Of a stretch of 64,000 nucleotides of DNA, positions 1 to 64,000 are shown piece after piece; position 1 is the first letter of the stretch; the number at the start of each line of letters is the position of its first letter. Source of the stretch: Anadara kagoshimensis (lineage: Eukaryota > Mollusca > Bivalvia > Arcoida > Arcidae). The stretch is taken from positions 49,676,634 through 49,740,633 of the forward strand of contig CM037861.1 of the NCBI GenBank assembly GCA_021292105.1, in the 5' to 3' direction. Position numbers and translations under genes: made by a program. Under the pieces are notes generated by a model. The model searched no databases, was not told the origin of the DNA, and worked only from the letters and a program-made list of their open reading frames with translations.

Positions 1-331
1 GCGGCTACAAGAAAAACAATATCCATATAAATAATAGCGGCTACAAGAAAAACAATATACATATAAATAACGGCGGCTACAAGAAAAACAATATCACATA
101 AATAACGGTGGCTACAAGAAAAACAATATACATATAAATAATAGCGGCTACAAGAAATCAATATACATATAAATAACGGTGGCTAAAAGAAAAACAATAT
201 ACATATAAATAACGGCGGCTACAAGAAATCAATATACATATAAATAACGGTGGCTAAAAGAAAAACAATATACATATAAATAACGGCGGCTACAAGAAAT
301 CAATATACATATAAATAACGGTGGCTACAAT
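1..331. repeat. 36-bp minisatellite, about nine copies
   Basis: Head-to-tail units of about 36 bp begin GCGGCTACAAGAAAAACAA and end CATATAAATAACG; some are shortened by 1-5 bases. The array runs off the left edge of the window, so its true size is unknown. The last unit decays at the GTGGCTACAATG boundary. I see no coding potential. Confidence 0.95.
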
Positions 332-3300
332 GTGTTTTCATAATTTCATTGAAAATTCTTGTATTTGGATAAAACCTATGCTTAAGACACCACAAATACC
401 GAATATAAAGTCTATTTTTTTTCGCAAGCTTTCAATATTGTTTTGTTTAATTTTTATAAGAGTCATTGCCCTAAAACAATGACTTGTATTTATGGAATTT
501 GTTTGCCACACAATCTAGTTTGGGGTCTGCTGATGGCGGGTTTGCGGGGGTATAAGTCTTCTTTAGAGATAGCTGTAGTTTCATGAAGCACCGACTATCT
601 ATGGTCCTATTTGTTATCCTAAGGCAGGAGTAATTAAAATATCAGATGTAGAGTACAGACCAGTCCAAAGTTTAACACTGAGCTACTTATAACAAAGTCC
701 TAGTTTGGCCAAGAAATGGATGACTGTGACCGACAAACTACCGAGAAATATAGCAGTTATCGAAAATCTAAAGAGAAATACATATAGCGAACGAGCAGCC
801 GAGTCGGCAGACCGATTCTGCACTAATTAATGTGCTTAGTGTTAAACATTTAACAGGTCTGGACTTTATTTTGTTTTCTAAACTAAATGTCGATCTGATT
901 TTCATATATCATATAGTATGTTTCCTGAAGAAACTTTCCCTCTTTGCATTAGAAATTAATACTTCAATTATTGACTTGCGTGTTTACCATTGTAAAATAA
1001 ACATACAAAGACACGGAACTAAAGTACTGGGTATAATTGACATATCGCCGGCCATGCCTTTTATGTCGGCCATCACGGTACCAAAGCAGCGTCACGGCAA
1101 CTAATTACGTAATTGTGCCAGTGACGTCATTAAATGGCACAATTTAGGCCGAGTTTTAATTCTTTTTGTGTGTAATTCAACCATGTCGGTCCTTTGTAGG
1201 AACATTGTTGGCGTAGCTGGGGATACGTCAATTATGTTATTCAGTGTCCGGCAATAGTTAGATGATATAAAACACTGGTCTTAATGTTTTAAGGTACGTT
1301 CAGTTTTGTGCCACATACTTGTTTGTGTTTGGCACATGTCACTTTAAGCTACACAACCGTATTATTTTTTTTATTTAATAACACAAGGAATAGTGAATCA
1401 GTACCAGTCATTGTTTTATGAATACAAATACTGTTTTAAGTGCCAAATTAAGAAAATCGAAATTAAATTAAAAATACATGTACACGCATTAAATAAAACT
1501 ACTATTTTTTAAATATCGACTTTAGACTGGCTTCCACAATATTTAGAAAATGTAGGACTCAAAGAATTACGGATCTTTGTAAGAACCTCGTCATGTCATC
1601 TTTAGATACATGTACGTGGTACACGGTACAAAACAACTATTGTTTGTCTTTTATGTTTGGAGACCGTGATTTTCGTAAATAACTTTTATAACTGTTTTGA
1701 ATATAAAAAGCACATCAAAATATTTTGTTTTGTTTTTACCTTTTTCGTTATTCTCCTACGTAGAGATTTTTTTACTAAGATTCGGCTATAGTATGTTCCC
1801 TTGGTGACCCTATATGTATAAATTGGAAGGTTCAACTATGGTCAACAATTAAAATGCAAATAACTTTTTTCCCCTTGTTATTGACATTGGTTTTGACAAA
1901 ATCACGGTGAAGAAATATCCATACCAGATGGCATGAAGTGTGAAGTTTAGAAAGTTTTGAAGTTTTTTAATTTGGAAAAAAGAAATGAGGCCACCATAAT
2001 TGAAAGTAAACAAACTGATAAAGCTAATGATACAGGCATGATTCCGGCGTGAACATCAATGTTTTAGAGCGCGAGGTCTAGAATGAGTGCTTTAAATAGT
2101 TCCTAGGCAACTGACATTATTTGAAAATCTGCGGAATTTTCCTCTATACAGATTTAAAATTTTCTAGTATTTTTCCTTGTTAGAATTTTTGTTTTTAAAC
2201 ACAGATTTTTTGTTTTTTATGAGAAACTTTTATGACAATATAGAAATTTTAGTTAAGGACTGTCTCTAAGTATTAAAGACAAACAGTAGTTCCTAATATG
2301 CCATACTTACTCAATAAATATTCATACTGTGTCTGCGTATTAACAGGAACTGACGACAACAAAATAACAGCCAACAAGAATAAACTAAAATTCGGTTCCA
2401 TAGATGTTAGTCTAAAAAACAAAAAATATCTTGATATAAAGATACCTACCTAACAGGTATAACCTATTATATTAAAAAGTATGAAACATGGCATTAAACA
2501 ATAGTCCAATTGAGCATATAACATTATCAATGGGTTTGGCCAGTGTACCCGTGATTCCACATAACGTTTTTGTGAAACAATTATTTCCATTGGAGATGGA
2601 ATCGTTTACCCGTAAAAATGACCCCACTCCGAGAAATTTCGACGTAAAGGTTTTCCAAAACAGACCGCATAAACTATCACGTGGTACGCTGGCCAACTTA
2701 ATTTTATCAAAGTATTTGTATAAAACAAAAAACAAATTGTAATTTTAAAAGATCAAAATAGAAATGTAAAATAAATAAAATGATTTTTGCATATATGTTA
2801 GTATGAAAACAAAAATATCTTGATATCAAAATCATTTTCACGCACAGGATGTTTGTAAAACCATATTAATGAAAATGTACATTACAGATAACACCGAAAG
2901 TATTCTTACTATTTGAAACAATCCACATGGTAAAAGAAATTTCATTCATACATGCACTTACATGTCTAAAACCACAATAATCCTCTTTTTATCCTTTTTG
3001 TACTTATTGTTGCTGACGATGTTGACGCTTATAATGATCAAGCACAAACGGCTTTAGCTAAAACACTGAGTTTTATGTTTAAAAGGCGTAAAATGTATAG
3101 TTTTTTAATTTTTTCTTATTTTTAGTTAGTGTATTTAAATCAATATTAATTATTTTTATTATGCATTGTATGTCTTTTAGGCAGGGTATCACATGTATTG
3201 TAATGTATTTATTTGTAAATATTGTTCAATATAAATGAATTGTGATATGTGACACATTTATAAAATATTCACTTTAATTTTTTTCAGTTGATAGGTCCTT

Positions 3301-5760
3301 CTATTGATGCCCTGTTAGTCGACTTATCATATTACTACGACAATTATCAAAATAATTTTGAAGTAATGAAGTAATTCCCTTTTCTAAGGCTATACATTTG
3401 TAAAAAAATTCTTTGTTAAACGTCCACTCTGTCTTTATAACCTTCCTATCTGCCAGTTAATAAAAAAACTAACCACTTATGTTAAAATTATGGAAGTTGG
3501 CATTGAATAAACAGTAAAAAAATGAGCATGTGTAATTAACAATTGAAGCAATGTATAAATCAAAATCGTAATGTTAAGAATTAAAAAGAAAAAAAATGAC
3601 AATGTTAAATCAATAAAACCTTATAATGATTAATAATTTCCTTAAAAAACAAAATCAGAATAAATTTGATCAAATTTGTATTTTCACGTTAGGAATCCCA
3701 ATGCATACCTGCCAGTCGGTGCTCAAGAAAAAAATGCATGGTAGAACATGATATGTGTATGTATTTGGACATCTGCACGGAACTGCCTTAAACTGTCTTG
3801 TGACACCATGTTTAATGTCTTGATGATGAATTGGAATCACGTAAAGATGATCAAAAGATTTTATTATTTTGTTTAAGCACCTTTTACTGTCATATATTTT
3901 AAACTATATTTACACCTTAGAAACACAAGAAAACATTATTTTCAATACAAAATATACTAAGATATTATGTATTTCTGACTGAAATATATAAAAATTCAAA
4001 AACTTATGACAACAGTAACTGCCGTATTATCGAATACGTATTACAATTTCTTCTTCTTCTTAATAGTATTATCAGAGATCCTACAAGGTTGAGATTAAAA
4101 TTCTTATGTTATTTAAAGGAAGATATTGATTGCCAATATGTGCAATATGTGCTTTTTTGCAAATAATATGAAATAATAATAATAATTTTAAATAAAAACT
4201 ATAGCGCAGCATATTATATTTTCTCATGTAAAATTTCCTTTATTATAGACACCGCATATGATTTAATTATTAAGCTTTTAAATTTTTAAAGTACATGGAA
4301 ATTGAAAGTTAATCGTTTTTTCTGAGAGTTATTTTTTATAAAATCAAACAAAATTAAAAAACAATAAATCATTCCATTGTGATCTTGTCTCTTAAAATGA
4401 CTAAACTGTTAAAGAAATTTAATTTATTCCACACCTCAGCATTTTAACAATTAAAATGTATAAAAAGCACTTTTACAATGTTTTAATATTCGATACTTGT
4501 AAAAAATTTAGAAAATATTGGTAGTGAAGTTGATATACAATTTACAATGTCTTGATGATTAAATGTGTTTGTAAAATCATTGCAGTTTAATAAATGAAAT
4601 AAAATCTAATATAATATATTACAATAAAAATTAAATAAGTGAAAAAAAAGAAATGATTTAAGAATGAAAATCATATATCGGTATTACATGCAGCGATACC
4701 TATTTGCACCAAAATCAGAGTTAAAAACCCTGCAACTTGAAAGTGCAAATGTTACGTTTGCACATCTGGGTATAAAGTTCAAGATATTAAAAAACCAATG
4801 GAAATAAAATGAGTTTTCTCTTCCTATTTCCGGGTCGGGGAATGGAAAAGCTGTCACTATTCATTAAGAATAAATTAGGGGTTAAAATGGAAGAAATAAA
4901 AAATGGAAGAAAAAAGTAATGTATGAAAAAAAATCTTTAGTATTTTGATAGTCTTTTATTTGCGCTATTAAGTTCTCGTGCATTTGACGAGTAGTGCAAC
5001 TAGATGCTTCCCATTACATGAAGGGAGTTTTAGTTTAAAACCTGATATTACAATTGTAAAAACAGTAGTCAAAATAATGTTATGCAATTAATTCTTTTAT
5101 GATGCTGGTAATATGATGGACTATGAAAGTTGAATTAAATATTGCCTTCTATCACATTGACACTCACAGATTTGGTTATCTTATTATTTTTTATGCATAA
5201 ACATTATAGTTTGATATCAAGTACATGTGTATTGCATGTCATTTTTGAAAAATAATAATCTTACTTCTTATCTAAAAGCAATATGTTAAATCTGTTTATA
5301 AGATTAAAGATATTAAAAAAGTCATCGCAATATCATGAATAAATCAAAATGAAATCTCATATATGTCATTGAAAATTGAGTAAGTGAATACAGATTATTA
5401 AAGAATTAAAATCGTATACCGGTATTACATGCGGTGATATTCGTTTGCACTAATACATTCAAATATTTCTAAAATAATTCTATTTCAAATATATATCATA
5501 CCAAGATCACGACGTCCGAATAGGCATATCATGCAATACTAAGTATATACAACGCAAATTTTTAGCACAAACATGGCGCATGTGAGGTAGACAGTTAATG
5601 ACTTCATAGTCAAAACCTCAAATTATCTTGACAACACAGAGAAAAATCTATGCAGATATGTTTAAGCAAGCTTGTCGTCATGATTTGCTAAAATATAATG
5701 CCGTGTTCCACATATTATTCGTTTATTTTAAGAATTATACATTTGTATATAAAATCAATA
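332..5760. other. AT-rich stretch without a recognisable gene
   Basis: No frame here has convincing protein character. A short frame pair at 2472-2742 is open on both strands but has no family match I know and no flanking splice signals. A diverged direct repeat is listed separately at 4560-5452. A CRE-like TGACGTCA lies near 1122-1129. Otherwise I see only A/T homopolymer runs. Confidence 0.6.
4560..5452 (+). repeat. Diverged direct repeat pair (4560-4712 and 5310-5452)
   Basis: Both segments run through a similar AT-rich body and converge on a clearly shared block with GGTATTACATGC followed by a GATA-containing stretch and TTTGCAC. They are about 740 bp apart in the same orientation. It could be an old tandem duplication or two copies of an unknown element. 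Confidence 0.5.
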
Positions 5761-5961
5761 TTAACAAAACCCATGCTCACTTATAGAGATTGAAATATAC
5801 ATACCTGTGTTAATTCTTACAAAAGTACAAATAACTAATTTGCTATTAAATGATTTATCGAAAAACAGCGAAAATGACACACCTCTTAACAGTCCTACGA
5901 TAAAACTAGATATTTCATTGGTTAGTAAAGCATATGAAGATATCTCGGAATTAACACTATC
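5761..5961 (-). CDS. Exon-like open frame, unknown product
   Basis: A 66-codon frame on the minus strand opens directly after a TAATAG acceptor-like site at 5963-5962 and runs to TAA at 5763-5761. Inside it at about 5810 is a CAG/GTATGT donor-like site, so a real exon could be 5961-5810. The predicted peptide has a hydrophobic stretch (SFIVGLLRGVSFSLFF). I recognise no family, and no partner exon was found. It has no Met start, and chance cannot be excluded in such AT-rich DNA. Confidence 0.2.
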   Translation of the reverse strand, partial: DSVNSEISSYALLTNEISSFIVGLLRGVSFSLFFDKSFNSKLVICTFVRINTGMYISISISEHGFC

Positions 5962-6212
5962 CTATTAGCGTATTAGCAGTAATTATTCATTCCAAGGTGA
6001 CAGGTAAAACATCCATCATGATATTGATCATAATGTATTAAGCTTCAAACATTTGAGTAAACATTTCCCTACATATATACTTTAGATTGTCATTGCAACC
6101 TTATGAATAGTCAGACGTATGGTTTTAATGACAAATGTCGCATGACTTCCAGATTTAAGATGTTCAGATGATTATATGTGTCCATCTTATATTTTAACAT
6201 TAGTCTCGGTAT

Positions 6213-6571
6213 TGTACAACGAAGTAGGCTGCTTGCAAATAAATTGTTGACTCAGGGATATTGCAAGCCTAGGGTTATCAAGGCCCTCAAAAAGTTTTAT
6301 GGCTGTAATCACAGTATTGTTGATAAGTTTGATGTCTCTGTGTCCAGGATTGCCCTGAATATATTTGACGTCTCATAGTTCCATGTTCCTTTCACACAAT
6401 TTTGATTACACACGTGGCCGGTGTAGCTAGCTAACTAGGAGGTGTTTACCCTTCCGGAGCACCCGGCCTCACTTCCCTGCTGGAAGTTCACGTGTCTAAC
6501 CTAACTTCCAAAGTTTTTCTTTGCTTCTAGATTGTGATTCGGACATAGATTAGTATGTTTGTTTTTGATTA
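6213..6571 (+). mobile_element. Penelope-like element, 5'-truncated 3' end
   Basis: Matches the C-terminal end and 3' tail of the long copy at 14310-16201. It encodes the LLANKLLTQGYCKPR segment and the FYG-H--IVDKFDV-VSRIAL block, then the non-coding tail through GTAGCTAGCTA, CACCCGGCCTCACTTCC and AAGTTCACGTGTCTAACCT, ending TATGTTTGTTTTTGATT. The 5' boundary, where homology stops just before GTACAACGAAGTAGG, is what target-primed 5' truncation would leave. Confidence 0.8.
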
Positions 6572-6712
6572 ATACGTTCTGGCATGCTCTTGACATATCT
6601 AAACGTTAAAAATAATTCTGTTCACTAATTAAGTTTTTGTTCACTTAGACGGCAGTGAAATAAAGACAGTTTTGTCCCGTTTAATGAGATAAAAATCAAA
6701 ACATATTACATA

Positions 6713-6972
6713 TTCAGGGCACGAAACTTTACTTTTGGGTAAGTCTTCATTTAAAAAGACCAATTAAGAGTATCCACCTGCAAAAGTAAAATATTACTGG
6801 ACAATGTAGGTTTACATGTTTTTGTAGTCATTTAGACTAAATGGTTCAAATACATGTTTAATTTTGCTTGTTTTAGTTGATTCATGTGCTTAGATAAAGT
6901 TGTTAATGACAAGTGTATGTTTTCAGCTTATTTATTATATAATGAAGGTTTCAGTTTACCGAATTCAATTGT
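6713..6972 (+). repeat. 260-bp dispersed repeat, copy 1
   Basis: Near-identical to 11771-12034 in the same orientation. It starts at ATATTCAGGGCA and ends at TTTACCGAATTCAATT. No terminal inverted repeats, coding frame or RNA promoter boxes are visible. Flanks differ between copies, so this is either a short mobile unit or part of a larger unrecognised repeat. Confidence 0.8.
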
Positions 6973-7414
6973 CGAAATAAAGTTGATAGTTGATGGTGAA
7001 AAGTAGAAATTTTTTTGTTCAAATACTTCGTATTAGACTTGTTATAAAAGTTTACAGATAAAGGGTGTCATACATTAGCAAATGCTGAAATAAAAGTGTC
7101 AAAGCCATTAAGTTTTATTTCGATGAACCAAATGTAGCGCGATATATAATATTTATCTAACATTTCTGTTCTAATAGATCTCCTTCAACTGTTTAGGTAA
7201 TAGTATCAAACTGAAGATTTAAAAAAGATAATTTAAGGTAATTTTGATACACCAATTCCACGGTTGATATGTAACACTGTTTCATTGTGCAAAATCTAAT
7301 TTGTTGTACATGTATACACTTCATGAATTATTTATATTATTACATTTCACATATATTTAAACACATTTCATTAGATATTTTCCTGTAACAAATAATATAT
7401 TACTACCAAAATTG

Positions 7415-7928
7415 CTGTCAGCGTGTGACAACCTCTCCCATCTCGGCAAAGCCATGTGATAATACTATTATCACCCGGTACAAGGAAAATAAGTGTACAA
7501 AAGGACCGTGTTGTCATTTGGTAAACAATTACAATAACAGCTAGTCAGAAGCGAACTTGTTATTAACTATGCATGACAAAGATGCAGAAAAAACAAAAAG
7601 GGGCAGCTAAGCTTCAGTGAAAATAATGAAAATGTATTGGATGGAAACGGAAAGAGAGTTAAACCTAGATTCTGCGGTATTTAAAGTATGCACAAGAGCG
7701 TAAAAGATGGTTGAAAGTGTAAACTGGCAGTATTTAATTTAATTTAAAATTTAAATATTGTTTGTTCATTTTACATGATAAGCTTTCTTTCGGTATAATA
7801 AAAAAAATAATTGCCCTCTAGGTATGTCGACCTTCAGAATCGCCACCCTTCAGAGGACGATGCCCTCGGGTGACAACCCTTTTTGTCGGGTGACAATTCT
7901 GCATGTCCACATACCTAGAGGGCAATTG
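7415..7928 (+). mobile_element. Hairpin-tipped non-autonomous element H1
   Basis: Homologous along its length, in inverse orientation, to 40431-41018. One end begins near GTGTGACAACCTCTCCCA and contains the palindrome GTGATAATACTATTATCAC. The other end is a large imperfect inverted repeat (arms about 7809-7849 and 7886-7927; outermost 19 bp perfect, AATTGCCCTCTAGGTATGT). Just inside the hairpin is TTTCGGTATAATAAA, shared with other family members. No coding frame. It lies about 300 bp downstream of the secreted-protein gene's stop codon. Confidence 0.75.
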
Positions 7929-8195
7929 TATAATCTACGAGGTTGTAGATAATTAAACAAGAATGTCTGAAAACTACTTGTTGTTTAAAAAACATTGTAA
8001 AAATGCAGAAAATTACCATATCCAGATTAAATGGATGTATTCATAATATTTATTGTTGTTGCCAAAATTAACAAAACAGTGTTTTTAACTACTTGCATTT
8101 AAAAATTCGGCCAATATCGGATAAAAAGTCTGATAAAAATAGATTATGTCATACTTATAATAAATAAGAGAAGCCAGGTGTACGTGTTATTGATG

Positions 8196-8201
8196 TTTAT
8201 T
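8196..8201 (-). terminator. Polyadenylation signal AATAAA
   Basis: On the minus strand AATAAA occurs about 22 bases after the stop codon of the secreted-protein gene, and is the most likely 3'-end signal for it. Confidence 0.6.
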
Positions 8202-8222
8202 CAAATATGACAGTGTTTTGAT

Positions 8223-9178
8223 TTAATTTGCCGGCAAACACAAATTTTCTGACGTTAACATACAATTCGGATGAGGGTTGCATTCCGCTACTGAGAGTAT
8301 CTTACATTGTCTACATATTACTGTATTCAGAAAACACGAATTGGCTAAACAATTCTCTAATTTCATTTGAATGGTTGAGTTTGTATTTGTTATGGCGACA
8401 GTGACGGCATCCTCGATGGCTTTGTTACAGTCTGTATTACATTTATCTATAGCGGCTTGTGCGGTAATATTATGTTGTGCAAGTGCAGCTGAAACCGCAT
8501 TGGCTATAGCTTCTTCGCAAGCTTTCGTGGCGTTGTTAATGGCAACCGGTATATTATCCTGACAAGCTTTAAGCTCTCTCTGTGCTTCCAAATGAGCCAT
8601 TCGCAATGCATTATGTTTACTAATTTGAACGTCTGCTTCGACTTTTCTAATGCGATCTTGACATATATTATTTTCATACACCAGGATTCCGCGTAGAAGC
8701 AGTCCTAAAAAGTAGATTAATAACAATAAATAAATATTGATGCAACAGTTTTCGTTTAAAGTACATGTACATCAGTGAGACCGAACTGGTTCTGATTTTT
8801 ATTGAAACACGTGAAATTCTAAGAGAAAATTTTTAGCCATGTGCTCAGAGAATACAAGAGATATTCATAATTTTTATTTATTTTTTACTTTTTCATTTGC
8901 ATAAGTTTACGCATATAAATCCACGAATCACACAATTAATACAATTTTATTTTATATATGTTGTTAGCATGTCATAAGAAATGGAAACAAAATGTATAAT
9001 GAAAATCAAAATTATTATTTAAAATGTTATACGGCGGACAACAATATGTATCGAGCACTTACCGGATGATAACATATAACTCAGAAATTGTCCAGAGTTG
9101 TAATGGGAGCAAACGGCTAAACATAACACTATCAAAACGAGTTTTTTCAGTTCCATGAAGGAGGAACAAAAATGGTAT
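8223..9178 (-). CDS. Two-exon gene for a small secreted protein of unknown function
   Basis: Exon 1 starts at ATG 9156-9154 and codes 31 residues ending at 9063, followed by a consensus GTAAGT donor (9062-9057). The intron is 358 bp and ends TACTTTTTAG at 8705. Exon 2 (8704-8223) joins in phase (G+GA, Gly) and ends at a stop, giving about 191 residues. The N-terminus MELKKLVLIVLCLAVC is a typical signal peptide, so the product is probably secreted. The middle is Ala-rich and likely helical or coiled-coil, with Cys every 15-30 residues and N-x-T/S sites. The C-terminus is denser in Cys (C-x4-C-x7-C-x2-C-x8-C-x5-C-x8-C). A TTTCTTTTACAG acceptor at about 9190-9179 suggests an upstream 5' UTR exon. 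If exon 2 is read alone from an in-frame TTG at 8726, the first seven residues come from the intron. I recognise no family; molluscan matrix, mucus or immune secreted proteins are guesses. Confidence 0.75.
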
Positions 9179-9405
9179 CTGTAAAAGAAACACAAAAATG
9201 TATCAACGTTTTTACATTATGAAATAGGGAAACCATCCTTAGTAGGAATATTTTAATGAATTAAAAAGGTTTTGAAAAATGTTAGATATCCTAGAACCAA
9301 GGCTCAGAATGTTATTTTAATACCTTACAAGGGGATGTCGAACTAGTCCGTTACCATAACAATCTTCAATACATTGAAAAACATTTCATAGTATTACATA
9401 TATTA
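9179..9405. other. Upstream flank of the secreted-protein gene
   Basis: Contains the presumed intron upstream of the coding exon on the minus strand. No clear TATA box or second exon could be picked out. Confidence 0.4.
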
Positions 9406-9783
9406 TCAGTTTTTAATTTTACAGCACTGGACGGCCGTTACAGAAGGCAATTCCTTATCAGTAGAAGGACCAAAATTGTTTATAAGATGTTGAAAAAATA
9501 CCCAAAGGACCAAAATATATTTGATTGAATTAAGCTAAGGAAATACTTTGCATGAAGGAGTATACCACAGTTAATGAGGAATTTTACATTTTAACTAGCA
9601 GCAAATTTAGACAATAGTGTGTTTCTGACAATAATACAGATTTATTGTCTACTGAGTTTGTAATATCTTTGAGGCACCAGCCACCAGCAGAGATACCGGC
9701 TCAGAAGTTTAAATTACGTATTATACCATTTTTAATTTTACAGCACTAGATGGCCGTTTCGGAACACAATTCCTCGAGGAAAT
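9406..9783 (-). mobile_element. Degenerate hammerhead-type element with two motif copies
   Basis: Two copies of the hammerhead-bearing segment, starting at 9423 and 9742 (319 bp apart), flank a body shared with 19740-20131 (GATGTTGAAAA, CTTTGCATGA, CACCAGCCACCAGCAGAGAT). The motif at 9423 has a broken core (CTGATAAG and CTGTAAC in place of CTGATGAG and CCGAAAC on the minus strand). The one at 9742 keeps GAAAC and GGCC but has lost CTGATGA. Neither should cleave. Confidence 0.75.
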
Positions 9784-10192
9784 ATTCTTATCCTTTCCAG
9801 TTGGTCAGTATTATAAGCGAACAAAATATAACATCCTTACAAATAAGAAAATACAAAAACGAGGAAAAGAGAAAAACGTTAACGCTGTTTAGAACCAGAA
9901 AAAAAATCATCACATTTCTGTTTTAATTTTGCATCATTACATAACAGATTCGCTGTAAAATTCCTCATTATTAGTCCCCGGATAAAAATTGTGGAAACTG
10001 ACGTTTTTTTTAAATGTGGAAATGAGAATATAGGAAAACTACATTATATCAAATCTACATAAGGCAATATCTTAATCAATAAAGCTTTTTTTGTTTTTTT
10101 CAGTAATTTTAAAATTTAAGGAGACAATATTTCTACAATGAATTGCCAGTAATGGTGTGTAAAAGAAAACATTATGCTTTGTAACAATAAAA

Positions 10193-10547
10193 ACAATCAA
10201 ACAAAATTATCCATGTCCAAATCACAATCCCAAAGCAAAGTAAAAACTGTGAAACCTTGTAAATGAAGTAAACACGTCAACTGTTACCAGGGAAGTGACG
10301 CCGGGGGCTCTGGAATGGTAAGCATCTTAGCATGTTTAGCTAGCTACATCTGCCATGTATGTAAACAAAATTTAGAGTGAAAGGAACATGAAGCCTATAG
10401 GACTGCATATATATCCAGAAAAATCGTGAACACAGATACATCAAGCTTATCAACAATACTGTGATGACGACCATAAAACTTTTTTGGGACCGTGATAAGC
10501 TTAGGCGTGCAATATCCCTGGATTAACAATTTTTTGTATGCAATTTA
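10193..10547 (-). mobile_element. Penelope-like element 3' end
   Basis: Reverse-strand copy of the conserved tail (AAATCACAATCCCAAAGCAA, AACACGTCAACT, GTTTAGCTAGCTACATC) plus the end of the RT C-terminus (TTATCAACAATACTGTGATG). It is diverged and 5' truncated. Confidence 0.75.
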
Positions 10548-10619
10548 CTTCGTTTTATTATTGAAAGAGAGAACGTCATCTATATATCTTGAAAAAACTG
10601 GTTTTACAATTTTGGTCTA

Positions 10620-10647
10620 AACACTACTGAAACGGCCGTTTAGTGCT
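10620..10647 (+). other. Hammerhead remnant lacking stem II
   Basis: The plus strand reads ACACTACTGAAACGGCCGTT then TAGTGCT. Compared with intact copies, everything between CTGA and AAC, including stem II, is deleted. It is followed by the family's A/T-rich leader (AAATTAAAAAATACCTGATA). Confidence 0.6.
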
Positions 10648-10659
10648 GAAAAATTAAAA

Positions 10660-11770
10660 AATACCTGATATAATATGTAATTTGAAATTAATTCTTGCTT
10701 GAAAGAAATATAAAGGTGTAAAATATGTGTTCATATCTTAACTCTAAAAATATTAACATGTTTGGGCGGCATCGTGACCTCTAACCGACAAAAAATAAGA
10801 TAAAATAGCGTCTGAAAATATTTTTCAGTAATTAATCTTGTTTAATTTTAAAGGCCATGTATAGAATATAAATAGCAGTCAATCGAGTTAATCTATGAAA
10901 AATTCAATCTTTTTGGCAAATTGCAAAGTTAGGAAGGTTTTTTGAAATATATCTTAAGATTAAGTTTTGATATTTTTCTGAAATTGGTGATGGTAAAAGT
11001 GTTATTGTCTTAGACTTCAAGGGACAAAAATGATTTAAAACAAAAATTGTTAAGTTAAGTTTTAGAGAAAATAAATGTTTAAGGGAACTGTGTTTTGGGT
11101 ATTTTAAATAGAGATTGACAGATAACTAGCCGGACTAACATCTCTCACCTCTGTATGGTCAGTCTCTAAATAATTAGTCCATGCTATAGTTTTAATAGGT
11201 TCTATATTTCAAAATTTAAATGTTTTTTTTCACACAATTTATTTCTATCAAGATACGTTTTCTCAATTTTTGTAATTATCCACTAAAATTTGCTTTAATA
11301 AAGGACATATTACTAATGTTCCGTCTTGATGAGTGTTTTAATCACAAAGATATCCACACAGTCTTGACAATATTAAGATACACCATAAGAATTAGTTCTA
11401 TGACACAAGGATGGACATTTACAATTTGACGGGAAAACATAGTTTTATATTACAAGTCATGTTTATTGTTAGGATTTAAACATTTAAATGAATAATGGCT
11501 TTGAACACAAATTAAACTCGCAATTTAAAGGTATGTGGAGAATAAATACATGTGAAAAGTTAAGGTTCAAAAATACCCATTTCTCCACTCGAGTCACATT
11601 AATATACTTATTCTAATTTCAAATAATAACCTTAAAATAACACAAAAGTCTAAATTTAAAATATTTATTTAATTTAATCATTAGTTTTTTTTTATATTTT
11701 CAACAAACATAACTGACCATGTATTTTGAATTTGTAAACAGAATCTGTGTTATTTTATCTTGAGGCCATA
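10660..11770. other. No feature recognised
   Basis: AT-rich DNA. A 69-codon frame at 11220-11429 has low-complexity, biased composition and no splice context, so it is not called. Confidence 0.5.
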
Positions 11771-12034
11771 TTCAGGGCATGAAACTTGTCTTTACTTGTG
11801 GATTAGTCTTCATTTAAAAAGACCAATTAAGAGTATCCACCTGTAAAAGTAAAATATTACTGGACAATGTAGGTTTACATGTTTTTGTAGTCATTTAGAC
11901 TAAATGGTTCAAATACATGTTTAATTTTGCTTGTTTTAGTTGATTTATATGCTTAGGTAAAGTTGCTTTTGACAAGTGTATGTTTTCAGCTTATTTAGTA
12001 TATAATGAAGGTTTCAGTTTACCGAATTCAATTC
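11771..12034 (+). repeat. 260-bp dispersed repeat, copy 2
   Basis: Partner of 6713-6972, same orientation, with a handful of substitutions. Homology starts and stops abruptly at both ends, which suggests a mobile or recombined unit. Confidence 0.8.
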
Positions 12035-12449
12035 CACCCATGTTCAAATAGGCTAAATCCGTTACCGCGGGTAAATTTAACAAGTCAGACTCGGCCTTTA
12101 AAAATAAAATTATGTCAAATGTAATCACATCTCTTAATATTATAAAAAATATTATATATAATAAGTCTTACCATTAGGTATGTTTAAGGTGCCTACACAT
12201 AATCCTGTACGTGTATATAAACATCACATATATAACCGTGACGTTTCGTAAACCGGATGTTGTAAGCTGTCAGACAAGACACAAGTCATTGCTCCCTAAA
12301 TGGTTGGTTCATTATAGTGCAATATCAGCCATTAATACTAGAACCAATCGGAGAAGGAAGCCAAAACTATGTATTTAATTGCGTAACAAAAGACAAACAT
12401 TAGTTGTCGCTCAACTGTCTTTCTTGAGTAGCATATATAATTTTTTGAA

Positions 12450-12672
12450 TTCCCATAGTTCCATGTTCCTTTTACTCTCGATTTTTTATAACTTCTATAT
12501 CACACTTGGCGGGTGTAACTATGTAACCGGGAGGTGCTTACCTTTCCGGAACATCCGGCCTCACTTTTCTTCTGAAAGCTTATGTGTTTAACCTATTTTG
12601 CCAGTTTCAATGTGTTATTTTACTTTGGAATAGTGATTTGGACATGGATATACACTGTATATGTTTTTTATG
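12450..12672 (+). mobile_element. Penelope-like 3' tail, strongly diverged
   Basis: Begins at CCCATAGTTCCATGTTCC and follows the family tail (GGCGGGTGTAACTA, GGGAGGTGCTTACC, CATCCGGCCTCAC) to GGACATGGATATACA. It is more decayed than the copy that follows directly in the same orientation. Confidence 0.7.
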
Positions 12673-12694
12673 TTTGCATATAAAATGGCCAACT

Positions 12695-13011
12695 ACTAAT
12701 TATTGCAACCCTAGGTTTTTCAAGGCCTTTATGACCATCATCACAGTATTGTTGATAAGTTTCATGTCTCTGTGTCCAGGTTTCCCTGGATATATTTGAC
12801 GTCCCATAGTTCTATGTTCCTTTCACACAACGTTTAATACTCACGTGGCGGTTGTAGCTAGCTAAACAGGAACTGCTTACCCTTCCCTAGCAGCCGGTTT
12901 CACTTCCTTGGTGGAAGTTCACGTGTCTAACCTGACTTGTGAGTTCCAAAGTTTTTACTTTGCTACTGGATTGAGTTTTAGACATGAATTAGTATGTTTG
13001 TTTTTGATTAC
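12695..13011 (+). mobile_element. Penelope-like 3' end, second tandem copy
   Basis: Starts in the RT C-terminus (GCAACCCTAGG, ATCACAGTATTGTTGATAAG) and runs to TATGTTTGTTTTTGATTA. It lies head-to-tail with the copy at 12450-12672. In the tail hairpin the paired bases CTGCT/AGCAG differ from the usual GTGCT/AGCAC on both sides, which would keep pairing. Confidence 0.75.
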
Positions 13012-13537
13012 ATCTAGAGGGACCTGCTATATATCTTTTCTTGTATGGATAATCAATAGTCATTTAAAGATGAAATTTTCATTTAAATTTCGGCAATGTT
13101 TCTTTCATAAATATGGTTTGAACACAGAAAGTGAAATCTATCAAGTCTTGCCCTTCCGTGGTTCAAAACGTCTGGTTTAGTAGCGAGGATTTGGTGGTAC
13201 TCGAAGTATACAATATCCGGTTGCAGTTTGCATTAAATTCCACCATAACATCACACCTTTATATATGAACAAATAATCGACGTCTAAGGTTACATATTGA
13301 TAGATTAGCATGCATTCCTTCTAGCTGTAGACTGTGTGGTGTCATAAATAAATTATGCAAATGACCTACCCGCAAGGAAGAAATATTCGTACATTTCTTG
13401 GTACTAGCTATAAATCACAAGATGTTTTTGTGCAAGTATTTTTGTAATTCAGGAAATTAAGTACTTCGTGGAAAAGACGTTCATGATAATATTACACACG
13501 TGTTCTTGTATCTGCTATTAATATATTATTCTGTATA

Positions 13538-13698
13538 TAGGTAAACAACATTGACTTGTCTGATTTACCTTAAATTTAAATATTTATTATGGTCCGATAA
13601 AAATATGTATATATTCTAACACTACTCGTGTATTGGTGGGTTCATCGTATATTCCAAAATGAAAGGTCAAACGGATAGGTCATTGTTGTTTTCCTACA
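13538..13698. mobile_element. Short TIR element (GGTAAACAACATTGAC family)
   Basis: About 160 bp with inverted ends: AGGTAAACAACATTGACTTG at the left, and ACGGATAGGTCATTGTTGTT with a diverged terminus at the right. Shorter than family members elsewhere, so internally deleted. Confidence 0.65.
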
Positions 13699-13731
13699 CC
13701 ACCACACATAAGCGCAAAAAGAAATTTAGCT

Positions 13732-14310
13732 TAAAGGCCACCGGTCACCAAATTTAACAATTTTGTATTTGCAATCCTATGGATAGAGCTGTCAATATTG
13801 ATGTGTCTGACGGTATAGCACACCAACATTCACCTGTCATATACTAAATACTTATTTGAACGATTTGTTAAAACTCGATAATTTCCGACACCGCTCGTAA
13901 TTTTCCGGCGACTAAATTGATGACGTACATGGTGTTAGGCTGATGAGGAAAGACATATCACCTATATATGTATCCATATGTAACATTTAGGTGTGTGTGA
14001 CATTTTGAAGGGTTTTAAAGTTTCAAGTCAAATGATATGTTTTGTGAAGTTTGGATATGAAAATACCACAATGAAAGATAAACATTTTTTTCACAAATTT
14101 CAGAACGAATTAAAGACACACTTACACATGTAATTCATGCAGCTTTCTAATTGTTTTTGAAGAAGATATAACAAATATTTGATAAAAAATAGTACGCACT
14201 GAAATGATTTTTAATTTTAAAATAGGACAATTTATAAAACAAATATAAAATTGAATCAATTGAGGTCAATTGGTTATAATGCTGTACTAGAGAGATGAAA
14301 AATGTTTAAA
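13732..14310 (-). mobile_element. Inverted copy E' of the 2.15-kb TIR element, left part
   Basis: Starts TTAAAGGCCACCGGTCACC and is the reverse complement of about 17940-18353, then of 16960-17060 (shared GCTGTACTAGAGAGA). At about 14310 homology breaks off where the Penelope-like copy begins. The other part of E' resumes after 18354. The simplest reading is that E' was split by a 4-kb insertion. Confidence 0.7.
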
Positions 14311-16201
14311 CTGTCATAATTTTACTCTAACTACCTGCTCTTGCTCGTCTTTTCCCTATATCTATGTGATAACTGTTGATCTCAATATAATCGAGAACAC
14401 TAAATTAAGATCTTTACTCTCAAAAGGTCCTAAATATAGAGAAGTTCATCCTTTTACTTGGGGACAGATTTTCAGACTTGTCATGGATTCTGTTAAAGAG
14501 TACGCCAGACGTTGGGCTAAATTAGAAGATGTTGAGCTTGATACCTTATCCGACAGGATAAAGGTTGTGAGATCTTTCGTTAAAACTAGGATTGTCAAAC
14601 TTAAAGGGTCTATGAGTACTAAGCCGTCTTCAGTACTCAAGGATCCAGAAATCAAGGCAATTCTAACAGACATACACAACAAATATGTTGTTGTCCCAGC
14701 TGATAAGGCTTACAACAACAACGTTTGTAAGAGATTCTACCTTGAGCTTTGTTTAGATATACTAGAACTAATTTTACCAAAGATGAAGTTCTTTCCAACC
14801 ATAGGGGAGTTCTCGAGTCTTTCGGTATCAATCTTAAAGAGGAAGATCTTGATCTTCCTTACTTGTACATGTAATGGATTTCTAAACTCCATAAAAATCT
14901 ATACAAGGAAAGATATATAGCAGGCTCATCTAAATGTACTACGAAATCATTATCGGTAACTCTAACACAAATTTTTACTATCGTCAAATATGGTCTTCAG
15001 TCTTATTCAGAAAAAGTATATTCTACATCTGGAATCAACCAAATGTGGATTCTCAAAAATTCTAAAGAATTACTTGAACATCTTGCTTCTTATACTTTAT
15101 CTCATGTAAAAAGTATTAAAAACATTTGATTTTTCTACACTATGCACCACTATCCCTCGTTCTAAATAGAAAGAACGTCTTAAAGAAATTATTCACTTGT
15201 CTTTCTTTTACAAAAAACGGTAAGCCAAGATACAAATATCTGGTGTTGAACAGGAATTCTGGTTATTTTGTAAAATCAGCATACGGATTCCAAACAAAAA
15301 TATACTGAAGATACCATCAACAAAATGTTAGAGATTTTGATAGATAACATATTTGTTGTGTTTGGTAATATAGTTTTTCAGCAAACAATCGGTATACCAA
15401 TGGGTACAAACTGTGCGCCATTGCTTGCTGATTTGTTTCTTTATTTTTATGAAGCAGAATTTATGCAGAACCTTGTTAAATCTGGAGAGAAGACTGTCGC
15501 CAAATCATTTAACTCAACATACAGATATATATATGACGTTCTGTCTCTTAACAATCCTAAATTTGGAGACTATGTAAATGTCATCTATCCTAGTGAGCTT
15601 GAAATAAAAGACACGACTGATTCCTCAAGTTCTGCTTCATATTTAGACTAATACCTGAATTATGACGCACACGAAAGGCTACATTTGAAACTTTATGACA
15701 AACGTGATGCCATCAATTTTTCTTTTGTCAACTTTCTTTTTTTATGCAGCAATATACCAGCTGCTCCTGCTTATGGTGTATTTGTTTCCCAATTAATACG
15801 CTATACAAGAGCTTGTTCCCACTACAAGGACTTTGTACAACTAAGTAAGCTGCTTGCAAATAAATTGTTGACTCAGGGATATTGCAAGCCTAGGCGTGTC
15901 AAGGCACTCAAAAAGTTTTATGGCCGTCATCACATTATTGTTGATAAGTTTGATGTCTTTGTGTCCAGGATTGCCCTGGATATATTTGGCGTCTCATGAC
16001 GTTCCATGTTCCTTTCATACAATTTTGATTACACACGTGACGGGTGTAGTTAGCTAAACAGGAGCTGTTTACCCTTCCGGAGCACCCGGCCTCACTTCCC
16101 TGGTGGAAGTTCACGTGTCTAACCTGGCTTGTCAGTTCCAAAGTTTTTACTTTGCTTCTGGATTGTGATTCGGACATGGATTAGTATGTTTGTTTTTGAT
16201 T
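14310..16201 (+). mobile_element. Penelope-like retroelement, near-complete RT region plus 3' tail
   Basis: Longest copy of the dominant family here. It contains a broken RT reading frame (14366-15999) followed by the conserved non-coding tail to 16201. The tail can form GGAGCACC- and ACTTCC/GGAAGT-type hairpins. It lies inside the inverted element E' and is followed without a gap by element E. No GIY-YIG endonuclease region is recognisable. Assignment to Penelope-like elements rests on the PADK and IPMGT blocks; a related RT lineage is possible. Confidence 0.75.
14366..15999 (+). pseudogene. Reverse transcriptase of a Penelope-like element (inactive)
   Basis: The RT would copy the element's RNA at the target site. 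The frame is interrupted several times: 14366-14920 (frame 2), about 15118-15165 (frame 3), 15325-15651 and 15685-15999 (frame 1). Visible blocks in order are an N-terminal region ending in VVVPADKAYNNN, typical of Penelope-like RTs; motif A as FDFSTLCTTIP at 15121-15153; IPMGTNCAPLLADLFLYFYE at about 15390-15450; the YxDD block as RYIYDVL near 15523-15543; then ELEIKDTTDSSSSASYLD and the C-terminal LIRYTRACSHYKDF to FYGRHHIIVDKFD region. The YIYD form replaces the first catalytic Asp by Tyr, and frameshifts and stops separate the blocks, so the copy is dead. Confidence 0.8.
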
Positions 16202-16667
16202 TAAAGGTCACCGGTCACCAAAAAACCGAATTTTTTGTAGTACTATTTTCCGAAAGATTACATCATAAAAAGTCAATTTAGCCACAAATAACATTTTTTA
16301 ATCATTTCTGCTCTTTTCTACAGCGTAAATTAAAGTCCTAAAACTGTTGAAAAACGGTATTATCTCCCTTTGGTAGTAAAAGGACACAAAACCGGAAGTG
16401 ACGCAGAAGGTGTTATACCAGCTATTTAGTAAATGAAGCTTGTATAGTGAACTGCATTTATTACCCAGATTTATCGGAAATAACTTCTAGTATTTTTATT
16501 TATATATTTATTTTTTAGCATAGGGTATTTCAGTTTCCTTCAGCAGAAAAAAATAAATAAATAATAAACATAATAAGAAATAAATAAAGAAAAAAACGAT
16601 ATTTCATATGTTTGTTTGCTCCAAGTATGATATACTATTTACTAATACTTTTACAAAACATAATTTT

Positions 16668-16860
16668 ACATTATTTATTTTTATTTATTTATTTATTTAT
16701 TTATTTTTATCTATTTATCACAACGAATTAATAAAAAGAACACACATTTTTGTTTTTTATTTAAAATATTATTCATATTTATTTTCATTAATATTTAATA
16801 TCATTTTAATTATCTTTACATATCTCTTCTTAATTAATTAATTAATTAATTAATTAAGTT

Positions 16861-16889
<29 letters not shown>
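16668..16889. repeat. ATTT/AATT microsatellite tracts
   Basis: A (TTTA)n tract at about 16673-16707, an (AATT)n tract at about 16831-16857 and another (ATTT)n tract at about 16860-16888. They are separated by AT-rich DNA with the repeated segment TTTTATCTATTTATCA, so the tracts arose by local duplication. Confidence 0.9.
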
Positions 16890-16891
<2 letters not shown>

Positions 16892-17062
16892 TCTATTTAT
16901 CATAAGGAATAATAAAAAGGACCGTTTTTTGGGTTTTTTTTATTTTAAAAACAATCAATTCTTCTCTCTAGTACAGCTATATTATTACCTCAGATTGATT
17001 TTAATTCATGTTTGTTTTAGAAATTGTCCCATTTTTAATTCCTTTTTAGATTAAAATCAAAG

Positions 17063-17065
<3 letters not shown>

Positions 17066-17102
<37 letters not shown>
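17066..17102. repeat. (ATT)n microsatellite
   Basis: About 11-12 uninterrupted TTA repeats inside element E. Confidence 0.95.
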
Positions 17103-17312
17103 TTCCCTTGTAATGAATAAAAAAACACGTTTTCGGGTAGAATCTGAGTCCAAGACCTGTAGGTTTTTGTTCAACAAAAATATCAAAATAAAGGTTTAAA
17201 AAATAACTTCTTATTGTCTTTCAAATAAAATATTTCATCCCAGTATTACTTAAATATGACAACAATTTCAATTCAATAGCTTCCTATTCTTATTTGCAGT
17301 AAGTTTAATATT

Positions 17313-17315
17313 AAT

Positions 17316-17353
<38 letters not shown>
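17313..17353. repeat. (ATC)n microsatellite
   Basis: About 12 ATC repeats following AATA inside element E. Confidence 0.95.
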
Positions 17354-17355
<2 letters not shown>

Positions 17356-18353
17356 TAAAAAATAAATAAAAATTTTCATATAATACCTTTATTACACTTG
17401 ATTTTAATGGGATGAAAAGAACGTCATCCAAATGTGATACCAGTGGGATTATGCTTGACTAACTAAAGACTCAAAACTCGAGTGAAACTTTCTTTCATTT
17501 ATTCACAATAAATTAATATCGTTCAAAGTGTGATTTACACCTCCTCACATACTAGTAATTAAGAGTTTATCAATATGCTACATTGGGAAACATCCTGTTT
17601 AGAAGTAGACATTTACCACCTGTAATTAACAGAGCGTATATCTATATGATATACCCGGTAAATGTTATTTGTCAATTTTTGCTGCATTCTGAAAATCGAA
17701 CACATTAAAGTTAAATTAGATTAGTTAATTTGAACAGGACATACGTCTCTGTTTGAACGTGTGAATTGGTGAACTGATTGAATAACGGAATTAAATTAAT
17801 TTTGAAAATTAAAATTGTTTAAAATGTATATATTTGACTGAATTCATTCATAATAATTTAAATTGTCTTCAATGATTATACCGCTCTTATTTCCCTGACT
17901 TTGACTTATCTCGTAATGTTTAATCTGAATACATTCAAAACAAATGCATGAAGGATTCGTGTAAATCTGGCTTTAATGTGTGATGAATTTTGTGGAAAAA
18001 CATGTTCATCGGTCATTGTGATTTTATTATATCCAAACTTTACAAAATATATCATTTTGACTTGATATCAAACTTTAAAACCCTTCAAAACACCACACAA
18101 ACCCACATGTAATATATGGATACATATCTTTCCTCAGCAGCTTAACACCATGTACGTCATCAATTAGGTCGCCGGAAAGTTACGAGCGGTGTCGGAAACT
18201 ACCGAGTATTAGCAGTTCGTTTAGGTAAGGTTTTAGTGTATTACAGGTTAATGTAAGGCGTGGGAAACCGTCAGACACATCAATATTGACTATTCTACCC
18301 ATAGGAATGCAAAATACAAAATTGATAAATTTGGTGACCGGTGACCTTTAAAG

Positions 18354-18928
18354 AAAAAAAAACTAAAAAAAGAAAAAAAAGAAAAAAAAAAAAAAAACTA
18401 CAGACACTGGTCAAAAAGTACACTAAAATGATATATATATTTTTATTAATTCACCGAAAACAATTCAAAAGAGATGTAAAGATAATTAATAAATATTAAA
18501 TATTAATAAATTTATATGAATATTATTTAAAAAAACGAAAATGTGTGTTCTTTTAAATAATTCGTTGTGATAAATAGGTGAAAATAAATTTCACTTATTT
18601 TCTTGTTGAAGGAAATTGAAATATCCATTACTATAAATAAACAAATAAATGCACGAGAACTTCCTATTGATAAATCTTGGTAATAATTACTGGTCATCCT
18701 ACAAACTTAAGTTATTAAATAGTGGTAGATAACACCTTTTGCGTCAATTTCGGTTTTGTTCCCTTTTACTACCAAAGAGAGGTAACGCTGTAATTCAAAA
18801 GTTTAAGGATTTTATTTTACGATGTATAAACGACAGAAATGATTAAAAAATATTATTTGTGGCTAACTCGACCTTTAATTATACAATCTAATAAAAAAAT
18901 CGGTTTTTGGTTATCTTTGATATAGGAA
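18354..18928 (-). mobile_element. Inverted copy E', right part
   Basis: Reverse complement of the left half of element E (16202-16950): shared blocks include ATGTGTGTTCTTTTAAATAA with TCGTTGTGATAAATAG, and TCCCTTTTACTACCAAAGAG. It ends at a decayed terminus near 18925, where GGTTATCTTTGATA replaces the GGTGACCGGTGACC end. Confidence 0.7.
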
Positions 18929-19396
18929 TAAAGTTAATTTTTTTTTTGTGATGGTAGTATGAAAGAATTTGACATTTTGCACACTGAATAATTCGCGTAG
19001 AAAAATTAACTTATTTTGCTAATAATTCAATTGATAGAATTTTTTTCAACAACAAATTAACAATTTGAATAACAATATTGTCGTAACAAGTTAATAAAAG
19101 CATCGCTATGGCGTAGGAATTCAAATGCCTTTGTGCGTCATCCATAATAAGATGACGTCACTGAGAGCCAGTTTATTCATGCAAACGTAACAGAAAAATA
19201 TAATCAATCAAAATGCTTGAAACAAATGAGAATAACAAGTATAACAATAAACATATATTTTAGGAAAAATATATTAACGTAAAAGACAATGTGTATTGTA
19301 TATTTATAACTACATATCAAAGTCTGTTTTCTTAATCTACTGGCATAAAACAAATCTTTAGCTAAAAAGCAAAATAATGAAATACCATTAAAAAAG
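18929..19396. other. No feature recognised
   Basis: AT-rich, with one GATGACGTCACTGAGA segment at about 19152 (CRE-like TGACGTCA). No gene seen. Confidence 0.5.
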
Positions 19397-19545
19397 AAAC
19401 ATACTCATCCATGTACCAATGCGAAACCGTAAGCATAGTAAAATTGGCAAATCAGGTAAAACACATCAACTTCCACCAAAGAAGTCAGACCGGGTGGTCC
19501 GGAAGAAGAAACACATCCTGGTAAGCTTAATACACACGCCAAAGA
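19397..19545 (-). mobile_element. Penelope-like 3' tail, truncated
   Basis: Matches the family tail in reverse (ACTCATCCATGTACC, ACACATCAACTTCCACCA, GAAGTCAGACCGGGTGGTCC). It stops before the RT coding part. Confidence 0.65.
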
Positions 19546-19739
19546 TTTAATTTTTTAGATTGCTTTCTAAAAATGACTGTACCTACAAGTTTCACAATTC
19601 AACCTCAAAAAACCAGATCTAAGTCGAAGTAAACGTGATAAAAAGAACGTAATATTTCTAAATAAGTTTCACATTAAAAAGAACATACATAACATTTTTA
19701 TACATCAATAATTCAGATTTGCTATAAATTGATTCAATT

Positions 19740-20131
19740 ACATATTATACCAGTTTTAATTTTACAGCACTAGACGGCCGTTTCGGAATACAATTCCTCA
19801 TCAGTAGTGCTTGGACCAAAATTATGAAACCAAAATTATTTTGAAGATGTTGAAAAGCTACCCAAAGGGCGAAAATATATTTTACCAAATAAGCTAAGGA
19901 AATACTTTGCATGAGGGAGTATACCTTAGTTTTTGAGGAATTTCAAATTTTAACTTGCAGGAAATTTAGACAATTATAGTATATTTCTGACAATAATGCG
20001 AAATTATTGCCTACTGAGTTGGTGATATCCTCGGGGCACCAGCCACCAGCAGAGATATCGGCTCAGGGGTTTAAATTACATATTATACCAGTTTTAATTT
20101 TACAGCACTAGACGGCCGTTTCGGAATACAA
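19740..20131 (-). mobile_element. Retrozyme-like unit: two hammerhead motifs 338 nt apart
   Basis: The segment from ACATATTATACCAG through the hammerhead region occurs twice in direct orientation (from about 19740 and about 20076), enclosing a body without coding potential. On the minus strand the upstream motif (20131-20104) is cut off within stem II, while the downstream one (19811-19766) is complete. Predicted cleavage positions 20111/20110 and 19773/19772 would bound a 338-nt RNA. Tandem type I hammerheads spaced by a few hundred nucleotides are known from animal retrozymes, which are thought to depend on Penelope-like RTs; this window is full of copies of such an RT. Confidence 0.75.
19766..19811 (-). 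ncRNA. Hammerhead ribozyme, type I, intact core
   Basis: Read on the minus strand: stem I AGCACTA (19811-19805) pairs with TAGTGCT (19772-19766). CTGATGA lies at 19804-19798. Stem II is GGAAT/ATTCC with loop TGT (19797-19785). GAAAC is at 19784-19780, and the GTC cleavage triplet at 19775-19773. Stem III is minimal, but ACGGCCGT (19781-19774) is self-complementary, so two RNAs could pair there as a dimeric hammerhead. All conserved core positions that I can check are present. Confidence 0.8.
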
Positions 20132-20224
20132 TACTAGACTATTTATAAAGTTTGTTGGAACAAAGGGAATACAGACAAAAAAATGTTTTAATCCGTAAAA
20201 GTAGAACTCTCTTTTAACACTTAC

Positions 20225-20377
20225 ACGCGTTTCCATCCGGAAGGTCCACAGTGAAGAAGCCGGATAAGTCTTGTGACAATGAATATCATTACCAATTAGA
20301 GTTTGAGAGTTTTGACAACGACCAGCTATCATCTTTTTAGCGTAGAAAACATTCGCATGTTTCAGGTCTGGTGAATA
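20225..20377 (-). CDS. Exon-like frame, unknown product (exon b)
   Basis: Exactly 51 codons are open between an acceptor-like CATTCATAG (20379-20378 as AG) and a consensus GTAAGT donor (20224-20219). The peptide contains VFYAKKMIAGRCQNSQTLIG and ends SSLWTFRMETR. It is phase 0 at both ends. Another exon-like frame lies upstream on the same strand, but its phase does not join directly, so an intermediate exon or coincidence must be assumed. Family not recognised. Confidence 0.3.
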
Positions 20378-20650
20378 CTATGAATGTGGAAGATGTACTA
20401 CTTTTTAATATAGAGACGGTAATACTTCATATTTGGGACGTTTGCTGGATCAAATAGCTGTATAAATTGTTCCTATAACATATAATACAGAATCTGAACC
20501 ATAGAATTGAAATGAAGAACAAAATCTTTTCTAAATACAACGAATATCGACTCGTTGTATTTTTCTTCTTTTGTTTAATGACAGAGACAGCCAACGTTCG
20601 CATACTTAATAAAAATTTAAATGATCTTTTAAAATGGTTAATTTACTTAC

Positions 20651-20769
20651 CGTTGAAAGACTAAGAAATCAAGGACATGCTTCAGCATCAGCAAAATTTC
20701 TTTTAGACCATGATTATCATCAAGAGTACTTTTACTTCTCAGAAACAAAACGTTATCCAATCGATGAAG
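20651..20769 (-). CDS. Exon-like frame, unknown product (exon a)
   Basis: After TTTAAAACAG the minus strand is open for 39 codons plus two bases to a strong GGTAAGTAAA donor (GT at 20650-20649). The peptide is Leu-rich (LDNVLFLRSKSTLDDNHGL, then KEILLMLKHVLDFLVFQ). The plus strand is also open here for 57 codons (20634-20807), so strand assignment rests on the splice sites. Confidence 0.25.
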
Positions 20770-20820
20770 CTGTTTTAAACACAGAAAAGCAAACATTTAT
20801 GAAATAATATTTACATAAAC

Positions 20821-20950
20821 TGTAGTGCTCGGACCAGCATTGCTGAAAGAAGAGAAATAGAAGGACAAAATTTACCAAGTTTATCTAAAACATTACCCTG
20901 AACGATTAAGCATGACATGGCTTAGTTTTGAGAACATTTTTAAATTTACA
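20821..20950 (-). mobile_element. Fragment of the hammerhead element body
   Basis: Begins with TGTAGTGCTCGGACCAGCA, the stem I strand and adjacent body of the family, and continues with ATTTACCAAGTTTATCTAA-like body sequence. The ribozyme core itself is missing. Confidence 0.5.
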
Positions 20951-22875
20951 AAGCAGATAAAGTTATTAAAAATGTTTATTTGATAATCCAATACATTGCA
21001 TCCTTGGTAAACAATATTCTCGAGAATGCTTTTCAATACCGCCAACACAGTTGTGTTGTCATTGAGGCCTTAATATTTCTACATTTCAATTAATACTATT
21101 TTCAAAGATTCTCTTTATCCAAAAATTTCTGTTCCGGGCTATTGTCAAGTGCATGCATTTTATCAAATGACATTGTCAATTCTTAGTGGTAGCAATTATT
21201 TTTTATCATTTAAAATTACAGCTTAAACATATGCATTTGGCATTAGCTAATACGACTAGAAACATAGCAACAAATAAATTAAGCCGTAAAATATAATACT
21301 TTTGGCACTGATGTCAAAATAGTACCCAGTGATACTTTAAATAATTTTAACGGATGACAAGTTTATAACAATCAGTGGTCACAAAACATACACATTTAAA
21401 TCAAACATGATATATACCGAAACAAATCAACAATCATTAATGTATTTTTTAAAAACATTTATTATATTTTTTAAATAAATCTTTTGTTGAACTGTGTTTA
21501 AAGCACAAATGCACTGCACTTTAATAACATTTAAATGATTCCAAGAAATGCACAAATATGATCAGTAATCAAGACCGTCCCCACTGAAAACAAATTTAGA
21601 ATACCCCATATTATTGAATTTAATCAATATTAATTGGTTTTCAATACGAATGTAGAACACAAGTTGTTTTATTCTTTAAGGTACAGGAACTTCATTTTAT
21701 TTTTATTTTTCAATATTAATTTTATGTCGAGAAATGGACTTCGGTATTATTAAATACAGAAACCATATACATTTCACAGCTTTCTTTGCCAACGAGCTTG
21801 TCGGACTGTGATCGCTAAATATTAATATTATAATATTGAATGATATACACATTTTTGTTGACCCAATCACGCATATATATATATTATTTAAATATTTTGT
21901 TCTAGCAAAAAATAAGATATACAACACATCTTCTAATCGATACAGATTTCTGCAAATTCAATACAAACTGTTAAGATTTGACGCAACAATTTAGAAAAAA
22001 TGAGGAATGAAATATACTAGACTTATCTCTCTTTAGCCACAACGGAAATTATTTCTTGATATAATACTCAAAAGGAAACTTAAAGAAGCATAGAACGTTA
22101 GTTTATTTTAAAATGTGGATATTTATAGACGATAACGTTCTGCAAAAAAAATATTGTTTTCTCACCTGAAAAAATGTAAAAAATGAAAAACTGCAAATAT
22201 ATGTTTAAAGTAGCATTTTATGATAACAAAATGAACAGTACTAAAAAGCAGATCTGCACAGTAACCCAGTGGTTTCCATATATATATATATATTTATAAT
22301 TGTATCTTATTTAATTTTTTTTTTGTTTTCAATTGCTTTAAATAGCCATTTTCAAGTACAAACATTTAAGTTTTTTTCTCTTTGTACCAGAAAGTCATTA
22401 TAAAGTCATTACGCGTTATGCATGTCGGGGCTGAAATCGACCGTGAAAACAACTACTGCTCGCATTTCAAATTATTTTATAAAACCCTCGATATGCTACT
22501 ATTATATTTAGTGAAAAGTTGACTGTTCAGAAATGTTAACACTTTTTGCGCAGTTTTGTTTTGAAAAAGATTCTAGGCACATACATGTACAGCTGTATAA
22601 AAATGTTTTGGGTGTTTAAGAATATCGACCGTTAAGTTAAAAAATCAGCATTCAATTGTATGGAAATCAGCTTATATTTAAGACATCGATACCAATATTT
22701 GAAACACAGAAACCTCTTTTAAAATATGGAACGTTTACAAAATCTGACAGTTAATCATACATATTATCTTTCTAAAGGAAATAGAATAGATGATTTGGTA
22801 TTATACTTTCACTCTTACCTGTACCATCTAATACGTACTAGTCAAGGGTCAACTCAAAACTTATGAAGAGAAAAC
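20951..22875. other. No gene recognised
   Basis: AT-rich sequence with a short (TA)n run near 22280 and no convincing frame. The 74-codon minus-strand frame at 21703-21927 has no support beyond length. Confidence 0.5.
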
Positions 22876-23655
22876 CTACCAAGTGACCTGAATTATTGAA
22901 TTGCAAGTTTTCATGATGGACTAAAGTACCAATTGCAATAGAAGCGATAGAGAAAAACAATCGTACGTAATTTACGGAACTCCAGGAACAATGTTCTTCT
23001 GATTATAGAAACCACTACTCTACACACTACATAAATTGGTGACATCATTGATATTATAATCATAGTCAGATTGATTTCCTATTCTTTGCATTGATCTAAT
23101 ATTTATTCATGACTGGCTTTTACTTGGAAATAACATATATAAAATTGCGCAAAAATTGTTTATAACATTGTATCATGTTGCATTACCAGGTCCAAGCTAA
23201 TACATTGTTTAAATTTAAACATAAATCAAAAACTTTTTTGCAGAGTGCCATTGCATTGTTGTTGTGCATGTCATTGCAAATGTCACGGTCTGTTGGCACC
23301 TTATGACTACATCCGTGCACTACTCTGCCATACAATACATTTGCTTCCCTTTTTCATGGATGAAAAAATGGATTGACGATACAATTTATCATAAAGAAAA
23401 AATATATACTAGTATTTCATTCATAGGTCGTTACTTTGTTGTTTGACATTAAGAATACAACATGTAGAAAACGCTAGATACTTTTATCGACTGCTAACAC
23501 AAAAACAGTATTCCGTCATCTGTGCTATTGATCATACAACCAATATATGTTAACACTGAAGACTAAGGGATTATTTAGAAAAGATACCCGAGATAAAAGT
23601 ATTTGATAACACAGCTACACAATAGTGGGACAGTTTTAAATTATAACTAAAAGTG

Positions 23656-23678
23656 TTCATTTCCTCGTCAGTAGTGCT
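23656..23678 (-). other. Hammerhead 5' half (remnant), also at 25944-25964
   Basis: The plus strand reads TTCCTCGTCAGTAGTGCT, the reverse complement of stem I plus CTGACGAG. The GAAAC and cleavage half are absent. It was copied along with the 2.29-kb duplication. Confidence 0.55.
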
Positions 23679-24757
23679 CCGACACACATTGTAGAACAAT
23701 TTTTAAGATGATCAAATTGTTTACCTGAATTTATCTAAGGCATACTGTTAAGCATGTCTTATTTTGGAAGAATTTTAAAATCTGTTTAAAACAGATAATT
23801 ATTTTAAACAATGAACTGGGATATGCTTCTTTGTCTCAACTATCAGTTATCTGCATTGTACCATGTAGCTTTACCTGTTGATAAGTCATTTTTTTCAGTT
23901 GCAAGTTTCCTGCTACATTGAATACGTGGCTTTTTTCTTTTAACACTCAAAACGTACTTTCGGGAAAAGTATAAAAGTACAGAATCATTACTTTTCTTTC
24001 GGGATTTGAAATATTTGAAATGAGAAACAGTTAGCCTGATGAACTCAGAATACACATATATTTTAAACACAACAGTGATAAAAGATACAACAAAATTATT
24101 GAGTTACATTTCTTTGCTAACGCTATTTGTCATTTATAGTTACGGATCTCGTGGATGTTGAACCGAAATTGTACCGAATTGGGAATTCACAAATGTATAT
24201 GTTCTCTTAGGATTCATTAAATATATTTCTGCTGTCAAGTCCATTTCAGAAATTCTATTTGATGTCACAATCGCGTGTAATTAAACCTTTTGTACCCAAC
24301 TCTTAAAATTAAAGACAGAGAAAAAGTACTAAAAACGAGCTAAGACAACGTGACACGACAAATATAGATCAAAACCTATATCATAATGAGGTCTACAATT
24401 TGGCACAGAGTGCCTTTCACCATAGGAGATTAGACGTCCCTGGTATGGCACTTTAAGTACTATTTTCGCAAAGGATCATATCAAATGCAGCTTAAAGATT
24501 TTTAACGCTTTCTGAACACAACCACATAATAAATTGTTTAAACTTTTGACATCACAATAGTATTTCAACTGTTGACATCACAATAGTATTTAAGAAAACA
24601 TCATAGGCAATTACAACTTGTATATGACCTTCAAACGGTGGCAATTTGTCCACCGAAATACTCACGAAAAAATCGTATAAATTTCAAACGGAAATTTGTT
24701 TATCTGATTTTAAAAAGATTTAATTTTTAGGTAACTAATAAACGTCATTTTTTTCAG

Positions 24758-24936
24758 AAGGATCACTAAAGCGTTTTATTTCTACCCATAGTCAAGGTAA
24801 TACGTTTTCCGATGCAGTTAAACACCATCCAGATAAGAACAATTATAAGTCATATTTAATATGCCAGGATTACATAAGAGACAACTTCCAACCAATCGCT
24901 TTATCTGGAGAAGTAATTACATTTTTGCAACTATAA
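24758..24936 (+). CDS. Exon-like frame in the duplicated unit, unknown product
   Basis: A good acceptor (CATTTTTTTCAG, AG at 24756-24757) is followed by 58 open codons in the frame starting GGA at 24760, ending TAA at 24934-24936. A GAA/GTAATT donor-like site at about 24916 could end the exon earlier. The peptide begins SLKRFISTHSQGNTFSDAV and continues with a Tyr-, Lys- and Asp-rich segment containing YKSYLICQDYIRDNF, which looks like real protein rather than translated AT-rich DNA. Another frame opens after TTTATAG at 24140 (TDLVDVEPKLYRIGNSQMY); its only difference between units is GTG/GTA, a silent Val change. No family recognised. Confidence 0.35.
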
Positions 24937-25161
24937 ATTAAACTAACAATTCTTAAATTGTTCATTTAACACGATGTATTTTAGACAGATCAGTAATTAA
25001 AATTCTATTTTATAAATTGCTATCTTGCATGTAAATAGGAATGATTCATATTCGGTAATATTTTTATTCAGTAAAAACCATATTTCAAACTGTATCTGAA
25101 TAACTTTCTCGACATGAGCCAGCGCAAGTACGGACAGACCACAAAATCACAGATGAACGAA

Positions 25162-27446
25162 ACTCTACCAAGTGACCTGAATTATTGAATTGCAAGTTTT
25201 CATGATGGACTAAAGTACCAATTGCAATAGAAGCGATAGAGAAAAACAATCGTAATTTACGGAACTCCAGGAACAATGTTCTTCTGATTATAGAAACCAC
25301 TACTCTACACACTACATAAATTGGTGACATCATTGATATTATAATCATAGTCAGATTGATTTCCTATTCTTTGCATTGATCTAATATTTATTCATGACTG
25401 GCTTTTACTTGGAAATAACATATATAAAATTGCGCAAAAAATTGTTTATAACATTGTATCATGTTGCATTACCAGGTCCAAGCTAATACATTGTTTAAAT
25501 TTAAACATAAATCAAAAACTTTTTTGCAGAGTGCCATTGCATTGTTGTTGTGCATGTCATTGCAAATGTCACGGTCTGTTGGCACCTTATGACTACATCC
25601 GTGCACTACTCTGCCATACAATACATTTGCTTCCCTTTTTCATGGATGAAAAAATGGATTGACGATACAATTTATCATAAAGAAAAAATATATACTAGTA
25701 TTTCATTCATAGGTCGTTACTTTGTTGTTTGACATTAAGAATACAACATGTAGAAAACGCTAGATACTTTTATCGACTGCTAACACAAAAACAGTATTCC
25801 GTCATCTGTGCTATTGATCATGCAACCAATATATGTTAACACTGAAGACTAAGGGATTATTTAGAAAAGATACCCGAGATAAAAGTATTTGATAACACAG
25901 CTACACAATAGTGGGACAGTTTTAAATTATTACTAAAAGTGTTCATTTCCTCGTCAGTAGTGCTCCGACACACATTGTAGAACAATTTTTAAGATGATCA
26001 AATTGTTTACCTGGATTTATCTAAGGCATACTGTTAAGCATGTCTTATTTTGGAAGAATTTTAAAATCTATTTAAAACAGATAATTATTTTAAACAATGA
26101 ACTGGGATATGCTTCTTTGTCTCAACTATCAGTTATCTGCATTGTACCATGTAGCTTTACCTGTTGATAAGTCATTTTTTCAGTTGCAAGTTTCCTGCTA
26201 CATTGAATACGTGGCTTTTTTCTTTTAACACTCAAAACGTACTTTCGGGAAAAGTATAAAAGTACAGAATCATTACTTTTCTTTCGGGATTTGAAATATT
26301 TGAAATGAGAAACAGTTAGCCTGATGAACTCAGAATACACATATATTTTAAAACACAACAGTGATAAAAGATACAACAAAATTATTGAGTTACATTTCTT
26401 TGCTAACGCTATTTGTCATTTATAGTTACGGATCTCGTAGATGTTGAACCGAAATTGTACCGAATTGGGAATTCACAAATGTATATGTTCTCTTAGGATT
26501 CATTAAATATATTTCTGCTGTCAAGTCCATTTCAGAAATTCTATTTGATGTCACAATCGCGTGTAATTAAACCTTTTGTACCCAACTCTTAAAATTAAAG
26601 ACAGAGAAAAAGTACTAAAAACGAGCTAAGACAACGTGACACGACAAATATAGATCAAAACCTATATCATAATGAGGTCTACAATTTGGCACAGAGTGCC
26701 TTTCACCATAGGAGATTAGACGTCCCTGGTATGGCACTTTAAGTACTATTTTCGCAAAGGATCATATCAAATGCAGCTTAAAGATTTTTAACGCTTTCTG
26801 AACACAACCACATAATAAATTGTTTAAACTTTTGACATCACAATAGTATTTCAACTGTTGACATCACAATAGTATTTAAGAAAACATCATAGGCAATTAC
26901 AACTTGTATATGACCTTCAAACGGTGGCAATTTGTCCACCGAAATACTCACGAAAAAATCGTATAAATTTCAAACGGAAATTTGTTTATCTGATTTTAAA
27001 AAGATTTAATTTTTAGGTAACTAATAAACGTCATTTTTTCAGAAGGATCACTAAAGCGTTTTATTTCTACCCATAGTCAAGGTAATACGTTTTCCGATGC
27101 AGTTAAACACCATCCAGATAAGAACAATTATAAGTCATATTTAATATGCCAGGATTACATAAGAGACAACTTCCAACCAATCGCTTTATCTGGAGAAGTA
27201 ATTACATTTTTGCAACTATAAATTAAACTAACAATTCTTAAATTGTTCATTTAACACGATGTATTTTAGACAGATCAGTAATTAAAATTCTATTTTATAA
27301 ATTGCTATCTTGCATGTAAATAGGAATGATTCATATTCGGTAATATTTTTATTCAGTAAAAACCATATTTCAAACTGTATCTGAATAACTTTCTCGACAT
27401 GAGCCAGCGCAAGTACGGACAGACCACAAAATCACAGATGAACGAA
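25162..27446 (+). repeat. 2.29-kb tandem duplication, unit 2
   Basis: Second unit. It starts at CTACCAAGTGACC right after the end of unit 1 and ends at GATGAACGAAA before unique ACGAACTGTAAAC. The junction at 25161/25162 makes a chimeric minus-strand frame (25085-25348) with no independent meaning. Confidence 0.95.
27043..27221 (+). CDS. Second copy of the exon-like frame
   Basis: Same acceptor, frame and stop as 24758-24936, with no difference seen in the coding part. Either duplication is very recent or the segment is conserved. Product unknown. Confidence 0.35.
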
Positions 27447-28255
27447 ATAAAACGAACTGTAAACTACAATAATGATGTTAAATCTTTCATCCTCAGATAA
27501 GAGATAATAATATTAAATACAAATAAAATATTTAACTGTTAATCAGAGCTTTTTTTTAAAATAACAACTAGAAATAAAACATAAACTTAAGTACAATATT
27601 AAGTTTAAAAGATTTTTGACTTATGAGACCAAATAACAATCATCACTAAAAGTCAAATAGAATAAATAAGAAAAAACAATCATATTAATAAAAAAACAAA
27701 TGTTAAAAAAATCATTATTTTAAATGCACAATTTGATTTGTAATGAAACACATTTAGTCATAGGATCTGACAATATAATAAAATATACTTTGCTTCTGGA
27801 TTGTGATTCGTACATGGAACAATATATTTGTTTTTTGTTATTAATAATTAAATGCAATATAGAAAATAGCTGTTCAAAAAGCATAAACGACAATGACAAA
27901 GGCTATAGGAAGCAAACATATTTATAAAACATCAACTTCAAAAAACAAACATCTAATAGAATAACTAACTCCTGACTTTAGATGGCATAGTTATGACAGA
28001 ACCTTTTCACTAGTGTTAGTTTATTTATTTTGCAGGACCTTTACTATCTTACGTATTTAAAAATCAAAATGATGTCTAAATTGTGTTTGTTTGAACAGGA
28101 ATCTGTAAGAGTGTGGTTAATGACTGCGACAAAAATATTCTCAAAACAAGATAAAGATAAATATAAAAGTATTTCATCAGAAGGGTCAAAAGTAGATCCT
28201 TTGGGATAAATATATTTTGACCGTTAAAACTGGGATAAATAAAAAAGTAAGGATA
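27447..28255. other. No gene; short Penelope-like tail scrap
   Basis: Mostly unique AT-rich DNA. At 27786-27838 CTTTGCTTCTGGATTGTGAT followed by TCGTACATGGAA and TTTGTTTTTT is the last 50 bp of the Penelope-like tail, plus strand. Confidence 0.55.
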
Positions 28256-28650
28256 CAAAACAAACGCAACTAATCTATTTGCATGTCAATGCAACAATCA
28301 CAATTCAAAGCGATGTAAAACATGTGAAAACTGGTAGATTAAGTTAAACACGCGAACTTCCATGAAGGAAGTCAGGTCAAGTGTTTAGGAAGGGTAAGCA
28401 CATCCTGTTGATCTAGCTACACCCGTTGCGTCTGTATAAAAGTTTACGATGAAATGAAAATGGAATTATAGGAGGTCATATATATCCATAGTAATTTTGG
28501 ATACAGAGTGTGATAACGGCCATAAAACTTAATAAGGTCCTTGATAAGCGAGGAATACATTATCCCGTTCTAAACATTTATCTGTAAGACGATTGCTTTA
28601 TTGTATAAAGCTCCCGTTGTGGGAACAAGCTCTAAAAAGTGTATTAATTA
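28256..28650 (-). mobile_element. Penelope-like 3' end
   Basis: Tail in reverse (AATCACAATTCAAAGCGATG, ACGCGAACTTCCATGAAGGA, GATCTAGCTACACCCG), then the decayed RT C-terminus up to GCTCCCGTTGTGGGAACAAG. It may belong with the RT fragment at 29970-30180, with about 1.3 kb of other DNA between. Confidence 0.75.
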
Positions 28651-29904
28651 ACCGTAAAACAAAGACAAGCAACGGAAGCAGGTTTATGGCTGCATTGAAA
28701 GGAATGATGACAAAAATTAATGTATCACGGTTGACATACAGCTTCAACAGTAGCCTTCCGTGGGTGTAATAATTTAGGTATTAGCCAAAATATGAAGCTT
28801 TAACTTGATATAAAGAGCTAACACATGGCATGTTAGAGCAATTTCAAGAAGTTGTATATAGCATGTTAGAGCAAACATTTCCAAACATAAATAATAAAAA
28901 AATTTTATTACGCCTATGTAAGCAATATATCTAGTTTATATTCATTTAATCTTTTCAGATTTCAGATTTATGCCTTGCTTAGTTAGCAATTCGCACACTG
29001 AATTAGTCACGTAGTCTAGCAGGGTTGCTATAAAAACTAAGATTTATCATAAAAAATTAAGTTTCAATTGTAATGATATCTTATATTTCAACTTTTTATG
29101 TTTTAAACATGATTTTATTTCATGATTCTTTCCTTTTAACGCCGTCGAATATAATATTCTTACATTGTCGGGAATACATATATAGCTAGATGAACTATAA
29201 AGCTTTTGTTAAATGACAAAAGAATCAGCTCAAATATGAAGCTATTTTCGTACACAATACACCTGTTTTAACAAACAGAAATAACAAACGAAGAAAAAGT
29301 GATTTTTGTGGCATTCGTACTAGACATGCGATTGTCAGCGAGATTAACAATTGAACAATTAATACTTCTCTCTTTAACTTTGAAGGTATCAAAAAAAAGA
29401 ATTAACGTTGCAATAATGATTTGCTGGAAAAAATTCATTTTAATAACTGTTCTGGTAGATGGACAATGTTGCATGCTCTTTGAATGTGACAATAAACCTT
29501 CTCAATAGAAATACATAATCATTTCATGTTTGTAAAATCTTGAAATGTAAAATTTAAAATATACCCAATATATTTTGTCAAGGAGAAAACGTAATTTAAT
29601 CGAAATTAAGAACAGCATTTTTTAAAAATATTTTTGGGGGTGTTCGTTATGATGCTTTGCAAAATTTTGTTGATTTGATGTGCTTGGATAGCTCAATATA
29701 CAATACCTTTTTAACACTATAAACGTGAGGTGACATAGTTGTGAAAGTACTAATTGAAATAGAGTCAGTTGTTGATCACTGTTGTAAAAATGGTTGCTAA
29801 TATTGAAGAAATACGAACTTATATTAAACTGTTTACAAAACTCGATCACTTGGTAATACAATTTGTTTTACTTAACTGGCAGAATTATTGGGTTTGATAA
29901 TGTA
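28651..29904. other. No feature recognised
   Basis: AT-rich. Opposed short frames at 29268-29508 overlap on the two strands; the minus one has a hydrophobic N-terminus (MNFFQQIIIATLILFF) but no splice or promoter support. Confidence 0.45.
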
Positions 29905-30180
29905 TCTTATGAGACAGTAGAGAATAACGAAACAATGCAAAGCGTTTTAGCACTGTGGTATAATACACATTACATATTAAACATCTCTCGTGTCTGTATA
30001 TGACGAATGATTCGGCGACATACTTTCTCAATGTTCTGCATCGATTCTGCTTCATAAGAATAAAGAAGCAAATCAGCAAGCAATGGTACACAGTTTGTTT
30101 CCATTGGAATACCGATTGTTTCCTGGAGAGGTATATTACCAAAACAAACAAATATGTCTATCAAAAACTCTAACATTTAT
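29905..30180 (-). pseudogene. Penelope-like RT fragment
   Basis: The minus strand at 30176-29970 encodes QETIGIPMETNCVPLLADLL and YSYEAESMQNIEK, the central RT block, with Gly changed to Glu in IPMGT. Frames are broken downstream. Remains of a dead copy. Confidence 0.75.
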
Positions 30181-30744
30181 TAAATTTTAAAAAGTCTATT
30201 CTTCTCGCCTTCAACACAAAATATTAAATGTTATATAATCATCTTAATAAATTAAATAGTTAATAAATAATATTGCTTACAGATTTAAAACTATAGCAAC
30301 CAATCATAAACAATATGTATCAATGTCCAATCACAATCCTTAATCAGAAATTTTCTTGGAACATTCGGAAAAAATCAATATTCAAGTAAGATTAAACAAA
30401 CTGGGTTCCCTAATTTTATAAAAACCCTTGAATTACTCGTTTAATAGCTATTTATAGTAACCGTTCTTTAAAAAGACCTATTACTTCTGCTCTCCAGATG
30501 TTAAAATTCACATAACTGTAACATAGAATACCCTAATAACTGTGTACAATATGTTCGGAATGTATATATTCTATTAGAGTGTCATCGATCCTGTAATAAT
30601 GTTTCTAATTTTAGCATCAGTTCCTATTTTTTGACAGTTTATATATTACATGATCAAATTACAAACGATCTTAAAAAGAAATGATGTTTCTACAGAGAGA
30701 TACGTGGGCTCTTTATGTGTAAAAGGCTCCAATTAATAAAAAAA

Positions 30745-31125
30745 CAAACATACTGATCCATGTGATCCGAATCACAACCCAAATGGAAAATAAAGAAATT
30801 GAAACTGACATGTAAGGTTAAACACGTGAACTTCCAACAGTTCCTCCTATTTAGCTAAGTACGCCCGTCATGTGTTTAATTAAAATTAAGTAAAAGGAAC
30901 ATGGAACTATGGGAAGTCAAACATATCCAGGCCAATCCTGGACACAGAGACATCAAAACAAAGCGGGTGTAGATAGCTAAACAGGTGGCTTACACTTCCG
31001 GAGCACCCGGTCTTACTTCTCTGGTGGAAGTTCACGAGTTTGACTAACTTGTCAGTTTCATACTTTTTACTTTGTTTCTTAATTGTGATTCGGAAATGGA
31101 TTAGTATGTTTGTTTTTGATTGAAA
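30745..31125. mobile_element. Two Penelope-like 3' ends back to back
   Basis: A minus-strand tail (30745-30957, with its RT side at GACACAGAGACATCAA) is joined a few bases later to a plus-strand tail (30961-31125, starting AAGCGGGTGTAGATAGCTAA). The result is an inverted pair whose 3' ends point outward. Confidence 0.75.
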
Positions 31126-31654
31126 CTGGCATATATATTTCATTGCCACCTATTATGAAATGTATACATTCATTGATGAATATCCAATGCTTTATTACAT
31201 TTCACAATTTACTATATTTTCTGTTTGTTTTATATCTTAATAGGATGAAAGGTAAAAATATTTCCATATTTTTCAGTTCTTTATTGAAGTAGCTAAAACT
31301 ATTTTAAAAAGGTGGATTATATCCATAAACAGAAATTTTAATTATATTAGTTTGTTGATAAATCATTTGGACTTGCAATATAATATCTGATGGATGCGAC
31401 GCAGTTATTGAAATGAAAATGATTTATTTATCAAAGACAACGATAGTTAATCTTAAAAGATTGATGATTCAATTCACACGATTTTTACAACGTGTAAACT
31501 TCTTATCAATAAACGCTTGAAGCAAATTCATTAGTAATATAATACGGTGTGAAAAAGTTATTTGAACATGGCTATATAATGATTAAACTTTTAATTTTTT
31601 TTTATTAAGGGTCATATGTAATGTGCCCCTATTAACATTAGTAGCTATATCTAC
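31126..31654. other. No feature recognised
   Basis: AT-rich, no gene seen. Confidence 0.5.
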
Positions 31655-31840
31655 AGTAAAACCTGTCTTAGAGGCCCCCTCTCTGTAAGAGCCACCTGCT
31701 TATAAAGGCCAGTAAAATTCTATTCCAATTGTTCTTTATTCTTATTATTTGAACCTGTATATAAAGGTCACCTGCAAATAAAGGCCACTTTTACTGGTTT
31801 CCTTGGGTGGCCTTTATCGACAGGTTAGACTCTATTGTAA
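31655..31840. mobile_element. MITE-like element ending in TACAGTAAAACCTGTC
   Basis: Inverted ends TACAGTAAAACCTGTCTTA and CGACAGGTTAGACTCTATTGTA-like (imperfect) enclose repeats of the type ACCTGCTTATAAAGGCCA. No coding frame. This kind of repeat is widespread in invertebrates; superfamily not assigned here. Confidence 0.6.
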
Positions 31841-31842
31841 TC

Positions 31843-31848
<6 letters not shown>

Positions 31849-31877
<29 letters not shown>
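31849..31877. repeat. (TA)n microsatellite
   Basis: About 14 TA repeats. Confidence 0.9.
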
Positions 31878-31880
<3 letters not shown>

Positions 31881-33339
31881 GAACAGAGGTATTTAACTTT
31901 TCACATGTACCTCGCACACTCAAAGTAAATAGATATATTTATACAAGAAAATAGAAGGAATAATGAGACGTCTGATTGTATAGTAAAAATTGGACAAACA
32001 CTAGAGTAAATGTCCTTTAGCGTAGAAATAGAAATTAAATGGTCACGCTACCATCGAATTTTTTAACAACCAGTTAACATAGAATTTAATATAAATTTTT
32101 ATAGAAACTGTTTTGGAAGTTGTCTTTATTGATCTTGTGATAACTTAACAAGATTATCATAAAGTATATGCAATATTCCCTGTTTGATATACTAATTAAT
32201 AGAAGCAGCATCAAATGCAAACAAAAGCACTTCTTAAAAATTGACGAATAATTTTGAATTTTAGATACCGGTGTCAATTGAACAAGATTTTAGAAGATAT
32301 TTGTAGATTATCGGAATTACAATCGTAAAAATAAGTACAGGAGCTGAAACATGTTGATATCATAGAAGATAGCCCTGTGAAAATGACCAGTCAGCTAAGG
32401 AAAGTTAATAAAGGATGTCTACAGTTTTTGTGTGAGCCATCGACCCATAGGCATATTGATAAAAAAAGTAATTTTAACCAATATTTCATTGGTGTAAATT
32501 TTGACTTGGATGAAATTTAGCTAAGGGTCATTTCCTTATAATTTCCGTAGACATCCTTTTAAATCCAAAGTCATTGCTTTACTTCAGCAATATTATAAAT
32601 TGTAATTGTAAATACAGACAAAGAAACTAAGATTTGATATCCAACCTGTTTACTTTGGCTGATATTAGTTCTTTTTAGTATAAATTTTTAGGGATATATT
32701 TCAACTTAGGTTTTGTTTCTCTGAATTCGAGAGTATGGTCCAAATGCGTTCTTTTACTTTATGTTCTATGGATACTTCAGGTATGGATCACATTCCAAGA
32801 TTAACTTTAACCCATGACGTTTTAAAAACACTGAAATAAATCATGGAAATGTAAAACATAGGATTTTGGTAATTGTAGCTTGCAATCTGTCGATGAAGCA
32901 TTAAATCTGAACAAAACAGTCATCAGTTCTTACATAATACTTACTATGTTATGTATCGTGTTGGTCGTAAATCATTCTCAAATTGCTTATATTCCCATTA
33001 TTGTTTTTACTAGTAACAAACGTTCACAAACGATTTAGTAAAATATATATCTGATTTATTTTATTTATGCATTCTTCTGTGTGAACGATTTTGCAATGGT
33101 TTACATATAACATATTACAGCTATATACACAGCGATGTGTGTGGGTGAAACGACATGCATGTACACTTTTATGAGAAAAATATCTTTTCTTATTGTTTTT
33201 GTTAATTCCTTAACCATACACAAGGACATTGAACATGTAATAAATGATCGTTTTAATGTTTAACTACAGCGTGATGCATTTGTTATACTACATACAACCT
33301 TTCATTTTGACATTTGCATAAAAAACTTCAATGAATAGT
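31878..33339. other. No gene recognised
   Basis: AT-rich, nothing supported. The 63-codon minus frame at 32086-32277 is hydrophobic but without splice or start context. Confidence 0.5.
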
Positions 33340-34018
33340 CTTGTATAGGCGACCAACATTGACATGTTCACTTGACGTTTTATTAGGAGTATTGAGAAAG
33401 GAGAATCCACCAAAAACATATTAAGATTAATAAGTTAGTACATACACAGTGCACAGGTGTATAGGTAAACAACTTTGATCTGTCCGCTTAACCTTTCATT
33501 TAAATATTTATCATGGACCAAGTAAATCTATGTATAGGGATCACAGGTCTTTGAATGGTATATATCATGAGATATACTCACCTCATAGAGTATACCTGTG
33601 TACTGTATAGGTATTAATTTGGATCTTAACACTTATTGGGTGGATCCTCCTATATGAACATTCGTAATAAAAGGTCAAGCGGACAGGTCAAAGTTGTTTA
33701 CCTATACTCTATGAGGTAACAATTTTCCATGGTGTATACACAATAAATACCTGTATTCCCTATACATAGATGCTCATTGTCCGTTTGTTCATATAGACAA
33801 AAACCAATCGCATGTTTTACCTTCAATTTAAATATTTTTTACAAGTACATTCATGTAAAGGCTACACATGTGTTTATCCATCTACATCATTGAAAACATT
33901 CATTATGTATTAACTGAGAATCCTAACACTATCCATGCATTGGATGGGTCATCAAAAATGAATATTCGTAATAAAAGGTCAAGCGGACAAGTTAATGTTG
34001 TTTGTCTAGCCTCGATTC
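33340..34018. mobile_element. Composite cluster of the GGTAAACAACATTGAC TIR family
   Basis: Segments occur in order A (33341-33465), B (33466-33587), A' (33590-33709, reverse of A), B' (from 33712, reverse of B, decayed), followed by another half ending AAGCGGACAAGTTAATGTTG. The A B A' B' order equals that at 58235-58742 and fits a full element inserted in inverse orientation into the middle of another. Confidence 0.65.
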
Positions 34019-34047
34019 GTTTCTGCTAACTTAAAGTACACTAAAAC

Positions 34048-34410
34048 GCAGTAGCCTAATGGATAAGACGCCAGTCTACAAATCTTGAGTCTCTCACCGC
34101 TGGGAGTTCGAGTCGCTTAGACCACATAAGGTAAAGTGAATTGTTCATGCCGTTGGCTTTTACTGGTTCATCTGGTATTAGTATAATGTGACTGGGGGAG
34201 TGGTACGTTTGTCTGCGGCGTACTGACTCAGTGAGCTAGCACCTTAAAGTCGCCCTGAGTGCGCGCTGGTACAAGGCAGATCATAAAACACACTCGCACT
34301 TCGTATGCATACAAGAACTTGTTCATAGATTAATCAATAGAGATTAATAAAATAGTTCTTGTCGCGAATAGTTTAAAAAATTGCTGATGTGACATTAAGC
34401 AACATTCAAC
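34048..34410 (+). mobile_element. tRNA-headed SINE, family 1
   Basis: The head has A box TAGCCTAATGGATAAGACG and B box GGGAGTTCGAGTCGC. The body is shared with 47491-47835 (GTGACTG, GCGTACTGA, CACCTTAAAGTCGCCC) and the 3' part has GACATTAAGCAA. Transcription by RNA polymerase III from the internal promoter is expected for such elements. Confidence 0.8.
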
Positions 34411-35775
34411 TAAAACGTTGTCCCGAATACAATACACCTTTATGGTCTTCGATGCTTTAGGTCAATGGTACCATCTGATTTGTCCCCCTTGTTAGATAGA
34501 GGGGTATAAGAAGGGCATTATTCTAATTATGTTTGGAATAATTAATATATATATATTTTTTTTCTTTCTTACAACAAAACAATTGATAGTTAATCGCTAA
34601 GTAAGTAAGGTCTTTTAAATGCATTATAATTACTCCCGCCAATACATCGAGAACACTGATTAAAATTGCAAAGATACCAGAAAAAGAGTGTGTACAAGAA
34701 TTCACCTTTATTTGGATTGTTTTGTTTTCGTTGGAACCTTGTGTAGTTAAGTTCATTCTATTGATAAAGAAAAACTATTTAACTGAATTATTTGATACGT
34801 ATCAGACGAGAGTTGTATTAATGTCATCATGCGCTTCATGTGCTTTAAATATACCAGATTTAATGTTTTACTTTGCTTTGGGATTGTGGTTTGGACATTG
34901 ATTGGTATGTTTGTTTTGAATATAATTTGGATGATTGTATGTTTGGTATTTTTCAAATACCTCAAATAACCATGTTGCTCTCTTATAATTACTGGTAATT
35001 TGACACGTTTACAGCCAATCTTAAATATTTACGAAATTAACTTTACTTCTTCCCGTTTAAATCAAAGAACATTGTTCAGTTAATCAGACGAATATTGTTT
35101 AAAATTACCTGTATTAAAATTTGCACCTTAATACGCAAGAGGAATTGATTTTTAAGAAAAGATATTTTCTCAGTTGTTGAACACAATCTGATTAGTTTTT
35201 TTCTTTTTGTGAATTTAAATACGTGGTTAACATTTAAGTAAACAGTTATAGTTACAATGCAAAATATCAGGTATTATTGCTATTTAAAAAAAGACATATA
35301 CCTCGATATCGACAAAATATTCAACTTCTCTCACTAATTTGAACACGACTTGAAGACATATTAGTGTCTTGGGTTTTATACTAAGATTTATAAATTTTAC
35401 CCCTTTCTAATCCCGTTTGCAATAAACCACAAACATACAGAACCATGACCAATCTTTGCCTATTAGTTATTTGTTATATGACGTAATAATGATGTATGAA
35501 TTAGGTGTTCATTATATGGTTATAGCCTGGCATAGTCTTCGTTGCTTTGTAATTTCCCAGTATAGCTTTAGCCATTTGTCCCCCCTCTCTAAATGTCTGT
35601 GTGTTTATTATCTGTATCGGAGAGCAAACAGACACATGTATGCATAGTAATCCAATGCGTAGTATTGCATGATTTGCCTTTATGCAATGCATAAACGAAC
35701 AAAAAATTAGAAAGTTGTAGTCTTTGATAATTAAATTCGGCACAATCCTAAGATACTTTTTCTATCTTCAGTTTA
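34411..35775. other. AT-rich stretch with one Penelope-like tail scrap
   Basis: At 34855-34921 the plus strand carries the last part of the Penelope-like tail (TTTACTTTGCTTTGGGATTG to GGTATGTTTGTTTTGAAT). No gene elsewhere in the stretch. Confidence 0.55.
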
Positions 35776-36095
35776 ATCTCCTTAAGTGGGAGGTCATGGG
35801 GTTAGGTCGTGGGGTTGAACCCCGACCGGGTCTGATCATAGACTTGAAATTGGATAGCGATTGTTCTTTCGCCAAGCACTCAGCATTACGAAACGAAAGT
35901 CACTGTTCTTTCGGTTGGCAATTTAAAATAAACGAAGTCCCGTGTCACTGTAGGCGAGGCACGATAAAGAACAAAGCTGTATAATGTCGTCAGCGCAACG
36001 TACTTGCAAAATTTATGCACCTTTGACTATATCTGATGACGTCTCGAAATAAGTGAAATATTCTTGCCTGAGACGTTAAACACCATCACTCAACT
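35776..36095 (+). mobile_element. SINE, family 2 (tail GACGTTAAACACC)
   Basis: B-box-like GGGGTTGAACCCCGACC at 35811-35827, then a body shared with five other copies (CGAAAGTCAC, TGTCACTGTAGGCG, GGCACGATAAAGAACAAAGC, AGCGCAACGTAC) and the tail TTGCCTGAGACGTTAAACACC in part. The 5' A box is lost. Confidence 0.8.
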
Positions 36096-36507
36096 CTTAT
36101 ATTTGTTTGGCATTTTTCATCCAATGCCCATGCTTACTTCGGCTTTATAATAGATTTTCTGCCTGCACTGTTATTATCTTCTGCCGTATATCATTTTCTG
36201 TTGATAAAAAATATATAATATCTTAATCAAAATAATGATAATAATAAGATTTTGTAGCAAGTATAAATAGGGTAAGAATTCGGTGAGATAATTTTGTTCT
36301 CTTATTTGGTTCAAACTGGTCTAGGAAGAAAGAAATTATAATTGCTTCAAAATCATTACACGCAAACCCTACATTAGTGCCTTGATTTGTCGTTAAGACT
36401 TCCTGCAAGTATTAAATCATTCCAGTAAACGTAATTATCAAGAAAAAATTTATCTGGTAAAACTCATATATTGGAAAACCTGGATTGGACTTTAGACATG
36501 TACTTAA

Positions 36508-36875
36508 CAATTGAACTGTTTAGAAATGCGGTTCATAGTCGATATGAACGCAATTGATATGCAAGCAAACTGAATAACGCGCGTTAGCGCAATATGATTA
36601 GTTTGCCTTGCATATCAATTGCGTTCATATCGACTATGAACCGCATTTCTAAACAGTTCAATTGTTATATTTACGTTTAAAACTATTTTCTTTTCTTTTT
36701 CTTGGTTCAAAATCATCTTAAAAAATTTTAATTCCGCGCTTTCAATAACGATTTTCGATTAACGGAACAGCTGATGGAACAGCAGATCGTGGCAGATTGT
36801 TGTGACTGGAATTCCCGTGACGTCACCAAGGTAGATCTTGCAGTTCATAGCCGATATGAACGCAATTGCTCTGAA
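36508..36875. mobile_element. Hairpin-tipped element H2
   Basis: A 63-nt left arm (36508-36570) and 64-nt right arm (36601-36664) are complementary apart from one extra C. The 30-nt loop includes GCGCGTTAGCGC. A shortened copy of the arm (TTCATAGCCGATATGAACGC) recurs at about 36843, after a body with GTGACGTCAC. No coding frame. Confidence 0.75.
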
Positions 36876-36967
36876 ACCGTGTGTAGAAGACAGAAAACAG
36901 ACAAAATGTAAATATTTAAATATGGACTTGCATTGAGTTTGAATTAGGCCATTGAATCTGAACTATG

Positions 36968-36991
36968 TATTCGAAACAGCCGTCTAGTGCT
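36968..36991 (+). other. Hammerhead 3' half (remnant)
   Basis: TATTCGAAACAGCCGTCTAG followed by TGCT: the GAAAC, GTC and stem I half on the plus strand; the CTGATGA half is missing. The family leader (TGTAAAATAAAAACTGGTAT) follows. Confidence 0.6.
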
Positions 36992-37149
36992 GTAAAATAA
37001 AAACTGGTATACTTTGTTATAATCTCTTAATATTTACAATATGACTGTACCCGTCTTCGATGAAACATATAGAAGCAATTGTATTGCAATTCCCATGAAG
37101 GACAATTGAGGTCAGACCCTTGATGTGTATAAATCTTCACGCAGTACTA

Positions 37150-37446
37150 TGTCATGGCCCGCGCAGGGGATCACGTGATCATGTGAGATACGCAGATCTC
37201 GCATAGCTTAAAATCCTATCTCGCATGAGCAGATATGGAAGAAATAGAGCCAAGGGTTAAAACAAATCAAAATATTTATTAAAAGAAATAATTGCAAATG
37301 TGTAAGAAATTACATTTCTGCTCATGGTATTTCAAGGGGTAATGCAAGATAGTGTGGCGCGTGGCAAATTCAAAATGAAGGACTTCGCCCTTCATCCAAT
37401 TTGGCACGCGCCACACTATCTTGCATTACCCTTTGAAATACCATGA
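37150..37446. mobile_element. Hairpin-tipped element H3
   Basis: Arms 37322-37370 and 37398-37446 (49 bp, about two mismatches) enclose a 27-nt loop that itself folds (ATGAAGG/CCTTCAT), so nearly the whole 125 nt can form one hairpin. The body before it includes GATCACGTGATCATGTGA. The left border is uncertain. Confidence 0.65.
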
Positions 37447-37503
37447 TCAGAATGTCACTTCTTAAATATATTATATACATTATCATATCAGTTTTTATTT
37501 TAC

Positions 37504-37549
37504 ATCACTAGACGGCCATTTCGGAATACAATTCCTCATCAGTAGTGCT
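37504..37549 (-). ncRNA. Hammerhead ribozyme motif, one core-adjacent change
   Basis: On the minus strand: stem I AGCACTA/TAGTGAT (one mismatch), CTGATGAG, stem II GGAAT/ATTCC, then GAAAT where the family has GAAAC, and a GTC triplet. Stem III is weakened (TG wobble), so activity is doubtful. Confidence 0.65.
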
Positions 37550-37644
37550 TTGACGTAAATTATGAAACTAAAATATTGTTTTCAAGATGTTGAAAAGATA
37601 CCCAAAATTACCTTTTTATCTGGTAGAACTTTTTATCTGGTTAT

Positions 37645-37955
37645 TAGCTTGTTCCCACTATGGGGACTTTGTACAACGAAGTAGGCTGCTTGCAAAAAAA
37701 ATTGTTGACTAAGGGATATTGCAAGCCTAGGCTTATCAAGGGCCATCAAAAAGTTTTATGGCCATCATCACAGTATTGTTGATAAGTTTGATGTTTCTGT
37801 GTCCAGGATTGCCCTGGATATATTTGACGTCTCATAGTTCCATGTTTCTTTCTCACAGTTTTGATTACACACGTGACGGGCGTAGCTAGCTAAACAGGAG
37901 GTGCTTACCCTGCCGGAGCACCCGGCCTATGGATTAGTATGTTTGTTTTTGCATA
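37645..37955 (+). mobile_element. Penelope-like 3' end with internal tail deletion
   Basis: Starts in the RT C-terminus at AGCTTGTTCCCACTATGGGG and runs through FYG--H and VDKFDVSVSRIALDI to the tail. After GAGCACCCGGCCT it jumps directly to ATGGATTAGTATGTTTG, about 90 bp shorter than other copies. Nested in the hammerhead element. Confidence 0.8.
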
Positions 37956-38155
37956 ATATATTTTACAAAATTTTGCTAACTGTTCATGAGGCAGTATACC
38001 TTAGTTTTTGATGAATTTAAATTTTAACTTGCAGCAAATATGAACAATACTATACATGTGCATGTCTGATATTAATGCACAATTATTGCCTACTGAGTTT
38101 GTGATGTCCTCGGGGAAACATCCACCAGCAGAGATACCGGCTCAGTTGTTTAAAT

Positions 38156-38699
38156 CACATCTGTCATGTATAGATATTATTTCACCACAGGTTGTTGCCA
38201 TTCAAATACTATTCACGTTGTGGGTACTTAAGGTTTATCAGAGATAAACTTATAGTACACGTCTTGTGTCATACCAAGACTCCACAATAAGTCCAGAGTC
38301 CAAAGGCCAGTTTGTTAACAAATCAGCCAAAAGGTCAGACTAAATTTACAAATTCACTCCAATGTCTAGTCTAGGTTTTCATTTATACCAGTAACACGAG
38401 GACTGTCATCCGACTAATATAAAATATTGTTGTAGAATCATTTTGCTATCACATTACCGATAACGCACCTGCGAAACATAAACGTATTAAATTCCTTCTT
38501 ATTTATTCTTATAATTGCTATTTCTATTCCAAATTACATCATAATTCTACATTTAAAAAAAAACTTCTAGGAAAAAAATGCTTGGTTTTTGTATAAACAC
38601 AAACTTATCATATTTTTTAATTTATTCTAATAATTGCTATTTCTATTCCAATTTTCATCACATTTTGTGCATTTGTTTGATTGAGCTGGAATTTACGCC
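38156..38699. other. No gene recognised
   Basis: Contains a duplicated segment TTATTCTTATAATTGCTATT / TTATTCTAATAATTGCTATT about 115 bp apart; nothing else. Confidence 0.45.
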
Positions 38700-38925
38700 C
38701 CAGTCAAAAAAAATTTCACTTTTTTTATATTGAGAAATCATTATCCATAAGTGACGCAGCAGAATTTTTTTTACCTTTGCAATGCGTTAGGGGCAATGTG
38801 TAGGGAAGGGGGTTCTTCAGCCTGCGTCGTCTGCCGTCTTGGTCAGACCAGGATTCGAACAGACCTCTCGCATACCTAGTGAACACTCTACTACCTGAGC
38901 AACCGCAGCTTCCAGGAAAAACAAT
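38700..38925 (-). mobile_element. tRNA-headed SINE, family 3
   Basis: On the minus strand the head reads GCGGTTGCTCAGGTAGTAGA (A box) and TCTGTTCGAATCCTGGTC (B box), then a body different from families 1 and 2. Only one copy in this window. Confidence 0.7.
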
Positions 38926-39118
38926 ACTTTGTTTGCCCTTGTGGAAATAGTATTGAGTATTCCTATTCCCAGAACACAATAAAGTAACTGTATATTGTAT
39001 TAATGACTTGGGGTGTAAAACAACATTATTCAACTAATCAACTCATGTTTGTCACATGGACATATATGTTAGTTATGCGAATTTACGAAAACATACACTA
39101 AAATAAATAAACTATTAT

Positions 39119-39361
39119 AAAGGTAAACAACATTGAACTGTCCGTTTGACCTTTCATTGGGGAGAACCATATAGAAGGATCCAACCAATACATAGGTAGT
39201 GTTAGGATTCGCAGTTTATACATATACACATTGACCATGATTAGTGTTCACATCATATGGACGAAATATACCCGTGTGATCCCTATTACTTAAATTTACT
39301 AGTCCACAATGAATATTTAAATCAAAGGTCAAGCGGACAGGTCAATGTTGTTTGCTTATAC
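39119..39361. mobile_element. TIR element, GGTAAACAACATTGAC family, full length
   Basis: Ends AGGTAAACAACATTGAACTG and GACAGGTCAATGTTGTTTGC are inverted repeats of about 40 bp, extending through TTTGACCTTTCATT/AAAGGTCAAGC. About 243 bp, no coding frame. Confidence 0.75.
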
Positions 39362-40119
39362 AACTCAGAATTTTGCGAGCATTGTATCATGATGTGATTG
39401 CATTTTACACGGTTTGATTTTATGGGCGTCTTAAATCTGACGTTTATTTTGATATTACGTAAGATACGAGCATTTTATTCCGAATTAATTCAAAATATGG
39501 AATTATCGATATTTTGATTTGATTTATTTATTTATTACTTTGAAAAAAAAACCAGCACAATTTTTGTAAAACACTTTGCATGCAATGCATGTTATTATAA
39601 CGACTTATTAATCAAATTTGCAATTGTGTGTCATTTCAATCCATGATGCCAATCCTAGCTTGCTTTATTATTGTAATAAATATAACAAGGTCAAGATATA
39701 AAATTAATTTAAAATACCTCAAAACTTAGTGACTGTGGCGATAAAGGATTTCTTAATAAGCTGTAAATTCTTGAAACGACATTTAACAGAAGAAAAAACA
39801 TCTATTCTTGTCAGAGTAAGGTAAATTATAACCAGTTTTAGAATAAACAAGAAAGTGTAAATCAGTTTAAGTGGTGGAACGTATTCCCTAAGTAAATCAC
39901 CCTGACTACCATTTAAACCTTTTGCCGTGTGATTTATAATTTTCCTGTACAAATTTGGCATTTTAATTCCATTGAACACAAAACCTTAAGATGAAATATT
40001 ACCGCGTTAACTTAATAAACATTATTTTGTTACACTTTTAAAACCATTTACAAGGTCTATAATTCATTTATATAATGCAACAGTTGGTCATAACAATTAT
40101 CATTGTATGTTGTCGTCAA
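39362..40119. other. No gene recognised
   Basis: AT-rich. The 86-codon minus frame at 39719-39979 has no supporting context. Confidence 0.45.
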
Positions 40120-40330
40120 CTGCCTTCAAGCCAACCATGACAAGGAACATCGTTTATTTAAAGTTCCCATCCGAAAAAACCGTGACTTTCAATTCGTAAT
40201 GCCGATTGCTTGGCGAAAGAAAAGTCACTACCCACTTTCAAGTCTTGGGTCAGACCCGGTCGTGGTTCGAACCCACGACCTCCAACTTACGGAGCGAGCA
40301 CTCTACCAACTGAGCTACCGCAGTGGTGAA
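40120..40330 (-). mobile_element. SINE family 2, tRNA head intact, 3' truncated
   Basis: On the minus strand GCGGTAGCTCAGTTGGTAGA is an A box and GGGTTCGAACCACGACC a B box; with the rest it can fold tRNA-like. The body GTCTGACCCAAGACTTGAAA continues to TCGGATGGGAACTTTAAAT, and the GACGTTAAACACC tail is absent. Confidence 0.8.
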
Positions 40331-40430
40331 ATATTTTATGAAACACGAAAGTAAAGGGTTTATCATTATCACCGACTGGATAAACAACTCCAATACATCT
40401 GAAAATCGCACGTTTTTAATTATATTATAC

Positions 40431-41018
40431 AATAATTGCCCTCTAGGTATGTGGACATACAGAATTGTCACCCGACAGAAGGGTTGTCACCCGAGGGTGA
40501 AAACCCTTCTGAAGGGTGACAATTCTGGATGTCCACATACCTAAGGGGCAATTATTATTTTATTATACCGAAACAAAGCTTACCATGTCAAATGACACAA
40601 ACAATATTTAAATTCTAAATTAAATTAAACGCTACCAGTTTACACTTTCAACCACCCTTTTACGCTCGCCTGCATACGAAGATTCCACAGTAGCTGTGCA
40701 TGGGTTTTTTGGGAGTAAGATCTAGGTTTAACTCTCATTCTGTTTCCATCAAATACATTTCCAGTATTTCCACTGAAGCTTAGGTGACACTTTTGTGTTT
40801 TCTGCATCTTTGTCATACATAATTAATTCTAAGTCCGCTTCCGACGAACTGCAAAAAACGACTGGCCGCCATTGTTATTGTTTACCAAATGACAACACAG
40901 TTCTGTTGTACGAGTTATTTCCCTTGTACCGGGTTATCACCGGGTGATAATAGTATTATCACATGGCTGGTGAGAGGTTATCACATGGCTGTGAGAGGTT
41001 GTCACACGCTGCCAGTTA
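40431..41018 (-). mobile_element. Hairpin-tipped element H4, inverse relative of H1
   Basis: Arms 40431-40490 and 40497-40556 (60 bp, about five mismatches, 6-nt loop) form a cruciform-capable hairpin starting AATAATTGCCC. Next to it TTATTATACCGAAA is the reverse of TTTCGGTATAATAA in H1. The body matches H1 to the far end GGTTGTCACACGCTG, including GTGATAATAGTATTATCAC. Confidence 0.8.
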
Positions 41019-41120
41019 TTCTGTGGGAAACATCTCATTTATTACATGTCATGTGATTGGAAAACATCCAATGAAAAGTGTTTTAATATATGTGAGGTAT
41101 AATAATATAAATTATGAACC

Positions 41121-41376
41121 TAGCACCAGTTTCACAATCATTCCTTAGCTAAGATTTTCCTGACCTTAAATTTCGATAAATTTTAAATCTTTATACCATT
41201 GTTAATTTTCAAGATATTCGTGAATTTAAGGTGTCGTTTTAAAGATCACTTCTAGATTAAAACTGCTGCATTTAGTTTTGACAAAAGTGTCCATCTGTAG
41301 TTCCAAAAAGGGCACCAAAATTTGCTTATTTAGGTTTAGAAAATGTTAGTTAAAAATGATTGCGAAACTGGGGCCT
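41121..41376. mobile_element. MITE with CCAGTTTCACAATCATT ends
   Basis: Left CCAGTTTCACAATCATTCC and right AATGATTGCGAAACTGGGG form imperfect terminal inverted repeats that continue into TTAGCTAA/TTAGTTAA (about 28 bp). About 255 bp, non-coding. Confidence 0.75.
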
Positions 41377-43561
41377 GGTCCTTCAAACAATTTTACATTT
41401 TATTTTTTATGAGGAGCTGTGCTTTTTAATGTTGGGAATTACTAATTATGCTTGAGATTTTGCAATTAAGGGTTTCACTTGCTTCTAACTTTAAGTAATC
41501 TAGATGCTTGTTTAAAATAAGATGTTGCTATTATAAAGATTTTGGCAATAAAAGATATAGAAAAAAAACTTCATTGCTTGAAGAACAAATATTATTTACG
41601 TAGTATGAATGACGTAAAATATTTTTAAAGGACATGAACCGAAAACTAAAACATTTTAAAAAGCAAGGTCAGAAGACTTTAACGTTCTAATGAACACGAT
41701 TTTCACATTTCAGCTAACAAATTGTAATTTATCAATTTTGAAATATTAGAAATAAATTCTACATTTGTCATTTCGACTTCAATGCGCAATCGGTTGTCAA
41801 TATTTAAACAAAAATAACAATTTTCAGACAAATAAACTCCTATGCCATTAATTTCATGATAACTTAAATACAAGCGTAAAGATTGTCCGTTTAAACATTC
41901 TTGGCGCTAACTCAATACTTAATCAAGACAGGTTTGACAGACACCTCTGATTATGTCAGTCAAGCGGCGCTTTATTTTGTAATAATCATGCCGATTTTAA
42001 TCGGAAAGTTGCAACCATTGGAATAGATTCCAATATTGAACTTTAACAATTTCGCAGTTGTGTCAAGAATACTTCAAACTTTCATTAAAATGTGACGTTT
42101 AATAAAACACACAGCTCTGCACAAAAACCATTTCATATTTCTATTTTAAACTTTATTTTACACGATTAGTCATTTATTTATATGACGTATCAAATTAAAT
42201 CCGAAATTGACAGAAAAAAAAATTATCTCTACGAGTACAAAAAAAGTAAAAGAAGTCAAAATCTGTACAAACTTTACAGTATGTAGTATGCATTAAAATT
42301 TATTGCAAGAATTCAAATTCTGTAAAAACTATATTTATAGCTTCGACACATTTATAAAAAATTAAAATTGCTCGTGTATGTTTTTTTCCTCTTCTAAACA
42401 CTACAAAAATGTTTTTTCCTCGCCTAAACACTATAAAAACACATTAATCTTTAATTTGACGCCTGTGTTAGGATTGCTTATAGAAAACTATATCTGAAAA
42501 AAGATATATATATATATATCATAATACATGGTGAAATCCATATCATATGCCATATCTGACCGAGACCACCCGTTCAGACCGAGGACTTTAGTAAATAAGT
42601 AACTGCAAAACAGGTATCATAAGATGCATAGCTGATTGGGCAATAGAGAAGTATGGATGGTGAAGGATGCTGAAACAGAAATAAATCAACTGTCGACAAT
42701 AATGTTCTGGTCCATCGAGATTTAAACCTAGATAGGGAGAGGCACTGTAATTCGTAACCCGGTTATAGTTGAATACTAATGGCAAATAAAAAAGACTAGT
42801 TGTGCTTATACAGTTGTATCTTATAAATTCGTTTTGTTGTGACGTTATGACTGTTATAATGACTAGTTATTCCAAGCGTGTGCAGAGTCCCGAACTCTTG
42901 TAGTTGCTAATCTCCCGCGCGCTTCTTCCCGATTTTCAGAGTTGTCTTTCTTTATCAGTGCAGGCCATGCGCGTATACTTTGTTGCTCTCACAATAGCCA
43001 AGCCATTAGATGTTATTTTAACGTTTCATTTAAAATAATCTCACACAACATTGTATTGTATTGAAAGCTCAGAGCAAGTTAAAATAGATCTCCTTTAAAA
43101 GAATCAAAAAACATAAACTCCATTTCGGATTCTCCTCAAAGTTACACGAATCAGTATTTTTAAATTAATCCAAGTCATTGCTAATTAGTTTCATCCTTTA
43201 AATTCCACTTTGTAATTCAAACATAATTAGAATGAAATTAAACATAATTACCAAAGGGATTAGCATTTCCATGTTAAATGCAAAAGCCATTTACAATGTT
43301 TCTCGTATCCTAGTAATTTGGCACCCCATAAAGACTTATCGCCATAGTATTTAATATACTAAAAGCCAAGCATTCAATATCTGTCATATTTTCACTTTAA
43401 TAATCCTCTCTCTAACATCGTCTTTTTATTGGGAAAAATTAAACAAATAGTGTTGATAATTATAGTAATGCATTGCTATAAATCTTTCTTGTGGATTGCA
43501 AAAATCTAAGAAAAACCCCCAGGCCTTGCTGCTATAATAAAATACACGGAATTTATAAACG
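41377..43561. other. No gene recognised
   Basis: Long AT-rich stretch. A slightly GC-richer patch at 42880-43000 (CTCCCGCGCGCTTCTTCCCG) has no frame, tRNA or known repeat that I can see. Confidence 0.45.
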
Positions 43562-43735
43562 AACAAACATACGGCTTAATGTCTAAACCGCAACCCCAGC
43601 AGCAAATTTCCAAAAAGAGAACGTTCAAGGTAAGTTAGACACTTTAACTTCCATCAGGACATTGAGGACAGATGCTCCGAAATGATAAACATATCTTGTC
43701 TATCTAGCTACATCCCGTCAGGTGTATAATTCAGT
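43562..43735 (-). mobile_element. Penelope-like 3' tail, diverged
   Basis: Reverse tail blocks GTCTAAACCGCAACCCCAGC, ACTTTAACTTCCATCAGGAC and TGTCTATCTAGCTACATCCC are recognisable. Confidence 0.6.
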
Positions 43736-44309
43736 TAATCTATTACATTAACCACACCACTGGACGCCTTCGTTAATCCGTGGTTTAAACTAACATTAGC
43801 TATTGTCAGGTACTAAAAATCTCTAATTTCATTACATATTACTTTGTAGTTTTAAGGAATATATCACGAGGCTATGCAAAGACCAAGAGAATAAACATGG
43901 ACTCAAATGTATTTTAATCTCATGATTATCTAGAAGTAAAAAAAATACTAGGGTGAAATTAATTGTTCTTCTTATGATGAGAAGTTCTAAGATTCACATT
44001 TTAATTTAGAATTAACGTTATATATGTATAATCTAGTTGTCCAGTTACGAAAAACAATGTTATAAGAGTTGTTTTGTGCATTTAGGACAAAGAAATCAGA
44101 CTCTAGATGTTGGTGTAGGATATATGCATCTATACCAATCAAAATGTAGTGTGTATATTTATACTTTTACCTTCAACGGAAACATTAAAAGAGATGGGCG
44201 AATATATTGTAACTAAAAACATGCAGAAAGCAGCAGCCAAATTGACAAACACAAAACATGGAATAAAGATATAAATTAAACGCATGCAAAGTGAATAAAA
44301 GTTGCTTTA
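43736..44309. other. No gene recognised
   Basis: AT-rich, nothing supported. Confidence 0.45.
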
Positions 44310-44640
44310 ATGTACCAATCTTGCAGTGTCTTTTGTACAAAAACTTACTAGGCGTACGTGCGGAAATTTTCCGTTCCTGAATGCATAAAATAAGACATGA
44401 AAAGGGATTGTTTACGAAGGAAACACTTAAAATGCAACAAAATACAAAATGTGAAAAGATATGAAAAGTCCATTAAGTTCAATGTATAAATTTTCCAACG
44501 TAATTCCTTTTTTCAGATCGGTGAACGTGCAGTAATCTTTAATTCCTGAATACGTAAAAGAAGACATGCAGATGTGGCATGATCTTAAAGGAAACACTTG
44601 AAATACTTCAGCGTCACGTATCTCTGACATTAACCACGAT
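44310..44640 (-). repeat. Old tandem duplication of a 170-bp segment
   Basis: TTCCTGAATGCATAAAATAA (about 44375) and TTCCTGAATACGTAAAAGAA (about 44543) sit in similar contexts, each followed by AAGGAAACACTT. The right copy is open on the minus strand (44630-44427, with VFPLRSCHICMSSFTYSGI); the left copy is frameshifted. This could be an old exon duplication, but support is weak. Confidence 0.4.
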
Positions 44641-44852
44641 CTGTATTAAACTTCATGTATTTGATACCATTAACCAAGATATATGGCAGTAAATTTTCTT
44701 CGTCCTCAAAATCTAAGTTTTGGTTATCGTTCAAATTATTGCCATAGGTGGTTTTGATAAAATAAATGTTGATCCTTCTGCTTTTATCCTTTCAAAGTCT
44801 GGAAAACATTTCAATATTTTTTTTAATTTTGGTTCGCGCAATACGGGGGTTG

Positions 44853-44880
44853 TTTTCCGAAACGACTGTAGTGTGGTGTA
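44853..44880 (+). other. Hammerhead 3' half (decayed)
   Basis: TTTTCCGAAACGACTGTAGT followed by GTGGTG and the family leader GTAAAATTAAAACGGGTTA. The CTGATGA half is missing and GTC has become CTG. Confidence 0.45.
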
Positions 44881-45105
44881 AAATTAAAACGGGTTAAGTA
44901 AGTATTATTTGCATCGGTCAGTTGCACAAATATGTATATAATAACTATAAACTAAGCGTAATTATTGATAATAACCATTCAGATAACAGTAAATGACAAC
45001 AGACAATACAAATGAGAAAAAATTGTGGAAGAACAGGCAAACAACAAGATAGGCAAGAAAAACATACATGTCCATGTTTACATCATAATTCAAAAATCAA
45101 AGTAA

Positions 45106-46005
45106 AACATTGCAATAATGCAACTTTAGTTACACACGTGAACTTTCAACAGTCTAGGACAGTAAGGTCGGGTGCTACGGAAAAGTAATCACCTCCTGTC
45201 TAGCTATCTACACTATAAGTAAGAAATAGGTGTTCGGATCGCTGATTACAAAACTACAGACTATCAATGAATACATTTTAAAACGACACTTTTATCAACG
45301 GCTAGTGGTCCATATAAACAAAATTTAAAGAGTAAAAATGAGTCTTATCTCGACAATGATTCACGTACAAGCGACCACTGACAGGTTGTGACACAAGACT
45401 TGAAACTGGGTAAGGATTGTTCTTCACCACGCAATCGGTATTATAAAAGTGAAAATTATGAAAGTCACAATACTTTCGGATACAAAATAATAAAAAAACG
45501 AGGTTACGTGTCACGGTAGCCATGGCTCGATAGAGAACCCAGCTGTATAAAGTCATTAGCGCAACGCACAGGCAAAATTTCTGCACTTTCGCTTAAAGCT
45601 GGCGAAGTCTTATATTCTTGAATGGGACGTTAAACACCATTACTCAACTCAAAACATAAGCAGCAAATACTTATACCAATAGTAGAGTCGATGAAGAGCA
45701 TTGCGACATGTGACGGGCACTAGATGTAATGACAACTTGGTATTTTAGGCGTGGTTCAAGGTCTTGTGAAAGACCCTAGTCTTCTCAATCTCACAGCCAA
45801 TGCAATGCGCATAAATAGGTAAATCTAAATGTTGAAATGAGTTTTATTTCATCCAACAGTAAAATGACAATCATTCTGGCATGTTGTCCAAGTGCCTGAA
45901 GCACAAATGATGCCGTTTATAAAATATAATATGTTTGCTTCAATAACACCTGCCAGAAGTTTGTTGACGAAAAACCTCTTCTGACTAAAATGAAAAATCT
46001 CCTGT
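45106..46005. repeat. 0.9-kb tandem duplication, unit 1
   Basis: Carries a minus-strand Penelope-like tail (about 45060-45225) and a plus-strand family 2 SINE (45380-45655). Repeated at 46006-46821, joined at TCTCCTGTAAAACATTG. Confidence 0.9.
45380..45655 (+). mobile_element. SINE family 2, 5'-truncated
   Basis: Body TTGTGACACAAGACTTGAAA to the tail GAATGGGACGTTAAACACCA. No tRNA head. Copied again at 46195-46475 by the tandem duplication, not by transposition. Confidence 0.75.
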
Positions 46006-46821
46006 AAAACATTGAAATAATGCAACTTCAGTTAAACACGTGAATTTTCAACAGTGCAGGGAAGTAAGATTGGGTGCTACGGAAAGATAATCACCTCCTG
46101 TCTAGCTACACTACAAGTAAGAAAAATAGGTATTCGGGTCGCTGATTATAAAACTGCAGACTATCCAGTGGTACATAAATGAACTCTTATCTCGACAATG
46201 ATTCACGTACCAGCAACCACTGACAGGTTGTGACAGAAGACTTGAAACTGTGTAAGGACTGTTCTTTCGCCACGCACTCGGTATTACAAAATGAAAGTCT
46301 TTCGGATACAAAACAAAAAAATAAACGAGGTAACATGTCACGGTAGCCATGGCACGATAAAGAACCCAGCTGTATAATGCCATTAGCGCAACGCACAGAC
46401 AAAATTTCTGCATTTTCGCTTATAGCTGGCGAAGTCTTATATTCTTGAATGGGACGTTAAACACCATTACTCAACTCAAAACATAAGCCACAAATAGTTA
46501 TATTAATAGTAGAGTCGATGAAAAGCATTGCGACATGTGACGGGCGCTAGATGTAATGACAACTTGGTATTTTAGGCGTGGTTCAAGGTCTTGTGAAAGA
46601 CCCTAGTCTCACAGCCAATGTAATGCGCATAAATGAGTAAAACTAAATGTTGAAATGAGTTTTATTTTATCCAACAGTAAAATGACAATCATTCTGGCAT
46701 GTTGTCCAAGTGCCTGAAGCACAAATGATGCCGTTTATAAAATATAATATGTTTGCTTCAATAACACCTGCCAGAAGTTTGTTGACGAAAAACTTCTTCT
46801 GACTAAAATGAAAAATCTCCT
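46006..46821. repeat. 0.9-kb tandem duplication, unit 2 (about 80 bp shorter)
   Basis: Same order of Penelope-like tail (to about 46118) and SINE (46195-46475), ending CTAAAATGAAAAATCTCCTG before unique TCGTTTCTGTG. Several small deletions separate the units. Confidence 0.9.
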
Positions 46822-47259
46822 GTCGTTTCTGTGATGAATGAATTAACTTTTCAACCACTGTGATAGACACATAATTTTCTATAAGCAATCTTATTTCCAA
46901 TTTGAAAATCGACATGATAGAGGAAAATACAATTACAGAACATGACAAAATCCAGATACTCGATGTTTGTGTGAAACAAGAGAGAAGTTTGATGCTGGCA
47001 AAATACGGAATTTTTAAATTTAGTTTTTGTTAGGATTGTTTTTAGTTGTAATGAATATTATGATGTTTATTCAAAATTTATATTAAATCACACTGGCACG
47101 AATAAAAGAACGAGTATGAAGAAACCCTTCCTTCTAAGAAACACCAGCAAAGTTAAACAATTTATAAAAAATAGACAAAATTGATAATTTATGACGAAAG
47201 GGCATTACCACTTATACATTTCAGTGTTTTTGGTTGAACCATAACGATTGAACCGGTGG
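46822..47259. other. No gene recognised
   Basis: AT-rich unique DNA. Confidence 0.45.
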
Positions 47260-47410
47260 TATTTTAATTCGACAACACTAGACGGCCGTTTTGGAATAAA
47301 ATTCCTCAGTAGTAGTGCTCAAACGAAAGTTCAAATATTTTTAAGATGTTGAATGGGAAAATAAAAGAACCAAATTTATTTTACCAAACCCACTTACGGC
47401 AATATTTTGA
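47260..47410 (-). mobile_element. Hammerhead element with mutated core
   Basis: Motif at 47274-47319. On the minus strand the core reads CTACTGAGG in place of CTGATGAGG and CAAAAC in place of CGAAAC, so it should be inactive; stem I and GTC remain. The body continues with AAGATGTTGAATGGGAAAAT. Confidence 0.7.
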
Positions 47411-47490
47411 ACAATTATTCATAGTTTAGTATTTACGAAACAGAGAATTGTAAGTGCTTTGGAATGTTATTTCACTCATAATAATTAAAA

Positions 47491-47835
47491 GGGTGCGGTG
47501 GTCTAAGTCTACAAATCCAGAGTCTTTCACCACTATGGTTCCATTCCCGCTCAGACCACATCTGGGAAAGTGAATTTTTCTTGCCGTTTGCTTTTCCTGG
47601 TTTACCAGGTGCCAGTATATTGTGACTGTGGAGTAGTACGCTTGTCTGTGGCGTACTGATTCGGTGAACTGGCACCTTAAAGTCGCCCAGGGTGCGGTAC
47701 AAACACACTCGCACTTCACATGCATACACGAACTAATTCATAGATTAATCGATGGATATTATTAAAGTAATTGTCGTTGCAAATAGATGAAGCATTGCTG
47801 ATGCGACAATAAGCAAAAATCAACAACAACAATAC
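47491..47835 (+). mobile_element. SINE family 1, second copy
   Basis: Shares body blocks with 34048-34410 (GTGAATT, TTGTGACTG, GGCGTACTGATTCGGTGAAC, GGCACCTTAAAGTCGCCC, GATGCGACAATAAGCAA). The A box is decayed (GTGGTCTAAG). Confidence 0.75.
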
Positions 47836-47894
47836 ATGTAATATAATAATTAAGAACAGGTACATGAGAGATTGTACGTATAATCTGTATGCAT

Positions 47895-48447
47895 GTTTGT
47901 AATCCTGATTTATAATCAGACAAATGGAATAAAACACACTAGATCAATGACACACTACGGCTAAGTCTTTTGATAATGATGAACCTTTGTCTGGTCGATT
48001 CTGACAATGGGAAAGTTTAAGCTTTTACGTATTCGTTTTGCCCTTCCCTTTTTAGTGCTTTTTGGTCAACACGTTTTTAAATTCAAATACAATCGACATC
48101 GATTCATCCTTATAAAAATGCGTGGATCAATGTCACGAAAAAGGCTTGTGTTGAGTCTGTAATAGATACGAAAACTATTGTGTACCAACTGGCAATTTTA
48201 TCTACTGCAGAAAAGTATTATTCTTCAAGCGACTAATTAAGACATTGTTGGAATAAGCCCAGCTGATATGTCATCAACCACAGCTTTAGGGCGTGCCCGC
48301 CACCGATTCAACACAACGTTTTCAATCGATGTGCAATGAAAGATGCAACTACTAATGCATTCTTTTTTTTCCAATGTGTCTCTTCGAAGTAAAGGCGATA
48401 ACAATATGTTAACCTCATGGTTTATATTTTTATGTTGTATAGTTTTT
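47895..48447 (+). repeat. Ancestral duplicated unit 1, left segment
   Basis: Homologous to 52095-53430. Interrupted at 48448 by the AGCTCACC element and continued at 50331-50740. It lacks the 60-bp minisatellite and the hairpin element present in unit 2. Confidence 0.85.
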
Positions 48448-48494
48448 AGCTCACCTAAGCCAAAGGCTCAGATGAGCTATTGCAATCTATCACC

Positions 48495-48540
48495 GTCCGT
48501 CGTGCGTCGTCCGTCGTGCGTCGTCCGTCGTGCGTCGTGT
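48495..48540. repeat. Short CGTCGTCCGTCGTG tandem repeat
   Basis: CGTCCGTCGTGCGT-type units of about 15 bp repeated about three times inside the left part of the AGCTCACC element. Confidence 0.85.
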
Positions 48541-48950
48541 ATAAACTTTACATTTTAATCTTCTCCTCCAAAACTACTGGGCCATATTTGATGAAACTTG
48601 GTGACTATCATGCCTAGGTAACAGCCTTTCAAAATTGTGTTCGGGGTTTGGCCACGCCCAACAAGATGGCCGCTGTTACTAAAAATAGCAAAAAGACAAA
48701 AAAATCTTCTTCTCTGAAACCAAAAGGCGCAGGCAAATTTTAATTGGATATTTGGATTCAGCATACCTGGGAACATTAAAATTGTGTTTTTCATGAAAAT
48801 TAGACGAAAAATAGGTTACGCGTTTTTTTGCGTAATGTTACGTAATTTTTAAAATGAGACATTTATTGTTATAACTTCATAATGGCTAAAGATAATTGTA
48901 TGGAGTTTTCACTGTTGGTCTTGTCTTGCAATTTTCTTCCAATTGATGTC

Positions 48951-50095
48951 AAGGTCGAAGGTCAAGGTCATGTCCCAGTTTTTGACCTTTGATAAAAAAT
49001 GCTATTTTTTTAACATTTCTTGTGATAATGGCATAGGATTTTCATTATTTGTAGGTATTGACATGACGATCATTTTGATACATAGATCAGGGTCATGGGT
49101 TCAAAGGTCAAGGTCACAGATGTCCAAGAATACCAAAATAGTTAATTATCTGCAAAACTATGAATTTTTTGTATAGGCATGTATATCAGAATATTGTAGG
49201 TAATGGCACAATGGTCATTTTGATATATGAATAAAGGTCATGGGTTCAAAGGTCAAGGTCACAGATGTAAACAAGTACTGAAATGGTTAATTATCTCAAA
49301 AACTATAAACTTTTTGTATAGGCATGTATATTAGAATATTGTAGGTATTGGCCTAACGATCATTTTGATATATGAATGAAGGTCATAGGTTCAAGGGTCA
49401 AGGTCATAGAATTAAACGAATACTTAAATGGTTAATTATCTCAAAAACTATAACTTTTTTGTATAGGCATGTATATTTGAATATTGTAGATATTGGCCTA
49501 ACGATTATTTTGATATATGAATGAAGGTCATAGGTTCAAAGGTCAAGGTCATAGCTGCGAACGAATATTTAAATGGTTAATTATCTCAAAAACTATAATC
49601 TTTTTGTATAGGCATGTATATTAGAATATTGTAGGCATTTGCACAACGATCATTTTGATATATGAATGAAGTTCATAGGTTTAAAGGTCAAGGTCAAAGA
49701 TGCAAACTAATACTTAAATGGTTAATTATCTCAGAAACTATAAATTTTTTGTATAGGCATGTATATTAGAATATTGTAGGTATTGGCCTAATGATCATTT
49801 TAATATATGAATGAAGGTCATAGGTTCAAAGGTCAAGGTCATAGATGCAAATGAATACTTAAACAGTTAATTATCTCAGAAACTATAAACTTTTTGTATA
49901 GGCATGTATATTGGAATAAGGTATGTATTGGCCTAACGATCATTTTGATATATGAATGAAGGTCATAGGTTCAAAGGTCAAGGTCATAGACGCGAACGAA
50001 TACTGAAATGGTTAATTATCTTAAAAACTATAAACTCTTTGTAAAGGCATGTATATTGGAATATTGTAGGTATTGGCCTAATGCACATTTTTATA
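48951..50095. repeat. 145-bp tandem array, about eight units
   Basis: GGTCATGGGTTCAAAGG-type starts occur at 49091, 49236, 49381, 49526, 49671, 49816 and 49961, a constant 145 bp, with a decayed unit at each end. Each unit holds AAAGGTCAAGGTCA, two adjacent AGGTCA hexamers, and the phrase TTAATTATCTCAAAAACTAT. Confidence 0.95.
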
Positions 50096-50330
50096 TACAA
50101 ATGTTTTAGCTGTTTATAAATAATATATTGTAGCTAGACTTTAAATATGTTATATATAGCATACTTATATAATAATTATTATAATTAATTTGCAAAAATA
50201 CTTGCATATTATTGGCCCTTACTGCTGAAAATTTTGATATTCTCTTTTTTTAATGTCATTGACCATTGAACCTCTGCATAAGATATGTACTCTTCCTCAG
50301 GTGAGCGTTAAGGCCCATGGGCCTCTTGTT

Positions 50331-50740
50331 TTAATCGTGATTTATTGTGTCTTTGTAAAGGTAAATGTCAAATATATATTTCCCCTTCTAGAACTTCACT
50401 TCAAGAGCAGAATACATTGTCTAGGACATTTGTCTGGTAAAACTAACATATCAAGACCAAATGATTGTTTTCTACCACATATCGAAGTTCGCATGAACGC
50501 GCGTATACATTTAAATGAACGACAGATAGAGAAAAGTGTCAATTTCGTTATTATATTGAAACAGTAGATTCTTAGACAGTTAACAATCGAATGAGCCTTT
50601 CTTTACGCTGTACTTAATCTAAGAGCACTTTTTATATTACATCAGTAGGATGTTATTAAATTTCGTAATAATTTTTCGCTACTATATATTTTTTTAGAAT
50701 AAATTGCTTGTTTAAATGATAAATCGTGATTTTTATCTTA
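50331..50740 (+). repeat. Ancestral duplicated unit 1, continuation
   Basis: Matches 53435-53842. A shared frame (hydrophobic, containing IVIYCVFVKVNVKYIF) is open across the join in both units, with an in-frame 6-base indel but a 2-base frameshift in unit 2. I do not call it a gene. Confidence 0.8.
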
Positions 50741-50754
50741 TTACATAATATACC

Positions 50755-50960
50755 CAGAGGCGGATCCAGAGTTTTAGAAAGAGGAGGGCGTATAATGTGA
50801 GAGCCGAAGGATCGAACCTTCTAGGGGGTCTTGGGGCATGCTCCCCCTGAAAATTTAGAAAAAATAGCGCAAAAATCCTGCATTCTAGTGCAATCTGAGC
50901 TGCATCAAAGAGGAAAAAATCTTTTATTCAAAATGCCTGTATCATAGTATGAAAAGTATG
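50755..50960. mobile_element. hAT-like terminal fragment (CAGAGGCGGATCCAG)
   Basis: CCAGAGGCGGATCCAGAG followed by GGAGGGCG and GGGGCATGCTCCCCCTGAAA resembles a common hAT-type terminus. The right end is not identifiable, so it is a fragment. Part of a 490-bp insertion into unit 1 between ATCT and GATTCTG. Confidence 0.5.
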
Positions 50961-51009
50961 AATGAAAATGAACAATATGTATTATTACCAACATAAAAGG
51001 GGGGTCACT

Positions 51010-51231
51010 GATACCAGTTTTAATTTTACATCACTAGACGACCGTTTCGGAATATAATTCCTCATCAGTAGTGTTTGGGCCAAAATTATGAAACCAAAAT
51101 TATTTTGAAGATGTTGAAAAGCTACCCAAAGGACCAAAATATATTTTACCAAATTAAGCTAAGAAAATACTTTGCATGAGGAAGTATACCTTAGCTTTTA
51201 AGAAATTTCAAATTTTACCTTGCAGGAAATT
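51010..51231 (-). mobile_element. Hammerhead element, single-motif copy
   Basis: Leader ATACCAGTTTTAATTTTACA, motif, and body to TTGCAGGAAATTT, where it joins GATTCTGTTGATAAAAGTAG of the duplicated unit. On the minus strand it is therefore 5' truncated. Unit 2 has the uninterrupted site at about 53842. Confidence 0.8.
51030..51075 (-). ncRNA. Hammerhead ribozyme, intact core
   Basis: Minus strand: stem I CACTA/TAGTG (5 bp), CTGATGAG, stem II GGAAT/ATTCC with loop TAT, GAAAC, loop GGTC and GTC triplet. The stem II loop differs from the 19766 copy (TAT versus TGT) and stem III is ACGGTCGT. Confidence 0.75.
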
Positions 51232-52094
51232 TGATTCTGTTGATAAAAGTAGAATGTATTGACCATGAAATACTCATTTTTCTTCTCTATGTTGTTTTTA
51301 ACAATAAGTCACAACTTAGAGCATAAAACTTTAAAGCGTATTTAAATGGAATGAACATAGATCGCTATCCCTATTCTAAGTTTTTACAGTATACAATAAA
51401 ACAACATGCTAATCTATGTCCAAATCACAATCCCAAAGGAAAGTAAAAACTTTGAAACTGACACATTAGGTTGTTAAACACGTGAACTTCCACCAGGGAA
51501 GTGAGGCCGGTTGCTCTTGAAAGGTAAGCACTTCTTGTTTAGCCGGCTACAACCGCCACACGTGTAATCAAACCTGAATAAAAAAGAACATAGAACTATA
51601 GGACGTCAAATATATCCAGGGCAATTCTGAAAACAATACTTTGAATACGGCCAATAAGGCAATGAGGACTCAAAACATTATTTCTATATATTAGACGCCC
51701 ATTCAAAGTCGGGAAGGGGTTGAATGTTGAATGCGCTCATAGCCAAGGAAATTGGGTCATTTTATTTATTACGATATAACACCAGTTATAATTTCCAACA
51801 TGTTTCCTTCATACTACACGCACATCTTTTCAGAAAGCAATTAGGTTTTTGTATAATACCGGAATGTTTATATTTATAAATGTTTAGTTTTTTTGTTCTT
51901 CTCACTGCTTTTGCTTTGTTGCGTCAACACTTGCTTTTGATGTATATAAGTATATGTTATTTAAGGCAAGTTTTTGTATTTTGTATTAAAGGTTTAGACT
52001 GCAATGTACATTTTAGGAAGCTGGCGAATTCTGTGCGAACACAAAAATACATGTATGGTTCCTTTTTTGCTGTTAAACTTTCAATTGGTCTGTA
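51232..52094 (+). repeat. Duplicated segment C, copy 1
   Basis: Homologous to 53843-54700 throughout. Contains a minus-strand Penelope-like 3' end (51390-51670) that predates the duplication, because both copies carry it. Confidence 0.85.
51390..51670 (-). mobile_element. Penelope-like 3' end (in segment C, copy 1)
   Basis: Tail AAATCACAATCCCAAAGGAA to CACGTGAACTTCCACCAGGG and RT C-terminal remains. The tail hairpin has GTGCT opposite AGCAA, one pair lost. Confidence 0.8.
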
Positions 52095-52203
52095 CTTTAT
52101 GTAATCGTGATTTATGATCAGACAAATCCAATACAAAATACTAGATCAATGAAACACAACTGCTATGTCTTGTGATAATTATATAAAGTCACAGATGAAC
52201 CAA

Positions 52204-52545
52204 TGTGTTACCTCCAATGTTTGGCTGGCGTTTTAACCGTTTAAATGAATTGGAAATTCCATCGTGTTACCTCGAATGTTTGGCTGGCGTTTAAACCGTT
52301 TAAAATTAATGGGAAATTCCATTGTGTTACCGCCAAGGTTTGGCCGGCGTTTAAACCGTTTAAAATTAATGGGAAATTCCATTGTGTTACCGCCAAGGTT
52401 TGGCTGGCGTTTAAACCGTTTAAAATTAATGGGAAATTCCATCGTGTCACCTCCAATGTTTGGCCGGCGTTTAAACCGTTTAAAATTAATGGGAAATTCC
52501 ATTGTGTTACCGCCAAGGTTTGGCTGGCGTTAAAACCGTTTTTAA
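52204..52545. repeat. 60-bp minisatellite with repeated GGGAAATTCC
   Basis: Six units of GTGTTACCTCCAATGTTTGG, CTGGCGTTTAAACCGTTT, AAAATTAATGGGAAATTCCA. GGGAAATTCC occurs at 52311, 52371, 52431 and 52491 (10 bp each) and as TGGAAATTCC at 52251. It matches the NF-kappaB/Rel consensus GGGRNWYYCC. Because 60 is a multiple of 3, several frames stay open on both strands; these are not genes. Confidence 0.95.
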
Positions 52546-52707
52546 ATTAATAAGATTTTTTTTATCTTATACTTCCCTTTTAGTGCTCTGGGGTCAACAC
52601 GTTTTCAAATTTAAATACAATCGACATCGATTCATCCTAATAAAAATGCGTGCAACAATGTCACGAAAACAGTATTGTGTTGAGTATGTAATAGATACAA
52701 AAACTAT

Positions 52708-53153
52708 TATTATACCTCATTAGAAAAATACGATGCTATCTGTAATTTGATTGGATCGTTGGATCATGTGATCAGGGTGGAGAAAACATCGTGTATCCCT
52801 CTGCAAAACATCATATCCCACCTCTTCAGAACACACCGTGACGTCACAATGGTATGCCGTCATCGATGGAGAATCGGTCTTGACGTTCTAGCGTTTGCCT
52901 CCGATGAGTTCCGATAGGAAAAAAACAATGAATCGGCGAAGGATTGATGTTTTCAGACTGTCTTTTTTTAAAAATATTTTCTTTCTTTCTGTTTTTCTTA
53001 TTGCCATGGTTATCTTTCGGTATAATAAACAATTTATTGCCTTTGTGTGAGGGAGATATGAACATTTGTTCACCCTTAACAAGTCACAAATATGACTCGT
53101 TGCGGGTGAACAAATGTTCATATCTCCCTCACACAAAGGCAATAAATGTATAT
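52708..53153 (+). mobile_element. Hairpin-tipped element H5, borders fixed by an empty site
   Basis: Unit 1 reads AAAACTATT joined to GTGTACCAACTGG. Here 445 bp intervene, starting ATTATACCTCATTAG and ending AGGCAATAAATGTA. TATT flanks both sides and may be a target duplication. The end is a perfect 44-bp inverted repeat (53032-53075 and 53104-53147) with a 28-nt loop that folds further. TTTCGGTATAATAAAC lies just before the hairpin, and CCGTGACGTCAC is at about 52840. Confidence 0.85.
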
Positions 53154-53842
53154 TGTATACCAACTGGCAATTTTATCTACTGTAGAAAATTAATATTCTT
53201 CAAGCGACTAATTAAGACATTGTTGTAATAAGCCCAGCTGATGCACAGAGAATATGGCATCAACCACAGTTTTAGGGCGTGCCCGCCACGAATTCAATAC
53301 AGCGTTTTCAGTCGATGTGTAATGAAAGATGCAACTAGTTATGTATTCTTTTTTTCCAATGTGTCTCTTCGAAGTAAAGGCGATATTGATAACAATATGT
53401 TAACCTCATGGTTTATATTTTTATGTTGTATAGTTTTTTTAATCGTGATTTATTGTGTCTTTGTAAAGGTAAATGTCAAATATATATTCTTCCTTCTAGA
53501 ACTTCACTTCAAGAGCAGAATACATTGTCTAGGACATTTGTCTGATAAAACTAAATCATATCAAGACCAAATGATTGTTTTCTACTACATATCAAAGTTC
53601 GCATGAACGCGCGTATACATTTAAATGAACGACAGATAGAGAAAAGTGTCAATTTCGTTATTATATTAAAACAGTAGTATTTTCAGACAGTTTACAACCG
53701 AATGAACCTTTCGTTTACGCTGTACCTAATCGGAGAGCACTTTTTATATTACATCAGTAGGATGTTATTAGATTTCGTAATAATTTTGCTACTATTTCTT
53801 GGAATAAATTGCTTGTTTAAATGATAAATCGTGATTTTTATC

Positions 53843-54700
53843 TGATTCTGTTTATAATAGTAGAATGTATTGACCATGGAATACTAATTTTTCTTCTCTA
53901 TGTGGTTTTTAACAAAAAGTCACAACTTCAAGCATCAAACCTTGAAACGTATTTAAATGATATAAAACATAGATCTTTATCGATATTCTAATTTAAAAAA
54001 AGAAGTTCTTACAGTATACAATAAAAAACAAACATGCTAATCTATGTCCAAATCACAATCCCAAAGGAAAATAAAAACTTTGAAACTGACACATTAAGTT
54101 GTTAAACATGTGAACTTCCATCAGGGAAGTGAGACCGGTTGCTCTTGAAAGTTAAGCACTTCTTGTTTAGCCAGCTATAACCGCCACACTTGTAATCAAA
54201 CCTGAGTGAAAAAGAACATAGAACTATATGACGTCAAATATATCCAGGGCAATTCTGAACACAATACTTTGATGACGGCCAATAAGGCAATGAGGATTCA
54301 AAACAATATGTCAATATATTAGACGCCCATCCAAAGTCGGGAAGGGAGTTGAATGCGCTCATTACAATGTAGCATAAGAGAAGGAAATTGTGTCATTTTA
54401 ATTTTTTATGTTAAAACACCAGTTATAATTTCCAACAGCTTACGACCAAATGTTTCCTTCATACTTCACGCATATTTTTTAAGAAAGCAATTAGGTTTTT
54501 GTATAATACCGTAATGTTTATATTTATAATTGTTTAGTTTTTTGTTCTTCTCAGTGCTTTTGCTTTGTTGCGTCAACACTTGTTCTTGATGTATCCATGT
54601 ATAAGTTATTTAAGGCAGGTTTTTTTGTATTTTTTTATCAAAGGTATAGACTGCAAAGTACATTTAAGGAAGCTGGTAAATTTTGTGCAAACACACACAT
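53843..54700 (+). repeat. Duplicated segment C, copy 2
   Basis: Homologous to 51232-52094, including the minus-strand Penelope-like 3' end at 54020-54320 (ATCACAATCCCAAAGGAAAA, CATGTGAACTTCCATCAGGG). Confidence 0.85.
54020..54320 (-). mobile_element. Penelope-like 3' end (in segment C, copy 2)
   Basis: Duplicate, not an independent insertion, of the copy at 51390-51670. Confidence 0.8.
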
Positions 54701-54849
54701 ACATGTATATATAATGGATTCTAGACTAATGATATCAATCATATGTAGGACCATATCATGAGTGTGTAGTCTCCCTTTCATAAAGAAATTATAATATGAA
54801 TATTCTGTATGTCATGCTGGTTGAATAGAGTAATGGTATTTACTTTCCC

Positions 54850-55148
54850 AGTCAAGAATATTTCACTTATATTGAGACGTCGTCAGCTATAAGCAAAGGT
54901 GCAAAACCTTTGCCTGAATTGCGCTGATGGCATTATACAGCAGGATTTTTTTATCGTGCCACGCCTACCGTGGCACGGGATCTCATTTATTTTAAGTTCC
55001 CATCCGAAAGAACCGCGACTTTTATTTCGTAATACCGATTGGTACAGTCGCTGCCCACTTTTAAGTCTTGGATCAGACCAGGACAGGAACCGAAAACCTC
55101 CCACATACGGAGCGAGCACTCTTCCAACTGAGCTACCGCAGTTGTGTC
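54850..55148 (-). mobile_element. SINE family 2, most complete copy
   Basis: On the minus strand the head GCGGTAGCTCAGTTGGAAGA (A box) is followed by a weakened B box (GGTTTTCGGTTCCTGTCC), then the body AAGACTTAAAAGTGGGCAGC, TGCCACGGTAGGCGTGGCAC and the segment TATAGCTGACGACGTCTCAA. It ends near CTTGACTGGGAA, just short of the usual GACGTTAAACACC tail. Confidence 0.8.
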
Positions 55149-55514
55149 ATGCTTGTTGAGACAATATTTTAAATCCATACTTCTATAAACACGATTGGAA
55201 TCAAACTAGTAGATTAGCAAATAATACCGATTGTATTAATGTTTTGAGAGATGAGTATTTGTGGTCTAATGAGTTGAGACAGGGAGCACTGAGCTTTTAA
55301 AAATCAATACATTTTAAGCAATCACTTTGTCATTATATGGCAATGCCGGCTTAATTGAAAGAACTTTGCTTATAAGTGATAATTGAGTACAGCAAATTTA
55401 GCTTTTCTCATATTAGCTTTCCTCATCAATCATGACTTAAGCACTAAATATATTTCATTAAATGTAAAAGATGTAATGTTAACATTTTTAAGATGTTTAA
55501 ATAACTTAAATTTT

Positions 55515-55700
55515 ACATTTATTGTCCTTGAATGAGGAACATATGAATATTTGTTAGCACTAAGGAAATCTAGGGCCTACTAAGGGTGAACATATCTTTC
55601 TGGGAGCCTCATGGGTAATAAATCATTTATTAAACCGAAATTAAAATAATCGAGGTAAAAAGGTGAAGAAAAGGAAAAGAAAGATTACAAAAAAGATTCT
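55515..55700 (-). mobile_element. Hairpin-tipped element H6, decayed relative of H5
   Basis: TTTATTGTCCTTGAATGAGG and ACATATGAATATTTGTTAGC correspond to the left arm of H5, and AAGGGTGAACATATC to GGGTAATAAAT corresponds to the right arm. TTTATTAAACCGAAA follows, the family's flank in reverse orientation. Arms are no longer complementary along their length. Confidence 0.6.
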
Positions 55701-55710
55701 TTATATATTT

Positions 55711-55826
55711 GCCTCACTTCCTTGGTGAAAGTTCACGTGTCTAACCTAACTTGTCAGTTCCAAAGTTTTTACTTTGCTTCAAGATTTTGATTCGGACATG
55801 GATTAGTATGTTTGTTTTTGATTAGT
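55711..55826 (+). mobile_element. Penelope-like 3' tail, short
   Basis: TGCCTCACTTCCTTGGTGAA to TATGTTTGTTTTTGATTA: only the last 115 bp of the family. Confidence 0.8.
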
Positions 55827-55987
55827 TATGTGATCAAGTGATCCTCTTTTGCTTATTAATGTCATACTTCGAACAAAATGGAATTGTACTAACCTAGATA
55901 TATATCTGACCAGTAGCTTTTGAATCTAAAATCAAAATTGGTGAATACACACGTTCGATAGCACATACACATTGCGCTTTGTCATAA

Positions 55988-56175
55988 CATAATCAAAAAC
56001 AAACACATTAATCCATATCCGAATCACAATCCAGAAGCAAACTAAAAACTTTGGAACTGACAAGTTAGGTTATACACGTGAACTTCCACCAGGGAAGTGA
56101 AGCCGGGTGCTACGGGAGAATAAGCACCTCCTGTTTAGCTAGCTACACCCGCCACGTGTGTAATCAAAATCATAA
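55988..56175 (-). mobile_element. Penelope-like 3' tail, inverse of its neighbour
   Basis: AATCAAAAACAAACACATTA through ACACGTGAACTTCCACCAGG to GCTACACCCGCCACGTGTGT. Both tail hairpins (GGTGCT/AGCACC and ACTTCC/GGAAGT) are perfect. It faces the plus copy 160 bp away, 3' end to 3' end. Confidence 0.85.
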
Positions 56176-56948
56176 CCTATTTGTCAGATGAACTATAAAA
56201 TGCTTGTTGCTTGAAGGATTTGACATGATATATAAGTGATTTAAGGCTACAGGTGTATGTTACATTTTTCAATCTGTCAAAAGAATGTTCTATGTCAGAT
56301 TACTGTTAGGGTTTTACACGGAATAACAATAAATATGTAATCAAACTTGCTTTACAATGCAAAACATGTATTATATATTTGTAAAAACAATAAATCTCTG
56401 TCATACTTTACTACTTACTGAAACTACTTATACAAGATAACGTTTCATTTTATCCCTTTTGTGGTTTATCAAATCTGGAAGCCAATATTTAAATTCAAAG
56501 ATCCATAGAAAATAATACCACAAAAACCCATATTTTATGACAAAAACTTCAATTTCGAATGAAGTATTTAATTTTTCCGCACGTTATGCCGCTGAATTGA
56601 AGACAATACTAGTATTTAAATTCAGAGACCCCAGAAAAACAATGCAACAAAATCATCATATTGTATCTGATAAGCTTCAATTCCAAATGTATTGTTTTAT
56701 TTTTGTACACGTTTCATTATTTGCGATATAAAGTTCACACCTTTTTGCAGTTTATTTTTCCTACGATATAAAGTTTACATGTTTGTAGATGTTATGTTGT
56801 CTTCTACGCATGCATACGCATACACCCGCTTGCGCATACACACTGTGCTATGCCATAAGCGTAGATGTCATTTTTGTCAAATGAATGCTTGTAAATGCTT
56901 TGTCAATGAATTTATGTTTGCAAAGACGATACTTGGCATTTAGGGTAA
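56176..56948. other. No gene recognised
   Basis: AT-rich. The frame at 56537-56731 is not supported by splice or family evidence. Confidence 0.45.
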
Positions 56949-58050
56949 AGGTCTGAATTTGAATCCATGAAAATACATCTAATAGTAATAGCATACAAAA
57001 GAAAAAATGAATTTGATTTCCACAATGTTTGTTGGAGCATTTATGATAACGGAATTATACAATACTTGGCATTTAGGGAACTTGTTACAATGGGGGCAAT
57101 CACCTTTGGTCGGCATGTTTTAAAGGTAAACGTACAATGACGTTTTTGCTAAAAAACGATTACTTACTTCACAAAAATTGTATTTTAGATTTATTTACTT
57201 GCTTATTTATATTTGCTGGATACAACGGATATTTTTTACTTTACAGACATCTGGTGTCCTACGTGTCATGCATTATACATAGAATATTCTTGAAAACAAA
57301 GCGAGTTATCGAACTTGCATTACTGTCGTAGTTCGAATCCTGCACGAAATGCCTTTGCTATTACGGCAAAAACTGCTGTTATTGCTTTTAATCAATCAAG
57401 ACTTAGAATTTTTATTTGCATTTTTGTTACTTTATTTTAGTAAATTTTAATTAAAGTAATGCCAAGCCTCAATTTATCAATTTTTCGTTTCGTTAAATAA
57501 TCCAAAATTACTAACAAAATAATTATAAAGTGACAGAATCATCATAATTTGCTTTTGAATGCTAATAATTTTGATTTAATATCTTGTATACATTAAGGGA
57601 TTTCATCGTGGCCAACAAGGAAGACATATCCATGGTATAGTGAGTCCCGAAACAGCGGCTACCTTTTAGCTTCGTATGTCGTAAATATAGATACGAACGC
57701 TGATGGGAACTTGAAATGATAGAAAAAAAATCAAAGTAAGCAACAAGAATGTGCGTTGTTTAAGCTTTTTATGTCGTATGAGTTTTACTATATGATTATC
57801 ATTATGTTTCGTAGTTTTACTAATGCCCTTTGCTGTGATTGATCACTGAATGTTATAACAAATGTTTTTGATATGTGATATCTCAAAACCTTGAAACGAT
57901 CATCTTAAGATGTTATATTTCTGTCTAAAAATTAAAAGGTCTGAATTTGAATCCATGAAAATACATCTAATAGTAATAGCTGGTGCCCATACAAAAGAAG
58001 AAATGGATTTGATTTCCACAATATTTGTTGGAGCATTCATGATAACGGAG
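56949..58050 (+). repeat. Direct repeat pair (56949-57055 and 57938-58050)
   Basis: Both start AGGTCTGAATTTGAATCCAT and end near ATGATAACGGA. The second is open for 63 codons from 57910 (KIHLIVIAGAHTKEEMDLIS), while the first has an 8-base deletion that breaks the frame. An AAAAG acceptor-like end precedes both. A decayed coding segment is possible. Confidence 0.6.
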
Positions 58051-58234
58051 TTCATTCTGAATCGGCCGCCTAATACTGCAACATTAAAACCGGTTAAATG
58101 ATAATACAGTACAACTTATATCTTTTTTATGCATATTTTTTTCAAACATTTTGCATAATATATTAAGACAGAGACACCACTCACTCACCAACACGTTCAG
58201 CATTCATACTTGGTTTTGCATTCTACACATTATC

Positions 58235-58742
58235 TATAGGCAAACATCATTGACCTGTCCATTTGACCTTTCATTAGGACTATTGATACAGAAGGGTCCA
58301 CTTAATAAATGGGTAGTGTTAAGATCCAAGTTAATACATTGACAGTACACGGGTTTCCTCTATGAAACAGGTATAGGTAAACACCTTTGACCTGTCCGCT
58401 TGACCTTTCATTTAAATATTAATCACGGACCAAGTACATCTATGTATAGTGAGCACAGGTGTTTAGTTTGTATACATCTTGAGATATACTCACCTCAAAT
58501 AGTAAACCTGTGCATTGTGTATGTATTAACTTGGATCTTATCACTACCCATTTATTAGGTGGACCCTCCTATATGAATGTTCCTAATGAAAAGTCAAACG
58601 GACAGGTCAATGTTTTTTGCCTCTATATCTCATGATGTATACAAAATAAACACCTGTGCTCCCTATAACTAGATGTACTTGGCCCGTGATAAATATTTAA
58701 ATGAAAGGTCAAGCAGACAGGTCAAAGTTGTTTACCTATATA
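58235..58742. mobile_element. Composite of two TIR elements, one inside the other
   Basis: Order A (58239-58370), B (58371-58485), A' (58490-58625, reverse of A), B' (58626-58740, reverse of B). B to A' by itself has a full element's ends (GGTAAACACCTTTGACCTG and GACAGGTCAATGTTTTTTGC), so an inverse copy appears to sit in the centre of an A to B' element. Confidence 0.7.
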
Positions 58743-59289
58743 TAACAATATGTACAAAATATACTTGTTTGTAGTTCTTATTAAAATAAAGATTGATAGA
58801 CAATCCCAATTTTGCAACAAAAAATTACATTTTATTTCGCTGCACAGTTTGTATATTCCTTAATAACGATCAAGCGGTACAGTGTTGATAGTTTCTACAT
58901 GTAAATATGTACTAGACATTTTAAAAATTTAGTGAGATAGTTGCAAGCTACATTGGTGTTTAATCAACTAAAGATAGAATCCGTGTTAGACAATTCTAGA
59001 ATCTGAAAGCTAATTAAGGTGTTAATAAAGATGTCAGAAAGAAATAAGAGAACTGTTTGATATAGATTTCCCCTAGGGCACAAAGTACGATATAATGATG
59101 TTGATATATCACAGGCAATGTACATTTGTTTTGGTTCTAGTAGAAAGTATAGAATATTTAAAACAACATATAAAAACATGTACAATTTAGGAAAAGTTGA
59201 AATAAAAATATTTTACAAATTTAAGGAAAATTTAAATAATAACTGTACTTGAATTTTTGTTTGGCTTATAAATTGAATATATGTCAGAC
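58743..59289. other. No gene recognised
   Basis: AT-rich; a 73-codon minus frame at 58964-59185 lacks support. Confidence 0.45.
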
Positions 59290-59605
59290 AATCACACATA
59301 AAATAATGGCACATGTTCAAATACTAAACCCAAAAAAGTTAAGTAAAACCTTTGAAAACTGGTTAATTACGTAAATCACGTGAATGTAAGTAAAAGCCGA
59401 ATGTTCCAGGATTGTTAGCATCTTCTGTTTAGCTTCACCACCCACGTGTAACAAAAATGAAAATATGAAAGAAATATGGAACTATGGGACGTCAAATACC
59501 TCTAAAATAGTTATCAACAAAGTTATCCACAATCCAGTAATTGCAATCATAAAACTGTTTGAGGACCTTTATTAGCCAAGACTTTCAATATTAATTTGTC
59601 AACAG
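59290..59605 (-). mobile_element. Penelope-like 3' end, strongly diverged
   Basis: CACGTGAATGTAAGTAAAAG, TGTTTAGCTTCACCACCCAC and AACTATGGGACGTCAAATAC mark the tail; the RT C-terminus side continues to about 59605. Confidence 0.65.
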
Positions 59606-60035
59606 TTATTTATAAATAGTTGTTTTGTTGTATACACTTGCTATATTGGGAACTATATCTACCATAACGCATTTACTGTGTAATAAATACACCATAACCA
59701 GAAGAAGAATGCAAATTGTTCCATAGAAACTATGTTGATTATAGAAAAAATAAAGACACATAAAGCCTCCAATGTAGCCTTTCGTGGGTGCCATAAATGA
59801 GGTTTAAATCCAAATATGAAACAGAATTTGAAAAATAAGTGGTATCTTTTATTTCAAGCTCACTAAGATTGATAGCATTAACATAGTCTCAAAATTTAGG
59901 CTAATTAAGAGAGAGAATGGCATATACACGGTATATATCTGACTGTAGAATTGATTGTTTTTTTTGACAATCTACTATCTGGATTAAAGAATAATCTGCA
60001 TTAATTGGACTTCATACTAATAGAGAGCAAGCAAT
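59606..60035. other. No gene recognised
   Basis: A 62-codon minus frame here has no support. Confidence 0.4.
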
Positions 60036-60180
60036 GGTGCTGTGTGCAATTTGTATCCATTGGTATACCAATTGTTTGTCGTAAAAATATATCGTCAAAC
60101 ACAACTTCTACTCTATAAAACACCCTAAAATCAAATATTGTTGATGGTATATTCAACATATTTATGTAATACATTTATTC
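60036..60180 (-). pseudogene. Penelope-like RT fragment (IPMGTNC block)
   Basis: The minus strand reads QTIGIPMDTNC with the block's Gly changed to Asp, then loses frame. Probably the same copy as the tail at 59290-59605, since that order fits on the minus strand. Confidence 0.65.
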
Positions 60181-60202
60181 TCTTCTGATTATAATAAAAA
60201 AC

Positions 60203-60550
60203 AAACATTCTAATTCATTCCAAAAAACAATCCAAAAGCAAATTTAAACTTTGAAACTGACAAGTTAATAAAACACGTGAACGTCCACCAGGGAAGTGAG
60301 GCCGGGTGCTGCGTAAGGTTAAGCACCTCCTGTTTAGCCAGCTACATCCGCCATATGTGTAATCAAAACAAGTTAAAGCTAAATGGAACTATGGAACGCC
60401 AAATATAACCAGGGCTATCCTGGACACAGAGACATCAAACTTATCAACAATACTGTGTTGACGGTCATAAAACATTTTAGGGGCCTGTAAAGCCTTGACT
60501 TGAAATATCACTGGGTCAATAATTTATTTGTAAGCAGCTTGCTTCGATGA
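60203..60550 (-). mobile_element. Penelope-like 3' end, well preserved
   Basis: Tail AACGTCCACCAGGGAAGTGA, GGGTGCTGCGTAAGGTTAAG to the RT C-terminus (ACTTATCAACAATACTGTGT) and AAGCAGCTTGCTTCG. The tail hairpins GGTGCT/AGCACC and ACTTCC/GGAcGT are visible, the second with one mismatch. Confidence 0.85.
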
Positions 60551-60725
60551 ATAAAGTTATCATGGTGTATTAATTGAGAAACGAATGCACCATACGCAGG
60601 AGAAGCAGATATACTGCAACACAGAAAAGAAAAGCAGAGAAATGATGATTTTGAATATGGAGCATTTTTTATCATCTTTAACGTATTTTAGTATCTCACT
60701 TAAGCATGGACAGTTTTATATTATT

Positions 60726-60842
60726 AAAAACAAGCATACTAATTTATGTCCGAATCATAATCCAGAAGCAAAGTAAAAACTTTGGAACTGGCAAGTTAGG
60801 TTAGACACGTGAACTTCCACCAGGGAAGTGAGGCCGGTTCTA
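60726..60842 (-). mobile_element. Penelope-like 3' tail, short
   Basis: AAACAAGCATACTAATTTAT to GGAAGTGAGGCCGGTTC, 115 bp only; same orientation as the neighbours at 60203 and 61057. Confidence 0.8.
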
Positions 60843-61544
60843 AAACAACAAAAGAATTGGGAACTATAGCGAACTTGTTATTTTATAACAAGCCAATTTT
60901 TAAGTTTGAATGTTATTTTAACATAGCTAAATGTTATTATCGCTGTATGTTGGAGAGATGTCGACAGTTTAATTGAAATAAAACAGAAAACATTTAAAAG
61001 ATATATTTAGATTTAAATAAAACAGAAAACATTTAACAGTAAGATACTGTTACAATAAAAACATACCAATCCATGTCCAAACCAAAATTGCAAAGCAAAG
61101 TAAAACCTTTGAAGCTTGCGGTTTAGGTAAGACAGTTTATATATATGCCTAAAAGTGTTAGATTTTAATGTTTCCTTTTATTATACATATTTTTGTAATG
61201 ACGTTCCACTAACACAAAATTTTTGCTTTTAGATTTGATAAATAGGAAAAGTGATCGGGTAGCAGAATGTAACAGGTTAAAATATCCATTTATAGTCTAT
61301 AAGTAGAGGATCATATTTATCACATTATAGTTGTAGCTTTTACAATTTTTGCAAAACAAACATTTTTTAAAAACATTTGGTAACTTAAAAATTTTAATAT
61401 GTCTATGACAAATCTAATTTACCAAAAATATACTTGTTTCCCAAATTACAAATCTCGTTCTATAACCAATTTTAATAGGTATGCTTTAAACGTCCTACCA
61501 GTGAATGTAGATTGTGGTCTTTTTGTTATTTATAACATATTATA
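60843..61544. other. AT-rich, with one short Penelope-like tail
   Basis: 61057-61133 holds the last 75 bp of the tail on the minus strand (ACATACCAATCCATGTCCAA to GCGGTTTAGGTAAGAC). A 30-bp segment AATAAAACAGAAAACATTTA occurs twice at 60976-61036. No gene. Confidence 0.55.
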
Positions 61545-61815
61545 CCAGTTTTAATTTTACAGCACTAGATGGTCGTTTCGGAATACAATTCCTCATCAGT
61601 AGTGCTTGAACCAAAATTATAAAACCAAAGATGTTTTCAAGATGTTGAAAAGATTACCAAAGGACCAAAATATATTTTAACAAATTTAGCTTACGAAATA
61701 CTTTGCATGAGGGAGTATACCTTAGTTTTTGACGAATTTTAAATTTTAACTTGCATAAGTATATTCCTGACAATAATACACATTTATTGCCTACTGAGTT
61801 TGTGATATCCTCGTA
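61545..61815 (-). mobile_element. Hammerhead element, single-motif copy
   Basis: Leader TATACCAGTTTTAATTTTAC, motif, body to TTGCCTACTGAGTTTGTGAT and ATCCTCG. About 30 bp inside the body are deleted relative to the copy at 19740. Confidence 0.8.
61561..61606 (-). ncRNA. Hammerhead ribozyme, intact core with AUC triplet
   Basis: Minus strand: stem I AGCACTA/TAGTGCT perfect, CTGATGAG, stem II GGAAT/ATTCC with loop TGT, GAAAC, then GACC and ATC in place of GTC. ATC is a permitted cleavage triplet but stem III is weaker, so slower activity is expected. Confidence 0.75.
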
Positions 61816-62067
61816 TAAATCGCATACAAAATGTAACTGTTACATAGCCTACAATGCCCAATATTTTTATCTATATATGATTCAACTAGTTTTGGATTTT
61901 GTATATATGATATTATTAACAGTTCCGTAGCTGTTTCGTCAATTTGTACTTCTTAATCAAAACAGCATTAAAACATATTAAATGGTGTTTCGGCATGGAG
62001 AAAAAAGCACTAGCGATTATTCACATTTAAAAGGTTTCTTATAAAAGATACAAATATAAGATTTACG

Positions 62068-62217
62068 ATGTACTATATTCTGTTATTAGTGGCCCTATTG
62101 ATAATGTTTTGTCAAATTTGTCATGGGCAAAATGAACATGAAAGTATAAACATTCCTATGAAAACAAATTGTGTATTAATTGCTGATATGTTTCTTTTAA
62201 AGAAGGTAAAATATTAA
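62068..62217 (+). CDS. Signal-peptide-like short frame, copy 1
   Basis: 49 codons: MYYILLLVALLIMFCQICHG is a good signal peptide, followed by QNEHESINIPMKTNCVLIAD. TATAAAAG lies at 62040-62047. AAG/GTAAAA near the end could be a splice donor (exon to about 62206). The later residues (IPMKTNC, LIADMFL) resemble the IPMGTNC-LLADLFL block of the Penelope-like RT in this window, so it may be a chance fusion of a leader with an RT fragment. No known family. Confidence 0.3.
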   Translation: MYYILLLVALLIMFCQICHGQNEHESINIPMKTNCVLIADMFLLKKVKY

Positions 62218-62499
62218 GAGGCAAACTAGTAAAGGAAAACCAGCTTTATGTTTTACAATTTTCAACAGTTCTTCTCGATGACTTGTTTGTTTTTCTTAAA
62301 ATCATATTAACGATTAGTTTGAAAAATACATTCTTGCAATTCACCCTAAAGAGAGAACAAATATAAGCAAAGCAAAGAAGTCGGATACGCATGGAAAACA
62401 ATAAAACATATTAAATGATGTTTCGGCATGGAGAGAAAACCACTAGCGATAATTCATATCTAAAAGTTTCCTTATAAAGGCTACACAATTAGACTTACG

Positions 62500-62736
62500 G
62501 TGTACTATGTGCTGTTCTTACTGGCATTATTGATGATATTTTGTCAAATTTGGCATAGGCAAAATGAACATGAAAGTATTAAGATTCCTGTGAAAACGAT
62601 TTATGTACTAATTGCTGAAATGTTTCCTTTGTGGAAAGAAATTTATTACGAGGCAAACCAGCAAAGTTTCATCATGTTTCCGTTTAGTCAATGTATAATA
62701 AATCCAATTTCTAAAAGTGTAGCATACCTTTTATAA
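62500..62736 (+). CDS. Signal-peptide-like short frame, copy 2
   Basis: 78 codons, related to 62068-62217 over the first 50 residues (MYYVLFLLALLMIFCQI, then NEHESIKIPVK). The donor-like site of copy 1 is mutated and the frame continues to a TAA. Upstream homology starts at about 62400 (ATAAAACATATTAAATG, TTTCGGCATGGAG), so about 260 bp were duplicated as a whole. The retained open frame in both is suggestive but short. Confidence 0.3.
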   Translation: MYYVLFLLALLMIFCQIWHRQNEHESIKIPVKTIYVLIAEMFPLWKEIYYEANQQSFIMFPFSQCIINPISKSVAYLL

Positions 62737-62744
62737 TACCCAAC

Positions 62745-62999
62745 ATATATTTATTTCTGAAAGAAATAAAAAACATACTTTTTAAAATTTGTTTTCGGTT
62801 ACAAATAAATATAGATATTTTGGCAAAGTGTTTTTTATACCCGGGCGAGTCTATTTTACACAAATAAGTATTATTATCGTGCTGTCGTATATATGTGTAT
62901 ATTCACGCCTTCATGCATTCCTTTGTCAATTTAGCCATTAAATATATCTTTTTACATCATATGTACTCGTCCAGATTCACCAACACCCTGTCGCTATCG
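62745..62999. other. No feature recognised
   Basis: AT-rich spacer between the short frames and the TIR element pair. Confidence 0.4.
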
Positions 63000-63245
63000 G
63001 ACTATATAGAAAAACACCATTGACATGTCCGTTTTACCTTTCATTAGGAATATTCATATAGTAGGGTCCATCTCATACATAGGTAGCGTAAGGATTCGCA
63101 GTTAATACATATATACATTGCTCATTATTAGTGTTCACATCATATAGATCAAATATACACGCGTGATCCCTATTACTTAAATTTACCTGTCCATAATGAA
63201 TATTTAAATCAAAGGTCAAGCGGACAGGTCAATGTTGTTTACCTA
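63000..63245. mobile_element. TIR element, A to B' orientation
   Basis: From AAACACCATTGACATGTCCG to GACAGGTCAATGTTGTTTAC; same layout as 39119-39361. Faces an inverse copy 50 bp further on. Confidence 0.75.
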
Positions 63246-63295
63246 TAAAATAAGGCCCGTATTATATACATGTATATTAATATTTACCTGGACTA

Positions 63296-63540
63296 TCGAT
63301 TGTATATAGGCAAACAACTGTGACCTGCCCGCTTGATCTATGATTGTATACAATGGACGACAAAAATTTAAGTAATAGTGATCACATGTTTATATTTCGT
63401 CTACATGATGTGAACACCAATCATTGGCAATGTGTATATGTATTAACTGCGAAACCCAACGCTTCTCGTGTATTGGTTGGACCCTCCTTTATGAATATTC
63501 CTAATGAAAGGTCAAACGGACAGGTCAATGTTGTTTAAAT
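63296..63540. mobile_element. TIR element, inverse copy
   Basis: From AGGCAAACAACTGTGACCTG to GACAGGTCAATGTTGTTTAA. The 64-codon frame at 63344-63538 lies wholly inside and is not a gene. Confidence 0.75.
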
Positions 63541-64000
63541 TCGTGGGATGGTTATGACAAAGAAATATATCATAATCATGTGCCTCATCGGCAGTCTTAT
63601 GCATGTTGTATTTTTAAATATTTGCTACTATGTCTGGAGTTTTATTAGATCCTTTTATGTGATATTTTTTCGGTTCACCTATATTTACCTATTGATTGCT
63701 CAGAACTTTCTTTCTGAATCACCTGGTTCCGGCGTCTCGACTGCTTGAAGTCTTGTCGTTTGATGTTAACTTTTGATCAAGATATGTATAATTGATAAGT
63801 ATAAACTGTTGCCTTCATTGAAATGTTATGCTGAAGAGAAATTGCTTTCATATGTTGCAACAACAATGTTATCTAATGCGATAAATGTCTTTGAAGTTGT
63901 TTATCTTTATGCGTTATAATTTCTTTTTTATTTCTGGAAATGTTAAATCAAACACCGAAGGAAATATCCAATTATTGATGTTTTGAGAGATGTTACAAAA
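63541..64000. other. No gene recognised
   Basis: A hydrophobic 66-codon frame at 63548-63748 (ends LSESPGSGVSTA) lacks other support. Confidence 0.4.

Follow-up and report, generated by a model that had tools for sequence, protein, structure and literature searches.

The locus at 19736..20132 on the minus strand of the window (the whole 64-kb stretch of Anadara kagoshimensis DNA analysed here, C5:49676634-49740633, from an assembly of 1,115,223,567 bases in 36 contigs) is likely a 5'-truncated insertion, about 1.17 units long, of a non-autonomous retrozyme that is addressed by a hairpin and was copied by the enzyme of a GIY-YIG Penelope-like element (PLE). A 19-pair hairpin with compensatory changes is common to the retrozyme and to the PLE resident in the same window, and copies of both elements usually end at the same position beside it. 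The first-pass annotation of this DNA had proposed mobilisation by the PLE of the window; a PLE-like fixed 3' end and the hairpin beside the end common to both make this the best reading, and the retrozyme is probably moved in trans by the resident GIY-YIG PLE. The locus itself is a metazoan retrozyme, a kind already known, and one truncated copy of an abundant family. The new part is the start-point hairpin common to retrozyme and PLE, with its matched end position: a full-text literature search, with subscription papers outside its reach, found no report of a hairpin common to retrozymes and PLEs, and a literature search by the letters of the hairpin gave no match. The hairpin and the matching end point offer a sequence-level answer, directly testable, to the question of which enzyme moves animal retrozymes.

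In the mechanism proposed here, the type I hammerhead would cleave multimeric transcripts to give units of 338 nt, and the PLE enzyme would bind the 19-pair hairpin of the retrozyme RNA. Reverse transcription, primed at nicked, probably AT-rich DNA, would begin 34-41 nt beyond the hammerhead cut, at a point that precedes the hairpin by ~8 nt. It would then run through the cleavage junction toward the 5' end of the RNA and break off at varying positions or only once it had gone round several times. Insertions produced in this way would be dispersed, would share a single fixed 3' end and have scattered 5' ends, and would in some cases form head-to-tail arrays. The hairpin would serve as an address tag that keeps the fold of the PLE start-of-copying signal while its letters drift, compensatory mutation restoring the pairs.

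Structure of the retrozyme insertion

The unit of the retrozyme is 338 nt long, and unit position 1 is taken as the first base after the predicted cut. On this numbering the insertion is 5'-truncated at unit ~317 and has its 3' end at unit ~37. It contains a complete type I hammerhead (19766..19811, minus strand) with predicted cleavage between 19773 and 19772, which on the minus strand reads AGCACTA-CTGATGA-GGAATTGTATTCC-GAAA-CGGCCGTC^TAGTGCT (^, predicted cut); the catalytic core at 19811-19766 is complete, with CTGATGA, GAAA and GTC all present. Beyond the cleavage site a 37-nt tail (19736..19772, minus strand) closes the insertion, and the 3' end of this tail is the putative start of reverse transcription. 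The hairpin common to retrozyme and PLE lies at 20014..20066 (minus strand); read along the RNA, its first pair follows ~8 nt after the point at which insertions usually have their 3' end.

A hammerhead-bearing segment had been noticed at this locus twice in direct orientation, one copy complete and the other cut in stem II, and this is borne out by a 62-nt direct repeat (19733-19794 and 20071-20132) that is 98% identical at a spacing of 338. The interpretation as tandem hammerheads bounding a 338-nt unit holds for the spacing and fails for the upstream hammerhead, of which only the 3' half (20104..20132, minus strand) is present: because the insertion is truncated at unit ~317, the upstream ribozyme is cut in stem II, so that it begins in loop II and the half with CTGATGA was lost. 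A transcript of the locus should accordingly undergo at most one cis cut and yield no 338-nt monomer. Any circle with a 20110-19773 junction would have to derive from longer arrays elsewhere.

The Rfam model Hammerhead_1 matches 19810-19767 on the minus strand at 28.1 bits (E 1.1e-4 in the 701 nt searched), and since this is under the gathering score of 34, a scan of the 64-kb window at Rfam gathering thresholds reports no hammerhead. When the 61-nt hammerhead core is folded freely, stems I and II form and the short stem III is absent from the minimum-energy structure. The body of the unit was correctly described as non-coding: the longest stop-to-stop frame on the circular 338-nt unit is 65 aa, the G+C content is 35.5%, and the fold of the whole unit is unremarkable (z -0.23).

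Insertion ends

The 338-nt unit was aligned to 40 loci (L010-L049) fetched at exact hammerhead cores on C1, these being the first 40 of the 60 exact-core clusters listed there; since an exact core was the criterion of choice, their intact hammerheads and their extension across the cut site are effects of the selection. Of 54 copies from 37 loci, 44 have the 3' end of the insertion within unit 34-41. This count leaves out the copies of the window and the duplicate loci L018, L041 and L042, and on the assumption of independent copies the probability of such a concentration in an 8-nt slot by chance is ~6e-62. With the duplicates included, 46 of 57 copies end at unit 34-41, seven at 14-29 and four elsewhere. 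The typical 3' end reads ...GGTATAATATGTAA(TT) and is followed by unrelated DNA. The three pairs L016/L018, L037/L041 and L039/L042 on C1 are apparently the same insertion together with its flanks, which indicates near-duplicate stretches in the assembly or the genome.

The 5' ends, by comparison, are scattered from unit 1 to unit 318, and the median insert is 254.5 nt. Among 40 independent insertions (without those of the window, L018 and L041, and without copies that are less than 86% identical or end outside unit 30-45), ten are longer than one unit and 30 are shorter. A fixed start with scattered 5' truncation looks like the product of target-primed copying, and the combination would fit internal initiation by a PLE enzyme, as in the PLE PAc, which is reported to start internally, to leave a tail of 30-40 bp and to prefer ATT (PMC11167929). 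In metazoan retrozymes target-site duplications, where they occur, exceed 4 bp. One clear target-site duplication (L012, 33 nt with one mismatch) was found here in the 40 independent insertions by a search with a slack of only 6 nt; five further insertions have flank matches of 7-8 nt, which may be due to chance.

Template of reverse transcription

Any insertion that has the fixed 3' end and exceeds ~37 nt extends over the ribozyme junction, which implies a template that was closed or uncut at that point; how frequent shorter insertions are is not readable from the 40 loci, since the core used to choose them spans the cut. The hammerhead is situated just upstream of the putative start point, and for this reason a cut linear monomer would give only a dead-end insertion of ~37 nt, and a closed circle or an uncut multimer a transmissible one. 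Extended to animal retrozymes in general, this suggests PLE parasites that use the hairpin as an RNA address tag and the ribozyme as a gate selecting circular templates, a proposal for which we judge the chances to be about even.

That the template is instead an uncut linear multimer from genomic arrays, with the hammerhead irrelevant to mobility, is a tentative alternative to which we give rather less than even chances. PAc is reported to dispense with its own hammerhead in vitro, and its hammerhead mutants to insert normally there (PMC11167929). The genomic counts, too, are consistent with uncut templates: exact matches fall from 3,489 to 3,060 when the pattern is extended by 3 nt up to the cut and to 2,684 when it is extended by 3 nt across it, and these equal drops of 12.3% mean that cleaved linear RNA has left no visible excess of insertion 5' ends at the cut site, hence no footprint of cleaved linear templates. 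Finally, an array without a ribozyme, derived from the PLE, exists at L103 (described below).

Against an uncut multimer stand the arrays themselves, in which tandem units of the retrozyme are 338-339 nt long. In the four arrays L010, L002, L006 and L007, each with four complete units, the 16 units diverge by 0.70% within arrays and 2.48% between them, and array-specific variants occur either in all units of an array (15 variants) or in one unit (21), never in some. A single unit copied over and over, for instance from a circle, accounts for this pattern better than does the transcript of an array that was already old and diverged, although gene conversion could produce a similar picture. Circles have also been found in cells for the retrozymes of mussel, with linear RNA making up under 5% to 25%, and of coral, in which about half is linear (PMC7229834). 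In addition, the ribozyme looks maintained, since in 23 copies that were not chosen by core (copies having an exact core or at least 97% identity being left out) divergence is 8.8-9.4% in the hammerhead core, stem I and tail, 11.9% in stem II and 18.1% in stem III, against 16.3% in the body.

Sites matching the tail were also inspected, 24 of the first 100 listed having no GTC upstream and 20 of these 24 being fetched. One, L087 (C1:4476834-4476938), is a tail-only insertion of ~35 nt (unit 1-35) in an apparent PLE 3' end, and at its 5' side it begins no more than ~2 nt from the point where the ribozyme would cut. It was rejected as a footprint of cleaved RNA, being the sole one of the 20 that is cut off there, at a position where the equal 12.3% drops reveal no excess. 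Another of the GTC-less sites, L045, which is one of the four beyond the 20 fetched, likewise starts at unit 1.

The Penelope-like element of the window

The candidate mobiliser is represented in the window by fragments, among them a broken copy (14291..16201, plus strand; 3' end ...GTTTGTTTTTGATT), whose long-frame relatives carry GIY-YIG and reverse transcriptase domains. In the 1067-aa ORF of one such relative, L060, Pfam places GIY-YIG at 203-292 (E 1.7e-4; 22.2 bits, under the curated cut-off of 22.6) and RVT_1 at 814-917 (E 2e-4; 21.6 bits, under the curated cut-off of 29.6). Head-to-tail copies (pseudo-LTRs) are common: of the 42 matches to the PLE 5' part, 20 places were fetched, and 19 of them run from the PLE 3' end into the hairpin, the junction reading ...GTTTGTTTTTGATTA-TTACTACTGGGTCGGTGTCTCTGCTGGTGG...; there is no such reading in L080, L060 and L061. 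It is from the GIY-YIG and reverse transcriptase architecture and the head-to-tail layout, as read from the DNA, that this abundant element of the window is called Penelope-like. A first look found 18,980 candidate places for it in the genome, all 150 of those scored match, and some have long open frames.

No hammerhead, of the minimal kind known from PLE pseudo-LTRs, was found in this PLE by pattern in L060-L062 or by Rfam up to E 10 in 324 nt of L064, though minimal variants without stem III could escape both searches. At L103 (C2:10909060-10909460), tandem units of ~108 nt consist of the last ~40 nt of the PLE plus the hairpin and have no hammerhead, from which it follows that tandem arrays do not require one.

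A hairpin common to retrozyme and PLE

When the hairpin of the window retrozyme and that of a PLE (L064) are folded separately, 19 pairs appear in both minimum-energy folds; the PLE hairpin has two pairs beyond the 19 (z -2.96). RNAalifold returns the same 19 pairs for an alignment of 18 retrozyme and 9 PLE rows, in which 97.3% of the cells are paired, against 41-48% when the partners are slid. Hairpin matches that span fewer than 46 query positions or run off the locus were excluded from the hairpin set, and alignment A2 is without two of the 11 distinct PLE rows, namely L060, with a 5' end internal to the hairpin, and L061, in which the PLE part begins at ~column 5. Both are long-frame copies; the 5' end of L060 (at 1997) lies at ~column 18 and that of L061 just before the hairpin, and reverse transcription may stop there.

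Between the retrozyme and PLE consensus rows 20 of 64 positions differ, seven of them in stems, and 19 of 19 pairs are kept. Three pairs are changed on both sides (12-58, 17-50 and 33-38), two from A-U to G-C and one from C-G to A-U, and one stem pair is altered by a single change, from A-U to G-U. With 20 changes placed at random, all pairs survive in 2 of 200,000 trials, and with seven changes confined to stems, in 27 of 200,000. These three compensatory pairs are a natural substrate for mapping the template choice of the PLE enzyme.

The mixed alignment exceeds all of 500 shuffles in cells paired, in cells changed on both sides and in covariation score (0/500 each), measures that are the more open ones to relatedness; it does not exceed them in pairs changed on both sides (3; mean of shuffles, 3.5) or in further pair types (13; mean, 15.1). 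The double changes amount to few events, because the hairpin was compared in only two lineages. A covariance model, R1, which was built from 12 PLE hairpins only and scores letters as well as pairs, was searched against the window and 41 loci (272,395 bases) and gave 18 matches up to E 1, all of them retrozyme hairpins, at E 2e-11 to 6e-7. In one older retrozyme hairpin, at 38090-38153, another fold has the minimum energy (-18.3 kcal/mol, versus -16.0 kcal/mol for the shared fold), and shorter or 5'-truncated pieces of the hairpin fold differently. In the 23 copies not chosen by core, the hairpin is not conserved beyond its surroundings, with a divergence of 16.5% versus 16.3% for the body. 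A search of viral_contigs for the hairpin returned 0 matches. Retrozyme-like repeats of bivalves have a similar hairpin.

The position of the hairpin relative to the insertion end also agrees between the two elements. In hairpin-alignment columns, where column 9 is the first hairpin pair, 61 of 88 distinct matches to the PLE 3' part end at columns 0-7, with the mode at column 3; the 88 include four that are 5' parts or retrozymes and another two that run to a locus edge. The retrozyme mode is column 1, so that the two modes lie within ~2 nt of each other relative to the hairpin.

It is unlikely that another mobiliser, either a different PLE family or a LINE, moves the retrozyme and that the hairpin is a mere trace of retrozyme descent from a PLE. 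One PLE family was examined in this genome, which leaves room for such a mobiliser; a relic, however, would need neither end modes at the same hairpin-relative position nor pairing kept between the retrozyme and PLE consensus, and the PLE that was examined is very abundant and has some long open frames. Still less probable, to a degree that makes it a poor account of the hairpin, is a likeness due to coding, in which the PLE reads GVSAGGIFPEDTISPV across the hairpin and the retrozyme is a decayed copy (DISAGGWCPEDITNSV). The same frame is indeed open through the hairpin in both elements, but of 13 in-frame differences six are at second and four at third positions, which is not codon-like, all the base pairs are kept, and the 338-nt unit is without a long frame. 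Use of the hairpin by the resident PLE, as proposed above, would also help to explain why retrozymes occur in tandem arrays.

Distribution of the retrozyme in the window and the genome

The pattern CTGANGA-N5..30-GAAA occurs nine times in the window, against 2.7 expected. Four of the nine matches, all on the minus strand, share the stem II of the locus save for one loop letter (19781-19804, 37519-37542, 51045-51068 and 61576-61599). Apart from the locus itself, the last three belong to related retrozyme copies at 37476..37606 (88.6% identity), 51011..51232 (93.7%) and 61532..61813 (85.6%), each on the minus strand. Also on the minus strand are a related copy at 37955..38160, whose hairpin (the one at 38090-38153) shares the top score given by the PLE model, and an older copy at 9393..9775 (82.6%) with its hairpin at 9649-9712; a short fragment at 10629..10686 on the plus strand has a hammerhead without stem II.

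In the whole assembly, the 37-nt core is found 12,608 times with up to three mismatches (6,345 and 6,263 by strand), and its reversed control is found 0 times. This literal pattern gave a usable count where an Rfam family search of the genome was too blunt for a ribozyme so short: that search returned one weak match and was also positive in 11 of 14 control genomes, and was set aside. With so many cores, a fixed 3' end and scattered 5' ends, the suggestion in the first-pass annotation that this animal harbours a retrozyme family is supported. Unequal crossing-over of an ordinary satellite that has a hammerhead by chance might produce arrays of several units and is hardly credible for dispersed insertions of which 30 of 40 are under one unit, with one end fixed beside unrelated flanks and the other scattered, and for near-identical cores in such numbers, alike on both strands.

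Relation to known retrozymes and PLEs

As far as metazoan non-LTR retrozymes are described in the parts of PMC7229834 drawn on here, the family resembles them in its type I hammerhead, its small, low-GC unit without a long frame, its tandem copies and its thousands of copies per genome. The unit in tandem (338-339 nt, within the ~170-400 nt of metazoan retrozymes), the G+C content below 50% and the dispersed high copy number all agree with that class. Retrozyme repeats are reported to be ~350-390 bp long in Mytilus galloprovincialis and 220-245 bp in Acropora millepora (Cervera and de la Pena 2020, PMC7229834). Both circular and linear RNAs of metazoan retrozymes have been found, and it was proposed that PLEs mobilise them (PMC7229834); this is considered likely because the two kinds of element co-occur and are alike in their type I hammerheads and tandem copies (PMC7229834, PMC7761336). 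Whereas these three points are the grounds for the link as presented in PMC7229834, the family described here differs from the metazoan retrozymes of the same report in its mapped fixed 3' end and in the hairpin that it has in common with a resident PLE, and is known from DNA alone.

The closest parallel among PLEs is PAc of Anolis (Frangieh et al. 2024, PMC11167929), for which internal initiation at a stem-loop, a tail of 30-40 nt and tandem copies are described. Unlike PAc, the retrozyme encodes no protein. The PLE of the window differs from PAc too, as the latter is characterised in PMC11167929: in PAc the start lies within an AC-rich stem-loop and the endonuclease is C-terminal, whereas copies of the PLE here end, at the mode, ~6 nt before the hairpin, its GIY-YIG domain is N-terminal and no hammerhead was found in it. 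The LTR retrozymes of plants, as outlined in PMC7229834 and PMC7761336, are likewise non-autonomous and hammerhead-bearing, and their probable mover is an autonomous element with the same end signals; they differ in having type III hammerheads, LTRs, a PBS and a PPT, with Ty3-Gypsy elements as the likely movers (PMC7229834, PMC7761336).

Other features of the window and assembly

Five frames of the window were searched with Pfam, and nothing scored over the cut-offs. A 182-aa frame at 8223-8771 on the minus strand, for which Pfam matches are sub-threshold only, has several cysteines and, close to the start, a run of hydrophobic residues. Tandem repeats are present at 49049-50097 (145 nt, 7.2 copies), 52200-52551 (60 nt, 5.9 copies) and 1-330 (36/71 nt), and an apparently recent tandem duplication of 2.29 kb, with copies 99.3% identical, occupies 22870-27447. 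Elsewhere in the assembly, a homeodomain search located a homeodomain cluster, which suggests an animal genome, on C11.
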